In this document: in pieces, positions 1 through 64,000 of the stretch
How positions within the stretch are numbered: the first letter of the stretch is position 1
Layout of the letters: every line of letters starts with the position of its first letter
Origin: Frankia sp. AgB32
GTDB lineage: Bacteria; Actinomycetota; Actinomycetes; Frankiales; Frankiaceae
Direction: 5' to 3'
Length of the DNA stretch: 64,000 bases
Assembly (NCBI RefSeq): GCF_023243045.1
Contig: NZ_JALKFX010000029.1
Location: 1-64,000 of the forward strand
Translations under genes and position numbers: made by a program
The notes under the pieces: generated by a model
Database searches by the model: none
Told to the model about the DNA's origin: nothing
What the model saw: only the letters and a program-made list of their open reading frames with translations

Positions 1-1
1 T

Positions 2-406
2 TTCGGTAGTATGCGGAAATCTGTAAATCCAATCTTCGAGATGTATCGAGTGATTCTCGATGGCCTTTGGAATAGCTCATCGACAGAAGTAACCTTGCAG
101 CGCCTAACGTCAAATCCGACCCTCAAGTCCTCGCTGAGGGTCATGACGGAAGACGATCGCATACATGGTCGAAACTATACGACGCAGACAAAGAATCTCG
201 TGGCTCTCAATGAGATACTCGCTTCCGCTTCGACTTGCAACATCTGCGGCGCTAGGGGAATTCTGAGGTCGATGACGGTTGATCATAAGATTAGAAAGCA
301 GGATGGCGGCCTGGCGTCCCCTCAAAACGCCCAGTTTACCCACCCCTATTGCAATTCTGGATACAAGGAAAGCATGCACGCCCGTGCATCGCAATCGTCG
401 CAGTGA
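2..406 (+). CDS. HNH nuclease-domain protein, 5' end outside window
   Basis: The frame is open to the left edge, so the true start probably lies outside the window; the first in-window ATG is at 11. Counted from that ATG, residues 76-115 form an HNH-type finger: a CNIC knuckle (C76, C79), the Asp-His pair D91-H92 in VDHKIRKQDGG, and distal H111 and C114 in THPYCN. HNH domains cut DNA and are common in restriction, McrA-like and phage or element proteins. The N-terminal 70 residues are not recognised. Codons are clearly AT-richer than in all other genes of the window, which fits recent transfer, as does the nearby tRNA attachment remnant. The domain is clear; the biological role is not. Confidence 0.6.
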   Translation, partial: FGSMRKSVNPIFEMYRVILDGLWNSSSTEVTLQRLTSNPTLKSSLRVMTEDDRIHGRNYTTQTKNLVALNEILASASTCNICGARGILRSMTVDHKIRKQDGGLASPQNAQFTHPYCNSGYKESMHARASQSSQ

Positions 407-690
407 AAGAGTGCGGCTAGGGATGCGCTGGCGGACGAGCCCTACCAATTTTCCTAGGCTCAGCGGAACACCGCTAACATTCAGATATCTACCTAGATTT
501 GACGCACCTCCGCCGTAGATCACGGCAAGCAGGCCGCAGCGGATGGCAGCCGAGCCCGCGAACATCGGCGGACGGTCACAGACTCGGTGTACGAGGTCGA
601 ACACGTGACCGCCCCCAGCGGACGTCCGCGGACATCGGCAGACGAACCACCTATGATCGCTTGGCGGCTCCTGTCAGGGCGCCGCACCAC
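407..690. other. Non-coding stretch at element end
   Basis: No convincing gene is seen. From about 540 the sequence holds several short GTCCGCGGACA-type palindromic words (around 568, 625-640). Together with the motif at 691-715 they look like integrase arm-site DNA of an element end rather than coding sequence. Confidence 0.4.
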
Positions 691-715
691 GGTCTCAGTT
701 CTGGTCTCGTTCACC
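691..715 (+). other. Attachment-arm motif, copy 1
   Basis: A 25-bp block containing GGTCTCAGTTC and TGGTCTCGTTCACC, about 90 bp upstream of the tRNA-Ser(GGA) 3' half in the same orientation. The same block with a single C/T difference lies at 16141-16165, again about 90 bp from a tRNA-Ser 3' half in the same relative orientation. An 11-bp piece (GTTCTGGTCTC) is also at 2647-2657. It may be an integrase arm-binding site or a conserved element end. Confidence 0.55.
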
Positions 716-803
716 ACCGTCCGGGCTCGTCCACCGAAGGTCAGTCAGCGGTTGCGTACCACGCTCGGACCACTGTGAACGGCCGCAAACGGAGCTCCGC
801 AGA

Positions 804-858
804 CTTGGAAAGCGTGTTGGGGGCAACCCCTCGAGAGTTCGAATCTCTCATCCTCCGC
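804..858 (+). other. tRNA-Ser(GGA) 3' half, attachment-site remnant
   Basis: The sequence runs from the anticodon loop (TTGGAAA, anticodon GGA) through the long serine variable arm (a GGGGG/CCCC stem), a T arm with GTTCGAATC, and the acceptor 3' strand ATCCTCC followed by G. Upstream there is no matching D arm or 5' acceptor strand, and the preceding CAGAC does not pair with GCGTG, so this is not a functional tRNA. Crossover in the anticodon loop with only the 3' half duplicated is typical of tyrosine integrases that target tRNA genes. The element lies on the left; the chromosome resumes on the right. Confidence 0.8.
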
Positions 859-1199
859 AACGATCATCCTGGGCTTTCCGGAGTGGCCGGGCGTCAGGCG
901 ATCCCTGCCCGATCTTCCGCTTCGATGCGGACGTCGCGTCGAGTGAGGAACAGCCGCGGCGAGCGTCTCGGCCGCTCTGGTCTGCCGAGCGCAGCAGATG
1001 CGTGTATGAGGCTCCGAACTCTCGCCGGCACCAGCCGCCGCCGGCATCCGCTTCAGCTCCAGGAGCGCGGCGTCCAGCAGACACAGCTGCGGATCCTTCA
1101 AGAGCTCGCCTCGGTGGGATCCACGCGCTTCGACTGCCTCACGATCCTGGCCGTGTACGTCGTTGGCCGCGGCGGCGGAACCTGATCCACCAGGTCACG
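859..1199. other. Intergenic, no gene seen
   Basis: No credible coding frame with a start and ribosome site. It begins with the 11-bp word AACGATCATCC (859-869), whose reverse complement occurs twice near the other tRNA-Ser remnant (15768-15778 and 15842-15852). Confidence 0.4.
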
Positions 1200-1628
1200 T
1201 CACTCTCGGGCGGCAAGGATGCGGCGGACCGCTTCGATGTCGGACGGCCGCTCTCGTCGAAGTCGACCCTGGCTGGTGCTCGCGAGATCGGACGGTCGGA
1301 TGACGACCAGGCGCAGCCCATGCGCGGGGATTAGCTCATCGCGTCGCCGGTCGTAGATAGCCCGCTGCTCCCCGCGATGCACGCCGCTGACGGTCAGCCG
1401 GTCTGGCTTGTCGAAGTGCGCCACGGGCTGGTCATGCTGTATTTCGCGGTACTCGACCACGATCCGGTGCTTGGACCAGTAGCCGTCGACCTGAAGCCGC
1501 CGCTGCCTGCCTGCCCGATCCGGGTCGCCGAGCAGCCAGTCGAACGTGTGCTGTCGGGACACCTCTTCACCGAGCACATCGGCGCAGAGGTTGAGCACGT
1601 ACCATTCATCGCTGTTTTCCCGGTTCAT
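1200..1628 (-). CDS. Hypothetical protein, possible PD-(D/E)xK nuclease fold
   Basis: A 142-residue protein. The ATG at 1626-1628 is preferred because upstream sequence in the same frame has no family-like character. The central part, LQVDGYW followed by RIVVEYREIQH, has a D...VEYxE layout resembling the strand-turn-strand core of small restriction-like nucleases (compare DUF559/Vsr-type proteins), and the C-terminal half is Arg-rich and charged. No family is recognised with confidence, so the nuclease reading is inference from this one motif. It faces leftward toward the attachment remnant and is not in an operon with its neighbours. Confidence 0.55.
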   Translation of the reverse strand: MNRENSDEWYVLNLCADVLGEEVSRQHTFDWLLGDPDRAGRQRRLQVDGYWSKHRIVVEYREIQHDQPVAHFDKPDRLTVSGVHRGEQRAIYDRRRDELIPAHGLRLVVIRPSDLASTSQGRLRRERPSDIEAVRRILAARE

Positions 1629-1784
1629 GGGGGGATTATGCCGACGTGGCGCTACCGCCCATGTGGCCGCCGATGATAAAGGGTAGGCACGGCGTGCGCG
1701 GATGAGGGGAACTGCTTCGCGTCCGGCAAGGACGGAGACGAGAACGAGAGATCCCGTATCCCGTAGCCAGGAGGGACCGAAGCG

Positions 1785-2517
1785 ATGGACGGCGTTCCAG
1801 ACGCGCTTCCCGTCGTCGTGCGTGAGGCGGCTGGGCGTCACCTTGGATCGGTGGACTTCGCCACGGCTGTTCAGGGCGGGCAGAACAACGACTTTGCCGC
1901 CGTTGTCCACGGCGGGGCCGGGCCGGTGTTCGTCAAAGCGGTCCGCGGGATCAGCCGGCGTATGCGCTGGCTGCGTAACGAGATCACGGCCGGGACGCTC
2001 GCCCCGGGCATCGCGCCAGCCGTGATCTTTACCGAGGACGTCGAAGCCGACGGCGACCCCTGGCTCCTCGTCGGTTTCGAGCACGTCCTCGGCCGGCCCG
2101 CCGACCTCGCACCCGGTTCGGCCGACCTCGCGGTCGTCGGACGGACGCTCGACCGGATCGGCGTCCTGCCGGCGCCTGAAGTACGTGGCCTGCGTGATCG
2201 GTGGACCGTTAGGGACTGGTGGCATCGCCTCAGTGACGTCGCCCCGGATGTCGTCACCGGCGTCGACGTCGAATGGATGGACCGGTTGGCGTCGCTGGCG
2301 CCTGAGGCCGTCCAGGGCGACCGGCTTGTGCACACCGATCTGCACGGTGACCAGTTCATCATCGGCGCCGCCGGTGAGGTTCACGTGATCGACCACCGCG
2401 TTCGCGGCGTTCGTCGCAGGCCTGTGGACGTACCGGGCTGTTACGGAAGGCATGGACGGTTCATGGGTTCGAGCCGCCCGTGACTACGCTGCCTGGCGAG
2501 TCGGCGCATCGCGTTAG
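1785..2517 (+). pseudogene. Aminoglycoside phosphotransferase-like kinase, internal deletion and frameshift
   Basis: Reading from the ATG at 1785, the product has an APH/choline-kinase-type fold: an N-lobe lysine in PVFVKAVRG, a catalytic loop VHTDLHGDQFII (the H-x-D-x(4)-N loop with Gln at the Asn position), then VHVID where the metal-binding DFG-like segment begins. Directly after VID the expected segment is missing. The frame in use runs to a premature TGA at 2481-2483. In the +1-shifted frame, FVAGLWTYRAVTEGMDGSW and RAARDYAAWRVGASR continue a natural-looking C-terminus to a TAG at 2515-2517. A deletion that is not a multiple of three after residue about 205 explains both. A GGAGG-like site precedes the ATG. 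The gene is probably dead. Confidence 0.7.
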
Positions 2518-2551
2518 GGACACGGTCATCCGCTGCCTTTGTCGCGGCATT

Positions 2552-2631
2552 CGCCAGCCTGCCGGCTTGCATCCGGCACCCAGCCGCAGGCTGGCGGTCG
2601 TGACCTGGCCCGATAGCATGGGCCAGGTCAC
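2552..2631. terminator. Two adjacent hairpins between convergent genes
   Basis: Arms 2552-2562 and 2586-2596 (CGCCAGCCTGC with its complement) form one hairpin. Arms 2600-2611 and 2620-2631 (GTGACCTGGCCC with its complement) form a perfect 12-bp stem with an 8-base loop. They lie between the kinase pseudogene and the RCC1 gene, which converge here, so a bidirectional terminator is likely although there is no T-tract. Confidence 0.5.
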
Positions 2632-2737
2632 GATCCTGTCATCTCGGTTCTGGTCTCACTCGACCTTGTGAAAGCGTTCTAACGCCCCCGGCGCAGTCGA
2701 CCGGGCCTGGCGGCCACCTCCGTGAAAATCAGGTCGG

Positions 2738-3961
2738 TCAGTCCCAGGTTCCCAGGAGCGTGTAGCCGCTGAAACCGCCGCCGGCGATGGCCTCCGCCTT
2801 GACGACGCCGCTGACCTGGACCGGGCGCAGGCTGTAGGGCGGCGTGGTGGTGCCGTTACCCAACTGCCCGTAGTAGTTGCTTCCCCACGACCACACCGTG
2901 CCGTCCCAGCGTGTCGCGTACCCGCTGAAACTTCCCGCGGAGATCGCGGTGACGCCGACGAGGCCGGTGCTGCCGCTGACCTGGACGGGCAGCGAAGAAC
3001 TCTCGTCGTCACCGTTTCCGAGCTGTCCTGTGTTGCCGAGGCCCCAGGCCCAGAGGGTGCCGTCCCGGCGCAGGGCGTAGCCGGTGTTGCCCTCGCTGCT
3101 GGCAGCGATGGCGATCACTTCGGTGAGGTTGTGGACCGGCGCGGGCACCAGATGCTCGGTGGTGGTCCCGTCGCCCAGCTGCCCGTCGTCGTTCGCGCCC
3201 CAGGCTCGGACAACGCCGTCCCAGCCCAGTGCGAAGCCGGACTCCTGGCCGCCCGCGATGGCTCGCACCCCGCGCAGGCCGCTGACCTGGACGGGCGTCA
3301 TACGGTCAATGGTCGTTCCGTCGCCGAGCTGTCCCTCGTCGTTGTAACCCCAGGCCAGGACGGTCCCGTCGCCACGCAGCGCGTAGCCGGACTGGCCGCC
3401 GGCGGCGATGGCGATGATGTGGTTCAGGCCAGGGACCTGGACGGGCACCGTGCTGTTGACGGTCGTGCCGTTACCCAACTGGCCGAGGTTGTTGTACCCC
3501 CAGGCCCAGACGGTGCCGTCGCGGCGGAGCGCGTACCCGTTGATGGTGCCGCCGGCGACGGCCGCGACCTGGGTCAACCCGGTGATCCGGACGGGAACGG
3601 TGGTGTTCGCCGTCGATCCGTTACCGAGCTGTCCGTAGGCGTTGTATCCCCATGACCACGCGGTGCCGTCCGCGCGCACCGCATAACCGGAGTACCTGCC
3701 CCCGGCGATCCCCACCACCCGGTCGAGACCGGTGAGGCCGCTGACCCTGACGGGCACCGACCGGTTCGCGGTGGTGCCGTCTCCGAGGGCGCCCAGGCCG
3801 TTGTATCCCCAGGACCATTCGTTGCCGGACGCCGCTGCGAGGGGGTGTGGTTCGGGTGCCGCGGCCGCCGCAGGGGTCATGGCAATCGCGGCTGGCAGTG
3901 CCAACATGCCGGCAGCGGCCAGTGCCACCATCCCGTGTGGCAGCCGTCGTCGACGAAACAT
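2738..3961 (-). CDS. Exported RCC1-repeat (beta-propeller) protein
   Basis: A 407-residue protein starting at ATG 3961, with GGAGGAGT as ribosome site. The N-terminus MFRRRRLPHG followed by a hydrophobic stretch and an AMTPAAAAAPEP cleavage region is a signal peptide. The rest is seven RCC1-type repeats of about 50 residues, each with W-(S/A)-WG-x-N-x-x-GQLG-(D/N)-GT followed by PVxVxGL. RCC1 propellers are protein-binding scaffolds and are widespread as secreted proteins of actinobacteria; the partner here is unknown. There is no LPXTG or membrane anchor, so secretion is inferred. It is a monocistronic leftward gene. Confidence 0.85.
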   Translation of the reverse strand: MFRRRRLPHGMVALAAAGMLALPAAIAMTPAAAAAPEPHPLAAASGNEWSWGYNGLGALGDGTTANRSVPVRVSGLTGLDRVVGIAGGRYSGYAVRADGTAWSWGYNAYGQLGNGSTANTTVPVRITGLTQVAAVAGGTINGYALRRDGTVWAWGYNNLGQLGNGTTVNSTVPVQVPGLNHIIAIAAGGQSGYALRGDGTVLAWGYNDEGQLGDGTTIDRMTPVQVSGLRGVRAIAGGQESGFALGWDGVVRAWGANDDGQLGDGTTTEHLVPAPVHNLTEVIAIAASSEGNTGYALRRDGTLWAWGLGNTGQLGNGDDESSSLPVQVSGSTGLVGVTAISAGSFSGYATRWDGTVWSWGSNYYGQLGNGTTTPPYSLRPVQVSGVVKAEAIAGGGFSGYTLLGTWD

Positions 3962-4302
3962 CGTTACTCCTCCTCGCGGGGGTACCCTTCCGGCACCAGA
4001 TAGACACGAAGAGTAGTCGTCGGTCGACGAAATGACCTGAGATGCGAGGAATGCTTCGTACGCTGCGTGTCTCTTGATGCGTCGCCCGGCGGTTCCGTCG
4101 CTCGGCTTTCTGGATGCGGACGGAGCGGGTCCCCGACCCCTGGAAGCGCATCCGGTCGCTCTGGAGGGACAACCCCGACACCGGGGCCATACAGAGCGAC
4201 CATCCGGCAACGCCGCCGGCCCCTCCGGTCGGGCGGCCTCCCGGCCGGGGCGACGCCCCGGGATGAGGGCGGTCGGCCCGGCCGAGGGAGAACCCGGGTC
4301 GG
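3962..4302. other. Intergenic, no gene seen
   Basis: This is the upstream region of the RCC1 gene and the downstream region of the small gene at 4303. No credible open frame or repeat was found. The promoter of the RCC1 gene should lie here but no clear -35/-10 pair stands out. Confidence 0.35.
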
Positions 4303-4497
4303 TCAGGAAGCGCGGTCGATGTTCGGCCGGTCGCGTTCCGCGTGCGGGAGGCCGGCGTCGACGCGTTCCTGCTCGGTCCGTTCGGCGAGGACGTCATCGT
4401 CAAGCGGACCCTGCTCCCCGCCGTGACGCGCGGGATCCCGCCAGCCCGCGGAGACCTTCGCGGCGGTGTCCTCCGGCCGACGGCTGTCGTTCCCCAT
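4303..4497 (-). CDS. Small hypothetical hydrophilic protein
   Basis: 64 residues from ATG 4497, preceded by GAAAGGAGCGAGATC, a strong ribosome site that supports real translation. The product is highly charged with no hydrophobic segment: MGNDSRRPEDTAAKVSAGW at the start, then many Glu, Arg and Asp residues. No family is recognised. It sits 138 bp downstream of the CYTH-CHAD gene in the same direction and could share its transcript. Confidence 0.55.
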   Translation of the reverse strand: MGNDSRRPEDTAAKVSAGWRDPARHGGEQGPLDDDVLAERTEQERVDAGLPHAERDRPNIDRAS

Positions 4498-4635
4498 GAT
4501 CTCGCTCCTTTCCTTGACCTACCCGGGTGTCATACCCAGGTCGTCGCCGGCGCGGGGCGCACCGGCGGGGAAGCAACTCGCATCCCCCCGCGGTATCCGA
4601 CAAACCGCCCGGCCCGCGGCCAGGCGCCGCCGCCC

Positions 4636-6201
4636 TCAGGCCAGCCAGCGGCGGTCGCGCCGGCGGGCGAGCTTCGGCCAGCGGGCGGCGAACGCGTCCC
4701 GGGTCTGGCGGGCCTGTTCCTGCTCGCGGCCGAGCAGCAGGCCGTAGGCGAACGAGGATTCCCCCGCGTGGTTCGCCGCGATCGCGAACTCGCGAAGCAC
4801 GCTCTGGGCGACGACACAGTCCTGGTGCTCACCCAGACTGTTCTGGATCTTCTTGGCCCGGTTGGAGTGCTTCGCCGCGTCCTTGCCGTAGATCAGTGTG
4901 ACGGTCTCGCTCGCATAACGCAGTTGCTTCGCGGCTTTCCGCGCGAGGTGCAGGGCGGCGTCCTGGTCGGCTCCGGCCGGGGTGCTCAGGGCGTGGTCGA
5001 CCCGGCGACGCAGCTTACGGTCAGCCTTGCCGACCGGGGAGCGCAGGACCGACCCGGCCGGCTGGTGGCCGAGGGCCGAATACGGCGGCTCGGCGACGAA
5101 GGCGATCAGCTCGTCGAGGAAGTCCAGGTACTCCGAGTCCCGCAGCCAGACCAGGGCCTGCTCCCGGCCGCGAAGACGCTGTGAGCGCAGATGGCCCTGC
5201 ACCCGGGCGGCGACCGGACCCAGTACGTCCCGGCCGTCAAGGGCGGCCAGCCCGGCGGTGAACCGCTCAAGCTGGACCTCGCCGTCGCGGGCGGCGTTGA
5301 GCAGGAGGTTCAGCTCCCGCAGCCGGGCCTGCAGCGCGCCCGCCGGGGCCGGCTCGAACAGCCGCTGGAACGTGCGCAGCGCACTGCGCAGCCGGCGGGC
5401 CGCGACCCGCATGTCGTGCACGGACTCGGGGTCGTCCAGACGCACCCGGGCGTCCGCGGCGAGCAGGGCCCGGGTGTGGGTCGCGAGATAGCGTCGGACG
5501 GCCTTGCCCGCGGTCTCCGGCCCGGTGGTTGCCTCACCCCTGGCGCCGTCGACGGGCAGTTCCGGACGGGCCGCCCGGGATCCCAGCGCGCGGGCCAGCT
5601 TGGACGGCCCCGCCGCCGGCCTGGCCCCGGCCCGGCGCAGCGCCTTGCCGGTCACCGGCAGGACACCGAGATCATCGCCGAGCGCCTCGACCTCGATCTC
5701 CCGCCACCGGGACAGCGTCGTCGACGCACCGAGGGTCTGGGCCCGGACCTCGTCGTCGGCGACCTCGGCCAGGTCCCGTCCCTCGAGGTCGCGCAGCGTC
5801 GTCGCCCGGCGGGTGGTTCGCACCCGCGCGACGGGGGCCAGCGGCCGGCCCCGGGTGGTGGCGGCCACGATGTCGGCGAGTTCGCCGGGGACCGTCCCTT
5901 CGGCGGAGGGGTCGCGTTCGATCGCGTCCAGCGGACGGCTGATCTCGTCGCGGCCGACCTCGGCGCTCGGCAGCTTGAGATGCCAGCCGGCGTCATGCCC
6001 GCCCTGACGGCGACGCAGCGTGATGCTGTTGCGAGCCAGCCGAAGATCGTCGGTGTCGTAGTAGATGGCTTCGAGATGTTCCTCGATCGGCTCGGCGGCC
6101 GAGGTGATCCCGGCAAGCCCGGTCAGGGTCGGCACGACGAAGGTCGAGTCGACGTCGAATTTGGTTTCGACCTCCCGGTGCCCGTAGGCCGGTGCGCGCA
6201 T
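4636..6201 (-). CDS. CYTH-CHAD domain protein (phosphate/polyphosphate-binding)
   Basis: 521 residues. The N-terminal half is a CYTH triphosphate-tunnel domain: VETKFDV near residue 11 carries the ExExK signature, and later strands such as SITLRRRQGG and WHLKLPS supply the basic and acidic tunnel residues. The C-terminal half (about 235-510) is a CHAD domain, with VHDMRVAARRLRSALRTF near 264 and a second His/Arg-rich helix bundle containing LRKAAKQLRYASETV-type residues. CYTH domains hydrolyse or bind triphosphates; CHAD domains bind polyphosphate. The two-domain fusion is common in actinobacteria. The start at ATG 6201 fits the family because the ExExK motif lies ten residues in. Confidence 0.9.
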   Translation of the reverse strand: MRAPAYGHREVETKFDVDSTFVVPTLTGLAGITSAAEPIEEHLEAIYYDTDDLRLARNSITLRRRQGGHDAGWHLKLPSAEVGRDEISRPLDAIERDPSAEGTVPGELADIVAATTRGRPLAPVARVRTTRRATTLRDLEGRDLAEVADDEVRAQTLGASTTLSRWREIEVEALGDDLGVLPVTGKALRRAGARPAAGPSKLARALGSRAARPELPVDGARGEATTGPETAGKAVRRYLATHTRALLAADARVRLDDPESVHDMRVAARRLRSALRTFQRLFEPAPAGALQARLRELNLLLNAARDGEVQLERFTAGLAALDGRDVLGPVAARVQGHLRSQRLRGREQALVWLRDSEYLDFLDELIAFVAEPPYSALGHQPAGSVLRSPVGKADRKLRRRVDHALSTPAGADQDAALHLARKAAKQLRYASETVTLIYGKDAAKHSNRAKKIQNSLGEHQDCVVAQSVLREFAIAANHAGESSFAYGLLLGREQEQARQTRDAFAARWPKLARRRDRRWLA

Positions 6202-6953
6202 AGCACCCTCCGCATCTGTTCGAACGTCTGCTTTTCGGCCCTACCCGCTTCGATCGCCGTAACCCGGCCGGTGTGCACGGTGGCCTGCCAGCCCTTCTCT
6301 GCCCACGCACGCCAGTCACGCAACGCGAACGCGATGGTGGAACTTCGGTGTACGACGAGCCGTCGCACACCGACGCCTGTGGTTAGCCTGCGGCCACCTG
6401 TGCGGGACACACGTCCACCAACGGGTCTGGCGCTGGGAACCGGCCTAGTAGGTCGTGTCCGGCCGGTCATGGTGAGGGCATCCGGACACCGACCCCGGCA
6501 CAGCGACCGGTCGGCAGCGCAGCCGGCCCCTCCACGGAACCCGACCGGCCAGCCTCTGGAGGGGGCCGGTGGTCGCTCTATGCGGGACATATCGGACGTC
6601 GAACGTTCAGTAGAACCGTCGTGGCCCGCCCAGCCACACCAACTCGCGAGCAATGTCAACTCGGCGTGAGGTTCGGCGGGCATGTCCGCTGCCGTCGGTG
6701 TTCCTGGCGGGGCACCGCCCTCCTCCCGGCGGTGCGGTCCGCGTGCGTCCAGTGCGGCGTCGGGCGGGCCGGTGAGCCGACCCTGGTCGGAGCCTTTTGG
6801 CGAGGTGGGCGGGGAAACCGGTCGCCGCGATCGGTCGCGCGGGGGGCGGGTGGCGGGGTGAAGTTGACGGCGGGCAAGCTGATCGGGTCTGGCAGGCTGT
6901 GGTCGGCCAGGTGCCAGCGGGACGCGGGCGACGCACGCGGGAGGGGTGGTGGC
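6202..6953. other. 750-bp gene-poor interval
   Basis: No supported gene. It holds copy 1 of a 75-bp repeat (6449-6523). The frame of the downstream lipoprotein is open back to 6621 and contains two CxxC pairs (near 6690 and 6750), but the lipoprotein signal with a good ribosome site at 6954 makes that extension unlikely. Confidence 0.4.
6449..6523 (+). repeat. 75-bp direct repeat, copy 1
   Basis: Matches 7920-7994 at 72 of 75 positions (core GGTGAGGGCATCC and CACCGACCCCGGCACAGCG). Copy 2 begins exactly at the stop codon of the SGNH lipoprotein gene, so the pair brackets that gene. Neither copy is coding. This may be the trace of a duplication or of a mobile insertion. Confidence 0.75.
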
Positions 6954-7922
6954 ATGCGGTCACGGCCGTGCTGGCGGCTGGTCGTCGCGGCGCTGGTCGC
7001 GGCGGTCCTGGCAGCCGGCTGTGGGTCCGGCGGTGGCGGGGGCGCGCGGCCCACGGCGGCGGCCGGGCCGACCGGCGCCCAGTCGCAGCCGGTGGTGGGC
7101 ACGCCACCGGACTCCGGGTCCTCTCGGGTGACCGGCGGTCGGTACGTGGCGATGGGCAGTTCCTTCGCCGCCGGACCGGGTATCGGCCGCGACATCGGGG
7201 CTGGTTGCGGCCGCTCGGCCCGCAACTACCCGCATCTGGTGGCACAGCGGCTCGGGTTCGCGCTCACGGACGTGACGTGCAGCGGTGCCACGACCACGAA
7301 CCTGCTTACGACTCCGCAGCGGGGGCATCCACCGCAGGTCGACGCCGTCACCCCCGACACCCGGCTGGTGACCATCACGGTGGGCGGCAACGATCTGGGC
7401 TACTCCGCCGCGACGGCGGAGTGCGCGGGCGCGACGGCCGCGGGCCGGTCCTGCGCTGCCCTGCTCCCGAGCCCGGCGGCGACCGCTGCGGCGGCGGTCA
7501 GGCTGCGCGGCAATCTCACCCGGCTGCTGCGGGCCATCGACACCGCCGCGCCCGGCGTGCTGGTCTACCTGGTCAGCTACCCGCGGATCTTCCCGGACCC
7601 GCCGGTCACCTGCCCGGACAACGTCATCAGTACCGCCGACACCCGCACGCTCGCCGGGATGGGCGGCACGCTGGAACAGACCCTCCGGCAGGTCGCGACG
7701 GAGCGGGGCATCCCGCTGGTCGACGCGTACGCTGCGAGCGCCGGGCGGGACGTGTGCGCCGCCGCGAACGTCCGCTGGGTGGAGGGCTCCCACACCAGCG
7801 GCGTGCACTACCACCCGAACGCCGACGGCATGGCCGCGGTCAGCCGGCTGATCGAGAACGCCCTGGCCGGCGCCGGGCGGATCGAGCACCGCACGCCGCA
7901 GGCGACCGCGACGCGCGGCTAG
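6954..7922 (+). CDS. SGNH/GDSL-family esterase lipoprotein
   Basis: 322 residues from ATG 6954 with GGGAGGGG upstream. A lipoprotein signal ends in LAAGC (C23), so the mature enzyme should be lipid-anchored outside the membrane. SGNH blocks are visible: block I as AMGSSFAAGPG (nucleophile Ser near 68, with Ser in place of the usual Asp in GDS), block III as VGGNDLGYS (Gly-Asn-Asp, near 145), and block V as YHPNADGM with the catalytic His near 287. Secreted SGNH hydrolases of this layout cleave acyl esters of lipids or glycans; the substrate is unknown. The gene is bracketed by the 75-bp repeats. Confidence 0.85.
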   Translation: MRSRPCWRLVVAALVAAVLAAGCGSGGGGGARPTAAAGPTGAQSQPVVGTPPDSGSSRVTGGRYVAMGSSFAAGPGIGRDIGAGCGRSARNYPHLVAQRLGFALTDVTCSGATTTNLLTTPQRGHPPQVDAVTPDTRLVTITVGGNDLGYSAATAECAGATAAGRSCAALLPSPAATAAAAVRLRGNLTRLLRAIDTAAPGVLVYLVSYPRIFPDPPVTCPDNVISTADTRTLAGMGGTLEQTLRQVATERGIPLVDAYAASAGRDVCAAANVRWVEGSHTSGVHYHPNADGMAAVSRLIENALAGAGRIEHRTPQATATRG

Positions 7923-7994
7923 GTCGGGTCCGGCCGATCATGGTGAGGGCATCCCGACACCGACCCCGGCACAGCGACCGGTCGGCAGCGCAGC
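7920..7994 (+). repeat. 75-bp direct repeat, copy 2
   Basis: Second copy of the repeat at 6449-6523. It starts on the TAG stop of the esterase gene and runs downstream. Confidence 0.75.
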
Positions 7995-8105
7995 GGGCCC
8001 GTCGCGCGGGCACACCGGGCACCGAGCCCCATCGGGCACCGGTCAGAAGCGCGCCCGGTCCCGCCGAGGGGCAGCCAGACCCTTGATCGCTACTCCCCGC
8101 AGCGA

Positions 8106-8133
8106 GGCTGAGGGGCTGAGGGGCTGAGGGGCT
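8106..8133 (+). repeat. 8-bp tandem repeat
   Basis: GGCTGAGG repeated three and a half times, about 100 bp upstream of the SnoaL-like fragment. This is simple slippage-type sequence with no evident role. Confidence 0.8.
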
Positions 8134-8233
8134 TTGTGGTCGCTTGGTATAGACAAAACGGGCGCCGAACCATGCAGAACGACAACCGTGGTCCCTCTGA
8201 ACCGCGGCGGCCCCTGACGAACGGAGACGCACG

Positions 8234-8392
8234 GTGAGCGAGCGGCATGACCGGGACGAGATCGCCGACGTCCTGTTGCGTTACACCGTCGGCATCGACC
8301 GCCGGGACTGGAAGCTGTTCCGTACCTGTTTCACCGACCACTGCACCATCGACTATGGCGACTTCGGGGCGTGGCAGGGCGCGGATGCCTTC
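8234..8392 (+). pseudogene. SnoaL-like/NTF2-fold protein, N-terminal fragment
   Basis: Begins at GTG 8234 behind GGAGACGCAC. The first 53 residues are a typical SnoaL-like N-terminus: EIADVLLRYTVGIDRRDW, LFRTCFTDHCTIDYGDFG, then WQGADAF. Full-length relatives are about 130-150 residues. From about 8393 the similarity stops because the sequence is the 3' end of the oppositely oriented acetyltransferase gene. The fragment looks truncated by a rearrangement whose break is at or next to that gene's stop codon. Confidence 0.7.
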
Positions 8393-9029
8393 AGGTGCAG
8401 GGTAAGCCGTCGGTGCGTCGGCGGGCGGACTGACGGCTGTGGATCCGCAGCAGGTCGCCGGTGGGGGGCAGGGTGGAGCCGCACGCCTGCCACTGCTCGC
8501 GGCTGATCGCGTAGACGTTGCTCGCCCGCCACGGGCCGACGTCCGCCACCCCGCGAAACGTCATGCCGAGCCGGCGGGCGATCGCGTTCATGCCGACGTT
8601 GTCCCGGTGCGTGGTGGTGATGAGCTCGGCCACGGGGAGCCGTTCGAAGCCGAACTCCAGCGAGGCCCGGATCGCCTCGGTGCCGAGCCCGTGTCCCCAG
8701 CGGTCCCGCCGGATGGACACGGCGACATCGATCCCCGGCCAGCCCTCGGCGGCGTAGGAGCCGGCGCGCCCCAGGAACTCGCCCGTGCCGCGTTCCTCGA
8801 CCGCCCACATGCCGTGCCCATGCAACATCCACATGCCCAGCAGGTGGGTGACCAGGCGTTCCGTGCCGACCTGCCCGAACGGTCCGTTGAGATAGCGCAT
8901 CGTCTCCGGGTCGGCGTTCATGGCCGCGTAGGGGGAGAGATCCGCGGGGCGCCAGCCGCGCAGGATCAACCGGGACGTGAGGACGGTCGGGATCTCGGTG
9001 CGGCTGGGTGCCCCATAGGTCAACGTCAT
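8391..9029 (-). CDS. GNAT N-acetyltransferase, RimJ-like
   Basis: 212 residues from ATG 9029. RimJ/RimL-type features: an N-terminal LTSRLILRGWRPADL, a central strand DVAVSIRRDRWGHGLGTEA carrying the acetyl-CoA loop (R-x-x-G-x-G/A form), and the conserved late segment HRDNVGMNAIARRLGM followed by a Gly-rich turn. Such enzymes acetylate N-terminal or small-molecule amines; the substrate cannot be told. The last 20 residues are unusual, and the gene ends inside the break that truncates the neighbouring SnoaL-like gene, so its natural C-terminus may have been altered. The ribosome site is weak. Confidence 0.8.
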   Translation of the reverse strand: MTLTYGAPSRTEIPTVLTSRLILRGWRPADLSPYAAMNADPETMRYLNGPFGQVGTERLVTHLLGMWMLHGHGMWAVEERGTGEFLGRAGSYAAEGWPGIDVAVSIRRDRWGHGLGTEAIRASLEFGFERLPVAELITTTHRDNVGMNAIARRLGMTFRGVADVGPWRASNVYAISREQWQACGSTLPPTGDLLRIHSRQSARRRTDGLPCT

Positions 9030-9218
9030 GTGAGTGATGGTCCGCTTGCGAAGGCCGGTCGGGAAGTACTCTGGGCGACGATTCCGTTCGTGTCTCCTTA
9101 AATGCGGAGATTTTGAGCATTACTTAACGCAGATGCGGCAAGAAAGTGCCGGATCGTGATGCTGGGGCCATTATGTGGTTACCTGGCTACGGTTCCTCTA
9201 CCGCGATGCATGTGATCA

Positions 9219-12179
9219 TCAATGGCAGGTCGCCCGGTAGGGCACCCCGGGCAGGTAGTACCGCCAGGACGACGCGTCCAGACCAACCTTGGCCATCCCG
9301 CACGCATAGGCGATGACCCGGCCCTGGCGAAACGCGTCGACCGCGGCGAGCCGCCACAGCCGGATCGTCCCGTCATAGCCGCCCGAGGCCAGCAGCGCGC
9401 CGTCTGGGGAAAAGGCTACGGACAGCACGGACCGGGTGTGCCCCGCCAGCGGTTGCCCGATCGCGCGCAGGACACCCGGCGACGCCGAGCCCGCGCCGCC
9501 ACCGGTCGAGGCGGCCGGAAGGTCGGCGGCGGCGGTGCTCCACAGATGCACCCCGGGGCCGGAGTCGACGCTGGCGAGCAGGGTGCCGTCGGGCGAGAAG
9601 GCCAGGGCCCGGGTCGCGCCGGTGTCGGTGCCGGCCCGGGCGAGGATGCGCCGACCCCCCACCCCGTCGACCGTCGCCACCTCGATCTGGCCGTCCTCGC
9701 TCCCGCCGGTGCCTGCCTCGCCCGCCTCGTCGGCGTCGGTTCCACCGGCCGCGCCGGCAGGTTCGTCGCCGGACCCGGCGATGCCGCGGCCATCCGCCTC
9801 GATCAGGGCCGTCGGAGACCGGGCGAGGCGCGGGTCGGGTGGCGCGGAGCCACCGGTGGGCGGACCGGGCCGCCGGGGCCGGGCCGGGTCGGTCAGGTCC
9901 CAGACCAGCGCGATGCCGTCCGCGGTGGTGACGGTCAACTGCCGGTGGCCGAGGGCGAACGTCACCGACGTCGCCGGGCCCGGCAGACCTTGCAGCGGCC
10001 GCCCGACCGGGACGAGCTGGGCGTTGCGGATCGACCACAGCGTCACCGACTGGTCCGCGCCGCCGGCGCCGAGCAGGGTCCCGTCCGGCGCGAAGCCGAT
10101 CGCGGTGACCGGGGCGCCGGGGCTGGCGAAACCCGTCGGGTCGGCCGCGAGGCTCTGTAGCAGGCCCTCCTCACCCACGGTGCCCGGCGAGACGGTCGCG
10201 GCGGCGATACCCAACCGCAGCGCCCGGTCGCGGTCGGTGGGGCGGGCGTCGCGCGCGGCGGCCAGCAGAGACTGGGCGACCGCCGCCAGCCGGGCCTGGT
10301 CGGCGGCCCGCTGGGCGCGCTGTGCCGACCGGTTCTGCACGCCGGCGATCGTCGCGGCGGCGACGGCCACGGCAAGCAGCAGGGACAGCACGGTGACGGT
10401 CTGGCGTCGACGCCGACGCGCGCGGCGGGCGAGGCCGTCCACGTGCTGGTGGCATTCGGCGAGGAACTGCCGGCCGGCCCGGTTGAGGTTGACGACCGGT
10501 TCGCCGCCCGCCCGGAACCGGTCGTAGGACCCCCACAGGATGGTGGTCGCGGCGGTGAGCCGGTCGACGTCCCACAGCGGGCCGCCGCGGGCGTGCAGGG
10601 CGGCGGCGCGTTCCACCTGCCCCTCGGTGAGCAGTGCGGCCTCCCGCTCGCGGATCGCCGAGTCCAGCGGCTGCCAGGCGGTCAGCAACGCCTCGTGCAC
10701 GACGCCGACGGAGGTGCCGCCCAGGCTGTCGCTGGGCGTGGACAGCAGCCGTTCCTCGACGAACACCCCGAACGCGGTGCGCAGCGCGTCGGAGGACAGT
10801 TCCTCGAAGTCGATGCGGCGCCGCGTGCGCCGGCCTGCCTCGTCGAGGGTGGCAAGCTCCGCCATGCTGGCCAGGAGCACCTCCCGGGACAGGCCGGCGG
10901 CGGTGACCGCGTCGTCGAGCACCGCGTCGGCCCGCCGGGCGAGCGCGCCGCGCACCCCGCCGAGCTCCTCGTAGCGCACGGTGGACAGCCGTCCGCCGCG
11001 GACTTGGCCGCGGGCCAGTTCGTGCAGGGTGAACGCCAGCAGCGGCAGCGCCTCGCCGCCCTCGGTCTCCTCGACCATCCGGCTGACCAGCTCCGGGTCG
11101 ACCGACAGCCCGGCGACCCGGGCCGGCTCACTGATCACCACCCGGAGCATGTCCCGCGCGAGCGGACGCAGCGGGAACGCGTGCAGATGGACGTCCCCCA
11201 GCTCGGGCACCGCGAACAGCTGGTCCTGGAACTCCGAGCGGACAGCGATGACCACGCGGATCGGCCCGTCGAGCCCGCGGGAGAGCACGGCGGCGAACCG
11301 GGACCGCTCCGGTGACGGCGTTCTGGTGAACAGCTCCTCGCCCTGGTCGACGACGAGCAGCAGCCGGTCCCGCACCGGACCGGGCGCGGCGGCGAGCAGC
11401 TCCTCCGCGAGCGTGGCCAGCGCGCCGGGCTCGTCCCGCAGCCGCCGGTGGATCTCGTCGGCCGCCCAGCGCACGCCGGCGAGCTGCGCGGCCTTCGCCA
11501 GCGCCAGGGCGAGTTTGCGCAGCGGGTCGCGGCCCGGCACGAACGGTTCGGCCACCAGCCAGCCGGGCTCACCGCCGAGCCGCGCGGCCAGCCCGGCGCC
11601 GACCAGGGAGGACTTCCCACAGCCCGAACCGCCGACGACGAGCAGTAGCCGCCGGTCGCTGAGCGCGCGCAACCGGTGGGTCAGCCGGCGCAGCTCGTCG
11701 TCGCGGCCGTAGAAGACGCGGGCCATGTCCCGGCTGAACGGCCGCAGGCCCGGGAAGGGCGAGCGGTCCCAGGCCCAGCCGCGCCCGCCGGACGCGTCGA
11801 CGCGCCGCAGTGCGACGTCCAGGTCCTCGCCCCAGCCGCCGTTGCCGGCGACGATGACGTGCTGGCGATCGTCCAGCAACGGGGAGGTGACCTCCGGCTG
11901 CGCCCGCAGCGGCAGCAGCAGACTGCCGACCTCGTGGGCGATCCCGATCTCGTAGGCGCACCACGGCGAGGCGTTGTACGCGTCGGTCAGGAGGCAGATG
12001 ACCGCGTCGGCGGCGCGCAGTTCCTGGTGCAGGCGTTCCCGCCAGACGTCACCGGGCTGGATTCCAGCCCGGATGTTCCTGGCCAGGAATGCGTCGTGGC
12101 CCAGGTCGGACAGCGTTCGGTGGACGCGGTCGGCCAGCTCCCCGTCGGAGCTGGCGTGACTGACGAAGGCCCGGGCCAC
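9219..12179 (-). CDS. TIR-STAND NTPase-WD40 protein (candidate immune/NLR-like sensor)
   Basis: 986 residues from GTG 12179 with GGGGGAGGTGAC just upstream. Residues 1-125 are a TIR domain (AFVSHASSDGELADRV, then SPWCAYEIGIAHEVG with the W..E pattern in which the Glu is the NADase catalytic residue of active TIRs). From about 143 (FPGLRPFSRD, FYGRDDEL) a STAND ATPase begins: Walker A GGSGCGKSS near 185 and Walker B LLLVVDQGEELF near 278. A single hydrophobic segment at about 593-615 precedes an Arg-rich linker. The C-terminus (about 690-960) has WD40 strands with LASGGYDGTIRLW and similar repeats, but only about four to five clear ones. It is monocistronic. TIR-STAND proteins are known or predicted anti-phage effectors; that role here is inference. 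Confidence 0.9.
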   Translation of the reverse strand: MARAFVSHASSDGELADRVHRTLSDLGHDAFLARNIRAGIQPGDVWRERLHQELRAADAVICLLTDAYNASPWCAYEIGIAHEVGSLLLPLRAQPEVTSPLLDDRQHVIVAGNGGWGEDLDVALRRVDASGGRGWAWDRSPFPGLRPFSRDMARVFYGRDDELRRLTHRLRALSDRRLLLVVGGSGCGKSSLVGAGLAARLGGEPGWLVAEPFVPGRDPLRKLALALAKAAQLAGVRWAADEIHRRLRDEPGALATLAEELLAAAPGPVRDRLLLVVDQGEELFTRTPSPERSRFAAVLSRGLDGPIRVVIAVRSEFQDQLFAVPELGDVHLHAFPLRPLARDMLRVVISEPARVAGLSVDPELVSRMVEETEGGEALPLLAFTLHELARGQVRGGRLSTVRYEELGGVRGALARRADAVLDDAVTAAGLSREVLLASMAELATLDEAGRRTRRRIDFEELSSDALRTAFGVFVEERLLSTPSDSLGGTSVGVVHEALLTAWQPLDSAIREREAALLTEGQVERAAALHARGGPLWDVDRLTAATTILWGSYDRFRAGGEPVVNLNRAGRQFLAECHQHVDGLARRARRRRRQTVTVLSLLLAVAVAAATIAGVQNRSAQRAQRAADQARLAAVAQSLLAAARDARPTDRDRALRLGIAAATVSPGTVGEEGLLQSLAADPTGFASPGAPVTAIGFAPDGTLLGAGGADQSVTLWSIRNAQLVPVGRPLQGLPGPATSVTFALGHRQLTVTTADGIALVWDLTDPARPRRPGPPTGGSAPPDPRLARSPTALIEADGRGIAGSGDEPAGAAGGTDADEAGEAGTGGSEDGQIEVATVDGVGGRRILARAGTDTGATRALAFSPDGTLLASVDSGPGVHLWSTAAADLPAASTGGGAGSASPGVLRAIGQPLAGHTRSVLSVAFSPDGALLASGGYDGTIRLWRLAAVDAFRQGRVIAYACGMAKVGLDASSWRYYLPGVPYRATCH

Positions 12180-12464
12180 GTCACCTCCCCCAATTTTCTA
12201 AACGTATTCATTGGATTGCCATGACGGAATTGATCCTACGTGTACGCCTAGTCAGTGGCCCGTAGGAATACGGGTTTCCGTGGCTTCGGTGTCGGTCGTG
12301 CACTGGGAAACTGTAAGCCTGGCAGTCGCGGGCGTTCTGCCGAGTCCGGTTCCCCGGCAGGTGAACTGATGATGTCCGTTGCCGCAGCCGACCATGACCA
12401 TTCGATGACGGGGGAGTGGCGGCCGTGCGGTGGGCATAACGGTTCGCGAGGAAGGGTGCGGAAG

Positions 12465-12857
12465 ATGATCGTTGCGCGAACCCATGTCCGGTTGTCCCGT
12501 GCGTCCGGATGGCGCAAGCCGGCGGACGTCGTCGTGGTCTCTCGGCCCACCCGCTGGGGCAATCCGTTCGACCAGCGGGAGCTGGGCCGGCCCGTCGCCG
12601 TCGCCCGGTACACCGAGTGGATCACTGGCGGCGGCCCGGACGTGCGCCACGACCGCGCCGGCCGCCGCTACTCGCGGTTGGAGCTGCTGGCCGAACTGTC
12701 GACGCTCGCCGGCCACCGTCTCGGCTGCTGGTGCCCGCCGGGGGAGCCGTGTCACGCCGACATCCTCGCGGCCCTCGTCGCCGAGCGGACGAACCGGCCG
12801 GCGCCCGCGGCGACGGGCGGCCCGGCGCCCGCGAGGTCGGACCGCGACCGCGGGTAG
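12465..12857 (+). CDS. DUF4326 domain protein
   Basis: 130 residues from ATG 12465, behind GGAAGGGTGCGGAAG. The DUF4326 pattern is clear: RPTRWGNPF near 25-32, a basic middle segment, and LGCWCPPGEPCHADILA near the end with three Cys and a His likely to bind metal or form a fold core. The family is found in actinobacteria and phages; its function is unproven. A second, shorter-linked member is encoded in the mobile element at 48682-49143. The frame is open upstream to 12255 but without DUF4326-like sequence, so the later start is chosen. Confidence 0.8.
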   Translation: MIVARTHVRLSRASGWRKPADVVVVSRPTRWGNPFDQRELGRPVAVARYTEWITGGGPDVRHDRAGRRYSRLELLAELSTLAGHRLGCWCPPGEPCHADILAALVAERTNRPAPAATGGPAPARSDRDRG

Positions 12858-13286
12858 CGATCGGGACCGTGGCCAGGGCCGCGACCGTCGGTGATCCTCG
12901 CGCCGCCGTCCGGTGGCCCGAGGTTGCCGGCGCGCCGCGTCCCACCATGTCATCGCACGCGGAGCCGTCGGGGACACCTGTGGCCCACCACCGTCCGCGC
13001 CCGACGTGAAATCGTCGCACGAACGACACGTCCCGCGAAGAATGCCCGGTCATACGGCACCCGTCCGTGCCCCGTACGGGGGGCGCGGCGGAATTCCGGC
13101 GGTCCGGTCGCGCACGTCGCCGGCGTTCATGGCATGCTCGGAATCCGGCGGTGAGCGGACGCCCCGCCGGTGGCCGTTCTGATCAGATCGACGTCGACGG
13201 CGTCCACCGGAATGCGTCCTTCGCCCCGTGGATCAGACCGGATCGGCCGTTGTTGTTAGGTTGAACCCTCAACGTGGAGGTTTGTT
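12858..13286. other. Intergenic, no gene seen
   Basis: No credible gene. Near the right end, GGTTGAACCCTCAACGTGG (about 13259-13277) can form a small GTTGA/TCAAC hairpin just in front of the ribosome site of the next small gene. Confidence 0.4.
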
Positions 13287-13376
13287 GTGAAGCGTGTCGG
13301 TGCGATTGTCATGCTGCTTGCTCTCGTCGGTGGCGGCTTCCTGTTCCGGCGTCAGCGCAGCAGGCAGGACGGGTAG
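13287..13376 (+). CDS. 29-residue predicted membrane microprotein
   Basis: GTG start at 13287, six bases after GTGGAGG. The product begins VKRVGAIVMLLALVGGGFLF and ends with RRQRSRQDG: one short membrane helix with a positively charged C-terminal tail, as in many actinobacterial single-pass microproteins. The upstream hairpin (13259-13274) lies against the ribosome site. It has no recognised family. The strong ribosome site and sensible membrane topology are the only support. Confidence 0.5.
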   Translation: MKRVGAIVMLLALVGGGFLFRRQRSRQDG

Positions 13377-13407
13377 GTCCGCGTCTCGCGGCGGGTCCGC
13401 TCCGGCC

Positions 13408-14790
13408 GTGCATCGGTTCGACGCCGAGACGGCCGAGCTCATGCGGGCCGTCTTCGAGGTCACCAGGCTGCGGCTCGGCTTCGATCAGGTCCCGCTGGAC
13501 GGCTCGGCCTCGCCTGCTGAGCTGTCCGCCCGGGCCGGTGAGACGATCACTGCCGAAGGCATCGGCGGCGCCCACGCGCTGAAGATCTTCGACGAGGTCC
13601 TCTCCCGCGCCTGCGTCTCGGCGGACCATCCGCGCAACCTCGCCTTCATCCCGGCCGCCCCGACCAGGGCAGCCGTGCTGTTCGACCTCGTGGTCGGCGC
13701 TTCGTCGATCTACGGCGGCAGCTGGCTGGAAGGCGCCGGCGCCGTGCACGCCGAGAACGAGGTGCTGCGCTGGCTGGCCGACCTCGCCGGGCTGCCGGCG
13801 CAGGCCGGGGGCGTGTTCGTCCCCGGCGGCACGGTCGGGAACCTCTCGGCGCTCGTCACCGCGCGGCACGCCGCCCGGGCGCGGCTGGCCGCCGCCGGGC
13901 GCCCGATGCCGTCCCGGTGGCGCTTCGTCTGCGGTGCGGAGGCGCACTCGTCCCTCTACCAGGCGGCGGCCGTCCTCGACGCGGAGATCGTGGCCGTGCC
14001 GACCGGCGCGGACGGCCGGCTGACCGGCCCCCGGCTCGCCGCGGCGCTCGACGAACTCGCGGCGGGCGGTGCCGAGGTGGCGGCCGGCATCTTCGCCGTG
14101 GTCGCGACGGCCGGGACGACCCAGTTCGGCATCGTCGACGACCTGCGCGGTATCACCGACGTCGCCCGCGCCCGCGACCTGTGGGTGCACGCGGACGGCG
14201 CCTACGGCCTGGCTGCCCTCGCCGCGCCGTCGGCCCGGCCGCGCTTCGACGGGATCGCCGAGGTCGACTCGTTCATCGTTGACCCGCACAAGTGGCTGTT
14301 CGCGCCGTTCGACGCCTGCGCGCTGGTCTACCGCGACCCGGCCCTCGCGCTGGCCGCCCACGGCCCGCAGCGGGCGGGCTATCTCGACGTGCTCGATCCG
14401 GCCGCCAACTGGAACCCGTCGGACTACGCCATCGGCCTGTCCCGGCGGGCCCGCGGACTGCCGTTGTGGTTCTCGCTCGCCACCCACGGCACCCGGGCCT
14501 ACGCCGACGCGGTCGAGACCACGCTCGCCACCACCCGGTCCGCCGCCGCGCAGATCGCCGCGCGGCCCGAACTGGAACTGGTGCGGCCGCCGGAGCTTTC
14601 CATCGTCGTGTTCCGCCGCCGTGGCTGGACGGACACGGACTACCACCGCTGGAGCGATGCGCTGCTGCGTGCCGAATTCGCCTTCGTGCCGCCCACCCGT
14701 CATGACGGGGAGACCGTCGCCCGTTTCGCCGTCGTCAATCCGCGGACGACCCCCGACGACATCAAGGCGATTCTCGCCACGATGGAGTGA
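13408..14790 (+). CDS. PLP-dependent decarboxylase (group II amino-acid/aromatic type)
   Basis: 460 residues from GTG 13408; the frame stays open to 13294 but that part overlaps the microprotein and looks non-native. Group II decarboxylase features: NPRNLAFIP-type substrate loop (HPRNLAFIPAAP near 70), GGTVGNLSALVTARHAA near 140, HSSLYQAAAVLDAE, a HADGAYG segment where Asp contacts the PLP ring, and VDPHKWLFAPFDACAL near 290 with the Lys that forms the Schiff base. Family members decarboxylate aromatic L-amino acids, glutamate or diaminobutyrate; the substrate here is not decided. It acts in the cytoplasm as a dimer by family knowledge. No obvious operon partner. Confidence 0.88.
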   Translation: MHRFDAETAELMRAVFEVTRLRLGFDQVPLDGSASPAELSARAGETITAEGIGGAHALKIFDEVLSRACVSADHPRNLAFIPAAPTRAAVLFDLVVGASSIYGGSWLEGAGAVHAENEVLRWLADLAGLPAQAGGVFVPGGTVGNLSALVTARHAARARLAAAGRPMPSRWRFVCGAEAHSSLYQAAAVLDAEIVAVPTGADGRLTGPRLAAALDELAAGGAEVAAGIFAVVATAGTTQFGIVDDLRGITDVARARDLWVHADGAYGLAALAAPSARPRFDGIAEVDSFIVDPHKWLFAPFDACALVYRDPALALAAHGPQRAGYLDVLDPAANWNPSDYAIGLSRRARGLPLWFSLATHGTRAYADAVETTLATTRSAAAQIAARPELELVRPPELSIVVFRRRGWTDTDYHRWSDALLRAEFAFVPPTRHDGETVARFAVVNPRTTPDDIKAILATME

Positions 14791-14926
14791 TGGCCGGACG
14801 GCCGGACGGCCAGGTGCTGGGGCGGCCGGCTGGCGGCGTCCCAGCTGGGAATCCGGGCCACCGGAGACGTCAATGGCTCAGGTGGCGGTCCGGACGGTCA
14901 GGTGCCGCGTTGCACCTGAAGGACTT

Positions 14927-15568
14927 TCAGTTTCCGACGGTGATCCGACGGTTGCGGTTGCGCGGGTTCTCGATCTCGTCGATGACGGCGATCGCGAAGT
15001 CCTCGTGGGAGATGCCGACCTGGCCCTTGGCGTCCACCACGGGCCGGTCGGTGCCGGTGCGGTAGGCGCCGCGGCGCTGGCCGCCGCCGAGGTTGCGCGG
15101 CGGCGGGGCGATGGCCGTCCAGCGCACGTTGCGGGCGCCGCGGTACACGTCGAGCGCGTCCGCCTGGTCGAGCGCGTCCTTGCGCTCGGCGGCGGGGAAG
15201 TCCGCGGCGTCGGCGAGCCGCTGGCCGTTCTCGTCCTCCAGCGTGCCGCCGCTGGAGATGTGGACGATCAGGGGCGGCTGGTCGCCGAGGCGGGGCAGGA
15301 CGTCAACGAGGTTGCGGGCCGCGTTCGCGTGCACCGGGCGGTCCACACCGCCCACGGCGACGATGATGGCTTCCGCGTCCTGGGCCAGCCGCTCGACCGA
15401 GTCACGCTTGGTGACGTCACCCTCGACGCCGTTCGCCTTCCGCGGCAGCTTCTTCACCCGAGCCTGCTCCGGCTCGACCGCGGTGACCTCGTGTCCACGC
15501 CTCACTGCTTCGTCGGTGATGCGGCGCCCGATCTGACCCGCGGCACCAAAAATGACGATCCTCGCCAT
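14927..15568 (-). CDS. NAD(P)-binding Rossmann oxidoreductase (atypical SDR)
   Basis: 213 residues from ATG 15568. The N-terminus MARIVIFGAAGQIGRRITDE has the GxxGxxG dinucleotide loop. Later features are DVTKRDSVERLAQDAEAII, a mid-protein HISSGG (Ser of the SDR-like active region without a full YxxxK) and WTAIAPPPRNL. This layout matches NmrA-like or YwnB-like atypical short-chain proteins that bind NAD(P) and act as reductases or redox sensors. The C-terminus SHEDFAIAVIDEIENP is typical of the group. It converges on the decarboxylase gene 136 bp away. The substrate is unknown. Confidence 0.82.
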   Translation of the reverse strand: MARIVIFGAAGQIGRRITDEAVRRGHEVTAVEPEQARVKKLPRKANGVEGDVTKRDSVERLAQDAEAIIVAVGGVDRPVHANAARNLVDVLPRLGDQPPLIVHISSGGTLEDENGQRLADAADFPAAERKDALDQADALDVYRGARNVRWTAIAPPPRNLGGGQRRGAYRTGTDRPVVDAKGQVGISHEDFAIAVIDEIENPRNRNRRITVGN

Positions 15569-15765
15569 GCCATTGCCTCCGACTCCCCGGTCATGATGAC
15601 CGACGGATAGACGTGCAACTGATGGATGAGATGCGGCGGCGCGACGGTTCCGGTGCGTCGTTGCGCCGGAACCATCGGCCAGCGAACGAATTACCGTTCG
15701 CGTTGACTATTTCACGCTCCGCAGTCGCCGCAAGTTGACGTCGTCAGGCCGCGCATCGGGCGCCT

Positions 15766-15852
15766 TCGGATGATCGTTACGGTTCCTCTGTGTGGCTGGC
15801 CGCCCGAATCGTCCGCACAAAGGGACCGCGAAGGCTCCCTCGGATGATCGTT
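15766..15852 (+). repeat. Pair of 13-bp direct repeats
   Basis: TCGGATGATCGTT at 15766-15778 and again at 15840-15852. The last 11 bases also occur in reverse at 859-869, directly beside the other tRNA-Ser remnant. They may be old integrase-related sites. Confidence 0.6.
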
Positions 15853-15995
15853 TGAGGCTCCGCTGATCGGAAATGACGCCGAAGCATGCGCGGGTGTGGC
15901 GCTCTCAGCGCAGCCGGGACCGGAAGTGAGACCGGGACGCATGCGCTGGGCCCGACGGGGTGACCGTCGGGCCGGGCGTACTGGCTGATCCAGGG

Positions 15996-16049
15996 CGGTG
16001 GAGGTGGGATTTGAACCCACGGAGGGGTTGCCCCCTCACACGCTTTCGA
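15996..16049 (-). other. tRNA-Ser(CGA) 3' half, attachment-site remnant
   Basis: Read on the minus strand: anticodon loop CTCGAAA (anticodon CGA), variable-arm stem GAGGGGG/CCCCTC, T arm with GGTTCAAATCC, then the acceptor strand CTCCACC plus the discriminator base. No 5' half follows upstream; the sequence before the loop is GCGCAGAT, whose stem does not pair with GCGTG. The tRNA-Ser(GGA) remnant at 804 is preceded by a very similar CGCAGA, so both came from related integration events. The element side is at higher coordinates. Confidence 0.8.
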
Positions 16050-16140
16050 GATCTGCGCCCCGTCGTTCAGCTATGTCCGCCGACGTCCCGAGCATGCAGA
16101 AAGGGCACCGACTGGACGCTGGCGGACACCTGCGGACGGG

Positions 16141-16165
16141 GGTGAACGAGACCGGAACTGAGACC
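16141..16165 (-). other. Attachment-arm motif, copy 2
   Basis: On the minus strand this is the 25-bp block of 691-715 with one C/T change (GGTCTCAGTTC then CGGTCTCGTTCACC). It lies 91 bp upstream of the tRNA-Ser(CGA) half, the same distance and orientation as at the first remnant. CCGTCCG follows in both. Confidence 0.6.
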
Positions 16166-16361
16166 GGTCGGGGAGGCCTTAGCGTCTAGAAGCTGCTGAT
16201 GACGCTCTGGCGAGCACGGCGCGCCATAGCCACGCATAGCTGCCGCCCGGCGCGGCGACGTTACTTGATCCTAAACTGTTGGTTTTGGCAACCACTGGGT
16301 GGTTCGCCTGGATGGCAGGTCAGCCGGCCTATGCGGCGCGCCAGGCAGCGTGTTGGTACCA

Positions 16362-16369
16362 AAAGTACT
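16362..16369. promoter_or_regulatory. AAAGTACT site upstream of monooxygenase-regulator pair
   Basis: AAAGTACT lies about 70 bp before the start at 16441 and recurs at 17983-17990 just after the regulator gene. A GTAC-centred word on both sides of an XRE regulator gene could be its operator; this is inference from position only. Confidence 0.3.
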
Positions 16370-16440
16370 GGCTAGTTCTCGGAATCCTACCCGTGGGAGA
16401 ATCGTTGTGGTGGTGACGTCGTCCGATGGGAAGAGGATTC

Positions 16441-16758
16441 ATGTTCGGGTTGGTGGTTCGGTTCGATCTGCGGCCTGGCGCCGCAGACGGGTTTGACCGG
16501 CTGGTCGCGGAGACGTTGCCGCTGATCGTGTCGGTGGAGTACGGGACGCTGGTCTACGTGATGCAGGCGGTTGCGGGGGAGCCCGACGTTCGGATCTTCT
16601 ATGAGCTGTATCGGGACCGGGCCGCGTTCGACGAGCACGAGCGCCAGGACCATGTGTGTCGGTTCCTGGCGGCGCGGGAGGAGTTCCTTGTCGGTCCGCC
16701 CCGTGTGGAGTTCCTCACCGGTATCTGCGGCAAGGGACTGCCGGGCGGTGCGCGATGA
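16441..16758 (+). CDS. Antibiotic-biosynthesis-monooxygenase (ABM) fold protein
   Basis: 105 residues from ATG 16441 with GAAGAGG eight bases upstream. The product begins MFGLVVRFDLRPGAADGFD and continues with a YVMQAVAGEPDVRIFYELYRD segment and FDEHERQDHVCRFLA, matching small dimeric ABM-type ferredoxin-like proteins of quinol monooxygenase or heme-oxygenase-like type. The conserved E and H of YELYRDRAAFDEH are visible. It overlaps the next gene by four bases (ATGA), so the two are co-translated. Its substrate is unknown. Confidence 0.8.
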   Translation: MFGLVVRFDLRPGAADGFDRLVAETLPLIVSVEYGTLVYVMQAVAGEPDVRIFYELYRDRAAFDEHERQDHVCRFLAAREEFLVGPPRVEFLTGICGKGLPGGAR

Positions 16759-17969
16759 CGGAGCCGACTCCGACGCTCGGTGAGCGGGTGGCGTTCCATC
16801 GCAAACGGCGCGGCCTGTCGCAGGTGGAGTTGGGCCGGCTGATCGGCCGGTCCGAGAGCTGGGTCTCTCAGGTCGAGCGGAACGCGCGCAAAGTCGACCG
16901 GATGTCCGTGCTCGCGCAGGTCTCCGACGTCCTGGGCGTTCCGGTGGCCGATCTCGCGCCCGACGCGCCAATGGAAGTAGCAGCATCGGAGCGTGAGCCG
17001 TGGCGGGACGCGCTGCGCCTGGCGCTCACCGGGCATCCGGCGCTGTCGGCCGTCGCCTCGACGCCGCCACCCGACGGCGGCTCCGGCGAGGACTTCGCCG
17101 AGCAGGCCGAGCAGGTGTGGACGGTCGTCCATGGGTCGCGGTACTCCGAAGCCGGGCCGGTGCTCCTGCCCTTGATCGCCGGGGCGGAACTGGCGTTGCG
17201 TTCCGTTCCGGAGGATCAGCGGCCGGCAGTCGCTGCGGCGCTGTCTCGGGCGTACCAGGCCGCTGCCGCCCTCCTCGGGAAAGTGAACGACACAGAAGCC
17301 GCCTGGCTTGCGTCCGACCGGGCGCTCTTCACCGCAGAAGCTGCGGGGGATGTCGCGCTCGTGGCCGCGGGGCAGTTTCGCCTGGTGCTGGCGATGCTGG
17401 GCGCCGGGCGGCTGGACCAGGCCCAGCACGCCGCCGCGACGGCGGTGGCTGCGCTTCGTCCGCGGCTGCCGGAACTGGGCGTCGAAGCGGCGTCCGTCGT
17501 GGGCGCGCTCTGCCTGGTACGGGCGGTAAGTGCGGCGCGTGCCGGTGACCGCCGGTCTGCCTGGCAGGCGATCGGCGACGCGCAGGAGCTGGCCGCGACG
17601 GTGGGCGCCGGGCGGAACGACTTCAACACGGAGTTCGGACCGGTGAACGTGGCGCTGCATGAGGTGTCCGTCGCGGTCGACCTGGGCGACGCGGGCGACG
17701 CCCTCGATCGCGCCGGCCGGATCGACACCTCGGGACTGTCAGCGGAACGCCGCGCCCGCTTCCTGGTCGACGTCGCCGACGCCCATGCACAGCGCCGCGC
17801 CCGGGGCGACGCTCTTGCCGCGCTCTTGGAGGCGGAGCAGGTGGCCCCCGAACAGATCCACGATCACTCCAAGGTCCGGACACTCATTCGCGACCTGCTC
17901 CAGGACGTCCACCAGCGCTCCGACCAGGAACTTCGCTCTCTGGCAGGCCGATGCGGAGTCCCCGCCTGA
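16755..17969 (+). CDS. XRE-family transcriptional regulator with helical-repeat C-domain
   Basis: 404 residues from ATG 16755, translationally coupled to the ABM gene. Residues about 8-62 are a helix-turn-helix: GERVAFHRKRRGLSQVEL, then LIGRSESWVSQVERNARK. The remaining 330 residues are alpha-helical, Ala-rich repeats resembling TPR units, as in the large Streptomyces-type XRE regulators that sense a small ligand or peptide through the repeats. The gene ends normally with TGA; 60 bp later the sequence runs into the homopolymer junction at 18031. Confidence 0.82.
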   Translation: MTEPTPTLGERVAFHRKRRGLSQVELGRLIGRSESWVSQVERNARKVDRMSVLAQVSDVLGVPVADLAPDAPMEVAASEREPWRDALRLALTGHPALSAVASTPPPDGGSGEDFAEQAEQVWTVVHGSRYSEAGPVLLPLIAGAELALRSVPEDQRPAVAAALSRAYQAAAALLGKVNDTEAAWLASDRALFTAEAAGDVALVAAGQFRLVLAMLGAGRLDQAQHAAATAVAALRPRLPELGVEAASVVGALCLVRAVSAARAGDRRSAWQAIGDAQELAATVGAGRNDFNTEFGPVNVALHEVSVAVDLGDAGDALDRAGRIDTSGLSAERRARFLVDVADAHAQRRARGDALAALLEAEQVAPEQIHDHSKVRTLIRDLLQDVHQRSDQELRSLAGRCGVPA

Positions 17970-18030
17970 GGGGCCCGCACAGAAAGTACTAGACAACACT
18001 CAAAGTGTGGCCCATACTTCGAGTGCGGGT

Positions 18031-18066
18031 TGGGGGGGGCCCCCCCCCCCCCCCCCGCCCGGGGGG
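18031..18066. other. G/C homopolymer run at left junction
   Basis: A block of about eight G, then about fifteen C, CGCCC, and eight G. Nothing else in the window except 54664-54700 looks like this. It directly abuts the 49-bp repeat that ends the mobile element and is most simply read as an assembly or sequencing artefact at a join. Confidence 0.7.
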
Positions 18067-18115
18067 GGCTGCCGGTGCGGACCAGTCCCCGATGCGCGTT
18101 CCCACGCGGCGGTGG
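18067..18115. repeat. 49-bp terminal direct repeat, left copy
   Basis: Identical over all 49 positions to 54618-54666. It lies inside the C-terminal coding part of the gene starting at 18408. It marks the left end of the 36,551-bp circularly closed element. Confidence 0.9.
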
Positions 18116-18408
18116 CCGCCAGGGCGGCCGGTCAGCAGGTAGACGCCGCCGTCCGTGCCGATGTGGAGGTCGTCGGCGTCCAGATAGGGGCAGGTGGCCG
18201 TGATCTGGGCGATGACACGGCGGCGGACCGCCGCGGGCACGTGGGCGGTGGCGCCCGGCCGTCGGGTCCCCGTGGTCTTCGCGGTGCTGCTGGTGCGGGC
18301 CGGCGTCGGCTTCTTCTTCGTGGTGCTGCTGGTGCGGGCCGGCGTCGGCTTGGTCTGCTTCGGGTTCGTGTTCGTGGCTGATGGCTTCAGCCAGCTGAGC
18401 AGGCCCAT
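18067..18408 (-). CDS. Element protein of unknown function, gene split by the junction
   Basis: ATG at 18408 with CGGAGGACCCTG upstream. 114 codons run to the left end of the element; the remaining six, including a TGA, lie at 54617-54600, so the closed-circle product is 119 residues ending APAANPRRR. On this contig the frame instead runs into the homopolymer and stops at 17989. The N-terminus MGLLSWLKPSATN is followed by two near-identical PTPARTSST-type units (a 36-bp tandem repeat) and a compact basic domain with TATCPYLDADDLHIGTD. No family is recognised. Position between the transfer ATPase genes and the 54570 gene suggests a transfer-operon accessory. Confidence 0.7.
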
Positions 18409-18440
18409 CAGGGTCCTCCGTGGGGTTGGGTGCGGGCTGG

Positions 18441-19283
18441 TCAGCGGCCTGTCTGGGTGGGCAGGTACAGCCGGGGCGCGCCCGCCAGATGCTGGCCGGC
18501 GGCCTGCCGGGGGAGGTACCAGCCGCGGAACGGGGTGGGCCTGCCGGCACTGGGATTCGTGCAGGAGCCGGTGCCGGGCGGCCGCGATATCGGATCGCCG
18601 GGCAGGCGCAGCACGGCCAGCGCCGAGTCGGACAGGGTGTCGAGGAGCCGCGGGTGGAGGGTGGTCGCGCCCGGGTTGGAGGCGGTGAGGAGCAGTCCGA
18701 CGGCGGCCTTGCGGCCCTCGCGGGCGATGCGCAGCGCGGCCGTGGTGAACGGCGACGACGGGGCGGCGAACAGCCCCCCGAGGGTGTCCTCGACGATCAG
18801 CAGGAGGGCGGGGGCGTCGCTGGTGGGTACGTGCGTCGCGCGGTGGGACCGCCCGAGCATCGTCTGCCGCCGCTCGATCAGTGCGAGCGTGTCGCGCAGC
18901 TGGGTGGCGAGGTCGCGGCCGGTCAGGGCCCCGTGCGGGTAGCGGTCCAGGTAGGTGTGGAGGTCGCCGGCGCCGTCGGGGTCGGCTGGCCACGCGACGA
19001 TGTGTCCGGTGCCGGCGGCGGTGATCCCGATCTGCGCGGCGAGCATCGTCGTGCCGCTGCTGGTGGCACCGAGGATCAGGCCGGAGCGCATGCCGTGGCC
19101 GGGGGTGTACAGCGGCCAGCGGGCCGGGCTGCCGTCGGTGTGCACACCGATGATGGCCGTGCCGGTGGTCGGGTCGTAGGCGGCCTGCGGGCCGGGGTAG
19201 GGGTGCACGGCCTGCGGTGCCGTGGACTGCCCGCCGGCACGCTCAGCGGCGGGGGTGGGGGTGCGAGATCCCCGAAACAACAT
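18441..19283 (-). CDS. FtsK/TraB-like protein with degenerate P-loop
   Basis: 280 residues from ATG 19283. It resembles the motor domain of the TraB-like gene next door: GLILGATSSGTTMLAAQIG stands where TraB has GIVIGASGSGKSRLLELLG, and ALLLIVEDTLGG stands where TraB has VLIILDECHQV, followed by a shared REGRKAAVGLLLTAS versus RMGRKAGVGLICATQ. The P-loop Lys and Ser are replaced (GTT), so ATP hydrolysis is unlikely. It may be a structural or regulatory partner of the TraB pump. It lies in the same leftward operon. Confidence 0.75.
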   Translation of the reverse strand: MLFRGSRTPTPAAERAGGQSTAPQAVHPYPGPQAAYDPTTGTAIIGVHTDGSPARWPLYTPGHGMRSGLILGATSSGTTMLAAQIGITAAGTGHIVAWPADPDGAGDLHTYLDRYPHGALTGRDLATQLRDTLALIERRQTMLGRSHRATHVPTSDAPALLLIVEDTLGGLFAAPSSPFTTAALRIAREGRKAAVGLLLTASNPGATTLHPRLLDTLSDSALAVLRLPGDPISRPPGTGSCTNPSAGRPTPFRGWYLPRQAAGQHLAGAPRLYLPTQTGR

Positions 19284-19328
19284 GATCGGTGCCCTTCGTG
19301 TCGTGGATGTGAGCGAGGGGTGGTGCGG

Positions 19329-19532
19329 TCAGGGGGTGAGGGCGGGCCGGAGGGCGGTGGCCAGGCGCAGCCCGGCGTGGAGCAGGTCGGGGCCGGCCGC
19401 CCTGCTGGGGTGGGTGAGGTGGCGGTCGGCGGTGTCGGCGGCCAGGGCCAGGGCGGCGGCGGTCAGGGCGACGCGCAGGGCGTCGGCGCGCAGCCGGCGC
19501 AGTGCCCGGTGGGCGAGGGTGGTGGGGGTCAT
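19329..19532 (-). CDS. Small helical hypothetical protein
   Basis: 67 residues from ATG 19532, with CAGGAGCTGCCGCC upstream, between the two FtsK-like genes of the transfer operon. It is Ala/Leu/Arg-rich (MTPTTLAHRALRRLRADA at the start), predicted amphipathic helix with no membrane segment. The ribosome site and operon position support it; no function is recognised. Confidence 0.55.
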   Translation of the reverse strand: MTPTTLAHRALRRLRADALRVALTAAALALAADTADRHLTHPSRAAGPDLLHAGLRLATALRPALTP

Positions 19533-19560
19533 GGCGGCAGCTCCTGTCGGTCGGGGTGGG

Positions 19561-21675
19561 TTAGGAGGCGGGGCGGGCGCGGCTGGGGCCGGGGGTCCAG
19601 GTGCCGTGGATGTCGTTGTTGACCAGGCCGGCTTTTTTCAGGGCGTTGAGGATCGTGCGGGTCTGGGTTTCGGACAGGCCGGACGCGTCCTGGATGTCCT
19701 GTTTGCGGGTGATGCCGCTGCGGACCAGGTCGTAGATGGCCTGCGCCGAGGGGGTGCGCAGCACCGGATGGTCGGCGGCCGCCGCCGGCGTGGCCGTGGG
19801 TGTGGGGGCGGGGGCGGGGCCCAGAGACGGGGCGGGGGGGATGTCGAGCAGGCCGAGGGCCCGCTGGGCGGGCACCACCGGCGCCACCGCCACCGCAGCT
19901 GGGGCTGCGGTTGCTGGTGGGGTCTTGGGGCGACGGCGGGCCTGGTCGATGGCGGCGGCGAGTGCCGGGTCGGCGGCCGCGGCCGCGGCGACGAGGTCGG
20001 GGTCGAAGTCGGCGAGTTCGACGACGAGGTCGGCGTCGGCGGTGAGCCGGCGGGTGTGCCGGTCGCGGTAGCGGTCGCCGAGGTAGGCCAGCGCTGCGGG
20101 TTCCAGGGTCAGCTCGGGTGCGGCGGCGGCCAGGGCACCGACGACGTCCTGCTCCTCGAAATGGGTCCGGAACGGCGCGGTGCGCCGGTCCTTGCCGGCG
20201 AGGTAGCCCAGGCCGGCGACGTCGGGCAGGCCGTTGGGATCGAGCAGTTCCAGGCCGGGCAGCATCCCGCCGGTGGTCTTGTTCGCAATCCGCAGCACCG
20301 CGGTGTTCGCCGCGGCGAGGGAGTCCCGCAGCGAGATCTTGTCGCCGAAACTCGCGGCTTCGGGGTACTGGGTGGCGCAGATCAGGCCGACGCCGGCCTT
20401 GCGGCCCATGCGGGCGATCTCGTCCGCGGCCTTGGTCAGGGGGCTGGTGGGGGTGAGGACCTGGTGGCACTCGTCCAGGATGATCAACACCATGGGGGCG
20501 TCGGGGCTGATGGGGTGCGGCTCGCGCCGCAACAACTTGTTGATCTTCGATCGGAAGCTGATGAGCTGCTGGGCGGCGGCGAACATCAGGCCGATCTCGT
20601 CGCGGTCGCAGGCGGCCCAGTCGGCGTGGGGGGCCAGGGCGGGCAGGCTCGCGCCGTCCTGGGGGTCGGCGACCCAGACCAGGACGCGGCGGGAGTACAT
20701 GCACGACACCCCCAGCAGCTCCAGCAGCCGACTCTTGCCGGAGCCGGAGGCGCCGATGACGATGCCGCCGCGGGCGCCGACCGCCGGGTTGTAGACCCGC
20801 CACAGGGCCTGGTCGAGGTCGGCGTGCACGCCGAGGCGGGCGTGGCCGGTCTCGGCGTCGAACGCCTCGTCGACGCCTGGCCACGGGTGGGTCTGGCGCA
20901 GCGGGTTGCCCGCACCCTCGTGGACGATCAGCAGATGAGCCTTGTCGCCGTCGCCGGTGTGGTGGCGGTCGACGGTGACGCGGTCCAGGGGCATGCCCAG
21001 ACCGGAGGCGATCAGCGGGCCGGCGCCGATGGCGGTGGCGGTGGTGTGCCGGCCGGGGGTCAGGCGGATGGTCCAGGTCACCCCGGTCGGTGCGCTGCCC
21101 TGCTCGGCCAGCCGGCTGCCGGCCAGCACCCGGTCCTTCGCCGCGAGGGTCTCCGCCCACACCTCGGGGATCAGGTCCATCCAGTCCGGCGCGTCGAACT
21201 CCACGTCTGGTTCCGGCTCTGGGTCGGGCTCGGGTTCGGGGTCGGTGCGGGTGGGGATGTGGTGGCGCCGCCAGGTCGGCGCGGCCGCCGCGTAGCCGCC
21301 GGCGACCAGGATCACCGCGTGCCAGCCGCCGGGGCCGCCCTCGGCGGCCAGGACCAGCCAGCCACAGCCGCAGGCCATGACCAGCAGCAGATAGCGCCGG
21401 CGCCGGCGCCGTGCGGGACTGCCCGCGACGGTGTCCCGCCGCGCCCGCCAGCCCCCGACGGCCAGCACGGCGGTGCTCCAGCCGGTCACGGTCCAGCCCA
21501 GCGCGCCGGGCAGGCCCGCGGCCGCGGCGCCGGCGACCCACAGCAGCCCGATGACCAGCAGCGGGCGGGTCTGCGCGGCCAGGCGCAGCCCGCTGTCGGG
21601 TGGCTGGGGCAGCCGCGCGGCCAGGCGCCGCACGGGGCTGCGGGGACGGTCCGCAGTGATCGGCTCGAGGGTCAC
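19561..21675 (-). CDS. TraB-like FtsK/SpoIIIE DNA translocase (conjugation pump)
   Basis: 704 residues from ATG 21675. Membrane segments lie at about 38-60, 62-80 and 95-140. The motor carries Walker A GASGSGKSR near 312, Walker B VLIILDE near 396 and the FtsK-type segment ARMGRKAGVGLICATQYPE. The C-terminus (about 640-690) is a winged helix (IYDLVRSGITRKQDIQDASG, SETQTRTILNALKKAGLV) like the gamma domain of FtsK or the DNA-recognition domain of Streptomyces TraB, which binds clt repeats and moves double-stranded DNA between mycelia. Full length for the family. This is the key transfer gene of the element, in the leftward operon after the membrane genes. Confidence 0.88.
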   Translation of the reverse strand: MTLEPITADRPRSPVRRLAARLPQPPDSGLRLAAQTRPLLVIGLLWVAGAAAAGLPGALGWTVTGWSTAVLAVGGWRARRDTVAGSPARRRRRRYLLLVMACGCGWLVLAAEGGPGGWHAVILVAGGYAAAAPTWRRHHIPTRTDPEPEPDPEPEPDVEFDAPDWMDLIPEVWAETLAAKDRVLAGSRLAEQGSAPTGVTWTIRLTPGRHTTATAIGAGPLIASGLGMPLDRVTVDRHHTGDGDKAHLLIVHEGAGNPLRQTHPWPGVDEAFDAETGHARLGVHADLDQALWRVYNPAVGARGGIVIGASGSGKSRLLELLGVSCMYSRRVLVWVADPQDGASLPALAPHADWAACDRDEIGLMFAAAQQLISFRSKINKLLRREPHPISPDAPMVLIILDECHQVLTPTSPLTKAADEIARMGRKAGVGLICATQYPEAASFGDKISLRDSLAAANTAVLRIANKTTGGMLPGLELLDPNGLPDVAGLGYLAGKDRRTAPFRTHFEEQDVVGALAAAAPELTLEPAALAYLGDRYRDRHTRRLTADADLVVELADFDPDLVAAAAAADPALAAAIDQARRRPKTPPATAAPAAVAVAPVVPAQRALGLLDIPPAPSLGPAPAPTPTATPAAAADHPVLRTPSAQAIYDLVRSGITRKQDIQDASGLSETQTRTILNALKKAGLVNNDIHGTWTPGPSRARPAS

Positions 21676-21777
21676 GGTGCTCCTTCCTGGGCGTCTGGTG
21701 TGCGGGGGGTCCTGGCGTCTTCCGCGCGGACCCGGCAGGCGCCGGGTCCGACGGGAGCCGTCAGGCTCGGGGTGGGA

Positions 21778-23358
21778 TCAGGCGGGCCGGTAGAAGTCGG
21801 TGTTGGCCGCACCCGGGGTGCTGGCGACGGCCTCCTCCATCAACCGGTGGGCCTCCAGCGCGCTGACGACGCCGCGGGAGGCCGCCGCGAGCAGACCCGC
21901 GGTCTCCTGGGCGTGGGCGATCGCGGACAGCACGCCGGTGTCGGAGAGCTGCGCGGCGGTCATGTACGTCCGGGACATCTCGATCCGGCTCGCGATGTCG
22001 CTCTCGGCGTGGCCGGCGAGCTGCTCGTAGTAGGTCCGGGCAGCCTGGATGTTGGTGGTCTCACCACTGCCAGCAGTCATGATCGTTAGTTCTCCCTCGT
22101 GGGTTGGGATCCCCACCGCGGGTGCGGTCGGGGTGTGCGCCACCAGCGCCGGTGTCGGGCTGGTGGGGTCAGGGGACGACGAGTCGGCCTCGTCGTCGGG
22201 GGTGGTGCGGAACGGGGCGGGGGCGTCGGCCGGGTCGACCCGGCGGCCGTCCTGGTCGAGCCAGCCGGTGTACCCGGCCGCCCGCTCGGCGAGGAACCGG
22301 CCGGTCGGGCAGCCGAGGCGATGATCGGCGGCTCGTGCGCTGGCCGGCCGGCCGTCGCGGTCGGCCGCGGTGCACTCGGTGCAGCCCGCCATGGCCTGCG
22401 CGTCCTGGGCGGCCTGGGCTGCGGCCACGTCGGTGGCGGTCAGGTCGGTCCGGTAGGTCCGGCTGATCCAGTCGGCGATCAGCTGGTGCCGCTCGGCGTC
22501 GGGCAGGTCGGCGAGCTTGCGGCCGGTGGCCGCCGCACCGTCGGCGATCTGCTGCTGCTCGTCGGGGGCCAGCTGCGACCAGCAGCGCGGCGCGACGATC
22601 TCCGCGTCGACGATGTTGTCGTCGTTGCCGGCCGACGCCGACGCCGGGGCCGGTGTGGGGGTGGGTGGTGGGGTGGTGGGGGGCGGGCCGGTGCGCCACG
22701 TCGGGTCGTCGTGGCGGGCCTGGGCGGTGAGGATGTCGTCACGGCTGACCCTCCACAGGCCATGGCGGGCCCGCAGATGACGGCGGACCGCGTCCGCGGC
22801 CTCGGTGACGCTCAGATCCGCCCAGGACCGGCCGGACGCCCGGACCTGGTCGACGATCTCGAGCTGCTCGTCGACAGGCAGTTCCGACCAGCAGCGCGGC
22901 GCCACCCGGCCGCCGTCACCGTCGCCCGTCGCAGCGTCTGCCGGCCGTCGCCGGCCAGCACCGGTGGTCGGACCACCGGCCGCCGACGGCGGAGGTGGCG
23001 GCGTGGGGGTGGACGGCGGCTCGTCGCGGGGAGCGCGACCGGGGCCGGGGCCGGTGACCCAGACGGTGGGCTCCTCCCACGGCCGCCAGCGGCCCCGGGC
23101 CGCCCGGGTGGACCGGCCCTGCGCCCAGCCGGCCCGCCAGCCGTCCCCCAGCGCCTGCCAGACCGAGCCGGCGACACGGGCGGCGCCACCGGCAGCGGCC
23201 TGGACCCCGTCAGCGGCGCCGTCGGCCAGGCCGGCGGCGAGGTCCGGCCGCGCGTCGGGCTGGGGCTGGCCGAACAGCGCGGTCCGGCCGTGCCGCCACG
23301 TCTGGCGTGAGGCGTGGACGATCGCGTAGGTCAGCGCCCACAGCAGCAGCAGTTCCAT
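21778..23358 (-). CDS. Conjugation-associated hypothetical protein with duplicated domain
   Basis: 526 residues from ATG 23358, which overlaps the stop of the upstream gene. An N-terminal hydrophobic helix (MELLLLWALTYAIVHAS) precedes Ala- and Pro-rich linkers. Two copies of a roughly 65-residue module are visible: APRCWSELPVDEQLEIVD near 160 and APRCWSQLAPDEQQQIAD near 250, each ending in a helix-rich LTxxDVxxAQ-type segment. A likely Zn pair is CTECTAAD near 325. The last 100 residues (from MTAGSGETTN) have their own in-frame ATG at 22080 with GAGGGAGAACTAACGATC before it, so a separate short product is possible. No database family is recognised. Confidence 0.65.
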   Translation of the reverse strand: MELLLLWALTYAIVHASRQTWRHGRTALFGQPQPDARPDLAAGLADGAADGVQAAAGGAARVAGSVWQALGDGWRAGWAQGRSTRAARGRWRPWEEPTVWVTGPGPGRAPRDEPPSTPTPPPPPSAAGGPTTGAGRRRPADAATGDGDGGRVAPRCWSELPVDEQLEIVDQVRASGRSWADLSVTEAADAVRRHLRARHGLWRVSRDDILTAQARHDDPTWRTGPPPTTPPPTPTPAPASASAGNDDNIVDAEIVAPRCWSQLAPDEQQQIADGAAATGRKLADLPDAERHQLIADWISRTYRTDLTATDVAAAQAAQDAQAMAGCTECTAADRDGRPASARAADHRLGCPTGRFLAERAAGYTGWLDQDGRRVDPADAPAPFRTTPDDEADSSSPDPTSPTPALVAHTPTAPAVGIPTHEGELTIMTAGSGETTNIQAARTYYEQLAGHAESDIASRIEMSRTYMTAAQLSDTGVLSAIAHAQETAGLLAAASRGVVSALEAHRLMEEAVASTPGAANTDFYRPA

Positions 23359-23981
23359 CAGTGGATCCCGATGGTGTGCTGCAGGACGGTCGCGCCGGCA
23401 CCCCCGATGATCGTGATCGCGGAGAGCACGATCGCGCCGACGCTGCCGGGGATCGTGGCCGCGACCGCGGGCAGCGTCAGCCCCACCCCGAGCGCGCCGA
23501 GCTTCTCCGGCCGGCGCGGGCGGTCCCGACCAACACGGTCCCGACCACCACCGCCGGAGCCGATCGCCCGCGGCCAGCTGTGCAGATCCTCACTGCGGCC
23601 GAGGCGGCCGACGCGCTGGCGGGCGCCGGCGAGGCTGGCGAACGTCTGCTCGTTGGGCACGATCTGCAGCACGTAGTAGATCGCGAGGATGAGGGCCAGG
23701 GCGCCGGGGACAGCGCCGCCGAGCGTCGTGCGGGTCACCGTGTCGATCACCACGTTGGTCCAATGGACCCCTGCGCGGATCGCGAGATGCAGCCAGCCGC
23801 GGGACAGTGCGGCGCCAGCGAGCAGGCCGAGCAGCGCGGTGACGCGGGGCAGGCGCCGCTGCCACAGCAGCAACGCGATGACGAACAGGGGGATCGCGGC
23901 GCTGACCGCGGTCGGGTTGGTCAGGTGCAGCGTCTGGGCCTGCATCGGGGCGAGTGCGTTGAGGGTGGGGGTCTGGGACAT
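23358..23981 (-). CDS. Polytopic membrane protein of the transfer operon
   Basis: 207 residues from ATG 23981. Hydrophobic segments lie near 28-42 (AIPLFVIALLLW), 47-60, 85-108 (ALALILAIYYVLQIVP) and two at the C-terminus (LGVGLTLPAVAATIPG, IVLSAITIIGGAG). A basic Arg/Gly-rich loop lies between. There is no enzymatic motif. Genes of this kind accompany traB in actinobacterial plasmids as spread or pore proteins; that role is inferred from position between the lytic transglycosylase and traB. Confidence 0.7.
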   Translation of the reverse strand: MSQTPTLNALAPMQAQTLHLTNPTAVSAAIPLFVIALLLWQRRLPRVTALLGLLAGAALSRGWLHLAIRAGVHWTNVVIDTVTRTTLGGAVPGALALILAIYYVLQIVPNEQTFASLAGARQRVGRLGRSEDLHSWPRAIGSGGGGRDRVGRDRPRRPEKLGALGVGLTLPAVAATIPGSVGAIVLSAITIIGGAGATVLQHTIGIH

Positions 23982-23995
23982 GAGGTCTCCTCGGG

Positions 23996-24607
23996 TCAGA
24001 GGTGGGAGGGGTCGGTGTAGGTGCCGACCAGGGCGGTGATCGTGGCGACGTAGTGGCGGGTCTCGGCGATCGCCGGGACCGCGCCAGCGCGGTCGACCGG
24101 GCCGGGCCCGCAGTTGTAGGCGGCCAGCGCCAGGTCGGTCTGGCCCTGGTAGCGGGCGGCCAGCGCGCACATGAACCGGCCCTGGGCGACGATCGCGTCG
24201 GGGGCATCCCATGGGGACGCGGTGCCGTTGCCGTCGGCGTCGACCGCCCAGTCCGCCCACGTGCCAGGCATGAACTGCGCGATGCCCTGCGCACCGACGG
24301 CCGACCGGGCGTTCGGATCGAACCCGGACTCCTGGGAGAGCTGGGCGGCGAGCAGCGCCGGGGTGACCTGCGGGCACTGGCTACCCGCCCGGTCGATCCA
24401 CGGCCGCAGTGCCGCGGGGACCGGCGCGCCGGCGGCCAGCGGCCCACCCGCCGGGCCGCCGGTGGTGAGGGGGATCAGTCCGGCGACCGCGGCAACGGCG
24501 ACGAGCAGGGCAGCCACGACCAGGCGCCGCCCCAGCCACCAGGCCACCACCGCAGCGGCGACCAGACCGACCAGCGGCCAGCCCGACGAGATCGTCAGCG
24601 GGCTCAT
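23996..24607 (-). CDS. Membrane-anchored lytic transglycosylase
   Basis: 203 residues from ATG 24607, overlapping the upstream gene by four bases. Two N-terminal membrane helices (about 8-25, 28-50) are followed by an SLT-type domain: AAQLSQESGFDPNARSAVGA with the catalytic Glu near 92, then GIAQFMPGTW, and later ALAAYNCGPGPVDR. This is the standard Slt/MltC-like order. Such enzymes open peptidoglycan for conjugation machines or phage; here it lies in the transfer operon beside traB, so local cell-wall opening during transfer is the likely job. Confidence 0.88.
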   Translation of the reverse strand: MSPLTISSGWPLVGLVAAAVVAWWLGRRLVVAALLVAVAAVAGLIPLTTGGPAGGPLAAGAPVPAALRPWIDRAGSQCPQVTPALLAAQLSQESGFDPNARSAVGAQGIAQFMPGTWADWAVDADGNGTASPWDAPDAIVAQGRFMCALAARYQGQTDLALAAYNCGPGPVDRAGAVPAIAETRHYVATITALVGTYTDPSHL

Positions 24608-25038
24608 CGCAGCACCGCCAGGACCACCAGCAGACCGAGTAGACCCGCCAGGCCGAGCCGCGCCGGGCGCTGGACAACCCACGCCACCAGGTAGGTCACG
24701 AGACTGATCGGGATCGCGACCGTCCACTGGTAGACCTGCCCGGCGCGGCGCCAGCCGTCGGCCTCCGCGGCGCACCACGGCGCCTCCCGGGCGTAGCGCA
24801 CGAGGTCGGCCATGGGCGGCTGGGCGGCGGACCAGGGCGAGGGGGTGTCTCCCACCGCCACGTCCCACGCCCGCGCCACCCGCGCCCGCACCGGCAGCAA
24901 CAGCGGCGCCTCCACCACCAGCTCCGTCGACGGCTGCGGCGTGGTCTGAGGCGTCCATCCCTCGGCCGGATCCTGCGCCGGGCAGCCCGCCCGGTGCACC
25001 TGCCCCGGGCCCGCCTGGCACACGCAGCTGCCCGTCAC
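24604..25038 (-). CDS. Hypothetical protein with C-terminal membrane helices
   Basis: 144 residues from GTG 25038. The N-terminus MTGSCVCQAGPGQVHRAGC has Cys/His spacing suggestive of a small metal site, then a Glu/Arg-rich middle, a WCAAEADGWRRAGQVYQW segment and two C-terminal hydrophobic helices. It is coupled to the lytic transglycosylase gene by an ATGA overlap. The start lies beside a C13 run (25041-25053), which may hide a length error in the upstream region. Confidence 0.6.
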   Translation of the reverse strand: MTGSCVCQAGPGQVHRAGCPAQDPAEGWTPQTTPQPSTELVVEAPLLLPVRARVARAWDVAVGDTPSPWSAAQPPMADLVRYAREAPWCAAEADGWRRAGQVYQWTVAIPISLVTYLVAWVVQRPARLGLAGLLGLLVVLAVLR

Positions 25039-25246
25039 CGCCCCCCCCCCCCGTCACACCACGTGGCAACCAAGGGCGCGGCGGCGGGCGCGGTTTGACC
25101 GCGCCCAGCCCTCGCGTGTACGCGCGCGGGCGCGTCCGAGCGCGTGGTGACCCACCCCCGCCGGCTCCGCCCGGCGCCACGCAGACCGCGCAGCGCGGTT
25201 TCCGCCGCTGTTTCACTCTCGGTGGCCGTCAGGACGGCCGATCCGG
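25039..25246. other. Intergenic within transfer operon
   Basis: No gene is seen. It starts with a long C run and contains alternating CGCG/GTAC-rich words (about 25110-25140, CGCGTGTACGCGCGCGGGCG). There may be an internal promoter or processing site; nothing decisive. Confidence 0.35.
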
Positions 25247-25516
25247 TCAGGGTTGGGCGCGCAGTTCCGCGTCGTGCAGCCTCGCGACGGCTTCGCGGAC
25301 CGTGCGGAGCAGCAGATCGACCTCCCGGCCGGCCGCCGTCGGCGGGGCGCTGGTCAGCGCGGCACGCAGATAGTCCACGGCCACCCCGACCTGATCGCCC
25401 GGCCGGCCCGCCCGCACCCGCGCCAGATCCCGATCGAACCGGGCCAGCCGCCGGGCATGCCGGGCCCGCACCCGCTCCACCCACGGCCGCGCCTGCCGCG
25501 CCTGCACCCGGGCCAT
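25247..25516 (-). CDS. Small coiled-coil-like hypothetical protein
   Basis: 89 residues from ATG 25516. It is Arg/Ala/Leu-rich throughout (MARVQARQARPWVERVRARH at the start; a later AVDYLRAALTSAPP and LLLRTVREAVARLHDAEL), consistent with two long helices. It follows the DUF2637-like gene by 18 bp and is probably co-transcribed. No family is recognised. Confidence 0.55.
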   Translation of the reverse strand: MARVQARQARPWVERVRARHARRLARFDRDLARVRAGRPGDQVGVAVDYLRAALTSAPPTAAGREVDLLLRTVREAVARLHDAELRAQP

Positions 25517-25534
25517 CCACCCTCCACGTGATCG

Positions 25535-27199
25535 TCATGACCGTGCCCCCACCAGATCGGTGGAGCCGTCTACCGAGACAGCCGGCTCCACCGAGACGAC
25601 GGCGGTATCCGACACCGCGGCAGTGGCGTCCCGCTCCCCCGACCCGACCGGGCCCACCTCGTCCTCGCGCACCGCAGGTGCGTCCGGGACCGGCTGCGCC
25701 GCAGCGGCGTCCCGGGCCCGGGCACGGGCGGCGTCCAACGCCTCCCGCGCCGTCCCGGCCGGCTGTGTCTCGCTGTCGCGCAGGGCCCGCAGCACCGTGC
25801 GGCCGTAGTCGCGGGTCCCGAACTTCCGATCAAGATCGGCGCCGGTCGGCGTGCGGCCCGCGGCCCGCTGCTCCAGCACCCAGGCGGTCATCTCCGCCCG
25901 CCGCGACGACGTCCCGCGAGACGTCCCGGCCGAGCGAGACACCACAGGAGACGTCTCGTCCCGCGCGGGCACCGTCTCGTCCCGCCCGGTGCGGGACACC
26001 GCGGTTCGAGACACCGCGGTTCGAGACACCGACCGAGACGTCTCGCTCTGACCGGACGTCTCGCCGAGCGCGGTTCGAGACACCGCGGACCGAGACGTCT
26101 CGGAACCAGCCGGGACAGCAGGACGAGACGACTGGCGAGAAACCGCGGCCGTCTCGTCCGCCGCCACCGGTGCCAGATCCGGCGCCTCGAACGTCTCCCC
26201 GGACACCGCGGCAGGCAGCACCGCGGTATCCGCGGGCAGCGCGGTATCCACGGCCGGCCGGGTACCCGCAGGCAGCGCCAGGTCGACGCGGCCCGCGGCC
26301 GGCAGCGCCGCGGTTTCCGGCTGCGCTACCGCGGCGGGCAGCGCGGTCTGCGCCGCGGGGACGCCCAGGGTGTGCAGCACCCGGGTGATGTCCGGGTCGG
26401 TCGCGGCCAGCACCTGCTGGCGCCATGCCCGCAGCTCCGGCACAGGAGACAACCCGACCCGCAGGGCCCGCAGCCGCGGCGCGGCCATCCCGCTGCGACC
26501 CGGCGTGTAGACCAGTTCCGCGCTGCCGTCACCCGCGAGATCCACCGCCGCGCGGCGGATCGCCACACGGCGAGCCTTGACCAGCTTGCGGTGCGCGAGC
26601 TGGTCGAGTCGGCGCTGCGCACGTTCGGCCCGCGACACCCGGGGTTTGGCGATGGCGATCTGGTGCGCGATCACACCAGCGACCGAGACGATCGCCATCA
26701 TGATCCCGCGGGTAGCTCCATGGCCGTCCGCGCTGCCGTGCAAGTAGTTCATGACGGCGCCGACGCTGGCGAACACGAAGATGCCCATGGTGTAGCGAGA
26801 CGTCGGCCGGTCGGGATAATGCTTCTCGGTGTGGGCCACCGCGGCCGCGAACGCCCACATGCCAAGCTCGGAGATCACGGGCAGGCCGTAGCCGGTGGCG
26901 TTCCCGTAGATCTGCTTGCCGTAGTGAGCCATCGCGGGAATCGAGATGACCCCGCAGACCACAGCCATCGGATAGACCATCAGGTCCACCGAGTGCTCAG
27001 CCCGCCACGCCTCCCGCTTCTCCCGGGCCTCGCCCCGGGCATCGTCCCGCTCCTGCTTGCGCTCCTTGCGCAGGTTCTCCCGCCGGGCCTCCCGGGCGTC
27101 GGTCAGGTCCGCCTGCAGCCGCAGCGCCCTCTCGCGGACCTCCGCCTGGATACGCAGCTGCGACGCCCGGTCCTCGCGGCGCTCCTCCGCCCAACTCAC
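25535..27199 (-). CDS. DUF2637-like (SpdB-type) membrane protein with long variable linker
   Basis: 554 residues from GTG 27199, which overlaps the stop of the gene before it (GTGA). Residues 1-70 are a charged coiled coil (WAEERREDRASQLRIQAE, RKERKQERDDAR). Four membrane helices follow between about 78 and 190 (VYPMAVVCGVISIPAMAHYG, ISELGMWAFAAAVAHT, MGIFVFASVGAVMNYLHG, MAIVSVAGVIAHQIAI), which is the DUF2637 pattern of actinobacterial plasmid spread proteins. A long Ala/Pro/Thr/Ser linker with repeated SRTAVSRT units leads to a C-terminal helix-turn-helix-like stretch (MTAWVLEQRAAGRTPTGADL). It is probably involved in intramycelial spread. Confidence 0.75.
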   Translation of the reverse strand: MSWAEERREDRASQLRIQAEVRERALRLQADLTDAREARRENLRKERKQERDDARGEAREKREAWRAEHSVDLMVYPMAVVCGVISIPAMAHYGKQIYGNATGYGLPVISELGMWAFAAAVAHTEKHYPDRPTSRYTMGIFVFASVGAVMNYLHGSADGHGATRGIMMAIVSVAGVIAHQIAIAKPRVSRAERAQRRLDQLAHRKLVKARRVAIRRAAVDLAGDGSAELVYTPGRSGMAAPRLRALRVGLSPVPELRAWRQQVLAATDPDITRVLHTLGVPAAQTALPAAVAQPETAALPAAGRVDLALPAGTRPAVDTALPADTAVLPAAVSGETFEAPDLAPVAADETAAVSRQSSRPAVPAGSETSRSAVSRTALGETSGQSETSRSVSRTAVSRTAVSRTGRDETVPARDETSPVVSRSAGTSRGTSSRRAEMTAWVLEQRAAGRTPTGADLDRKFGTRDYGRTVLRALRDSETQPAGTAREALDAARARARDAAAAQPVPDAPAVREDEVGPVGSGERDATAAVSDTAVVSVEPAVSVDGSTDLVGARS

Positions 27200-27996
27200 G
27201 ACAGCCACCCCCCGCCCAGCGCGATCACCGCGCCGGCGAGCAGGACCGTCACCGCGCTGTCCTGCACGCCCTGCCAGACACGGACCCACCAGCGGCGCGG
27301 CGCGTCCTCAGATGGGTCCAGGACGTAGCAGGCGACGGCGCTGACCTCGCGGGCCAGCAGCGCGGCCGCGCCCAGCGCCAGCACGATCCGCGGCGGGCTC
27401 ACCGCCATCACCAGGTCCAGCAGCCCGCCATGCAGCCGGCCCGTGCCGACCACCGGCACCCCCGCACCGACCAGCGCCGCCAGCGCCAGCGCCCACCCGG
27501 CGATGGCACCCGTCCAGTCCACGACCAGCGCCACCCAGCGCCGCCAGGCCGCGACCGGCACGGTCGGCGCGGGATGGTGGGTGGCCGTCAGCCGCCAGCC
27601 GCAATGCCACGACTCGGGCGCGCACCGGTCCGATGTCCACCGCCACACCACGCGCCGCTCGTCCAACCACACCGCGGCCTCGTTCAGGACGCGGCCGTGC
27701 AGGTGCGTGGTGTCCGCGGGGTCCTCGGCCTCACCACCGGTGGTGGTCAGCGTCGCGGCCAGACCACCGCCGGCCGCCGGCTCCACCACAAGACGGGCCG
27801 TCAACCCATCCCACAGCTCCCCGGCCACCTCCACCGAGGTGATCTCCGCGCTATCCGGCGCGAGCCGCGGCGGCACCGCCTGGTCCAGCCCGCCCGCCTG
27901 GGCGAGCTCGACCAGCAGCGCCCACGCATCCACGGATCCGCCGGTGATCTCGATCCGGGTCGTCTCCACCGCGACGTCCGTCGGGGCGGTCATCAC
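27196..27996 (-). CDS. Membrane protein of the transfer operon
   Basis: 266 residues from ATG 27996. The N-terminal half is soluble and Thr/Ala/Glu-rich with a beta-strand look (TRIEITGGSVDAWALLVELA). The C-terminal half has three to four membrane helices (WTGAIAGWALALAALVGAGV, IVLALGAAALLAREVSAVA, AVTVLLAGAVIALGGGWL). It is coupled by short overlaps to the WhiB gene upstream and the DUF2637-like gene downstream. Membrane subunit of the spread/transfer apparatus by context; no family recognised. Confidence 0.7.
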   Translation of the reverse strand: MMTAPTDVAVETTRIEITGGSVDAWALLVELAQAGGLDQAVPPRLAPDSAEITSVEVAGELWDGLTARLVVEPAAGGGLAATLTTTGGEAEDPADTTHLHGRVLNEAAVWLDERRVVWRWTSDRCAPESWHCGWRLTATHHPAPTVPVAAWRRWVALVVDWTGAIAGWALALAALVGAGVPVVGTGRLHGGLLDLVMAVSPPRIVLALGAAALLAREVSAVACYVLDPSEDAPRRWWVRVWQGVQDSAVTVLLAGAVIALGGGWLS

Positions 27997-28610
27997 GCCA
28001 CCGCCGCGATCACCGGGACGGACGGACGGGTCGTGGTGGACACAGTGGTAGTCGGGGTGTGCACGGCGGCGGCCTGCGTGGCCGCGTCCATCAGCACGGT
28101 GACCGCCCGGGCCACGGACGGCAGCGGACGCAGGTAGAGCGCGGCCAGGGCATCCTCGGTCGCGTGCCGGGCATCCAGGGCCAGGGCGACCAGTTCCCGC
28201 AGCTCGGCCGGAGCGGCGCCACCAGCGGCCACCGTCAGCGCCAGCGCGCCGATCGTGTCGGCCTCCGCCTCCAGGGCGGCCAGGGCCTCACGCAACCCCT
28301 CGTCGCCGGCGGCGGTCTGGGCCAACGCGCCGTGAGCGTGGGCCACCGCGGTCCGGTAGGCGCCATAGGCACGGCCCAGCGGGTCACGGTCGTCCTCGGT
28401 CAGACCGGCACGGACGCCGTACGCCTCGCCCACACCGTCGCGCAGGCACGGACGCCGGGACGGGCAACCAGCGCAGACCGCGCGGGCCTCGGCGACCGCG
28501 CCCAGGTCGCCCTCGGCGGCCGCGTCGAACAGGTCGTACTCGCCGCGGCACGACGCCTGGTGGCGCCAGTCCGCGCGGTACGGAATGGGGGTCGGGGCAG
28601 GATGTGACAT
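27993..28610 (-). CDS. WhiB-like iron-sulfur regulator, long form
   Basis: 205 residues from ATG 28610. Residues 15-70 are a WhiB domain: W15, C21, then VCAGCPSRRPC supplying C46, C49 and C55 for a 4Fe-4S cluster, and YGVRAGLTEDDR in place of the usual G-(I/V)-W-G-G turn plus basic tail (the Trp is missing). The C-terminal 130 residues are Ala/Leu-rich and not WhiB-like. It is the first gene of the leftward transfer operon and lies divergent from the GntR gene across the palindromic operators, so it may act as a redox- or sigma-linked activator of transfer. Confidence 0.85.
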   Translation of the reverse strand: MSHPAPTPIPYRADWRHQASCRGEYDLFDAAAEGDLGAVAEARAVCAGCPSRRPCLRDGVGEAYGVRAGLTEDDRDPLGRAYGAYRTAVAHAHGALAQTAAGDEGLREALAALEAEADTIGALALTVAAGGAAPAELRELVALALDARHATEDALAALYLRPLPSVARAVTVLMDAATQAAAVHTPTTTVSTTTRPSVPVIAAVA

Positions 28611-28694
28611 GGATTCACGCCTCCGGTGCTGTCGGGGTGTGTGGATCTAGACCGTCGGGCGGGAGTGGAGTCCCGACCCGGCGGTCGCCATATG

Positions 28695-28784
28695 TCTGCG
28701 CGTCTACCACTCTGCGCGCAGAATTGTGGGTGCGATGGGCAGCGTACGGGCGCCGGTCCGTGACCGCAAGAGTCTGCGCGCAGA
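28695..28784. promoter_or_regulatory. Paired TCTGCGCGCAGA operators in divergent promoter region
   Basis: The 12-bp palindrome TCTGCGCGCAGA occurs at 28711-28722 and 28773-28784 (62 bp apart, about six helical turns) with a half copy TCTGCGCG at 28695-28702. Both sit between the divergent WhiB (28610) and GntR (28813) genes. GntR-type repressors such as KorSA and KorA use this arrangement to silence transfer genes, so binding by the adjacent GntR protein is the natural hypothesis. Confidence 0.7.
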
Positions 28785-28812
28785 ATCTTGGATTCCTCGT
28801 ACAGTGGTCCAC

Positions 28813-29622
28813 GTGACCGGACCCATCGAGACCACGACGCACACCGCGCGCATTGCAGACGACATCCGGAGCAAGATCGAGGCAGGGAGCCTGCAAGTGG
28901 GCGACCGGCTGCCGACCTTGCCCGATCTCCAGACCGCCTACGGGTGCAGCAGCACCATTGCGCGCGAGGCGATTCGGCTTCTGCAGCAGCGCGGTCTCGT
29001 CGTGACCCGACAGGGATCCGGCTCGTACGTCCGAGCGATCCCCCGTCGACGGATCCTGCGGGGCCGCCTGATCCGACGGGACCCGGCGCGGGGCTACATC
29101 ATGCCGGCGGCGGCCACAGCCCAAGAGCCTTGGCAGACCCACGGACAGCCGCAGGCCGCGACGGTTCCTGCACCTTCGACAGTGGCGGATGTCCTCGGCA
29201 TCAACGTCGGTACTCCGACGGTGCGCCGCCGCCGTGTGACCTCTCCGGCCGGCGAGGTCCCCTTCCAGCTCATCGACACCTGGATTCACCCAGACGGCGT
29301 AGTGGACGCACCGCAAGCAGGGGCGCCGGATACCGGCCCAGGCGGCTACCTCGACCGGCTGGAGGAGGCTGGCCACGGCCCCATGTCGTGGTCGGAACGT
29401 CTGCGGATCCGAGTGCCGACCGCAGACGAGGCGCGGCTGCTCGGAATCTCGTCGGCGCTGCCGGTGGCGGAGTTGGCCCGAATCGGGTCGTCGGCACGAT
29501 GGGGTCGGCCGATCGAGGTCACCATCTGTGTGATCCCCGGCGACCGGGTGGAACTTATGACGGATCTGGACCGCGACGAGACAGCCCGGTGGCCGACGTC
29601 GCCGGTGATCGTCGCCCAGTAG
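28813..29622 (+). CDS. GntR-family transcriptional regulator (KorSA-like position)
   Basis: 269 residues from GTG 28813 (GTG 28804 is also possible; neither has a strong ribosome site, so the message may be leaderless). The HTH runs from about 12 to 75: IADDIRSKIEAGSLQVGDRL, a LPTLPDLQTAYGCSSTIARE recognition region, and LLQQRGLVVTRQGSGSYV. The C-terminal ~150 residues follow the UTRA effector-binding layout (PFQLIDTWI, later LRIRVPTADEARLLGI, and a CVIPGDRVEL end). Control of the transfer operon through the flanking palindromes is inferred. Confidence 0.82.
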   Translation: MTGPIETTTHTARIADDIRSKIEAGSLQVGDRLPTLPDLQTAYGCSSTIAREAIRLLQQRGLVVTRQGSGSYVRAIPRRRILRGRLIRRDPARGYIMPAAATAQEPWQTHGQPQAATVPAPSTVADVLGINVGTPTVRRRRVTSPAGEVPFQLIDTWIHPDGVVDAPQAGAPDTGPGGYLDRLEEAGHGPMSWSERLRIRVPTADEARLLGISSALPVAELARIGSSARWGRPIEVTICVIPGDRVELMTDLDRDETARWPTSPVIVAQ

Positions 29623-29803
29623 ATGACTCATAGCGGCCGATAGTCGGCGTCTTTGGACGTTCCGTCACCGGCGCGTGCGTGCAGGTAGACGTCCTGCGTG
29701 GGTGGGAGGCGACTTGCGTGCACGCATCCCGCCTTGACCGGCGCAGAGGCCAGTGCGGACGATCGGCGCGAGACGTGCACGGATCGCAACGGAGGTGTTC
29801 GTG

Positions 29804-30847
29804 GTGCTGATACCGCCGTCTCGTCTGGCCCAGCTCGGCGACCGGGCAGGGCTCGGCATCGCCGACGTAGCGCTGCTCGCCGGAGTGGACGAGAGCACGA
29901 TCAGTCGCCTGTGGTCGGCACCGGACTGGCTCGACCGGGTCCGCGGCCGGACGCTGCAGGCGCTGATCGCCGCGGTGCCGGGGGTCGCCGAGTACGTCGC
30001 GGACGCGCCCCAGCAAGCACGGTTCGCCGAACTCGTACGTGACCTCGCGCAGGAGGGCGCGACCGTCGATGTGGCCCGGGCGGCCAGCCTGCCCACCGAG
30101 GCCGGAATCCCCCGCCCCTACGTGCTGCACGCCCTGGACGCCTGCCTGCGGATCATCCGCGGGGATCTGCAGGCCGTCACCGACTACCTGCCACGGTTCT
30201 GGGGGCGCGCGCCCGACGGTGCGCTGTCAGCGCTGTTCCAACCCGCCGGTCTGCTCGTCGACGTCGCGCCCCTGCTCACCGCCGCCGCGGACCTGGTCCC
30301 ACAGATGGTGCGCCGGTCGTACTCGTTCAACACCGTCCTCGCGCAGGCCCACCTCGCCCACCACGTCGCGAAGGCCACCGGCGAGCCGGTCGACCTCGGC
30401 GCCGGCGCGGCCCTCGACCGCCGCGGCGCCTTCGCGCTGCGCAGCAACACCATGGGCGCGCTCGCGACCACGGGAGACGTAGAACCCGCCGAGCAGTACC
30501 GGCGCCTCGTCGAGACCGAACCGGCCGTCCAGCTCGTGGAGGAATGGGCGTTCCCGTCCTGGATGCGGGACTGCCGGCCCAGCGCGGACATGAGCGTGCC
30601 CGGATCGATCCTGCTGCGACGCACCGCCGCGGAGGTCCTGCGCGAGATCGACTCCTACGGCGACGGCTACCTGTACTACCTGGTCACCACCTACCTGCCG
30701 CTCGCGCTCGGCCAGGACGCGACCTTCGGGCTGCGCGTCGACGACCTGCGCGCTGCCCTGATCCTGCGCCGCGACACCCTCGACAACCCCACCGTGCGAC
30801 GCTCGGTCGACGAGCTGACCAGTCGCCTCCCGACGGGAGTCTCATGA
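29804..30847 (+). CDS. HTH regulator paired with a methyltransferase
   Basis: 347 residues from GTG 29804, eight bases after GGAGG (GTG 29801 is an alternative). An N-terminal HTH reads RLAQLGDRAGLGIADVALL followed by GVDESTISRLWS. The remainder is a helical domain with no motif that I recognise, ending in VDELTSRLPTGVS. The stop overlaps the start of the SAM methyltransferase gene (ATGA), so the two are made together. Regulator plus modifying enzyme pairs are common on actinobacterial elements; the function is unknown. Confidence 0.65.
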   Translation: MLIPPSRLAQLGDRAGLGIADVALLAGVDESTISRLWSAPDWLDRVRGRTLQALIAAVPGVAEYVADAPQQARFAELVRDLAQEGATVDVARAASLPTEAGIPRPYVLHALDACLRIIRGDLQAVTDYLPRFWGRAPDGALSALFQPAGLLVDVAPLLTAAADLVPQMVRRSYSFNTVLAQAHLAHHVAKATGEPVDLGAGAALDRRGAFALRSNTMGALATTGDVEPAEQYRRLVETEPAVQLVEEWAFPSWMRDCRPSADMSVPGSILLRRTAAEVLREIDSYGDGYLYYLVTTYLPLALGQDATFGLRVDDLRAALILRRDTLDNPTVRRSVDELTSRLPTGVS

Positions 30848-31581
30848 CCACGACCAGCCCCGCGTCCAGCTACAGCCTCAACGCCGACTACTGGACACGG
30901 ATCATCCGCGGTGGCCTCGACCGCTACCGGACCGGACTGACGAACCCGGCGATGCTCGCCGCCGCCGGCGACGTCACCGGCCAGGCCGTCCTCGACGCCG
31001 GATGTGGGGAGGGCTACCTGGCCCGTCTGTTCGCCGGCCGCGGCGCCTCCTCCGTCGTCGGAGTCGACCTGTGCCCGGAGCTCGTCGACGCCGCCCGCGC
31101 CCAGGCCGTCGTCGAGGGACTCGACATCCGCTACGAGACCGCAGACGTCGCCGCGCTCCCCCTCGACGACGCCAGCGTCGACCTAGTCGTCGCCAATCAC
31201 GTCCTCAACGACCTGGAGGACCCGGCACCGGCAATCGTCGAGTTCGCCCGGGTCCTGCGTCCCGGTGGGCGGGCGGTGGCACTGCTGCTGCACCCCTGCT
31301 TCTACGGGTCCCGTGGACGGCCGGTCGACCGGGATAGCTATTACCAGACCCGTCGCATCGAGCAGCACTTCGACGTCGCCGGCGAGGTCTCCCCTGCGCC
31401 GGTCGTCGCCTGGACTCGTCCCCTGGAGGACTTCGCCACGGAGTTCGTCAGCGCCGGCCTGGCCCTGGTCGGCATCAGCGAGCCCCACCCGAGCGAGCAG
31501 CAGCGCCGCGAAGACCCCTGGTGGGACCAGAACTTCAGCCGCCCCCTGTTCCTGCTGCTGACCGCCCGCAAGGTGCTCTGA
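30844..31581 (+). CDS. Class I SAM-dependent methyltransferase
   Basis: 245 residues from ATG 30844. Motif I is VLDAGCGEGYLARLF near 51, then GVDLCPELVDAA (acidic end of strand 2), ALPLDDASVDLVVANHVLND (motif IV region) and VLRPGGRAVALLLHP. The C-terminal FFSAGLALVGISEPH-type lid is typical of UbiE/small-molecule methyltransferases. Not a DNA methylase: there is no DPPY/SPPY motif. It is translationally coupled to the HTH gene and followed by a terminator hairpin at 31607-31635. Confidence 0.85.
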   Translation: MTTTSPASSYSLNADYWTRIIRGGLDRYRTGLTNPAMLAAAGDVTGQAVLDAGCGEGYLARLFAGRGASSVVGVDLCPELVDAARAQAVVEGLDIRYETADVAALPLDDASVDLVVANHVLNDLEDPAPAIVEFARVLRPGGRAVALLLHPCFYGSRGRPVDRDSYYQTRRIEQHFDVAGEVSPAPVVAWTRPLEDFATEFVSAGLALVGISEPHPSEQQRREDPWWDQNFSRPLFLLLTARKVL

Positions 31582-31606
31582 ACCCACCGCGCTGTCGCCC
31601 GTGTTC

Positions 31607-31635
31607 CGGCCCCCTGGTCCTCGGCCAGGGGGCCG
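31607..31635 (+). terminator. Terminator hairpin after the methyltransferase gene
   Basis: CGGCCCCCTGG and CCAGGGGGCCG form a perfect 11-bp stem around a 7-base loop, 26 bp after the methyltransferase stop. There is no T-tract, as usual in high-GC actinobacteria. Confidence 0.75.
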
Positions 31636-31705
31636 CGTCATGTCCGGGCCAGCTCGCCACCGGCCGGCTGACCGGTGAGGCCAGGCCCCCTCAGATGATG
31701 GAGTC

Positions 31706-32245
31706 ATGACTGATTGGGTGACGCTCGGCACGATCGATATCGCGGACCCGGGCCGCTACCAGATCGTGCATGACAACCGCATCGGTGTGGGTGTCCGAAG
31801 GATCGACACGGGCAGCGACGGCAGGCCGGTTGCCGGGGCGGTGCAGCACCCTTGCCAGCCGTGCTCGTGCTGCTCGCAATGCGGCTGCGAGCTACGTGGC
31901 CGGTGCCGAGGCTGCGCTGAACACGCCGAGTGGGCCGCCCATGCAGAGCCGCAGCTCCAGGAATATCTCGCCGCCGTGGCAGCCCCCGAAGGATGGTTCG
32001 TCCAGCGGGACACGCGGATCGTGCACGCGCCCGGATGCCCCTCGTTGAAAAGCACGGTCGACCAGGTGATCGCCGACATCGAGGCGGGATGCACCCACGT
32101 CGATCGGCAGGGGAACGTCCCCCGGTGTCCAGTCCCGATCCGGGAGGCGGAGGTACAGACCGGGAAGCGATGCCGTGTCTGCGCCCCTGCGATCACCCCG
32201 CCGTCCCGTAGCGGTCGCTACGCGGCGGGCGGTGGACGAGAGTGA
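31706..32245 (+). CDS. Cysteine-rich hypothetical protein
   Basis: 179 residues from ATG 31706. A short beta-like N-terminus (MTDWVTLGTIDIADPGRYQI) precedes a Cys-dense patch at about 49-70 (HPCQPCSCCSQCGCELRGRC), followed by two further Cys/His pairs (HAPGCPSLKSTVDQ near 110 and KRCRVCAP near 163). It probably binds one or more metal ions. The gene follows the methyltransferase in the same direction but after a terminator. It is opposite to parB, which it faces over the 36-bp palindrome. Confidence 0.6.
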   Translation: MTDWVTLGTIDIADPGRYQIVHDNRIGVGVRRIDTGSDGRPVAGAVQHPCQPCSCCSQCGCELRGRCRGCAEHAEWAAHAEPQLQEYLAAVAAPEGWFVQRDTRIVHAPGCPSLKSTVDQVIADIEAGCTHVDRQGNVPRCPVPIREAEVQTGKRCRVCAPAITPPSRSGRYAAGGGRE

Positions 32246-32314
32246 CATCAACGCCTGCGTAGCCCACCGGCCGAGGACGTTCACTGGGGCGGTCCCTCCC
32301 GATCCGTCCGCCGG

Positions 32315-32350
32315 AATCGATCTTGTCCCCCATGGGGGACAAGATCGATT
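32315..32350. repeat. 36-bp perfect palindrome after parB-like gene (centromere copy 1)
   Basis: A perfect palindrome whose core TTGTCCCCCATGGGGGACAA (32323-32342) recurs at 32763-32782 and 33974-33993. It ends 4 bp before the parB-like stop codon and lies between convergent genes, so it could serve as a terminator too, but recurrence of the exact core around a parAB pair favours a partition site. Confidence 0.75.
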
Positions 32351-32353
32351 GGG

Positions 32354-33103
32354 CTAGGTGTCGCTGGTGGCGGCCTTTTCGGCTTCGTCGAGGAGCGCCC
32401 GGAGCTCTGCGATGACCGCGCGGGCCTGTTCGGGGCGTTCGCGTGCGGCCGTCTGCCACGACGGGGCGGTGACGATGCGGCGCATCGTGAGCCGTAGCCG
32501 GGACGCCTCGGCTTCCCAGGACACGGACGGGTCGGCGCCGCCCGCCGGCTGGTGGGGGAGTCCGGCGAGGTAGGCGCGGATCTGCTCCACTGCCTGCTCC
32601 CGGTCCCACACTGGCGGCAGCACCTTGACGACGTCGTCCAAGACGGCGGCGGTGACACGGACGCCGTCCGCTTCGCTGACGGTTTGGTAGACGGTCACAG
32701 CAGCGTCCTGGCCGTGGCGGGTGGCGAGCGGCAGCAGCTCCCGCACCTGCCGCTCGCTGAGTTTGTCCCCCATGGGGGACAAACGCTCGGCGAGCGGCCA
32801 CGCCTGGATGAGCCGGTAGGCCTGCGAGGTCTGCATGTCCCACCGGTCGGTCAGGTACTCCTCGAACGTCGCGTGGGTGCCCCGGTAGAGACGTGCGTCC
32901 CGGATGAGTTGCAGTGCTTTCCCCGCGGCCCAGAAGGCCACCCGTAGCGAGTCGATGGCGGCCTCAGCAAGTGCGAGGTCCTGCCGTTCGGTGTCGATCA
33001 GGTTCGGGCTGTCCCCGATCGCCTCGTAGGGCGCGGGTAGCGGCTGCGACCAGGTGACCACGGCCTCGCGACTGGTCTGCGTCGTTTCTCTGCGCCGGCC
33101 CAT
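32354..33103 (-). CDS. ParB-like partition/centromere-binding protein
   Basis: 249 residues from ATG 33103, which overlaps the parA stop by one base. The central part carries an HTH-like helix set (ALAEAAIDSLRVAFWAAGKA, then TFEEYLTDRWDMQTSQAYRL) followed by LSERQVRELLPLA, the pattern of short ParB-type proteins of actinobacterial plasmids. The C-terminus is a charged helix (ARAVIAELRALLDEAEKAA). The gene itself contains a copy of the centromere palindrome (32761-32784, encoding LSPMGDKL). The DNA-binding role follows from the operon with parA and the repeats. Confidence 0.75.
   Translation of the reverse strand: MGRRRETTQTSREAVVTWSQPLPAPYEAIGDSPNLIDTERQDLALAEAAIDSLRVAFWAAGKALQLIRDARLYRGTHATFEEYLTDRWDMQTSQAYRLIQAWPLAERLSPMGDKLSERQVRELLPLATRHGQDAAVTVYQTVSEADGVRVTAAVLDDVVKVLPPVWDREQAVEQIRAYLAGLPHQPAGGADPSVSWEAEASRLRLTMRRIVTAPSWQTAARERPEQARAVIAELRALLDEAEKAATSDT
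32761..32784. repeat. 24-bp palindrome inside the parB-like gene (centromere copy 2)
   Basis: GTTTGTCCCCCATGGGGGAC extended by AAAC is a perfect 24-bp palindrome with the same 20-bp core as 32323-32342. It is inside coding sequence, yet fully conserved, which suggests that it is kept for DNA function. Confidence 0.75.
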
Positions 33104-33861
33104 CAGTGCCGCACCTGCAGGCCGTCGAGCGCGATCGCGAGCTTGTAGAAGTCCTCCCGGGCACGCAGCGCCGTCCCCGACTCGGCGTAGCGGGTGACGA
33201 CCAGGCCCTTCTCCGCCGCGTTGGTGTGGATCTTGTATTTGCGGATCGGCTGGGGTGCCCGCGGGTAGCCGTGCTCGTCGAGCCAGGCCTCGAGCTTGTC
33301 GAGGTCCTCACGGCCGTCACGGGGATCCCACCGGTTCACCGCGACCAGGAACGGGATGCCACGGGGGCGCAGGATCCGTTCGATCGTGTACTCCGTGGGG
33401 TCGTAGGCCAGCCACTCCGGGTTGATCGGCACGATCGCCCGGTCCGCGACATCCAGCACCGCGCGCAGCGCGTCGGCGGCGGCCCCGTGGCCGAGGGGGT
33501 CCCGGCTTCGTTCGGCAGCGGGATCGACGTCCATGAAACCGGGACAGTCCACGATGATCCGCCGCACCAGCGGATCTTTCTTCAGCTCGGGGATCACGCT
33601 GTTATCGCCACGGGTGGACACGTAGTCGAACGGCAGGGTGTCCTCGTCGACCTTGTCCGCCCACTTCTCCATCGACCCCTGCGGGTCGATGCCCGCGGCG
33701 ACCACCGGGGCATCCTCGTCCGCCTCGTTCGGCCGGGTGTTCTCCCCGATCACGGCCGCCAGGTTGACCGCGATCGTGGACTTCCCGACGCCGCCCTTTT
33801 GACTCAGCACCACATCGACGATGGCGCCCGCACCACCAGACGCCTGCTCGACAGGGGTCAT
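33103..33861 (-). CDS. Plasmid-type ParA partition ATPase
   Basis: 252 residues from ATG 33861. The deviant Walker A SQKGGVGKSTIAVNLA is near 21-35, Walker A' DPQGSMEKWAD near 60, and Walker B RRIIVDCPGFMDVD near 102. It is shorter than chromosomal ParA (no N-terminal extension). ParA ATPases of this size position plasmids or elements together with a ParB partner and centromere repeats. It is operonic with the ParB-like gene downstream. A half palindrome (CATGGGGGAC at 33932-33941) and a full copy (33974-33993) lie upstream, where autoregulation is possible. Confidence 0.88.
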   Translation of the reverse strand: MTPVEQASGGAGAIVDVVLSQKGGVGKSTIAVNLAAVIGENTRPNEADEDAPVVAAGIDPQGSMEKWADKVDEDTLPFDYVSTRGDNSVIPELKKDPLVRRIIVDCPGFMDVDPAAERSRDPLGHGAAADALRAVLDVADRAIVPINPEWLAYDPTEYTIERILRPRGIPFLVAVNRWDPRDGREDLDKLEAWLDEHGYPRAPQPIRKYKIHTNAAEKGLVVTRYAESGTALRAREDFYKLAIALDGLQVRH

Positions 33862-33973
33862 CTCATCCTCCGTTGGCTTCCCAGATCTGCTGGTACTCGG
33901 ATGGATGCACCATGCCAGACACCCAGCTCGTCATGGGGGACGCCAGGTTCTGTCCGCACCACCATCAATGATC

Positions 33974-33993
33974 TTGTCCCCCATGGGGGACAA
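33974..33993. repeat. 20-bp palindrome upstream of parA (centromere copy 3)
   Basis: An exact copy of the core TTGTCCCCCATGGGGGACAA, 113 bp upstream of the parA start, with a half site between at 33932-33941. Confidence 0.75.
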
Positions 33994-34144
33994 AGTCCAT
34001 CCGTGAAGCGGAGGCGGCCGACGCCTCTGCGATCGCCTTGCAAACGAGCAGAAACGCCGCGCCAGGGGACGCACGCTGACGCGTCCGTAGCAATCCGCGC
34101 AATCGCTGATCGTCTACGCATACAGGCAGCGACGATCAATAGTT

Positions 34145-34642
34145 GTGCCTAGATCATGGATAGTGCGCGTCCGATGGGCTGTGCCCGGCCTGATCCTCGC
34201 CGGCAGCCTCCTGACCCTGACCGCCTGCTCGACCGCCAGCTATGACGAGCGGATGGCGTACCTGCGCAAGACCGCCGCCCGCGGCGTCGAGGCCCACCGG
34301 CTCATGGCCTCCCAGGGTGCTCGCATCGACGCCAAGCGGTGCCACGAGGCATTCGTGGCCGTCGGGAACAGCGACATCCCCAACGACGTCAACACCGGCC
34401 ATGTGAGCGACGAATGGCGCGCCCAGGTCACCGCCTTCTACGTCGACAGCTGCGTGTCCGGCCTGCCGCGGCCGGTGCCCGGTGACCCGAGGCCCACATC
34501 GGGTCGTACGTCCCAGCCTGCGCCGACCAGCACCCTGTCCACGACAAGGGACGCGCCCGTCCCAGCACCGCGACCTGATCCGTCGCCGCCGTTGACGTTG
34601 CATCCGGCGCCTACCGGCACCCCGCCGCCCAGCGGCTCGTAG
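34145..34642 (+). CDS. Small secreted lipoprotein
   Basis: 165 residues. The start is uncertain: GTG 34145 or GTG 34163, both without a strong ribosome site. The signal is VRVRWAVPGLILAGSLLTLT ending in the lipobox LTAC with the Cys near 28. The mature part is charged helix followed by a Pro/Thr-rich tail (PAPRPDPSPPLTLHPAPTG). No catalytic motif is visible. Opposite to parA. Exposed lipoproteins on conjugative elements often act in entry exclusion or cell contact; that is only a possibility here. Confidence 0.65.
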   Translation: MPRSWIVRVRWAVPGLILAGSLLTLTACSTASYDERMAYLRKTAARGVEAHRLMASQGARIDAKRCHEAFVAVGNSDIPNDVNTGHVSDEWRAQVTAFYVDSCVSGLPRPVPGDPRPTSGRTSQPAPTSTLSTTRDAPVPAPRPDPSPPLTLHPAPTGTPPPSGS

Positions 34643-34673
34643 GCGGCAAAACGCACGTTTTCAACATGGTGAA

Positions 34674-34706
34674 GGGCCGGGCACACCACGACGGTGTTCC
34701 CGGCCC
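34674..34706 (+). terminator. Terminator hairpin after the lipoprotein gene
   Basis: GGGCCGGG at 34674-34681 pairs with CCCGGCCC at 34699-34706; inner ACACC/GGTGT extends the stem after a one-base bulge. It lies 32 bp beyond the lipoprotein stop. Confidence 0.65.
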
Positions 34707-34932
34707 CGGGGGCCACGGCGGGCTCGTCGGCCCGCCGAACCACCGCTCACGGTAGGCCGGATCACTGCCGGGCGGGAGGTGTCCTGTCGTGGTCGCTGGC
34801 CGGTCCCGGTAACCGTCCCCGGGCCTGGACGGGCCGGCAGTGACCGTCACCAGGTATGCGGTGGGGCAGGTGCACAGGGCCGCGGTTGGGTACGCGGACG
34901 GGCGCGATCATCCCCGCAGGTATCCCGTGTCC

Positions 34933-34997
34933 TGTGACGATCGTGATGACCGTGGGTATGCTGCGTCCCATGGATGCTGTGACGACCGTGATGACCG
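34933..34997 (+). repeat. Two copies of a 20-bp direct repeat at the start of the next gene
   Basis: TGTGACGAYCGTGATGACCG occurs at 34933-34952 and 34978-34997, 45 bp apart and overlapping the start region of the zinc-ribbon gene. They may be binding sites for a regulator of that gene. Confidence 0.6.
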
Positions 34998-35818
34998 ATC
35001 CGCTGCCGGCGGCGACGTGTGGCTGTGGCTGTGGCCGGCCGCGGCCGGCGCCGCCCGCGGGCGGGGGCCTGGCCCCGGTCTATGCCTCCCGGGCCTGCCA
35101 GCAGCGTGCCTACCGCCAGCGCCAGGCCGCTCGTCCCGCCCCCGCCGCGGTGCCGGTCGACCCGCCGTCGGTGGCCGCCCTGATCCGGGACATCCGGGAG
35201 CTCGCGGGCGTGCTGGACGCCGGGGGCACGGTCCCGGATGGTCTGACCGGCGCGGTCCGTGCCGGCGTGCGGGATCTGCTCGCCCGCGTCTCCCCGACAC
35301 CGCCCGCCTCCCGGCCCGCGGAGGACCAGGTCCCGGCGGGCGACACCGGCCGGGCCGAGGTGCCACCGCGGGCCCCGGCCGTGCCCACCCCGGAGACACG
35401 GTCGTCACGTGATGACCGTCAGGTCGTCCCCGCCCGGTCCCGGCGGCGGGCACCACGGCCGGTGGTGGTCCGCGGCGAGACCGGGGACCATCCGCTGTCC
35501 GCCGAGTTGTCCGCCGCGGTCCGGGCCGTGCACGCCGCCGGCCCGGACGATCAGCCCGTCCTGACCGCGGCCGAGGGGGGCCTGGTCACGGTCACCCTGG
35601 GCGGGGTGCTCCTGGGCACTGTGGGCCGCGCCCCCTACGGCCACCGCGGCTGGCAGGCCCGCAACGTCGCCGGCGGCGGCGGCGGTGTGGTCAGGGTGTG
35701 GCGGGCTGGCCGGATGCAGGACACCCATCCCACCCGCAAGGATGCCGTCCAGGCGCTCGCCTACGCCCTGGCGCTGCTGGCCGACCGGGCCCGCCGCGCC
35801 ACCCTGCGCACCACCTGA
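34970..35818 (+). CDS. Zinc-ribbon hypothetical protein of the element
   Basis: 282 residues from ATG 34970 (ATG 34958 is possible). Near the N-terminus is a compact Cys cluster, AATCGCGCGRPRP, followed by LAPVYASRACQQRAYRQR, the same type of ribbon found at the N-terminus of the element's DNA methyltransferase. The middle is Pro/Ala-rich linker. The C-terminal ~100 residues look folded (LSAAVRAVHAAGPDDQPVLT, VTVTLGGVLLGTVGRAPYGH, then TRKDAVQALAYALALLADRA), with one likely beta-alpha unit. The family is not recognised. Confidence 0.6.
   Translation: MDAVTTVMTDPLPAATCGCGCGRPRPAPPAGGGLAPVYASRACQQRAYRQRQAARPAPAAVPVDPPSVAALIRDIRELAGVLDAGGTVPDGLTGAVRAGVRDLLARVSPTPPASRPAEDQVPAGDTGRAEVPPRAPAVPTPETRSSRDDRQVVPARSRRRAPRPVVVRGETGDHPLSAELSAAVRAVHAAGPDDQPVLTAAEGGLVTVTLGGVLLGTVGRAPYGHRGWQARNVAGGGGGVVRVWRAGRMQDTHPTRKDAVQALAYALALLADRARRATLRTT
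35401..35422. repeat. 22-bp repeat with TCACGTGA core, copy 1
   Basis: GTCGTCACGTGATGACCGTC plus two more bases, matched at 48404-48425 with a single C/T change, 13 kb away. It is inside coding sequence here and in a non-coding region there. Confidence 0.6.
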
Positions 35819-36253
35819 CCGTCGCGGGGGATGGTCTCAGCGGGCCGGGTCGGCGGCGCCCTGGCCCCGCCCGCCGGCGCGACCGCATCCGTATTACGGA
35901 TGCATATCTTGCTCCCATGATCATCATGGTCTGAGCGGATCCGGCCCGTACATCATCGGGGCCCGCAGCCGCTGGCAAGCCTGCCCCACAGACGCCCAAC
36001 CAGCGGCCGGGCGGGGCTCGCGCGGGCCGACTGTCAGGGGATCCACCAACAACCTGTCAGCCGGCAGACCCCCCTCCAAAAGCCCCTCCTTTAGCCCCTC
36101 CAAAAGGCCCTCCGCCACTACACGGAGGGGCTGCCCGCGCACGCTGGCACCGGTCAGGCGTGCCGTAGCACCCTCCGGCCAGCGCCCAGACTCACCGGCA
36201 GGAACCGCATTTCACGCCGGAAGCACCCGCCAGGGCCTCAGGACCGGGCCGAT
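35819..36253. other. Intergenic between convergent genes, short C/T-rich repeats
   Basis: No gene supported. At about 36062-36108 the word AGCCCCTCC with AAAAG or TTT spacers repeats four times. This is between two convergent genes and may serve termination; no other feature stands out. Confidence 0.4.
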
Positions 36254-36805
36254 TTATGGAACGCCCGCCGCGCGCGTTCCGATAGGAGCGGGCTTCTCGA
36301 AGACGCGGTAGATCTCCAGCCTGTACGCCCGGTAGAGCTCCTGGAAGGGGCTGTCCCCGAGCCAGGCGAGCTTTGATGGGCCGTCCGGATCGATCCCGGC
36401 GCCGCAGAGGGCATCGGCGACCTCGCCGAGCGACACGTGCGGGCTGGCATCGCAGACGCGGGCGACGATCAGCTCAGCGGCTTCCTGACCGATCCAGGCG
36501 ACTGCGAGCTGCTCGGCCGACGTCATCCGGTAGGACCACACCTTCGGCTTGTCGCCCCGGTTCGCGCGGCCCTTCGCGGTGCGGCCCTTGCGTTCCCACG
36601 CGGCGAGCGCGGCGGTGTGCTGGTCGAACTGGGTGCAGGCGTCGGTGACGAGGAACGGGATGCGGTCGGTCAGGAACGTGTCCCACGCGGCGTCGAGCCG
36701 AGCGATCTCGGCGTCCAGCTCGTCGTCGGTCATCTCCGGCTTCCCGGCTGGCGGCCGTGTGTCCGGGGTTTCGGTGAAGTTGTGGAACAGGTCGGCCTGG
36801 CCCAT
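36254..36805 (-). CDS. Hypothetical protein of the element
   Basis: 183 residues from ATG 36805, with GGCAGGAGAGCGCC upstream. Features: a hydrophilic N-terminus (MGQADLFHNFTETPDTRPPA), then ELDAEIARLDAAWDTFLTDR and PHVSLGEVADALCGAGIDP, a mostly helical fold. No enzyme motif. It is 26 bp after the excisionase-like gene and likely co-transcribed with it. Confidence 0.6.
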   Translation of the reverse strand: MGQADLFHNFTETPDTRPPAGKPEMTDDELDAEIARLDAAWDTFLTDRIPFLVTDACTQFDQHTAALAAWERKGRTAKGRANRGDKPKVWSYRMTSAEQLAVAWIGQEAAELIVARVCDASPHVSLGEVADALCGAGIDPDGPSKLAWLGDSPFQELYRAYRLEIYRVFEKPAPIGTRAAGVP

Positions 36806-36830
36806 GGCGCGCTCTCCTGCCTGTGGCGAT

Positions 36831-37082
36831 CTAGTTGGCGTCGTTCGTACGGGGGGGCTGGCGCCGGTCGGTGCGGGCGCCCTTTCCGGGCCGGCTGTCG
36901 AGCCAGGCGACGATCGTTTCCCGGCGCCAGCGGGGCCGGTCGGGTACGGGCAGCTCGTCGGGGGCGGGCATCTGCCCCATGCGTCGCATGGCGCGCAGGC
37001 TGCTGGCCTTGATGGTGTGGCCGCGGCTGGCCATGAGGGTGGCGATGTCGGCGTAGCTGAGGAGGTCGTCGGGGCTGTCCAC
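36831..37082 (-). CDS. Excisionase/MerR-type small HTH protein
   Basis: 83 residues from GTG 37082. A winged-helix pattern runs LSYADIATLMASRGHTIKAS, LRAMRRMGQMPAPDELP, then WRRETIVAWLDSRPGKGA, the last being the usual C-terminal helix of AlpA/Xis-type proteins. It lies across the ACTAGCG operators from a divergent gene. A partial copy of its 3' end lies beside the integrase gene at 38097-38176. Confidence 0.75.
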   Translation of the reverse strand: MDSPDDLLSYADIATLMASRGHTIKASSLRAMRRMGQMPAPDELPVPDRPRWRRETIVAWLDSRPGKGARTDRRQPPRTNDAN

Positions 37083-37089
37083 GCGGACA

Positions 37090-37168
37090 TACTAGCGCCC
37101 CGTTAGTTGTGGGGATGTTGATCGTCCCTCGCGCATTCCGTCATACGACTACTAGCGATGCGCTAGTA
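37090..37168. promoter_or_regulatory. ACTAGCG operators between divergent genes
   Basis: TACTAGCG at 37090-37097 and the inverted pair TACTAGCG-ATG-CGCTAGTA at 37150-37168 lie 60 bp apart in the gap between the excisionase-like gene and the divergent gene at 37212. A repressor-binding pattern; the binder may be the small HTH protein itself. Confidence 0.55.
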
Positions 37169-37211
37169 AGTTTCTACGTGTCAGCACATGACGACTCACG
37201 GGGGAGACATC

Positions 37212-37673
37212 ATGATCCGATCCACACGGCACCGCGCCACGGAACTCGCCCGGCGCCTGCTCACCACCGCGGCGGCCCGCGTCCTGGCCGCCGTCCAGCC
37301 GGCACCCACCGCGGCCGCGCCCACGAAGGCGTCGACGCCGCTGTTCGCCGAGGCCGAGATGCCGGCCGTCGCCGAGATCGAGGCGACCGGCGACGTACAC
37401 CAGGCCGGTGCCGAGGCCCGCCGCGCGGGCAACCGCAGCGTCGACCGGGCGAAGAAGCTCCTGGAGCGCCTGCCCGACGGCGTCTACGGCCGGGTGACGA
37501 TCGCCCGGGAGGAGTCCTCCCGAATGGTCGTCGACCTCGACGCCGTCGCCGCGACCTACCGGCAGCACGGCCTCGGGGAGGTGCCGATGCGCCGGTGCGC
37601 GCCGACGCTGCGGGTCACCGTCGCCCCCGCCGTCGTCCTGCCCGCCGGCGTCGAGCTGGCGGTGGCGGCGTGA
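37212..37673 (+). CDS. Hypothetical protein of the element
   Basis: 153 residues from ATG 37212 with GGGGGAGACATC upstream. An N-terminal basic helix (MIRSTRHRATELARRLLTT) leads to an Ala/Pro segment and a C-terminal domain with RSVDRAKKLLERLPDGVYGR and RMVVDLDAVAATYRQHGL. No motif recognised. It overlaps the next gene by four bases. Confidence 0.6.
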   Translation: MIRSTRHRATELARRLLTTAAARVLAAVQPAPTAAAPTKASTPLFAEAEMPAVAEIEATGDVHQAGAEARRAGNRSVDRAKKLLERLPDGVYGRVTIAREESSRMVVDLDAVAATYRQHGLGEVPMRRCAPTLRVTVAPAVVLPAGVELAVAA

Positions 37674-37948
37674 CCCCCGACGACCTGCCCGCCGAGCTGC
37701 TCACCCTCGCCGGCCTGCCGGACCGCTACCAGCCCACCGACGCCGACCGGGCCGACGCCGACGAGACCCTCAGTGGGCTGCCGTTCGGCGTGCAGGGCGC
37801 GGTGTCCGTCGGCGCGATGTACACCGCGCTGTACCTACTCGCCACTGGGACGCCGCAGGCCGAGGTCGCCGTGCGCCAGGCCCTCGCCCGGGGCGCCGCC
37901 GTCCTGGGCCTCCTCGCCGACGACCGCCGGCCGCGGCCCGGCGCGTAG
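37670..37948 (+). CDS. Small hypothetical protein coupled to the previous gene
   Basis: 92 residues from GTG 37670 (GTGA overlap with the gene before). Asp/Ala-rich helical protein: VTPDDLPAELLTLAGLPD at the start and LATGTPQAEVAVRQALARGA later. Followed by a terminator hairpin. Function unknown. Confidence 0.6.
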   Translation: MTPDDLPAELLTLAGLPDRYQPTDADRADADETLSGLPFGVQGAVSVGAMYTALYLLATGTPQAEVAVRQALARGAAVLGLLADDRRPRPGA

Positions 37949-37961
37949 GGGAGCCGAGCCG

Positions 37962-37999
37962 CGTGGCCCGTCATCCGGAGACTCGGGTGGCGGGCCACG
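37962..37999 (+). terminator. Terminator hairpin after the 37670 gene
   Basis: CGTGGCCCG (37962-37970) pairs with CGGGCCACG (37991-37999), 13 bp after the stop codon. Confidence 0.7.
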
Positions 38000-38428
38000 G
38001 TGCTGTCGGGACGAAGTCATCAGCAGCCGCATGCGGCCCGGCCGTTCTGTGCACCCAAGGACTGTGAACCTGGGCTGTTTCGGTGGGTCTCAGGTGGCCG
38101 TGGTGTCCCGGCGTAGGTCGGTGCGGGCGCCCTTCCCGGGGCGGGTCGTGAGCCACCGGTCGATCGCCCGGGAGTAGCCCACCCGCTCGGTGCGCCCCGA
38201 GTTGCCAACTGCCTCCCGTACTCGCGCGGAGCGATCTTGTTGGCGCCGACAAGATCGCTTTCCGGGTCGCAGCGCGAGCGCGGTCGATGCCCGGCGCCTC
38301 CGACCCGACGCACGGGTACGGGGGCCGCAGCCACGTGCAGGCCCGGTTGTCGTGTGCACCCAGAGGGCGTGCACATCGGCCCGAACCGTCCCTCACCACC
38401 GTGTGAGCCCAGGCCGTGTGCATATGGG
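38000..38428. other. Repeat-rich region at integrase 3' end (candidate attP)
   Basis: Directly downstream of the tyrosine recombinase gene. It holds an inverted repeat GCGATCTTGT/ACAAGATCGC (38231-38258), several GTGCACCCA-like words (38048, 38353 and a GTGCACATC at 38367) and the excisionase-gene remnant. Position next to the integrase 3' end and direct and inverted repeats are what an attP has. No tRNA-like core was found, so the actual core is open. Confidence 0.45.
38097..38176 (-). pseudogene. Fragment of an excisionase-like gene, 3' end
   Basis: The encoded IDRWLTTRPGKGARTD matches VAWLDSRPGKGARTD at the C-terminus of the 36831-37082 protein; 25 bp of DNA (38116-38140 versus 36866-36890) differ at one position. 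The N-terminal HTH is missing, so this is a gene relic. Confidence 0.6.
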
Positions 38429-39469
38429 TCAGAGGGCACCGTTCATGGGGTTGTCGCCCCAGCGGTCGACGGCGCGGACGTAGCCGTGGACGACGGGGGA
38501 GCCTAGCGACCAGCGGCCCTGCTCAGCGATAGCGGCGGTCTGCGCGCCGGCTTTCGCCGCGGCGGTGGCTCCGCCGGCGCGCAGGGAGTGGGCGGTGTAC
38601 CGGTCCGCCCCGGGCAGGCCTGCGCGCAGGGCCGCGGCGCGCACGATCCGGTTGATGCCGTCGCCGCTCATCCGTCGGGGGGAGATCCGTCCGGCCCGGT
38701 CGACGGCGCGTAGCAGCGGCCCGTCGGTGATGCCGCGTTCGGTGAGCAGGGCCCGCCAGGCGCGGACCGCGCGCACCGGGCAGGTGTCGGGATGCGAGCC
38801 GTAGGGGATGGCGACCTCGGCGCCGACGGCGTCCTGGTCGGTTTTGGAGCGGCGGACGTAGACGAGCAGCCCCTCGTCGACCTCGTCGACGTCGGACAGG
38901 TCAAGCCCTGCGAGCTCCGAGCGGCGGCCCATCATCGCGACGCCGAGGACGAGCAGTGCCCGGTCGCGGATGCCGAGGGGGCCCTCGGGGCAGGCGGCGA
39001 CCATGGCGCGCAGCTGGTCGCGGGCGGCCGGCGGGGCTTTGCGGGCGCGGCGTCCGGTGTCGGACTGGGCACGGCGGTGCGCGCGCAGGACGTCCCGGGC
39101 GCCGCGGGTGTCCGGGACGGTCAGTTTGCGTTGCCGGTGGATGGTGCGGATGGTCGCGATGGCCTGTTCGATGCTCGCCGCGCCGGCGCCGGCGGACACG
39201 AGCGCGGCGGCATACTCCGCGAGGGTGGCATCGGTGGCGGGTGCGGCACGACGTCCCTGCTCGGCGCACCAGGCGGCGAACAGGCGCCACTGCCGGTCGT
39301 AGGCACGGCGGGTGGCGGCCGCGGGTGCGCTGGCGATCAGGGTGGCGGTGGCGAGCGACACCTGGTCGTTGATGTCGATGTCGCCGGGGCGGACCAGCTC
39401 GCTGGTGGCCGACGGGGAGGCGGTGGGGACGAGGGCGGCGTGGGCCTGGCCGTCGTGGTCGGGGTTCAT
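38429..39469 (-). CDS. Tyrosine recombinase (phage-type integrase/XerD-like)
   Basis: 346 residues from ATG 39469, overlapping the stop of the methyltransferase gene. An N-terminal SAM-like domain (RAYDRQWRLFAAWCAEQG) precedes the catalytic core: MGRRSELAGLDLSDV with Arg near 183, VRRSKTDQDAVG (Lys near 220), YTAHSLRAGG with the His-x-x-Arg near 296, an EQGRWS (Trp replacing the second His) and VVHGYVRAVDRW with the nucleophilic Tyr near 331. A complete, probably active enzyme for integration, excision or resolution of multimers. Confidence 0.88.
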   Translation of the reverse strand: MNPDHDGQAHAALVPTASPSATSELVRPGDIDINDQVSLATATLIASAPAAATRRAYDRQWRLFAAWCAEQGRRAAPATDATLAEYAAALVSAGAGAASIEQAIATIRTIHRQRKLTVPDTRGARDVLRAHRRAQSDTGRRARKAPPAARDQLRAMVAACPEGPLGIRDRALLVLGVAMMGRRSELAGLDLSDVDEVDEGLLVYVRRSKTDQDAVGAEVAIPYGSHPDTCPVRAVRAWRALLTERGITDGPLLRAVDRAGRISPRRMSGDGINRIVRAAALRAGLPGADRYTAHSLRAGGATAAAKAGAQTAAIAEQGRWSLGSPVVHGYVRAVDRWGDNPMNGAL

Positions 39470-40632
39470 CCGGCGTCCGCAGCGGTGTCGATCTCGCTGT
39501 CGATGCCGGGCAGTGGCCGGTCGCGCAGTCGGGTGCGTAGGGCGAGCTGGTGGTAGTCGGGGTTGAGGTCGATGCCGATGTAGCGCCGGCCGAGCTGCCC
39601 GGCGACCATCCCGGTGGTGCCGGAGCCGCTGAACGGGTCGAGGACCACCCCGCCGGGTGGGCAGCCGGTCAGGATCGCCCGCCGGGGGATCTCCGGGGGG
39701 AACACAGCGAAGTGGCCGCCGTCGAAGGAGGCCACCGGCAGCGACCACACGTCGCCCGGGTTACGGCCGCCGCCGTGCGGGGCGACGTCCCGGTCGGCGG
39801 CGGCCACCGACGGGGCCGGGTCCACCCCGCGCCGCCCCGGCGCCCCGCGGGCCCGACGGGTAGTCCATTCGGCGCCGCCGGCGGGGTCGATCGGTGCCTC
39901 GCGGACGGGGTCGAGGTCGAACCAGTAGCGGGCCGAGCGGGTCAGCAGGAACACCGTCTCGGTGCGGTTGGCGAACCGGTCGGTGACCGATTCGGGCATG
40001 CCGTTGGTCTTGTGCCAGGTGATCGCGTTGCGGATCGTCCACCCGTCGTCCTGCAGGGCCAGCGCCACCCGCCAGGGGATGCCCAGCAGGCTCTTGTACG
40101 GCGCGTGCGCGGTGGTGTTGCGCCGCGGCGGAATCACCGAGGCCCGGTCCGCCCGGCGGCTCATCCCGACCGACGGGCCGCCGTTGGCCCGCCCCGCGTA
40201 GCTGTCGCCCAGGTTCACCCAGCAGGTGCCGTCCGCACGCAGCACCCGGCGCACCTCGGCGAACACCGCCGCCAGGCGCGCGACGTAGGCGGCGGGGGTC
40301 TCCTCCACGCCGAGCTGGTCGGGATGGTCGTAGTCACGCAGCCCGTAGTACGGCGGGGAGGTGACCACGCAGTGCACGCTCGCCGACGGCAGGCCGCGCA
40401 GCACCGCGGTCGCGTCGCCGGCGTAGAGCGTCACCGACTCGTCGGTGTGCACCGGCACCGGACGCGGCGGGCTGGCCAGCGCGCGGCGCCGAACCCGCTG
40501 TCGACACGCCGCCGTCGCGTACCGGCCTGGCCGGCCGGTCGCCGCCCGCGCCACCGGCTGGCCGCAGCCACACCCACACAGCGTTTCGTGACACACGGGG
40601 GGAGGTTTCGTGACATCAGCCTCGGTGGCCAT
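39466..40632 (-). CDS. DNA methyltransferase (beta-class, N4-C/N6-A) with N-terminal zinc ribbon
   Basis: 388 residues from ATG 40632. Order of motifs: CHVVTSPPYYGLRDY-like catalytic motif IV near 88 first, a target region (LLGIPWRVALALQDDGW, AITWHKTNGMPESV), then motif I DPFSGSGTTGMVA near 332. IV before I is the beta-class layout. An unusual N-terminal ribbon, LCGCGCGQPV followed by CRQRVRRR, is shared with the 34970 protein. No restriction partner is seen, so it is probably a solitary methylase for self-protection or regulation. It overlaps the integrase gene by four bases. Confidence 0.88.
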   Translation of the reverse strand: MATEADVTKPPPVCHETLCGCGCGQPVARAATGRPGRYATAACRQRVRRRALASPPRPVPVHTDESVTLYAGDATAVLRGLPSASVHCVVTSPPYYGLRDYDHPDQLGVEETPAAYVARLAAVFAEVRRVLRADGTCWVNLGDSYAGRANGGPSVGMSRRADRASVIPPRRNTTAHAPYKSLLGIPWRVALALQDDGWTIRNAITWHKTNGMPESVTDRFANRTETVFLLTRSARYWFDLDPVREAPIDPAGGAEWTTRRARGAPGRRGVDPAPSVAAADRDVAPHGGGRNPGDVWSLPVASFDGGHFAVFPPEIPRRAILTGCPPGGVVLDPFSGSGTTGMVAGQLGRRYIGIDLNPDYHQLALRTRLRDRPLPGIDSEIDTAADAG

Positions 40633-40678
40633 CGCCGGTCCGCACCGCCCATCCGATCATGGTTTTGTGTCCTGAAAC

Positions 40679-40706
40679 ACTCGTGATAAGGCATCTTATC
40701 GCGAGT
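40679..40706. promoter_or_regulatory. Inverted repeat in a divergent promoter region
   Basis: ACTCGTGATAAG (40679-40690) and CTTATCGCGAGT (40695-40706) pair with one mismatch around GCAT. It lies between the divergent methyltransferase gene (start 40632) and the gene at 40785. A likely repressor site; possibly overlapping a promoter. Confidence 0.55.
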
Positions 40707-40784
40707 AACCGGGGCCGACTGCCACCGACTCCGGGCGACCGCGGCTGACCGGTCGAAACCACGACGCACCTAGGCTGTGCGTGC

Positions 40785-41270
40785 ATGGAGATCACCGCGC
40801 TCATCGTCTCGATCATCTCGCTGGTGGTTGCGATCGGAAGCACCGTCTACGCCCGGCAGGTGGCCCGGATCGAGCAGGAGCGCCGTAAGGACGAGCGGAT
40901 CCCGACGCTGGTTGGCGAGACCGAGCGAGTGAATGGGACGTGGTGCCGACTGCGCCTGCAGCTCACGAGCGATTGGCCGCTGGCAGGCATCGTCGCCGAG
41001 ATCGTCGAAGGAGACGGTGTGTCCTTCACTCCCAGCCAGAACGGGGTGGAGCCGGGGGCGCAGTCGCCAATCACCACTGCCAGATGGGAAGCCCTCGGCC
41101 AAGGCGACTCTGCCGTCTGGCGGATCGAGCTCGCCGAGACATGGTCCACGAAGATCCGCTTACGGGTCGGATGCCGAGGCGAGGACGGCCGGGAATGGTC
41201 GGTGTCCGTGGAGGTCAAGACGCCGAACCGCCTTACAAGAATCTCTGTGCCGCGCGGACGGCTGTGGTGA
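40785..41270 (+). CDS. Single-pass membrane hypothetical protein
   Basis: 161 residues from ATG 40785. One N-terminal membrane helix (MEITALIVSIISLVVAIGST), then a charged stretch (ARIEQERRKDERIPTLVGE) and a C-terminal beta-rich domain (RLRLQLTSDWPLAGIVAEIV, VSVEVKTPNRLTRI). This is one of few rightward genes in the right part of the element. No family recognised. Confidence 0.65.
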   Translation: MEITALIVSIISLVVAIGSTVYARQVARIEQERRKDERIPTLVGETERVNGTWCRLRLQLTSDWPLAGIVAEIVEGDGVSFTPSQNGVEPGAQSPITTARWEALGQGDSAVWRIELAETWSTKIRLRVGCRGEDGREWSVSVEVKTPNRLTRISVPRGRLW

Positions 41271-41295
41271 GCGCGAGGGCCTGACTCGATCACTC

Positions 41296-41508
41296 TCAGC
41301 CAGAGGGACGCCGGCAGGTCGCCAAGTATCGGTCCACGTCGCCAGCGCTGACGTACACCCGCCGGCCGACCAGCCAACTCTGGATCGTCCGCGACTCCGT
41401 CAACCGCCGTGCCATCCTCGCGGTGATCGCCGGCCAGCGGGCCGGCACCGCAGTGCGGGCCACCAGGTCGCCCGGGACCTCGCCCGGTGCAGGCTGCTCG
41501 GTCGTCAT
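41296..41508 (-). CDS. Small excisionase-like HTH protein
   Basis: 70 residues from ATG 41508. The sequence RMARRLTESRTIQSWLVGRR followed by VYVSAGDVDRYLATC is the helix-turn-helix plus wing of DNA-binding excisionase-type proteins. It overlaps the upstream XRE gene by four bases. Confidence 0.65.
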   Translation of the reverse strand: MTTEQPAPGEVPGDLVARTAVPARWPAITARMARRLTESRTIQSWLVGRRVYVSAGDVDRYLATCRRPSG

Positions 41509-42077
41509 CGGTCGAGTCCTCTCGTTATCTCGTCCGCCTGGTCGAGTAGCTGCCCGGCACGCTCCATCTCGGCGAGGGTCGCCCGCCGACGGTTCATGAT
41601 CCGTACCGCCTGGTCGGTCAGGGCCTGCGCGGCCAGCCGGGCCTCCAGCTCCCGCCGCTGGGCGGCGGTCAGCCGCTGCGCCCGGATCCGCTCGGCGCGA
41701 CGCGCGCGACGTCGGGCCCGGCGCCGGCGGCGGATCGACCGCTCGGTGTCCACCCGGGCGCTGTCGCCCGCGAGGGCCAGCAGCTCGCCGGCGACCCGGT
41801 CGGCCTCGGCGGGGGCCAGGACCTCGGCGAGGTGGGTCAGGGTCAGCGGCCGGGGCCGGCGCCGGCCGTCCTCGAGGTCACGCAGGTACCGGCGGGACAC
41901 CCCGGACCGGGCCGCCACCATCCGCGTGGACAGGCCGGCCGCGGCCCGCAGCCGCCGCAGCTCCGCGCCCACACCGTCGCGCAGGAACTCGACCTCGGCA
42001 CCGGTGGGCGGGCCAGGCCATCCGTCCGGGCCGGTGGGCGCCGTCGCGCGCACGCGGACGGCGTCGCGACTAGTCAC
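41505..42077 (-). CDS. XRE-family HTH regulator with basic helical tail
   Basis: 190 residues from GTG 42077. The HTH lies near 40-95: GAELRRLRAAAGLSTRMVAA, RSGVSRRYLRDLEDGRRRPR, LTLTHLAEVLAPAEADRV. The tail is an Arg-rich helix (RRRRRARRRARRAERIRAQR), perhaps for DNA or RNA contact. Directly upstream of its start lies the 42094-42504 repeat array, so it may bind that array. It is coupled to the small excisionase-like gene. Confidence 0.75.
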   Translation of the reverse strand: MTSRDAVRVRATAPTGPDGWPGPPTGAEVEFLRDGVGAELRRLRAAAGLSTRMVAARSGVSRRYLRDLEDGRRRPRPLTLTHLAEVLAPAEADRVAGELLALAGDSARVDTERSIRRRRRARRRARRAERIRAQRLTAAQRRELEARLAAQALTDQAVRIMNRRRATLAEMERAGQLLDQADEITRGLDR

Positions 42078-42093
42078 AGCACCCCGCCCGCCT

Positions 42094-42504
42094 GGGCGCC
42101 AACACCCGCGCACGACCAGCCGGAAGGTCCGGACCTTCCGCGCGTCCGGTCACCGCGGGCAGATGGGCGCCAACCCGCGGGCGTGAGGACGCGATGAGTC
42201 CGAACTCTCGGCCGGTCGCACCGGGTGGGCGCCAACCCGCGCGCAGGAGCGGGCCGACGTTCCGGAACAGCCGCGCGTCCGGTCGCGGCAGTGGACGGTC
42301 TGGACCGTTCGCCCGCTGGCCGGGCGCCAACACCTGCACGCGGGCGTTTCTGCTCGTGAACGTTCGTGTGCGCGCTGCCGGGGCGCCCACACGGGTGCGC
42401 GCGTCGTGCGTCCGGTCGCAGGTACCGGGACACGGTCGCGCCGGAGTGGGCGCCAACGCCTGCGTGCGCGCTCGGGAGGTGGGCAACGTTGCGTCCGGTC
42501 GCGG
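42094..42504. repeat. Six-unit composite repeat array (unclassified)
   Basis: GGGCGCCAAC, or one-change GGGCGCCCAC, starts units at 42094, 42165, 42227, 42322, 42381 and 42448, usually followed by a G/C-rich GCG tail. Between units lie palindromes of changing sequence: CGGAAGGTCCGGACCTTCCG (42121-42140), GTTCCGGAAC (42259-42268), GAACGTTC (42358-42365), GCAACGTTGC (42483-42492), and looser ones near 42197 and 42294. A second conserved word, CGTCCGGTCGC or close, follows at 42142, 42209, 42274, 42409 and 42491. Units are 59-95 bp. No gene fits. Candidate roles: transfer (clt) site, replication origin or multi-operator. Confidence 0.75.
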
Positions 42505-42849
42505 TCATCGGAGCTGGGCCCGGTCGTCGTCCGCGGCGGCCAGGCGCCGGCGCAGGTCGGCCAGGGCACCGCGCGTGCCGGCCTGGACGGCATACACCTC
42601 GGCGCTGTCGAGGCCGTCGAGGATCATGTCCGGGCCGGTCCCGGTCTGCGTGCGGGGCAGGCACCACAGCGCGGCGAGGCGGTCCCCGCGTACGGCCAGC
42701 ACGGTGGGCAGACCGGGGGCCTCCCCGCGGTCGCGGCCGGTGCCGTGCTGCCGGTAGGGGGTCCAGCCGTCCCGGCGCAGGGTGTCCATGACCGTGGAGG
42801 ACCAGAGAATGTGGTCGGCTTCGGCCTGCAGCTGGTCGGCGCGGGTCAT
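42505..42849 (-). CDS. Hypothetical protein of the element
   Basis: 114 residues from ATG 42849, first of the leftward genes ending at the repeat array. It has an alternating strand/helix look (MTRADQLQAEADHILWSSTV, LPTVLAVRGDRLAALWCLPR, AEVYAVQAGTRGALADLRRR). The ATG overlaps the gene before it by four bases (GTGA/ATGA pattern). No family recognised. Confidence 0.6.
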   Translation of the reverse strand: MTRADQLQAEADHILWSSTVMDTLRRDGWTPYRQHGTGRDRGEAPGLPTVLAVRGDRLAALWCLPRTQTGTGPDMILDGLDSAEVYAVQAGTRGALADLRRRLAAADDDRAQLR

Positions 42850-43085
42850 CGGCTCTCCTGGGCGGCGTCGATCAGCGCGGTGAGGCGGCGGACCAGGTCA
42901 CGGGCTTCGTGGAGGTGGAGCGGGTAGACCAGCGTCTGCCCGTCGGGGGCGAGCAGGGTGTGTGCGTCGTAGACGGTCAGGTTGACCATCGCGGGGTGCT
43001 GACCGGCGGCGGGGACGGCGGTGGCGGCGAAGAAGCCGTTCTCGTCGATGAGCAGGTTGTCGAGCGTGGCGGGGATGTGGGTCAT
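42846..43085 (-). CDS. Small hypothetical protein
   Basis: 79 residues from ATG 43085. Beta-rich N-terminus (LDNLLIDENGFFAATAVPAA) and a C-terminal helix (LHEARDLVRRLTALIDAAQ). Coupled on both sides by four-base overlaps. Function unknown. Confidence 0.6.
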   Translation of the reverse strand: MTHIPATLDNLLIDENGFFAATAVPAAGQHPAMVNLTVYDAHTLLAPDGQTLVYPLHLHEARDLVRRLTALIDAAQESR

Positions 43086-43669
43086 CGGTCCTCCCGGACG
43101 GTGAGGTTGGCGCCGGCGTAGTAGTCGGCGGGGCGGACGTTGTGCGGCCACTGCGAGCAGGACGGCAGGCCGGCGTCGGGGCCGCGCCGCTTCGAGGTGC
43201 GTACCGGGGGCAGGCCGAGGGCGGTGCCGATCCGGTTGGCCTGGTCCCGGAACACCGGGCCGTGGCCGTGGTAGCCGCTGTCGGTGTGGCCGTCGGCTTC
43301 GTGCTGCCACTGGTGGACGGCTTCGTGGAGCAGGACGTCGGCGACGAACCGGCGTCGTGTCGTCTCGCCGGCGGCGCGTAGATGCGGATGTGTTCCTGTC
43401 AGCAGAGACGGCCGGATCATGATCTGCCCGCGGCCACCGAGACCGCCGCGGGCGGCGAACTGGCCGTAGCGGCGAGGCGTGGACGGCTCGTCGAGCAGGA
43501 TGTACGGCGGGATCATCACCCCGCCGAAGTGGGCGCTGTTGAACCCGGCCCACAGCTCGTGCAGCCACCGCAGGTCATCCCGGCCGGCCGCCAGGGCCGC
43601 GGTCGCGCGGCGGTGCGCGGCGTCGGTCTCCGCCAGCGGGGACGGCCCGGTGAGAGTCTGCGTGGTCAC
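43082..43669 (-). CDS. SprT-like zinc metallopeptidase-type protein
   Basis: 195 residues from GTG 43669. A SprT-like N-terminus (LRWLHELWAGFNSAHFGGVM, then ILLDEPSTPRRYGQFA) precedes the metal site VLLHEAVHQWQHE (HExxH near 117) and a downstream GHGPVF with a third His. SprT-like domains in phages and plasmids remove DNA-protein crosslinks or are of unknown function. The full catalytic set is present. It is part of a run of small overlapping genes. Confidence 0.8.
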   Translation of the reverse strand: MTTQTLTGPSPLAETDAAHRRATAALAAGRDDLRWLHELWAGFNSAHFGGVMIPPYILLDEPSTPRRYGQFAARGGLGGRGQIMIRPSLLTGTHPHLRAAGETTRRRFVADVLLHEAVHQWQHEADGHTDSGYHGHGPVFRDQANRIGTALGLPPVRTSKRRGPDAGLPSCSQWPHNVRPADYYAGANLTVREDR

Positions 43670-43872
43670 GCCGCCTCCCGGCCGTCGTCGCCCCAGTCGA
43701 GGGAGAGCTGCGCGGTCGCCGCGGCCGCGGTGGCGGCCAGTGCCTCGAGGCTGGACGGGGCGAGGGCATCCGCGCAGGACGGACCCAGACCGAGTGCCCG
43801 GCTGGTGATCGCGTGGAGGGGACGGCCGCAGCGGCGGCAGGCGGCGAGGTCGTCGACGGTGATGGTGGTCAT
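43666..43872 (-). CDS. Small zinc-finger protein
   Basis: 68 residues from ATG 43872. A CRRCGRPL pair near 12-15, then GPSCADAL later, resembles the short DUF6011-like finger proteins of actinophages and plasmids. Coupled to the SprT-like gene. Function unknown. Confidence 0.65.
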   Translation of the reverse strand: MTTITVDDLAACRRCGRPLHAITSRALGLGPSCADALAPSSLEALAATAAAATAQLSLDWGDDGREAA

Positions 43873-43894
43873 CGGGTGGGGCTCCTGGTGAGGC

Positions 43895-44010
43895 TGCGGG
43901 GTTTGCGGCGGACCGTTGCGGGGTTACTGCGGGGTTTGACTGGAGGGATCGCCGCGCGCTTTTCCGCAGGTCAGACGGGCTGCTTGCGGGGTCTGCGGGG
44001 TTTGCGGGGT
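43895..44010. repeat. TGCGGGGT iteron cluster, part 1
   Basis: Six copies of TGCGGGGT on the plus strand at 43895, 43917, 43928, 43985, 43994 and 44003, some head to tail at 9-bp spacing (43985/43994/44003). Matching copies in the second cluster lie at 44399-44500. Short iterons near a primase gene suggest a replication origin. Confidence 0.75.
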
Positions 44011-44050
44011 TGGTTTTTCACTCGCGGCTCTATAGGTGATGGCGGACCCC

Positions 44051-44341
44051 TCAGCGGTGGGCCGCCCCGTTGTCGCCGGGTGGGGTCCAGGCGGCGCCGA
44101 GGCTGTCGTACCGCTGGCCGGGTTCGCGGTCTTCTTCCCAGGGGGCGGCGGCGACGTCGCGGTTGTAGTGGCGGATCCCGGCGTCCTGGCGGGCCGCGTG
44201 CAGCAGGCTTTCCGGGGTGGGTTCGCGGGTGGCGCCGGCGGTCTTGCGGGGCGCGTCGCAGGGCTGGCCGGGGTCGGCCTTGCAGGTGGGGCAGCGGTGC
44301 GCCACGGCGTAGGCGTGTAGCGGCGGCCAGGGGATGGTCAT
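44051..44341 (-). CDS. Small zinc-binding protein between iteron clusters
   Basis: 96 residues from ATG 44341. HRCPTCKADPGQPC near 15-28 is a four-Cys/His knuckle of the type found in small phage and plasmid proteins. The rest is hydrophilic. It is flanked on both sides by TGCGGGGT repeats, so it could be an origin-linked accessory; this is position-based inference. Confidence 0.65.
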   Translation of the reverse strand: MTIPWPPLHAYAVAHRCPTCKADPGQPCDAPRKTAGATREPTPESLLHAARQDAGIRHYNRDVAAAPWEEDREPGQRYDSLGAAWTPPGDNGAAHR

Positions 44342-44398
44342 GCGGTCTGACTCCTTCGTGGTCGTATGGCCTTGTCGTCACGTGCGAGGAGGAAAACG

Positions 44399-44500
44399 AC
44401 CCCGCAAACCCCGCAAACCCCGCAGAGACCTTGTCTGACCTGCCGTTTTAATGGTTGATCTTTGCGGGGTTTGCGGGTTTTGAAGGGGTGGCTGCGGGGT
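44399..44500. repeat. TGCGGGGT iteron cluster, part 2, with inverted repeat
   Basis: Copies on the minus strand at 44399, 44408 and 44417 and on the plus strand at 44463 and 44493 (44472 is imperfect). Together 44401-44417 and 44461-44477 form a perfect 17-bp inverted repeat around a 43-bp AT-richer centre. It lies 6 bp after the primase gene end. Confidence 0.75.
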
Positions 44501-44505
44501 TTGGT

Positions 44506-46911
44506 TCAGGGGCTGGGCATCAGGTCGATCCGCCAGGTGGCGATCTTTTTGTGGGGGTCTTCGCCGCGGCGCAGGACGTACGGGCCGTGGAACCGGCCGA
44601 CCTGGCCGCGCAGCATCCGACCGAGGGACTTCGCGGTGGGCGTGCCGCCGCGGTCGTCGGCGAGGAAACAGCCCTCCCACCGGTCGATCGCCCGGCCCTT
44701 CGCGTCGACGTCGTAGTCGGCGGAGGCGCGGAGCTGGGCGGCGGTCTTCGGCTTGTCGCCGAACTGGCGGTGCCACTGGCCGAAGAACACCTCCCACTCG
44801 CTGTCCTCGTCGTCCAGCGCCCGGACCTCGGCGACGTTGCCGAGAAAGCCGCCGATGTGGTGGTGGGCGAGCAGTCCGCCGACGGCCTGGGCCCAGGGGG
44901 TGAACTGGCGCATGGTGTGCTCGGCGCGGGGCGCGCCGGCGGCGATCCAGTCCATGACCAGGATCAGCAGGTGGCGCAGCACGGTCCGCTGGTTGGCCGG
45001 ATCTTTGATCCACAGGTCCAGGTCGGGGATGACGAACCCGGTGCGTTCCTCGGGATGGGGCATCCCGGGGTCCAGGCGGACCAGAACGGAGCGGGTGGCC
45101 ATGTCCCCACCCAGGCGCAGGTTGTTGCCGGTCGCCAACCACAGCCGGTCGTTGGCCGCGCTCACGGTGATGTTGGTGCCGAGACGCCGGTCGGACCAGG
45201 TCGGGCTGGTGAGCAGCTGAGCGAGGACCGGGGCATCGACCGCGGTGCCTTCCCGCAGGTTGTCGAAGATGAGGACCGGGGCGGTCTCGCCCAGCGCCGC
45301 GGTAATCGCCTTGCGCATCTCGGCTTCGGCGTCGGGCCACGTCAGGGTCCGCTGCCCGTAGAGCAGGCCGATGCCCTCGGCGAGGATCGTCTTCCCGGAT
45401 GCCTGCGTCGTCGCGGTGATCATCCCGAACGGGGTCACGGTGCGGACGTAGGGACGCAGGATGTTCGTCACCAGCAGGCCGAGGTAGTTCGCCCGGTCGG
45501 CGTCGGTCACCCAGGGGAACCCGGCGAGGAAGTCGCCGAGCAGGAACCGGCGGGCCGTGTCGACTTCGCCGCGGGCCGGGCGCGACGGCACCCGGGGGAT
45601 CTCAACCTTCGGTGCGTAGAACAGGCCGGTCTCGGTGTCGTAGCCAGCCGTCTGTATCAAGGTGCCGTTCGGGCGCAGCACCGGCGAACCGACGATGCCG
45701 AGCAGCGGGCGCACCCCGGGCCAGTACCGGCCGGAGAGCACCGCGGCGAGGACCCGCGGCGCCGGCACCGTCTCCTCCTCGACCGTCACGGTCGCACCAG
45801 AGTCGCCGCGGCCTTTCCGGGTGCGGGTCCGGTAGACGTAGGCGTGGCAGGCCAGCGTCCGCGCCAGACCTGGCGGAGTGAGCACGCCCGGGGCGTAGGG
45901 CAACGGCGGTGGCTCCGCCAGGCCGAGCGGCGTGCCGATGTCCCCGGACACCCGCTGCAGGTGCACGACCTCGCCGTTGGTCACGTACAGGTCAGGCAGG
46001 GCGTTGCCCTCGATCGCCGCCCGCAACGTCCGGATGGAGGCGGCCTCCGTCGAGATCTCGATACGCGGCATGCCTGCGGTATCAACCGGCGGCGCGGCGG
46101 CGGGCGCCTGGCCCTCGCCGGCGACGAGGGGACGCAGCTCGTCGAGATCGTGGCCGGCGTTGAGATGGTCGGAGACGTCCTTACCGGTGGCCGCCAGCCA
46201 CACCGACACCGTCCCCACCACCGGGCGCAGGGCGGCCGCGACCACGGCGGCGTGCGCGCGCCCCGGCTCGTCGTCGTCGGCCACGATCCGAACGTCCGCC
46301 GCGCCGGTGAGGCTGGCCGTATGGCCCGACAGCCACTTGCCGGTGCCCTTGCTCGCACCCCCCGGGTTACAGGTGGCGACGTGCCCCAGGGACCGGACCC
46401 GGCCGGCGTCCTTCTCGCCCTCGACGACGTAGATGGGCGTGCCGGTCCGCACGGCCTCGACGACGTCGGGCAGCCGGTAGAGCACCCGACGGACGTCGCC
46501 GAGTTTCCACGCCCAGCCGCGCGGCTTACTCGGGTCCGGCCGCCGTTGGCGGAACTGCTTGTTCGCCGTGCGGCAGACCTGGAACAGCAGGACGCCCTGC
46601 TCGTCGTGGTAGTCGTACACGGCCACCGCGGGCCCGGCCGGCGTCCACTCGCCGGCGGTGTCCGTGGTGGCCGTGGTGGGCGCCAGGTCCTCGGGGCGTA
46701 GACCGACCGCGGCGACGATGTCCTCGTACGAACACCCGACATGGCACTTCAGGAGCGGCCGGACGCCGTCGCGGCCGACGCGGACCGACAGCGACGGGTT
46801 GCGGTCCTCGTGCGCGGGGCAGCGCACCGACTGGTCGCCGCGCCGGGCAGCGTCGAGCCTCCGGCCGAGGCCGAGCGCGTTGTACCCGTCGGCGAACCGC
46901 TCCAGTGGCAT
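44506..46911 (-). CDS. Primase-helicase replication protein (CHC2, Toprim, ATPase)
   Basis: 801 residues from ATG 46911 (start uncertain; no strong ribosome site; the frame is open upstream). N-terminus: a CHC2-type zinc finger, VRCPAHEDRNPSLSVRVG and LLKCHVGCSYEDIV. Then a Toprim-like region near 165-225 (IYVVEGEKDAGRVRSLGH, VRIVADDDEPGRAHA). The C-terminal half is a DUF927/superfamily 3-like ATPase: Walker A TTQASGKTILAEG near 505, Walker B VLIFDNL near 547. The layout fits the replication protein of integrative elements and satellites. With the iterons on its 3' side it is a strong candidate replication initiator. Confidence 0.82.
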   Translation of the reverse strand: MPLERFADGYNALGLGRRLDAARRGDQSVRCPAHEDRNPSLSVRVGRDGVRPLLKCHVGCSYEDIVAAVGLRPEDLAPTTATTDTAGEWTPAGPAVAVYDYHDEQGVLLFQVCRTANKQFRQRRPDPSKPRGWAWKLGDVRRVLYRLPDVVEAVRTGTPIYVVEGEKDAGRVRSLGHVATCNPGGASKGTGKWLSGHTASLTGAADVRIVADDDEPGRAHAAVVAAALRPVVGTVSVWLAATGKDVSDHLNAGHDLDELRPLVAGEGQAPAAAPPVDTAGMPRIEISTEAASIRTLRAAIEGNALPDLYVTNGEVVHLQRVSGDIGTPLGLAEPPPLPYAPGVLTPPGLARTLACHAYVYRTRTRKGRGDSGATVTVEEETVPAPRVLAAVLSGRYWPGVRPLLGIVGSPVLRPNGTLIQTAGYDTETGLFYAPKVEIPRVPSRPARGEVDTARRFLLGDFLAGFPWVTDADRANYLGLLVTNILRPYVRTVTPFGMITATTQASGKTILAEGIGLLYGQRTLTWPDAEAEMRKAITAALGETAPVLIFDNLREGTAVDAPVLAQLLTSPTWSDRRLGTNITVSAANDRLWLATGNNLRLGGDMATRSVLVRLDPGMPHPEERTGFVIPDLDLWIKDPANQRTVLRHLLILVMDWIAAGAPRAEHTMRQFTPWAQAVGGLLAHHHIGGFLGNVAEVRALDDEDSEWEVFFGQWHRQFGDKPKTAAQLRASADYDVDAKGRAIDRWEGCFLADDRGGTPTAKSLGRMLRGQVGRFHGPYVLRRGEDPHKKIATWRIDLMPSP

Positions 46912-47021
46912 CGCAGCGGCAACCGGTACCGTCGTTGTCGTTATCGGGGCCTTCGTAGGGGGGGCAGGATGGTGGCGTCGGCCGGGGGTGCAACCCCGGC
47001 CGTTCGCATGGAGAGGGACGC

Positions 47022-47222
47022 TCACGCGGCGTTGGCGTCGACCGGCTCGATGACGTGCCGGCCGCGGCGGTAGAGGGCGAGGTCGTCGGGGTCGACCCGC
47101 AGGTCCCGCGGGGAGCGGCGCACGTGCCGGATCCTCCGGGCCTCCAGCAGCCGCCGAACATGGCGTTGCGACACTCCAAGTTCTTTCGCGGCCTGCGCTG
47201 TGCTCAACCACTCACTGACCAC
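47022..47222 (-). CDS. Small MerR/excisionase-type HTH protein
   Basis: 66 residues from GTG 47222, with CAGGAG upstream. The sequence EWLSTAQAAKELGVSQRHVR, RLLEARRIRHVRRSPRD and LRVDPDDLALYRRGR is a full winged HTH of the excisionase type. It is 110 bp upstream of the primase-helicase gene in the same direction, so it may control replication of the element. Confidence 0.8.
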   Translation of the reverse strand: MVSEWLSTAQAAKELGVSQRHVRRLLEARRIRHVRRSPRDLRVDPDDLALYRRGRHVIEPVDANAA

Positions 47223-48421
47223 TCCTACACGCTCCTGTTCGTTCGTTTGCTCAGTGCTCGGCGTATCAACAATCCGGCATGTGACCGTGATCGTCGGGAC
47301 CAGCGTACGCCGTCCTGTCCCACTACGTCCGCACGCATCCCGCCCGCCGGCGCATTGGGTGACTCCCCGCCAATGAATTGCGAAACGCCCGGGGATCATG
47401 CTATGTGCCAGGCACTACGCCGTGCTGTAGCACCACCAATACACCTCAGTCACGCGCTGCGACATACATAAAACAATGCATTTTGATTCGGGGGAGTACG
47501 TATGACCGAATCGGCTCTCATGGCAGCGTTCAGGGGGCGCTCTATTCCGCGACCATTTCACCGATGATTTCGGGGGCGGACAGCCACCACAGCGACGCGG
47601 ATTACACCGGGACATATGCCAGCGGTGTGCGTGGACGGCCGGATCCTCGACGTACGAGGGGGGATCCCGTCGGCCGCCGGCCCCGGCCGACGCACGGGCA
47701 CACCCGTTCGAGCTATATCGGGATCCATTTGCACGAATCGTCACGACCCCGTCGCGGGCTGGCCCGCGACATCTGGTGTGCCACACCGAGACACACACCC
47801 AGATGATGTATCAACACCAATTCCGGCCCAATTCCTGACGGATCACACCACACGCAAATTGTCACGGAGTGTCACCGATCTCGGGTGGTGCGAGCCACCC
47901 GTGACGTCAGCACCCCTCCATAGGGTGTCGAGCTCCGTGGGGTCGACCCGATCCACCGTCATGACCCTGGCGGCCGGCGGCGGGTGTACCGGACCTCGCC
48001 GCACATGCGGCGCTCACCGGCGCGGCTCGCCGACGGCGGCGCACGCGCTCCTGGCCCTCGTTCCCGCCGGCAGCGCCGGCCGGGACCATCCAGATCGGCG
48101 GGGTGCGCCGGGCCGCTCCTTGCTCAGCCCGCGGCCGGCCGATGTGTCGCCCCTCATTCGTCTGGTTTCGATGGCTCCCGAAACATGATCCGGTTTCCAT
48201 GGAGTCCGCTATCCACCAATTGCCAGGTCATTGCCGTTTCGATCGTTTTTTGATCATTCGAGCAAGATTGTCTACACCGTTGATTATCCCGAGATTTCAT
48301 GATCGCCAGATGCTCGGGCGATGATCAAAACCGGCATCCGGGCGGACGGCTCGACATGATCGTTTCCGGTCGCCTGCTTTTGCAAGATCGTTAGAGGTGG
48401 ACGGTCGTCACGTGATGATCG
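47223..48421. other. 1.2-kb gene-poor, AT-richer region (candidate origin or regulatory)
   Basis: No gene is supported. It is AT-richer than its surroundings, especially 48190-48400 where ATGATC or GATC words combined with CCGG recur (near 48184, 48350, and in ATGATCGTTTCCGG at 48357). The right edge carries the 22-bp TCACGTGA repeat (48404-48425), which extends 4 bp into the end of the gene at 48422. Upstream of the excisionase-like gene, this is a natural place for promoters or an origin. Confidence 0.5.
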
Positions 48422-48425
48422 TCAG
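48404..48425. repeat. 22-bp repeat with TCACGTGA core, copy 2
   Basis: Matches 35401-35422 except one C/T change. It overlaps the 3' end of the 48422-48685 gene by four bases. Confidence 0.6.
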
Positions 48426-48685
48426 ATGATGTACGACGTGGGGTTGTCGAGGTCGACGATCACCCCGGGCGCGTAACGGCTCGCACCGTCGCCCTGGCCG
48501 TCGGTCTCGTCGTCGTCCCACGGCTGCGACGTCGGCCCGTACAGGCAGTCGGCGCACTCGCCCACCCCGGTCGCGGTCGTCCCCGGGATCAACGCCGTCC
48601 CGCACCTCGCGCACCTCGCGCACGTCCCGGTCGCGCCGACCGCGTCCACGTCCTGGCCCTCGCCGCCGGCCTGCTGCTCGCTCAT
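48422..48685 (-). CDS. Small zinc-binding protein
   Basis: 87 residues from ATG 48685. CARCARCGTALIPG and ECADCLYG form a likely four-Cys metal site at about 22-46; the C-terminus is acidic and Gly/Asp-rich. It overlaps the DUF4326 gene by four bases (ATGA). Confidence 0.6.
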   Translation of the reverse strand: MSEQQAGGEGQDVDAVGATGTCARCARCGTALIPGTTATGVGECADCLYGPTSQPWDDDETDGQGDGASRYAPGVIVDLDNPTSYII

Positions 48686-49143
48686 CGGGTCCTCCCCCGG
48701 TTGGTCCTGACGTTGCCGATGATCCTGTCTGCCCCGGCCGCGTTGGCGAGGCGGGCCAGTACATCCCCGTGGCACGACCGTGGCGCGCACCAACATCCGA
48801 GTGCGCGGCCGCGGAGCTCGGGCAGGCGGGCCAGCAGATCCGCCCGGCCCCGCAAATGCTGTTCGTAGGCGGCGATCACCTCGGCGCGCTCCTGGTCGCC
48901 GGCGCCGGGGCGCAGCCGGTGCTGATTGCCCCACACGGTGCCCCGGCCGATCCGCACCAGCAGACCGGCGTCGCGCAGGTGGCGCAGCAGCGGGCCGTAC
49001 GGCTGGTACAGGCCGGGCAGGCGCACGACGACGGTCTCGCCGGCGGCCAGCCGGGCGAGCAGCACCGCGTCGGAGCCGAGCGGCTCGTCGACGAGCACGC
49101 CGTCGTCGAACAGGCCGGGCTGCACCGGCAGCGGGCGCGTCAC
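48682..49143 (-). CDS. DUF4326 domain protein of the element
   Basis: 153 residues from GTG 49143. After a roughly 40-residue leader comes the DUF4326 pattern: GRGTVWGNQHRL near 68, then ALGCWCAPRSCHGDVLARLA near 115. It is related to the chromosomal protein at 12465-12857 but diverged. Coupled by overlap to neighbours. Function unknown. Confidence 0.75.
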   Translation of the reverse strand: MTRPLPVQPGLFDDGVLVDEPLGSDAVLLARLAAGETVVVRLPGLYQPYGPLLRHLRDAGLLVRIGRGTVWGNQHRLRPGAGDQERAEVIAAYEQHLRGRADLLARLPELRGRALGCWCAPRSCHGDVLARLANAAGADRIIGNVRTNRGRTR

Positions 49144-49811
49144 GGGGCACCGATCCCGGCCGCGGCCCGCTCGTCACGCGTGACGAGCGCCCGGTGCACC
49201 TGCTCGGCGAGCCACCACCGGCGGGCCGTGACCCGGCGGGCCCGGTAGGGCTCCGGTGTCACCAGCACGTCGACCTCCGACTCGCTGACGACCACCAGGC
49301 CCACGCCGTAGAAGTCCGCCTCCACGCACGCCGCCAACAGGTCGCGCGGCGCCCGGGGCACCACGACCGCCCGGGCGCAGAACGGCGCGTACCGTCCCGC
49401 CTGCTCCAGTCCGGCCCGCCAGCCGCGGATAGCGGACACGACCGCGAGCGCCGGGGTCAGCGGCGGCCGCGCCTGGCGGACGATCCCGTCCGGACCGTGG
49501 TCCGCACAGCCCGCCGGGGCCGCGGCCAGGGCACGGCGGTCACGGTCCGACAGGGCACCCGGTGGCACGGGCAGGCCGTGGGGCAGGCCCAGCAGCATCT
49601 CCAGGACCGGCACGTCGGTGACCGCGCCCAGACCAGCCTGGGTGCGGCGCGCCGTCTCGGTCGGGTCCGGCGTGCCGGCGAGCGCGACCCAGCCGCCCAG
49701 CGGAGCACCCGTGCCGATCCGGGTGCCGGCCGGCGCGAGGTGCTCCGCGGCCCGAACCGCGGCCGACCGGGCCGCAGCCGTCGCCGGTGTCACCGGCCGG
49801 ATGGCCGTCAT
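49140..49811 (-). CDS. Hypothetical protein of the element
   Basis: 223 residues from ATG 49811, overlapping the Rep-like gene stop by four bases. Ala/Arg/Pro-rich N-terminus with a more ordered C-terminus (EADFYGVGLVVVSESEVDVL, RRVTARRWWLAEQVHRALVT). No motif recognised. Confidence 0.55.
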   Translation of the reverse strand: MTAIRPVTPATAAARSAAVRAAEHLAPAGTRIGTGAPLGGWVALAGTPDPTETARRTQAGLGAVTDVPVLEMLLGLPHGLPVPPGALSDRDRRALAAAPAGCADHGPDGIVRQARPPLTPALAVVSAIRGWRAGLEQAGRYAPFCARAVVVPRAPRDLLAACVEADFYGVGLVVVSESEVDVLVTPEPYRARRVTARRWWLAEQVHRALVTRDERAAAGIGAP

Positions 49812-51229
49812 GCGGCACCGACCCGTGCCGCGATCGCGGCCGCCAGCTCGGCCGCTGACGGCAGATCCGGGGTGTCCGGGTACGTCGGGGTGGGGGTGAT
49901 GCTCTGCGTGGCGTTGGGGGTCGTCTGCGTGGCCGGTGCGGTCTCGGCCGGCACCGGCAGACCCTGGGCGTAGTCCCGGAGCCGGGCGACGTCGTGATCG
50001 TGCTCGGCGTAGACCTGCGAGGCGAGACGGCGCACCCGTTCGGCGCTGAGCGTGCGGGTCCGCAGGATCGGGTGGGCCTCGATCGCGGCCTGCACGATTC
50101 GGCCGTGCAGCACCGGGCCAAGCTCCTCGTCGATCGCGTCATGCCGCGCCGTCGCCAGGTCAGCCTCGGCGGCGACGGCCTGGTGCCGTTCGGCGGCACG
50201 GGCCTGCTCCCTCCGTGCCGCTGCCTGACGGTCGGCGGTCTCAGTGGCGGCGGTGTGTCGGCGGCACGGCGCACACGGGCACACCGCCGGGCCCTCGGGC
50301 AGCACCCGCGGCCGCGTCTGGTCGCCGAGGCGCAGCCGGTAGCGCATCAGCGCCTCGGCTGTGGTGCGGATGTCTGCGGGGCGGACCCCGGCGGCCAGAT
50401 GCACACCGAGTGCCACCGGGTCCCAGCCGGACGCCAGCGCGTCGCGGACCGGTCCGGCGAGCAGCGCCCGGCCCCGCGCGGGCAGCGGCAGCACCGCGGC
50501 GATCGCGTCGAGCACCAGGCGGACGTCCGCCGCCGTCAGCGCGTCCGGGGTGGTGTCCGCCGGGGTGGTGTCCGTGGTCGTTGTGGATGTTGATTCACCA
50601 CCACCGGGCACGGCGACCAACAGCCCGGTCTGCGTACCGGTGCCGGCGTCGGCCGACGGTGGTGGTATTTCCTCCCGAACCCCTCCCGGTAGTGGGGGGG
50701 TCACCTGACCCCCCCTATTTCCCGGATTCGGGGGGGTCAGGTGACCCCCCCGAACGTTGCCCGCCGGGTCCGGGTCCGGGTTCGGTTTCGGGGGGGCCGT
50801 GTGCCCCCCCCGAACCGTCGCGCCGACAGCCGTCGGGGGCAGCCCGGTGCCGAGACCGATCCGGCTCGGCCGGCCCTTGATCCGACTCGGCTGATAGCTG
50901 ACCAGCCCCCGTCCGGCCAACGACCGGAGCCGGCGGCCGCACTCCTTGGCGTCCCCGGTGCCGTCCGCAGCCATGAGCCCGGCGACGATCGCGACGTCGG
51001 CCACATACACCTCGTCCCACAGCCGCGTCCACGACGCGGTGAGCGCCTGCACGGCCAGCAGGACGGCGTACTCCACCGGGGGCAGCCGCGGCCGCGCACC
51101 AGCCGCGGCGAGGCTCACCGCTCGCCATGTCCGCATCACCTCGGCGCCGTCATCCCGATCCCCAGGCGCCCGGCCGTGGAACATCAACCCCTGCGCCGTC
51201 GGGTCGACCGTGTTGGTGCTGGTGCTCAC
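49808..51229 (-). CDS. Winged-helix Rep-like protein with intragenic palindromes
   Basis: 473 residues from GTG 51229. Residues about 40-130 are a winged helix of the replication initiator type: RTWRAVSLAAAGARPRLPP, AVQALTASWTRLWDEVYVAD, then RRLRSLAGRGLVSYQPSRI. A Pro/Gly linker with three RGGHTAPP-like units follows at about 139-180; the DNA for it holds three 22-bp palindromes (50694-50811). The C-terminal half is helical with a CPCAPC knuckle. Intragenic repeats in a linker after an HTH recall lambda O and similar initiators, which bind an origin inside their own gene. Function is inferred. Confidence 0.65.
   Translation of the reverse strand: MSTSTNTVDPTAQGLMFHGRAPGDRDDGAEVMRTWRAVSLAAAGARPRLPPVEYAVLLAVQALTASWTRLWDEVYVADVAIVAGLMAADGTGDAKECGRRLRSLAGRGLVSYQPSRIKGRPSRIGLGTGLPPTAVGATVRGGHTAPPKPNPDPDPAGNVRGGHLTPPNPGNRGGQVTPPLPGGVREEIPPPSADAGTGTQTGLLVAVPGGGESTSTTTTDTTPADTTPDALTAADVRLVLDAIAAVLPLPARGRALLAGPVRDALASGWDPVALGVHLAAGVRPADIRTTAEALMRYRLRLGDQTRPRVLPEGPAVCPCAPCRRHTAATETADRQAAARREQARAAERHQAVAAEADLATARHDAIDEELGPVLHGRIVQAAIEAHPILRTRTLSAERVRRLASQVYAEHDHDVARLRDYAQGLPVPAETAPATQTTPNATQSITPTPTYPDTPDLPSAAELAAAIAARVGAA
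50694..50811. repeat. Three 22-bp palindromes inside the Rep-like gene
   Basis: GGGGGGGTCA-NN-TGACCCCCC type palindromes at 50694-50715 and 50730-50751 (mutual reverse complements), and a looser GGGGGGGC-N5-GCCCCCCC at 50790-50811. Arms 50699-50715 and 50730-50746 also form a perfect 17-bp hairpin. Candidate iterons of an origin inside the gene. Confidence 0.7.
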
Positions 51230-51462
51230 CGCGCACCCCCAGAGACCACGATGGTGTCCTGGTAGGCGGCGGGTGACCGGTACGACGCGGCATGTGCCAG
51301 ACGTCGGGGGTGAGCGGTTACACGACCGACCGATCGGGCCGGGTCGGTGGCCAACGCGCGTGGGCGCGTGGCATCGTTGTTGGAGAGCACGATGCTTCCT
51401 TCGCAGGAGGGGCAACAAGCGGGATCACCCGAGCGCCAACTCGGGCCCCGCACACACGTAGG

Positions 51463-51492
51463 CGAGGGCCGCACTGACCGGTGCGGCCCTCG
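51463..51492 (-). terminator. Terminator hairpin after the 51498 gene
   Basis: CGAGGGCCGCAC (51463-51474) pairs perfectly with GTGCGGCCCTCG (51481-51492) around a 6-base loop, 6 bp beyond the stop of the leftward gene. Confidence 0.75.
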
Positions 51493-51497
51493 TTGCG

Positions 51498-51731
51498 TTA
51501 GGACGCCATCTGCGTCTCCTCCGGTGGCGCCTCGTCGTCCAGCCGTGGCGGCAGCGCGCGTTCGACGACGTCGAGGATCCAGGGCAGTACCGGCCGACCG
51601 TCGGCGGCCGCGGCCTCGCGGATCCGCTGTTTCAGGTCGGGGCTCATCAGCAGTTCCATCCGCGCTGAGCGCGCGTAGCTGCGCGGGGGCGCGTCGGGTC
51701 GTAGACCCGCTGGTCTCGGTGCTCTGGCCAC
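51498..51731 (-). CDS. Small ribbon-helix-helix-like protein
   Basis: 77 residues from GTG 51731. The central MELLMSPDLKQRIREAAAAD followed by PVLPWILDVVERAL fits a ribbon-helix-helix or Arc-like fold. It is the last leftward gene before a strong terminator. A possible regulator. Confidence 0.6.
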   Translation of the reverse strand: MARAPRPAGLRPDAPPRSYARSARMELLMSPDLKQRIREAAAADGRPVLPWILDVVERALPPRLDDEAPPEETQMAS

Positions 51732-51915
51732 GGATCATTCCTACCGCGGCCGGCGCCGATTGCCGCGTACGGACGCGCGGCGTGTCGGGCGTGTTGTGCC
51801 ACGACACGCCGGAGCCCGGCTCTCCGGTGGGGAGAGCCGGGCCCGGGGTTGTGACGGTGGTGTTGGTGGTCATCTGCCTGTCTGGTGTCGGGGACGAGGG
51901 ACGGTGGTGCGGGCG

Positions 51916-52110
51916 CTACTGGTGGGGTGTTTGGTTCCAGGCGCGGCCGTCGAGTTGCCGGCCGGCGCGGTGCTTGCCGACGGGCTGGACGGTGACGGCT
52001 CCCGCACGGGAGCCGTGCCGAGCGGGGCGGGTTGCTCCGTCGGTGTCGACGTAGAGGGCTCGGCCGGCGGAGGTGCGGGTCAGGGCCGCGGTGTCCTGCC
52101 GGGCGGTCAT
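51916..52110 (-). CDS. Small basic hypothetical protein
   Basis: 64 residues from ATG 52110, overlapping the previous gene stop (ATGA). It reads MTARQDTAALTRTSAGRALY then basic beta-like segments (AGAVTVQPVGKHRAGRQL). No family recognised. Operon position is the main support. Confidence 0.5.
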   Translation of the reverse strand: MTARQDTAALTRTSAGRALYVDTDGATRPARHGSRAGAVTVQPVGKHRAGRQLDGRAWNQTPHQ

Positions 52111-52715
52111 CGGCCGGCGCCCATCACGACGTCGAGCAGGAGGGCCTGGACCTCGTCGTAGCTGCGGGAGGGATGGTCCTGCCAGGCGGCGACGGTCTCG
52201 CCGGCGTCGACCTCGGCGGGGTCGTGGCCGAGAGCGGCGGCGAGGCGGTCCTGGGCGGCGAGCAGCGCGCCCAGGAGGTCGGGGGCGTCGGGCATCTCCT
52301 CGGGATGTGTGCCGGCGGCGGTGCGCAGGGCGCCGGTGATGTCGACCCGGCCGAGGTCGTCGACGTGCTCGCCCTGGGCCCAGTCGTGCTCGGCGAGAGC
52401 CACCAGGGCGCTGGCGATCAGGGTGATGTCGGTGACGGCCAGCTGGGTGTAGCGGTAGCGGGTGGCGCCGGTGCGCAGGTCCGGGACGGCGGTGATGGTG
52501 CCGGTGGGCCGGTCGGCGCCGACCTGCCCACGCACCCACGCCTCGGTCCGGCCGAACGCGGCCGCGGCGGCGGGGATCGTGACGCCGGCGGGGGTGTGCA
52601 ACGCCAGCACGAGGCCGGCGGCGGCCGCGATCTCGTCGAGGAACGCGCCGTCAGCGGCGGGGAGGGTGGGCGTGTCCGGGCCGGGGTGGCTGCGCGGGGC
52701 GGTCGGGGCGGTCAT
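52107..52715 (-). CDS. Hypothetical protein of the element
   Basis: 202 residues from ATG 52715, with GAGAGGACCCCAGC before it. Helical N-terminus (AADGAFLDEIAAAAGLVLAL), an HTH-like FGRTEAWVRGQVGADR and ITLIASALVALAEHDWAQGE. The HTH reading is tentative. Part of the leftward operon that continues from the transfer genes across the element junction. Confidence 0.55.
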   Translation of the reverse strand: MTAPTAPRSHPGPDTPTLPAADGAFLDEIAAAAGLVLALHTPAGVTIPAAAAAFGRTEAWVRGQVGADRPTGTITAVPDLRTGATRYRYTQLAVTDITLIASALVALAEHDWAQGEHVDDLGRVDITGALRTAAGTHPEEMPDAPDLLGALLAAQDRLAAALGHDPAEVDAGETVAAWQDHPSRSYDEVQALLLDVVMGAGR

Positions 52716-52804
52716 GCTGGGGTCCTCTCGTCTCTCTGCTGGGAGCGGGTGAGACCCCGGCGCGGCGATGGCTGTCCAAGGCATGGGCGCCGCGCCGGGG
52801 ATGC

Positions 52805-53449
52805 TCAGCTGGTGCTGTCGGCGTAGTCGTCAGCGGCCGTGGTTGCGGGGATGTCGGTGTGGTCCACCCGTCCGTCCTGCTCGCCGTCCTCGTCGACGTC
52901 GCCCTGGCTCAGTACCTCGTCGGCCTCGTCGAGCAGCGCATCGACGCCGACGAGCGGCGCTGCGGTGGGGGTGGTGCCCATGACGCGGGCGACCAGGGCG
53001 GCGGCCGCGGCCCGGCGGCGGCGGACCATCTCGATCGCGCCGGTGGCCCGACCGGCGGCCACCGTGGCGTGGTCGACGCCGGCGTCGACGTAGGCGACCT
53101 CGATGCGGCCGCCGGTCGGGGTGTACCGGCCGGCGCCGGCGAGGACCGCCGGGGCGTCCAGCGGCAGGATCCGGCCGTCGTCGCCCACGGCGATCCAGCC
53201 GCCGTCACCGGACTGGCGCGACGCCTCGGACGCGGCGGCCTCCTCGGCGGTGGCGGGCCGGACCCGACGTGTCCGGTCGCCGGCGGTCCCACCCAGGACC
53301 TGCAGCCAGCCGTGGCGGGCCGGGGGCATCGGCGCGTCGGTGCCGAGGGTGGGGTAGGCGGGCCGGCGCAGTTCCTGGGCGGCCATCGCGGTCAGGGCGA
53401 GGGCGCCGGCGGTCAGAGCGGTGTCCCGCAGGACGCTGATACGGATCAT
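52805..53449 (-). CDS. Hypothetical protein with N-terminal hydrophobic helix
   Basis: 214 residues from ATG 53449. An N-terminal helix (VLRDTALTAGALALTAMAAQ) may be a signal or anchor. Later segments are acidic at the C-terminus (LDEADEVLSQGDVDEDGEQD). No known motif. Same operon as its neighbours. Confidence 0.55.
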   Translation of the reverse strand: MIRISVLRDTALTAGALALTAMAAQELRRPAYPTLGTDAPMPPARHGWLQVLGGTAGDRTRRVRPATAEEAAASEASRQSGDGGWIAVGDDGRILPLDAPAVLAGAGRYTPTGGRIEVAYVDAGVDHATVAAGRATGAIEMVRRRRAAAAALVARVMGTTPTAAPLVGVDALLDEADEVLSQGDVDEDGEQDGRVDHTDIPATTAADDYADSTS

Positions 53450-53506
53450 GATGATGATCTCTCCTGGTGGATGCGGCTGGTGGCGGTGGGGCCGGGTCGG
53501 GTCGGG

Positions 53507-53665
53507 TCAGCCGCGGGTCTGCTGCTGGGTCTGGCTGGTGCGGCGCAGGTCCTGGCGGATGGCGCCGGCGCGGTAGCCCTCCCGGAGGCGCTCGAGGCTC
53601 TGGTGGGTCTGGCGGTCGCGCTGCTGGGTCTGGGCCTGGCGCTGGATACGGCTGGTGGCGGCCAT
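53507..53665 (-). CDS. 52-residue Gln/Arg-rich microprotein
   Basis: ATG 53665 with GAGAGGACACATCCC in front, TGA at 53507. The product begins MAATSRIQRQAQTQQRDRQT and continues as one long polar helix (HQSLERLREGYRAGAIRQDL) with many Gln and Arg. It fits between the Nudix gene and the 53449 gene with the same spacing and ribosome-site style as its neighbours, so it is probably real despite its size. Confidence 0.6.
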   Translation of the reverse strand: MAATSRIQRQAQTQQRDRQTHQSLERLREGYRAGAIRQDLRRTSQTQQQTRG

Positions 53666-53719
53666 GGGATGTGTCCTCTCGCGGGTGCTGCTGGGGGATG
53701 AGATGCGGGTCGGGTGGGG

Positions 53720-54295
53720 TCAGGTCGCGGTGATGGTGAGGGTGGCGGTCCAGCGCACGGCCGGGCCGTGGGTGGGCTGGGTGCGGCCGAGGATCTGGCC
53801 GGCGCACACCTCGATGTGGTGCTGCGCGTCGCCGGCGCCGTCGAGGGCGTCGTGGATGGCCTCGACGGCGCCGGCGGGGACGAGCGCGCCGCGCAGGATG
53901 TCGCCGTGGTCGAACGCCAGGCCCTCGTGCAGGGCCTCGTGTGCGGGCACCCAGCGGGCGGCGGCCGCGTCGGTGCCTGCGGTCGGCGCCGGGGTGTCCG
54001 CCAGCGTGGTGGTGTAGGCCCAGGTGATGTACCGGCCGCGCGGGTCGCGCCCGGGCTCGGCGTAGACGCCCAGCAGCCGCAGCTCCGGCGCCCGCATCCC
54101 GGTCTCCTCCGCCAGTTCGCGTACGGCCGCGGTCTCGGGCCGCTCCCCGGCGTCCAGGTGGCCGCCGGGCAGCGCCCACATCCCGGCGTAGGGCGGCCAG
54201 CCGCGGCGGATCAGCAGCACGTGCGGGACACCGTCGCGCTCGGACAGGGCGACCACGTCGGCGGTCAGCCGGGCCGTCTCGTGGGTGTCGGTCAT
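53720..54295 (-). CDS. Nudix hydrolase
   Basis: 191 residues from ATG 54295. The Nudix box is complete: GGHLDAGERPETAAVRELAE then ETGM (G-x5-E-x7-R-E-x2-E-E form) at about 44-67, after WALPGG. Substrates of such enzymes include nucleoside diphosphates, dinucleotides and modified nucleotides; the target here is unknown. On a mobile element, NAD- or nucleotide-clearing activity could counter host defence, which is speculation. It lies in the operon downstream of the transfer genes in the closed circle. Confidence 0.85.
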   Translation of the reverse strand: MTDTHETARLTADVVALSERDGVPHVLLIRRGWPPYAGMWALPGGHLDAGERPETAAVRELAEETGMRAPELRLLGVYAEPGRDPRGRYITWAYTTTLADTPAPTAGTDAAAARWVPAHEALHEGLAFDHGDILRGALVPAGAVEAIHDALDGAGDAQHHIEVCAGQILGRTQPTHGPAVRWTATLTITAT

Positions 54296-54327
54296 CGTGG
54301 GTCCTTTCGGGTGGTGGCGGGTGCTGG

Positions 54328-54570
54328 TCAGTCGGGCAGGTGGGCGAGTTGGACGGTGATGTGGCCGTTGCGGGCGGCGGTGGCCAGGGGGGCGACGCTG
54401 TGCAGATGGCTGTCGGGCAGGCGCCGGCCGCGCGGGTCGGGGGTGGGCATCTGCTCGGGCAGCGTGTTGATGATCGCGACGGCGAGCCTGTTCGCGGCGT
54501 CGCCCGGGTCGGTGCCGGGGACGTCGCCGATGACCAGGACGGCGACGCGGTGGGGCTGCGGTGAGGGCAT
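54328..54570 (-). CDS. Small hypothetical protein after the junction
   Basis: 80 residues from ATG 54570 with GAAGGAACCCGG. Starts MPSPQPHRVAVLVIGDVPGT, then PGDAANRLAVAIINTLPEQM and a C-terminal GHITVQLAHLPD. An alternating beta-alpha small protein. In the closed circle it follows the split 119-residue gene by 29 bp. No family recognised. Confidence 0.55.
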   Translation of the reverse strand: MPSPQPHRVAVLVIGDVPGTDPGDAANRLAVAIINTLPEQMPTPDPRGRRLPDSHLHSVAPLATAARNGHITVQLAHLPD

Positions 54571-54599
54571 CCGGGTTCCTTCGCGGTGGTGGGGGGGTG

Positions 54600-54617
54600 T
54601 CAGCGGCGTCGGGGGTT
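54600..54617 (-). CDS. Last six codons of the split gene (closed-circle continuation)
   Basis: AAC CCC CGA CGC CGC TGA on the minus strand, directly following the repeat copy at 54618-54666. Joined to codon 114 of the 18408 gene they complete it in frame. Confidence 0.7.
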   Translation of the reverse strand, partial: NPRRR

Positions 54618-54666
54618 GGCTGCCGGTGCGGACCAGTCCCCGATGCGCGTTCCCACGCGGCGGTGG
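54618..54666. repeat. 49-bp terminal direct repeat, right copy
   Basis: Identical to 18067-18115. Right end of the 36,551-bp closed element unit. Confidence 0.9.
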
Positions 54667-54715
54667 GGGGGGGGGGGGGCGGGGGGGCGGGGGGGGCCGG
54701 CCCCGGCCCGGCCGT
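54664..54715. other. G/C homopolymer run at right junction
   Basis: A long, nearly pure G run broken by single C bases, then alternating GGCC blocks, immediately after the repeat. The counterpart of 18031-18066 and probably an assembly artefact at a join. Confidence 0.7.
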
Positions 54716-54958
54716 CCAACCTCCGCGGTCCGGCCTCGACGCCCTCTGCGCCGCAGACCTTCACACGACGTCGGGACGAGCCGGCCGTGAACGGTCAATG
54801 CGGCAGGTTCCCGTTCCTGACCGGTCGGGACCACATGGGCATGGCCTAGGCTTGAGATCCAGCAATCGTCAGTCGGTGGCAGTCCCGTCGATGCGGCGGA
54901 CCCGTCTCCGGCTTCACCGGAGAACACCCTGGGTGGCCAAGCTGAAAGGTTCATCTTC

Positions 54959-56212
54959 GTGAAGCTGCTGCGGCTGGGAGACCACGGCTCCATCGTCGCC
55001 GACGTTCGGGCGACCCTCACGTATCTCGGTTTTCTTCCAGCGCCCCCCCGGCAGGGCCGAGAACCGGATGAGTCCGCCGCCGGAGAACCCGCCGAGGCGG
55101 CGCCGGTCGTCGAGGGGGAGACCGCGAGCGGTGTGTCCGGCGATGTGTCGATCGCCGCCGGGTCTCCCGCCACGGGCGCGGCTTCGCCCGACCGTTTCGA
55201 TCGCGACCTCGACAACGCGCTGCGGGCATTCCAGCAGAGTCGTGGCCTTTCGGTCGACGGCATCCTGGGACCCGACACCGCACGGGCGCTCGAAGAGGCC
55301 CGCCACAATCTCGGTGATCGGCTCCTCTATTTCAGCGCCGCGCATCCCTTCGTCGGCGATGACGTCGCGGCCCTTCAGGAACGCCTGTCCAACATGGGAT
55401 TTGACGTGGGCCGCACTGACGGCATCTTCGGCCCACGCACGGAGAGCGCGGTGCGGGACTTTCAGCGCAACCGCGGCCTGGAGTCGGACGGCCGCTGCGG
55501 CCCGGTGACGCTGCGCGAGCTGACGCGACTGCGTCGCACGGTCACCGGTGGTCGGCCTGACGTCCTGCGGGAGTCGGTCCGCATGCTGGCCCGCGGCACG
55601 TCCCTGCTCGGGGTGATCGTCGCGCTCGACCCGGGCCACGGCGGGGACGACCGCGGCATCGTCAGCAACGGCCTGTGTGAGCGGGATCTGATGGCCGATC
55701 TCGCCGCCCGGTTGTCCGCCCGGCTCCTGGACTCCGGCCTCGAGACCCACCTCATCCACGGCGCGGACGAGTCCCCCTCGGAGACCGAGCGCGCCGCCCG
55801 CGCCAACGCGCTGGAGGCGGATCTGCTGATCTCGCTGCACGCGGACGGCAGTGTGTCCCCCAGCGCGCAGGGCGTGTCCGCCTACTACTACGGCAACGCT
55901 CGCGGGACGTCGGCGATGGGTGAGCGCTTCGCCCAGCTCGTCCAGCGCGAGATCGTCTCCCGGACGAACATGCAGGACTGCCGCACCCATCCGAAGGTCT
56001 GGGACCTGCTGCGCCGCACCCGGATGCCGACCGTGCGGCTGGACCTCGGTTATCTCACGAACGAGTACGACGCGCAGGCGCTCGGCTCGACGGAGTTCCG
56101 GGCCGCGGTGGCCGAGGCGGTCCTCGCGGCCACACAGCGGCTGTTCCTCCCGCCCGAGATGGACGCGCCGACCGGTCAGCTCCACGTTCCGCGCCTCGCC
56201 GGACGCGCCTGA
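54959..56212 (+). CDS. cwlM: CwlM-like N-acetylmuramoyl-L-alanine amidase-fold protein
   Basis: 417 residues from GTG 54959 behind GAAAGG. There is no signal peptide, so it should be cytoplasmic, as is known for mycobacterial CwlM. Two peptidoglycan-binding modules (NALRAFQQSRGLSVDG near 87; AVRDFQRNRGLESDG near 165) precede an amidase_3 domain with ALDPGHGG near 225, NGLCERDL, and LISLHADG near 290. The usual catalytic Glu of V-x-E-x-G-F/Y-L-(S/T)-N is Asp here (VRLDLGYLTNEYD). Mycobacterial CwlM regulates MurA and precursor synthesis rather than cutting the wall; the same role is inferred. Upstream genes trxA/trxB, usual in actinobacteria, are absent, which fits a broken assembly at 54,7xx. 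Confidence 0.85.
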   Translation: MKLLRLGDHGSIVADVRATLTYLGFLPAPPRQGREPDESAAGEPAEAAPVVEGETASGVSGDVSIAAGSPATGAASPDRFDRDLDNALRAFQQSRGLSVDGILGPDTARALEEARHNLGDRLLYFSAAHPFVGDDVAALQERLSNMGFDVGRTDGIFGPRTESAVRDFQRNRGLESDGRCGPVTLRELTRLRRTVTGGRPDVLRESVRMLARGTSLLGVIVALDPGHGGDDRGIVSNGLCERDLMADLAARLSARLLDSGLETHLIHGADESPSETERAARANALEADLLISLHADGSVSPSAQGVSAYYYGNARGTSAMGERFAQLVQREIVSRTNMQDCRTHPKVWDLLRRTRMPTVRLDLGYLTNEYDAQALGSTEFRAAVAEAVLAATQRLFLPPEMDAPTGQLHVPRLAGRA

Positions 56213-56238
56213 CCCGCCGGCGCGGCGACGGGAGAGAG

Positions 56239-56252
56239 GTTTCACGTGAAAC
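56239..56252. promoter_or_regulatory. Chromosomal parS site 1
   Basis: GTTTCACGTGAAAC, a perfect palindrome matching the ParB parS consensus, in the gap between the cwlM-like and GNAT genes. Confidence 0.9.
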
Positions 56253-56370
56253 GGGCATCAACGTCGGCGCTCGATCAGGACCTTCCAGCCTAGGCTGAAG
56301 CCGAATGACGCTGCCCCTCTCGATCTGTCCGGGCAGCGGCCCGGTGGTCGATCGCTGGAGTGCCCGTTAG

Positions 56371-57009
56371 ATGAGCCGTCGCATCGCGAACATCACCCTG
56401 GACAACATCGACGACTTGCCCCTGCCCTGTCGGCGGTGCGTGTTCTGGGAGCTCGACCCCGTCGCGCGAAGCCGCGCGGAGGAAAGTGGAGCCACCGATC
56501 TGGAGAAGGAGGCCTGGGTCTCCTCCGCACTGCTCGAATGGGGAAGCTGCGGCAAGATCATCTATGTTGACGACGTGCCGGCCGGCTTCGTCATGTTCGC
56601 TCCGCCGGCCTACGTGCCTCGCTCGGCGGCCTTCCCCACCAGTCCCGTCTCGCCGGACGCCGTCCTGCTGATGACGGCTTTGATCGTCGACGAGTTCAAG
56701 GGCCAGGGACTCGGCCGCATCCTCACCCAGGCGGTGACGAAGGAGATCCTGCGCCGGGGCTTCCGGGCCGTGGAGGCCTTCGGTGACCTGCAGGACTCCG
56801 GCACCCGCTGCGTGGTGCCGGCGGAGTATCTGCTCGCGGTCGGCTTCAAGACGGTGCGGCCGCACCACCGCTGGCCCAGGCTTCGGCTCGAAGTGAAGAA
56901 CGCGGTGAGCTGGCGGGAGGACGTCGAGGTCGCGCTGGAGCGGCTACTCGGCTCGATGACACCCGAGGGGGTGCTGCGCAAGGTCGGTCAGGCCGGCAAT
57001 CCGGCCTGA
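56371..57009 (+). CDS. GNAT-family N-acetyltransferase
   Basis: 212 residues from ATG 56371. N-terminus NITLDNIDDLPLPCRRCVFW with a Cys pair; the acetyl-CoA motif DEFKGQGLGRILTQAVTKEI near 110 (Q-x-x-G-x-G form); a C-terminal KTVRPHHRWPRLRLEVK. The gene occupies the usual actinobacterial place between cwlM and parB. Substrate unknown. It converges with parB. Confidence 0.85.
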   Translation: MSRRIANITLDNIDDLPLPCRRCVFWELDPVARSRAEESGATDLEKEAWVSSALLEWGSCGKIIYVDDVPAGFVMFAPPAYVPRSAAFPTSPVSPDAVLLMTALIVDEFKGQGLGRILTQAVTKEILRRGFRAVEAFGDLQDSGTRCVVPAEYLLAVGFKTVRPHHRWPRLRLEVKNAVSWREDVEVALERLLGSMTPEGVLRKVGQAGNPA

Positions 57010-57070
57010 CCGCGCTTCCGGCTGCCTGGTCCCGCGCGCCCGACGGCAGGCGGGAAACCTGGCGGTCCGG

Positions 57071-58132
57071 TCAGCCGTCGGCGTTCGTCTCGTCCTGAAC
57101 GGCTGCGGGGGACATGACCGAGACGATGCGCTCCAGATCCTCGATCGACGCGAACTCGACGGTGATCTTCCCCTTGTTCTGGCCCATGTCGACCTTCACC
57201 CGGGTCTCGAAGCGATCCGACAGGTGGTCGGCGAAACGAGCGAGAACCGGCGAGGCCGCCCGCGGTCCCCGCGGCGCTCGCCTGCGGGGCACATCCTCGT
57301 CCAGCGCGACGATCTCCTCGACGGCACGTACCGACAGGCCCTCCGCGACGATGCGAGTGGCAAGCCGGTCCTGCGCCTCGGGATCACGCAGTGACAGCAG
57401 CGCGCGGGCGTGCCCCGCCGAGAGCACGCCGGCCGCGACCCGACGCTGCACGGCGGGGGACAGCCCAAGCAGCCGGATCGTGTTGGTGACGTGCGAGCGG
57501 GACCGGCCCAGGCGGCCCGCGAGTTCCTCGTGGGTCGCGCCGAAGTCCCGCAGGAGCTGCTCGTACGCCGCCGCCTCCTCCAGCGGGTTGAGCTGCTGGC
57601 GGTGCAGATTCTCCAGCAGGGCATCGCGCAGCATCGCGTCGTCCGCCGTCTCCCGGACGATCGCGGGAATCACGGTGAGTCCGGCGACCTGCGACGCCCG
57701 CCAGCGCCGCTCGCCCATGACGAGTTCGTACCGGTCCTGGGCCACCGACCGGACGATGACGGGTTGGAGCAGGCCGACCTCGCGCAGGCTCGCGGCCAGC
57801 TCCTCCAGGGCGTCCTCGTCGAAGTGCGTCCTGGGCTGGCGCGCGTTGGGGACGATGTTCTCGACCGGAATCGCGCGGAAGTAGGCGCCGTGCACCGGCA
57901 GCGGCCCGGTACTCGCGCGCTCGCCGGCATCCGGGCCGCGACGGCCGCTGCCGTGTTCGGCGTAGTCCCCGTCGTCGTAGTCCCGGTGGTCCGGGTCCCG
58001 GTAGTCGTAGCCCCCCTGGCCGGCACGACTGCCAGCACCCGTACGAGTGCCGTCGCGCTCCTCACCCGGCGGCGGCGCGACCGGGATGAGCGCGCCGAGC
58101 CCGCGTCCCAGCCCGCTGCGCCGGGCGCTCAC
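57071..58132 (-). CDS. parB: Chromosome partitioning protein ParB
   Basis: 353 residues from ATG 58132, overlapping the parA end by four bases. An Arg/Gly/Asp-rich N-terminal extension is followed by [20 protein letters not shown] near 88, the CTP-binding and nuclease-like core with [14 protein letters not shown], then an HTH ([20 protein letters not shown] near 210) and a C-terminal dimerisation domain ending in [20 protein letters not shown]. ParB binds parS (sites at 56239 and 59083), spreads as a CTP clamp and loads SMC; this is established for the family. Confidence 0.95.
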
Positions 58133-59181
58133 CGCGGCGCTCCGTTCGGCTCCCAGCCGCGCTCGGCGAGCTCCCGCGCCGCCGCCAGGTAGGACAGCGA
58201 CCCGCGGGAGGTCGGATCGTAGGTCAGGGCCGACTGGCCGTAGCTCGGCGCCTCCGCCAGCCGGACGTTGCGGGGGATCGTGGTGCCGAGGACCCGCTCG
58301 CCGAAGTGCTCCTTGACCTCCTGCACCACCTGATCAGCCAGCCTGGTCCGCGAGTCGTACATGGTCAGCAGAATCGTCGACAGGCGCAGCTCCTGGTTCA
58401 GGTGGGCCTGCACCAGTTCCACGTTGCGCAGCAGCATCCCCACGCCCTCCAGCGCGTAGTACTCGCACTGGATGGGGATGAGCAGCTCCCGCGCCGCGAC
58501 CAGGGCGTTGACGGTCAGCAGCCCCAGCGACGGCGGGCAGTCGATGAAGACGTAGTCGACCTCCCGCTGCATGCTGGCGATCGCGCGCCGCAGCCGGTTC
58601 TCCCGGGCGACGAGCGAGACGAGTTCGATCTCCGCGCCGGCGAGGTCGATCGTCGCGGGCGCGCAGAACAGTGACGGCGCCTCGCCCGACTCGACGATGA
58701 CCTCGTCCAGCGGGCGGTCCCCCAGCAGCACCTCGTAGATCGAGGGGATGCCGCTGTGATGCTCGACCCCCAGCGCGGTCGACGCGTTGCCCTGCGGGTC
58801 GAGGTCAATCACCAGTACCCGCACGCCATGCGAGGCCAGGGCCGCAGCGAGGTTGACCGTGGTCGTCGTCTTGCCGACGCCACCCTTCTGATTGGCGACG
58901 GAGATGATGCGTCGCCGGGTGGGACGAGGGAATGGTTGTCGTCGTTCTGCCGCCAAGGCTTCCACTGCTGCTGCCGCCGCCGCTCCGATCGGGGTCGACC
59001 GGTCGAGGGGATCCAGAGCGGGGATCGCGGACTCGTGGCCCCGAGTGCCCCCACCGGCGGATCCATCCCGACCCGTCAACGCTGTTTCACGTGGAACGAG
59101 ACTGTCCACGCGTCGGCTGGTCACGGCCAACCTCCCGTGATCGCCGTGAGTCCCACGCCGTTCGTCTGGCCTGTCTGTCAT
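58129..59181 (-). CDS. parA: Chromosome partitioning ATPase ParA
   Basis: 350 residues from ATG 59181; a GTG at about 59124 is a possible shorter start. The ParA ATPase begins near 95: [20 protein letters not shown], then [18 protein letters not shown] and [18 protein letters not shown]. The 90-residue N-terminal extension is poorly conserved and contains the second parS in its coding DNA. The gene overlaps the rsmG end by about 95 bp if ATG 59181 is used. It is operonic with parB. Confidence 0.93.
59083..59098. promoter_or_regulatory. Chromosomal parS site 2 (inside parA/rsmG overlap)
   Basis: TGTTTCACGTGGAACG, one change from the palindromic parS consensus. On the opposite strand it encodes part of ParA LVPRETAL. 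Confidence 0.8.
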
Positions 59182-59902
59182 CGTGCCGCTCACCGTCGCC
59201 GCGCCCTTTCCCCTTCTCGGCCCGGGAAGGCTGGGAGGAACGCACGGCGCGAAGGACGCGGGTGGGTTCCGCCACCCGGCCCTCTCCGCACACCACGACA
59301 TCCACCGGATGCCAGCCCTGGGTTCCGAGACTGCCGCGCGCGTCCTGCAACTCCTCCAGGATCCGCGAACCGCGCATCGCCAGCATGACACCACCCGGTT
59401 GCAACATCGGAAGGAGGATTGCGCCCAACCGCTCAAGCGGGGCGACCGCACGTGCCACGGCTACCCCGAATCTACGACTGTCCGGGCCGATTCCGGCATC
59501 CGGCGCGCGGCCACGCCGAACGGAAACCCGGTCCGCCAGTCGCAGTTCAGCGACGACCTCCTGGAGAAACCGGCACCGTCGCTCCATGGGTTCAAGCAGT
59601 TCCACCCGCACGTCCGAGCGGGCGAGCGCGAGCGGAATGCCGGGCAGGCCGGCGCCGCTGCCCACGTCAACGGCGTCGGCATCCGCCGGGACGGCCTCCG
59701 CGAGCACCGCGCAGTTGAGCACGTGACGCTCCCAGAGTCGCTCGGTCTCGCGCGGGCCGATCAGCCCACGCTCGACCCCGGCGGTCGCGAGGAGTTCGGT
59801 GAAACGGATGGCATCGGCGAGCCTCGGACCAAACAGCTCCGCGGCCGCCGGCGGAGCGGGCGGCACCGCCCCCGCCCGGGGGGTCTGATCCGCGTCGGTC
59901 AT
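59087..59902 (-). CDS. rsmG: 16S rRNA (guanine-N7) methyltransferase RsmG
   Basis: 271 residues from ATG 59902. RsmG hallmarks: [20 protein letters not shown] near 50, SAM motif [20 protein letters not shown] near 80, [20 protein letters not shown] near 105, and [13 protein letters not shown] near 150. The C-terminus has a 50-residue Arg/Asp/Lys-rich extension not usual in the family, part of which overlaps parA. RsmG methylates G527 of 16S rRNA; the place next to parA is conserved in actinobacteria. Confidence 0.93.
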
Positions 59903-60227
59903 CGCACACCTGCCCGGGTGGGTCCGGACGGGCCGCCGGCCGCACCGAACCGTGCCGAACCACGTGGACGGCACCCGGCCAGGGACGGGGAGGCCGGACG
60001 AGACGGCCGGCCGGCGGCCGCGAGGACGCCGGCCGGGATGGATGGGGTTCGAAGAGAACAACGCACCCGCCCAGCATCCTCGCCGCCCCACGGGTGCTGC
60101 CCGGAGCCGTCCTCGATGGCCGTGGACGACGCGCGACTCCCCCTCGCCGACGGGATCAGCACGCCGTTCGCCCCGGTCCGCCCGCCACGGCACTTCGCAT
60201 CGCCACCGCACGCGGGCTACCGGGGGA

Positions 60228-62294
60228 TCAGCGGAGCGCGGCCGCCGAACCGGCGGGCCGGACCGCGGCGGACGGGCAGTGATCGTAGACGGTGAGGGTG
60301 CCGGTCAGCGGGAACGACCAGGAACGCGACGGGCACCAGCCGGCCCGCGGCAGTGCGGCGAGCTGCCCGGCCAGGCCGGCTCGCTCGATGTCGAAGACGA
60401 ACACCAGCAGGCGCCGTGGCGGGCTCGGCCTGGCTGCCAGTCGCTGGGCGAGCGGCGGTACGTCGCCGCCGAAGAAGACGGTGTCGTCGCGCGCGACCCG
60501 GGGTGGCCTGCCCGCGGCACCAGCGGCGCCCCGTCCGGCCACGACGCCGGAGGTGGGGCCGTCGTCGGGCACGGTCGCCCCGCGAGAAGTCCGCGCCGCC
60601 GCGGGCTGCGGCAGCAGGGAGCCGAGGCGCTGGTTGGCGGGGGTGCCGGCGGGGTCGTTGGACGGCAGACCCGACGGATCGCGGGGCTGGTCGTCGCTGG
60701 CCTCCATCGCGTACAGCCAGCCCGGGCGGGCGAGTCGGCCGCCGACCGCGACGACGTCGCCGGGTCGGGCCAGCTGCCGGGCCGCGACAGCGGCGTCGAC
60801 CATCCGGTCGAGGCCGCGCATCCGGTCGCGGTGATCCCACAACGTGGTGCTGCCAGCCAACGACGCGGTGATGGTCAGCCCGCCGCACGCGCACCACGCG
60901 ACGATCCCGGCGACCGGCAGCGCGACGGCAGCACGCGCCCAGCGACGCCGCGCCCCACCCGCCGCCGCAGCCACAGCCACAGCCGCGACACCAGGCGTCT
61001 CCGTCCCATCACTTTCAGCGATCCCGCTGCCGGAAATGCCGGACAGTGGATGACTGCTTACGCGTCCCGGGAGGGGCAACGTAAGGGCTACAGCGTTCGG
61101 GCCGTCAGCGGCCATCTCAGGGCCAGGAAGGGCCCATCGTGTGCCAGCCGCGACAGCCAGCCGGTGAACCGCCCGCTCGGCGCCCACCACCACCACAATG
61201 ACGATCATAGGGACGACGAACAGGTTGGTCCGGGTCGGACCGAACGGCCAGTACCGCGCGGCGCTCGCGGCGAGCATCATCAGCTCGGCCCCGCCGAGCG
61301 CGGCGAGCAACAGCCGACCGTCCGGGCGCCGCGCGAGCGCCGCGGTCCCGACCAGCCCGGCGGCCGCAACCGCGAGCGCGACGAGGACCGCGGGTACCGC
61401 ACCGAGCGGACCGCCGTGCACCGCGCCGTGCAGCAGGCTCGGGTCGAACCGGTCGATGCCGGGGACGGATCCGGTCACCGTCTCCCGGACCTGGTCGCCG
61501 ACGAACCGCAGCGCCGACATCGGGCTCCGGCCGGCGAGAAACTGACGGTCCCAGTAGTTGCCGTTGCGCTGGCTGGACTGGTGCGCGATGAAACCGACGG
61601 TGTCCGCGGCGGCCAGGACGAGCGCTGGCAGGCACTCGACCAGCCGCCACCGCCGGGCCGGCCCACGCCACAGATCCACCGCCGCCAACGGAACAATCAT
61701 GAAAATGCCGGGAACGGCGAGCAGGGCCAGCAACCCGGCGGCGGTGCGGCGGACGAGGCGCGCGCGGTCCGGGCTGCGAACCGCCACGCTCCCGCCGTCG
61801 ACGGCCGCCGCGGATCCGGTACGGGGGCCGTCCATCCACAGCAGCAGGATGGCAACCGCCGCAGCCGTCTCCATCGCGTACGGCTTGAGCTGCGTGGCCA
61901 GATCCAACAGGGTCGAGTTCAGGCACAGCCAGAGGACCGCGACGACGGCCGCCGCCGTGCCGGCGAAGCGGCGGGCGAGCACCACCATCGCCGCGCCCAG
62001 CAGCGGCAGGGCGATGAATCCCGGCAGGCGCAGCGACCAGCTGTGCCAGCCGAACACCTCACCGCAGAGCCGGGTGAGCGCCAGCCAGCCGAAGGCCGAC
62101 GGAGTGTTGGCGACCGTGAGTTCCGACCACAGCGACCGCGCCGGCTCGCTGACGAAGTGCGCCCGCCAGATCTCGTCGTACCAGAACGGCCTGGTCAGGT
62201 AGGCGTGCAGCAGGCCGAGCAGACCGGCGAGGACCAGCGCGACGACCGTGACCGAGCGGCGCGATCGCGAGGCAGAGCCAAGGGCAGGCGGCAC
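60228..62294 (-). CDS. Polytopic glycosyltransferase-like membrane protein (ArnT/PMT-type)
   Basis: 688 residues from GTG 62294, with GGGAGGG just upstream; a longer frame to 62441 is open but less likely. About ten to twelve membrane helices. Near 42, RPFWYDEIWRAHFVSEPA resembles the first-loop D-E motif of lipid-linked-sugar-dependent glycosyltransferases of the GT-C fold; later FVGDQVRETVTG and Pro/Arg-rich loops. The C-terminal ~150 residues are soluble. It sits between rsmG and jag, where most actinobacteria have no gene, so it is probably an insertion into a conserved cluster. Donor and acceptor are unknown. Confidence 0.75.
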   Translation of the reverse strand: MPPALGSASRSRRSVTVVALVLAGLLGLLHAYLTRPFWYDEIWRAHFVSEPARSLWSELTVANTPSAFGWLALTRLCGEVFGWHSWSLRLPGFIALPLLGAAMVVLARRFAGTAAAVVAVLWLCLNSTLLDLATQLKPYAMETAAAVAILLLWMDGPRTGSAAAVDGGSVAVRSPDRARLVRRTAAGLLALLAVPGIFMIVPLAAVDLWRGPARRWRLVECLPALVLAAADTVGFIAHQSSQRNGNYWDRQFLAGRSPMSALRFVGDQVRETVTGSVPGIDRFDPSLLHGAVHGGPLGAVPAVLVALAVAAAGLVGTAALARRPDGRLLLAALGGAELMMLAASAARYWPFGPTRTNLFVVPMIVIVVVVGAERAVHRLAVAAGTRWALPGPEMAADGPNAVALTLPLPGRVSSHPLSGISGSGIAESDGTETPGVAAVAVAAAAGGARRRWARAAVALPVAGIVAWCACGGLTITASLAGSTTLWDHRDRMRGLDRMVDAAVAARQLARPGDVVAVGGRLARPGWLYAMEASDDQPRDPSGLPSNDPAGTPANQRLGSLLPQPAAARTSRGATVPDDGPTSGVVAGRGAAGAAGRPPRVARDDTVFFGGDVPPLAQRLAARPSPPRRLLVFVFDIERAGLAGQLAALPRAGWCPSRSWSFPLTGTLTVYDHCPSAAVRPAGSAAALR

Positions 62295-62481
62295 CGCACC
62301 CTCCCGATCGCCCTGGCGCGCACGGCCACGCCCCGCCGGAGATGAATCTAGCGCCCGTCCGCCGGAGGCCGCCCGCCGGGAGGCGAGCGGGCTCCCGGCC
62401 GCAGCCAGGCCCCACCTCGTCGGGCACAGGGGCGACAGCACCCACCGGCGAACAGCGACGGCGGCGCGCCCAGCCCCACCC

Positions 62482-63036
62482 TCAGCCGAGCAGAATCACG
62501 ACCCGTCGGCTGGGCTCCTCACCCTCCGACTCGCTGTGCACGCCATCGATCTCGGCGATCACATCGTGCACGACCTTGCGCTCGAACGGCGTCATCGGGG
62601 TGAGGGTCTCCGGCTTGCCCTGTTCGAGAGCGCGCTCCGCCGCAGCCGTCGCGATCTTGCCCAGCTCGATCCGCCGGCGGGCCCGATGGCCGCCGACATC
62701 GAGCATCAGGCGGCTGCGCGTGCCGGTCCGCTGCAGGACGGCCAGCCTGGTCAGCTCCTGCAGCGCCTCGAGTGCCTCACCGCCGGTCCCGATCAGCCGG
62801 TCCAGCCCGTCGCCGACCACGGCGACGATGGCCCGGCCGCTCTCGACATCGAGGTCGAGGTCGCCGTCCATGTCGATGATGTCCAGCAGGCCCTCGATGT
62901 AGTCGGCGGCGATCTCACCTTCCTGCTCAAGGTCGGCGATGCGCCGCTCCTGCGGTTTGAGCTCGGACTCGGGGGAGGCCTGCTCGTCGGTGACTCCGGC
63001 CGCGTCCACAGCCAGGTCGGGGGCCGAACCGGTCAT
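62482..63036 (-). CDS. jag: Jag/KhpB-like RNA-binding protein
   Basis: 184 residues from ATG 63036, with GGAGAAGTGCAG upstream. A KH-type domain at about 45-115 (GLLDIIDMDGDLDLDVESGR, ALEALQELTRLAVLQRTGTR) is followed by an R3H domain at about 120-180 (IELGKIATAAAERALEQGKP, MTPFERKVVHDVIAEIDGV, SEGEEPSRRVVIL). The basic and His residues of R3H are present. It lies just downstream of yidC as in most bacteria and acts in RNA binding and cell-wall or division control. Confidence 0.93.
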   Translation of the reverse strand: MTGSAPDLAVDAAGVTDEQASPESELKPQERRIADLEQEGEIAADYIEGLLDIIDMDGDLDLDVESGRAIVAVVGDGLDRLIGTGGEALEALQELTRLAVLQRTGTRSRLMLDVGGHRARRRIELGKIATAAAERALEQGKPETLTPMTPFERKVVHDVIAEIDGVHSESEGEEPSRRVVILLG

Positions 63037-63154
63037 CTGCACTTCTCCAGGGGGACGGGGGGCGGCGGAGCCGAGATTACGGGATGCCTCCGCACGGTGA
63101 CATGATCGGGGTTACCTGCGGCACCACGGGCGGGTCCGGGAGAACAAGCCCGGA

Positions 63155-64000
63155 TCAACGCCGGCCGCCGGGCCGCTTGCCCTTGCCACGGCGCTTGGTC
63201 GGCCGGGAGCCACCCGGCTGCCGACTCGCGCCGGCGGAGACGGGGGCGGGCCGAGCGGCGCCGTCCGCGGTTCCCGCCTCGGCGGCCGCCGACAGGCCGC
63301 TGTCCGACGCGCGCGCCGCGGCCGACTTGCCGGTCTGGTCCTTCCGGTTACCACCGGACCTGGCCGGGGCTCCTGCTGCTGCCTGCTCGGCTATCCCGGT
63401 GGCACCGGCCTCCGTGGCCGCCTTCCCGCCCGGCCGCACGGCGGCGCCGCTACGGGACCGGGTGCCGGCCGGCGCGGTCGAGGCCGACCGGGCGCCCGCC
63501 TTCGGCGTCTCCGCCAGGTCGGCGGAGGGTGCTGAGCCCTTCGTCAGGCTCGGCCCCGCAGCCGTCGCCGGCCGGGGACGGGTCTTCGACTTCGCCCCGG
63601 CGCGGACACCGGGCGCCGGGCGGGCCGGAGCGGCACTGCCGTCGGTGGCGGTCCGCGGGCCAGCCGGACGACCACTCGCGGTCAGCGGCTGGACGGGAGG
63701 CATCCGCTTGATCACGAAGAACTGCTGGCCCATGCTCCACAGGTTGGTGGTCAGCCAGTAGAGCAGAACGGCGATCGGGAACCGGAAACCGAAGATCGCG
63801 AGCATCAGGGGCGAGCCGTAGAGCAGGATCTTCTGGACCATCGCCTGCTGCGGGTCGGTCGGCCCGGTGCGCGCCATGATCTGCCGCTGGGTCATGAACG
63901 TCGTCAGACCCATCAGCACGATCAGCACGACCGCGAGGATCCGGACGTGCGTCGTGTTCAGCCCGAGGAAGTCCACGAGCTGGCTGTTCGAGCGGAAACT
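63155..64000 (-). CDS. yidC: Membrane insertase YidC, N-terminus outside window
   Basis: The frame is open to the right edge (sequence SFRSNSQLVDFLGLN just before it), so only the C-terminal ~280 residues are inside. Visible: the membrane segments ILAVVLIVLMGLTTFMTQRQ and LMLAIFGFRFPIAVLLYWLT, then the post-TM5 LWSMGQQFFVIKRMPP. This matches the YidC/Oxa1 core. A long Ala/Pro/Arg/Lys-rich cytoplasmic tail (about 190 residues ending KRRGKGKRPGGRR) follows, longer than typical, and could bind the ribosome. The expected neighbours (yidD, rnpA, rpmH, dnaA) should lie outside, to the right. Confidence 0.93.
   Translation of the reverse strand, partial: SFRSNSQLVDFLGLNTTHVRILAVVLIVLMGLTTFMTQRQIMARTGPTDPQQAMVQKILLYGSPLMLAIFGFRFPIAVLLYWLTTNLWSMGQQFFVIKRMPPVQPLTASGRPAGPRTATDGSAAPARPAPGVRAGAKSKTRPRPATAAGPSLTKGSAPSADLAETPKAGARSASTAPAGTRSRSGAAVRPGGKAATEAGATGIAEQAAAGAPARSGGNRKDQTGKSAAARASDSGLSAAAEAGTADGAARPAPVSAGASRQPGGSRPTKRRGKGKRPGGRR

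Follow-up and report, generated by a model that had tools for sequence, protein, structure and literature searches.

A composite repeat array at the start of an XRE regulator gene in an apparent TraB-type integrative element: a possible amplified control site

The window, by which we mean the whole 64-kb stretch of DNA that was analysed (GC content 72%), appears to have a TraB-type integrative element on board. An exact 49-bp direct repeat is present at 18067-18115 and again at 54618-54666, and these two copies are likely the attL and attR sites of a 36.6-kb element. Between the repeats lie genes for a TraB-like protein (its NF041214 match, at 2.3e-16, scores well under the curated cut-off), a DUF2637 protein, a ParA-like protein, a tyrosine integrase and an XRE-family regulator, together with a replication gene of the primase/helicase type. 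The integrase gene is located far from both ends of the element. DNA from about 54792 onward was matched in all four same-genus genomes tested, and the left flank gave short matches only, in three of the four; the element adjoins genes that look like chromosomal parA/parB (57071-59451). The repeat array of interest (42094-42502) occupies the 427-bp gap between the stop codon of p114 at 42505 and the start of XRE at 42077, which agrees with the original prediction of an array between an XRE regulator start and a run of small genes. The p114 and XRE genes, as well as the neighbouring SprT-like and excisionase-like genes, are all encoded on the minus strand, and no relative of p114 was found among 295 other genomes or in plasmids. 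A phage-like island of the same genus (G011, L157 9785-18416) has SprT-like, excisionase-like and p40785 genes in common with the element; at E 1e-3 XRE was not matched in this island, which also lacks the main array word.

The array is built from six copies of a 10-bp word (word A, GGGCGCCAAC), five of them exact and one with a single mismatch, and the successive spacings of 71, 62, 95, 59 and 67 bp bear out the six near-identical words at 59-95 bp described originally. Exact copies of word A are confined to the array within the 64 kb. When up to one mismatch was allowed, 19 matches were obtained in the window, 13 of them outside the array, against a shuffle mean of 16.1; order-3 Markov simulations of the window (10 runs) produced no 10-mer that occurs five times within 600 bp. 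A second word (word B, GTCCGGTCGC), also foreseen for most units, is exact in units 3, 5 and 6, carries one mismatch in units 1 and 2 and is missing from unit 4, and GACCGGACGC, read on the other strand, has four exact copies. In an ungapped alignment of the six units on word A, the ten word-A columns have a mean majority of 5.9/6, columns 12, 15 and 21 are invariant, columns 17, 18 and 23 reach 5/6, and columns 13-34 average 3.6 as compared with 3.2 for random columns. Because the spacings are not multiples of three, the units do not have a common reading frame, and a tandem coding repeat was rejected on this ground. The statement that no open frame uses the array holds for a frame common to the units, but stop-free frames do exist across it. 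In a CRISPR array, repeats of about 24-40 bp are near-identical and the spacers between them are even in length. A CRISPR array was rejected given constant words of 10 bp and spacings of 59-95 bp, the best CRISPR-DR Rfam score being 18 against a gathering score of 35. An integron attC site, judged by eye against its core, was set aside as well.

Table 1 Positions of the array units and of the adjoining genes and repeats in the window
Feature	Position	Strand	Description
XRE-family regulator (HTH_31)	41505..42077	-	190 aa; start taken as GTG 42077; Pfam HTH_31 2.8e-11
Probable unit 0	42036..42075	+	word GGGCGCCGTC 42036-42045; palindrome GACTAGTC 42068-42075
Unit 1	42094..42153	+	word A 42094-42103; palindrome CGGAAGGTCCGGACCTTCCG 42121-42140; word B GTCCGGTCAC 42144-42153
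Unit 2	42165..42219	+	word A 42165-42174; imperfect palindrome GAGTCCGAACTC 42196-42207; word B GGCCGGTCGC 42210-42219
Unit 3	42227..42286	+	word A 42227-42236; palindrome GTTCCGGAAC 42259-42268; word B 42277-42286
Unit 4	42322..42380	+	word A 42322-42331; palindrome GAACGTTC 42358-42365; without word B
Unit 5	42381..42419	+	degenerate word A GGGCGCCCAC 42381-42390; without in-register palindrome; word B 42410-42419
Unit 6	42448..42502	+	word A 42448-42457; palindrome GCAACGTTGC 42483-42492; word B 42493-42502
Iteron set CAAACCCCGCA	43895..44503		11 sites with up to two mismatches; directly 3' of replication gene
Primase/helicase-type replication protein	44506..46929	-	ORF open to 47211; PHROG 19930 DNA polymerase/primase 8.5e-72

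Analysis of the segments between the words demonstrated perfect in-register palindromes in units 1 (20 bp), 3 (10 bp), 4 (8 bp) and 6 (10 bp), with one mismatched pair in unit 2 and no palindrome in register in unit 5, so the proposal that each word is followed by a strictly palindromic element applies to four of the six units. Counted from where word A starts, the palindrome is centred at 37.5 bases in units 1-3 and at 40.5 bases in units 4 and 6. An excess in the number of palindromes was not upheld against dinucleotide shuffles, the 20-bp palindrome being the exception (arm of at least 9: P 0.015). The arms differ among the units and yet remain complementary in 23 of 25 Watson-Crick cells, and among the 120 possible pairings of left with right arms the true one alone reaches that value, in a test whose centres had been chosen for being palindromic. 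What is unusual in the array is the register of the palindromes, together with arms that diverge while staying complementary.

The innermost palindrome pairs, which would form the loop of a hairpin, are kept as pairs, and the twelve folds of single units (six units, two strands) gave z scores from -0.83 to +1.61 against shuffles. Since the central pairs are kept and the unit folds are no better than those of shuffles, we regard the palindromes as dyads in double-stranded DNA and not as hairpins. We likewise rate it as highly improbable that the array represents short structured RNAs, one of the original suggestions, or a structured leader of the XRE mRNA. Folding of both strands did give this reading something, as the whole array folds somewhat better than its shuffles (z -1.9, with 4 of 100 shuffles as good, and z -2.3, with 2 of 100); the single units, however, do not, and Rfam gave no match at the gathering score in the window, the best sub-threshold match near the array having an E of 0.12.

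A further site, absent from the original prediction, was detected inside the XRE gene (unit 0). Its word has two mismatches to word A and falls in XRE codons 11-14, on the same strand as the array and 58 bp from unit 1, while its 8-bp palindrome, centred 36.5 from the word, takes in the final base of the XRE start codon. A 24-bp matrix made from the six units and run over both window strands ranked 42036 seventh of 127,954 positions, first after the training sites, with a score of 13.7 as compared with 11.7 for the next site. With two other matrix lengths this site ranked eighth, second after the training sites, and with the 12-bp core matrix only 63rd of 127,978; its agreement with the matrix lies in the bases that follow GGGCGCCGTC. 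Judged by its sequence, 42036 is probably a seventh unit of the array. No other word-A site at the matrix level of unit 0 was found elsewhere in the element, which is unexpected if XRE controls genes other than its own.

The original prediction also offered an origin of replication, and an array of multiple direct repeats and palindromes near replication genes has the general look of one. The element, however, has a separate set of iterons directly 3' of its replication gene (Table 1), and these CAAACCCCGCA repeats are likely the replication origin and not part of the array. The replication protein has no Pfam match. Repeats in the corresponding place (a 9-mer present at least four times within 1.2 kb) were found in 11 of 12 relatives tested (L069-L073, L075-L077 and L079-L081), as compared with 29 of 300 random stretches, and the 11 are not independent because several are close in word sequence; L074 had no such 9-mer repeats 3' of its replication gene. 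The 12 were drawn from 20 fetched stretches, the others being L078 (match cut short), L088 (weak match) and L082-L087 (N-terminal matches only). Related iteron words of the relatives are CAAACCCCGC, CATCTCCGC, ACCCCCGCA, ACCCTCCGC, ACTACCCGC and AGTACCCGC. The window's own genome has a second replication gene of the same family (L075, contig C42, 2642-4553), with ACCCCCGCA iterons 3' of it. A protein of NC_013667.2, which we take to be pWTY27, is 39% identical over query residues 288-801. The plasmid pWTY27 is an experimentally studied replicon in which RepA binds iterons 3' of the replication gene (PMC3583192), the same iteron-origin layout that we find at 43895-44503 and in the relatives. 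The GGGCGCCAAC array differs from iterons of the pWTY27 type in its location, in its 59-95 bp spacing and in its words, and an origin or iteron region is an extremely improbable account of it.

The TraB recognition site (clt) was another function put forward, and the element does encode a TraB-like protein, with the weak family score given above. Word B contains GACCGGA, which is one base short of the TRS word of pSVH1, GACCCGGA. Regions of the clt type comprise direct and inverted repeats and, in pIJ101, lie close to korB (PMC3583192). The array resembles the clt of pIJ101, pJV1, pSVH1 and pWTY27 in being direct plus inverted repeats within a TraB-encoding element. Neither GACCCGGA nor the pJV1 clt word CCGCACA[CG][CG] (the latter from PMC3583192) has a copy in 42078-42504. 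Among other clt words, TGACACC is absent from the array and CCCGCCC occurs once. Clt words differ between plasmids, so these absences only weaken the clt reading. The array is also about 20 kb from traB and adjoins the XRE gene instead, and other word arrays are present in DUF2637 genes of transfer regions, both here and in another element (G001). The DUF2637 gene of the window (25535-27289), upstream of traB, contains an array of GTCTC/GAGAC with 22 of the window's 142 copies, and 10 of the 12 TCT codons of this gene fall within 74 codons, whereas TCT accounts for 8 of the 343 serine codons counted in 14 other genes. In the G001 element (L161 13825-15342), CGGACCGG occurs 13 times within 400 bp of the DUF2637 gene upstream of traB. 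These arrays suggest a constraint at the DNA level in a coding linker and are themselves candidates for clt (TraB) or stability sites. Taken with the published words missing from the array, they leave it very unlikely that the array serves as the recognition site of the TraB translocase.

Searches of plasmids, phages, related genomes, viral contigs and a genome collection returned no relative of the whole array. Plasmids and phages gave 44 and 51 records with short matches, with no array among the 20 of each that were listed. The best plasmid match listed, pXL100 of Amycolatopsis keratiniphila (65 bp, E 3e-3), was rejected as annotated coding sequence with no word A. Among 146 related genomes, 16 others gave short matches (E of at least 1e-5) and none had GGCGCCAAC more than once; in the window's own genome the composite pattern has three matches, all within the array. 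The 23 loci obtained from viral contigs have at most three GGCGCCAAC per strand and no array by their position list. A query of the genome collection with two neighbouring words yielded 41 stretches, nine of them with at least three clustered words; the letters of ten were read and 31 were judged from word positions alone. The many-copy stretches (e.g. L106, L109, L110, L114 and L132) were rejected as near-identical tandem repeats with a period of 15-58 bp, in which whole units are repeated, whereas the window array is constant in its words only. Three of them (L109, L114 and L132) have 51-56 bp near-identical tandem repeats with GGGCGCCAAC in three unrelated bacterial assemblies, and L114 also has inverted GGCGCC words in each repeat unit. 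Seven of the 41 matches (L107, L108, L119, L120, L124, L128 and L134) come from a single metagenome-assembled genome, Chthoniobacter sp. RYN_611, in which copies of a stretch of about 90 bp with two GGGCGCCAAC are dispersed; its letters were read in L119 alone, and it appears to have no connection with the array. Among the GGGCGCCAAC-containing papers listed in a literature search, none deals with this kind of element.

The product of the adjoining XRE gene matched six solved chains, the closest by sequence being ClgR (7.3e-6), with C.AhdI among them (E 0.0027). Relatives of the protein are rare. A match was found in 1 of 34 other genomes in the family sample and in 2 of 392 other genomes in the class sample (E <= 1e-8), one of the two being the same genome as in the family sample; with the L169 protein as query, XRE was found in 4 of 40 genomes of one genus, G240 included. 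The weaker matches in 14 of 396 genomes of the phylum sample (E <= 1e-6, own genome included) were judged to be generic HTH proteins, and no XRE relatives were found in viral contigs, plasmids or phages. Four relatives have a related word at the XRE 5' end (L169, L087, L172 and L167, with two words in L087), and three of these (L169, L087 and, as a weak case, L167) have a palindrome of 8-16 bp there as well. L069, a looser XRE relative, has neither a word nor a palindrome site at its XRE 5' end, and with the ungapped matrix no site was obtained near XRE in L169, L087 or L069. The palindrome is to be weighed against a base rate of 12.5% for 4-bp arms in random windows.

In G240, which belongs to another family of the same class (L168/L169; 34% identity to the window XRE), TGGGCGCCTAACGCGCGCACG lies in the 5' coding part of XRE in the same orientation relative to the gene. 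The similarity was noticed by eye before any scan and requires a one-base insertion. When one indel was allowed, this site was one of three scoring at least 17 in 1.26 Mb of fetched DNA, in a scan restricted to sites that begin with any of four tetramers; the DNA scanned included loci that had been fetched for word A, L145, another of the three top sites, being such a locus. A perfect 16-bp palindrome follows directly after the XRE ATG of L169 (an arm of at least 8 is found in 0.1% of random windows), and L171, a near-identical copy of L169, likewise has the word and a palindrome of at least 8 bp. The XRE copy of G770, with 96% protein identity to that of L169, retains 106 bp unchanged over start codon, palindrome and word, the longest identical run in the 1.4 kb compared (92% DNA identity). 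The TTA of the word in the L169 XRE gene (10344-11036) is the sole TTA among 285 leucine codons of the eight L169 genes counted. TTA codons need a rare leucyl tRNA (bldA), on which translation of the L169 XRE could depend.

The pair of words in G341 (L087) consists of GTTAGGCACC and GTTGAGCACC at a distance of 69 bp. A 12-bp palindrome precedes the first word, and none is in range of the second; the words are inside the XRE gene only if the open frame 7779-8327 is right. This locus shows an in-frame repetition of the XRE 5' segment, and the two pieces that tblastn matched to XRE fall in different frames, an apparent frameshift. In G761 (L172, a locus fetched later), GTTAGGCACC is found 60 bases after the XRE ATG and nowhere else in 2.5 kb, with a 6-bp palindrome only in range of the word. 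In G017 (L167, XRE 50% identical) the matrix site that ranks second in the locus falls at the 5' end of XRE, and a palindrome of 8 bp lies 36.5 bases from it. The pattern GTTRRGCRCC, written after the L169 and L087 sites had been seen, occurs 39 times in 1.33 Mb on both strands, those two sites included. The word is read as TTA-GGC in L169 and as GTT-AGG in L172 and L087. Because the frames differ, its likeness between L169 and the others is not explained by protein conservation, whereas protein homology may contribute for L087 and L172, in which the word is in the same frame (DVRHHS). The gene upstream of XRE on the same strand is of the primase/helicase type in the window and L087, whereas L169 and L172 have an AAA_25 ATPase and L167 an IstB-like ATPase, both of which may serve replication. 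The recurrence of related sites in distant XRE relatives suggests that the regulator or a partner docks there, and speaks for neither a replication start nor an RNA gene.

The resemblance of the units to the segment at the XRE 5' end, and the in-frame repetition of that segment in L087, would also be compatible with decaying, functionless tandem duplicates of the XRE 5' end. Such decay is, in our estimate, quite unlikely, as conservation is concentrated in word A (5.9/6, as compared with 3.6 in columns 13-34 and 3.2 at random) and the palindrome arms change yet stay complementary.

The explanation that we favour, tentatively and at somewhat less than an even chance, is that the array arose by amplification of a cis-site belonging to the XRE gene, probably the gene's own operator. 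Of the four readings in the original prediction, the best fit is the site for several binders, anchored on the XRE gene and with XRE itself as the predicted binder. The array would accordingly be double-stranded, protein-bound control DNA that belongs to the adjoining gene. An ancestral unit may have combined a palindrome near the XRE start codon with a GTTRGGCRCC-like word whose far end lies 36-48 bp further into the gene, and tandem amplification of this unit could have given the six copies in the 427-bp gap and the probable seventh inside the gene. Dimers of XRE are envisaged to bind dyads, which comprise the palindrome as well as word A, itself nearly palindromic (TGGGCGCCAA). Binding would begin with the ancestral site at the XRE start and extend cooperatively along the array. 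In this way XRE may repress or tune its own gene and the excision genes after it, and the amplified array would provide cooperative, dose-sensitive control of the gene block between replication and excision. We infer all three components of this scheme, namely XRE as the binder, the autoregulatory effect and the origin by duplication. Regulators of the XRE/Cro-C1 type (controller proteins, e.g. C.AhdI) have autoregulatory operators, usually of one to three similar sites. The array resembles these in that an HTH regulator has dyads at its own start, here in-register palindromes in five of the six units (one imperfect) plus the 8-bp palindrome over the start codon; it differs from them in its six or seven composite units, its extent of more than 450 bp, its variable dyads and its constant flanking words.

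The main rival is a site of maintenance or spread like the sps of SpdA, at which a complex would stabilise the element and not control transcription. It holds this position because SpdA2/sps is the closest known parallel in anatomy. In plasmids of the pIJ101 type, 12-bp palindromes are located within spdA or immediately upstream of it, and in one plasmid they cover the start codon; SpdA2 of pIJ101 binds them, and they have an effect on segregational stability (PMC4170104). Across spdA/spdA2 of pIJ101, pSVH1, pEN2701 and pJV1, palindromes are found in, over the start of, or upstream of a DNA-binding protein gene, as in the array, with a copy number that differs between elements (PMC4170104). 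The restriction of word A to one place in the element is likewise as expected for a cis-site and not for a regulon. An sps, however, is one conserved 12-bp palindrome, with SRDD/E codons in a spdA gene, whereas the array combines variable palindromes with two constant flanking words; the predicted binder in the window is an XRE protein of the HTH_31 type, and the element has a ParA-like gene of its own. A stability role is therefore considered unlikely, albeit less so than the decay, clt, RNA and origin readings.

Returning to the amplified control site, a wider proposal, of which we are more doubtful, is that some XRE regulators of actinobacterial mobile elements form a class with a composite cis-element in its own coding sequence. 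This element may be kept as DNA across reading frames and amplified into an array with the role of a nucleoprotein switch or of a maintenance site. If the narrower reading is right, it would name the control site of a regulator whose gene, in a TraB-type integrative element, is flanked by those for replication and excision, would provide a directly testable protein-DNA pair, and would represent an in-gene operator expanded to an array in which the dyads have diverged but kept their symmetry. Should another protein bind there, the array is set apart from the likely iteron origin, and the map of the element is corrected.
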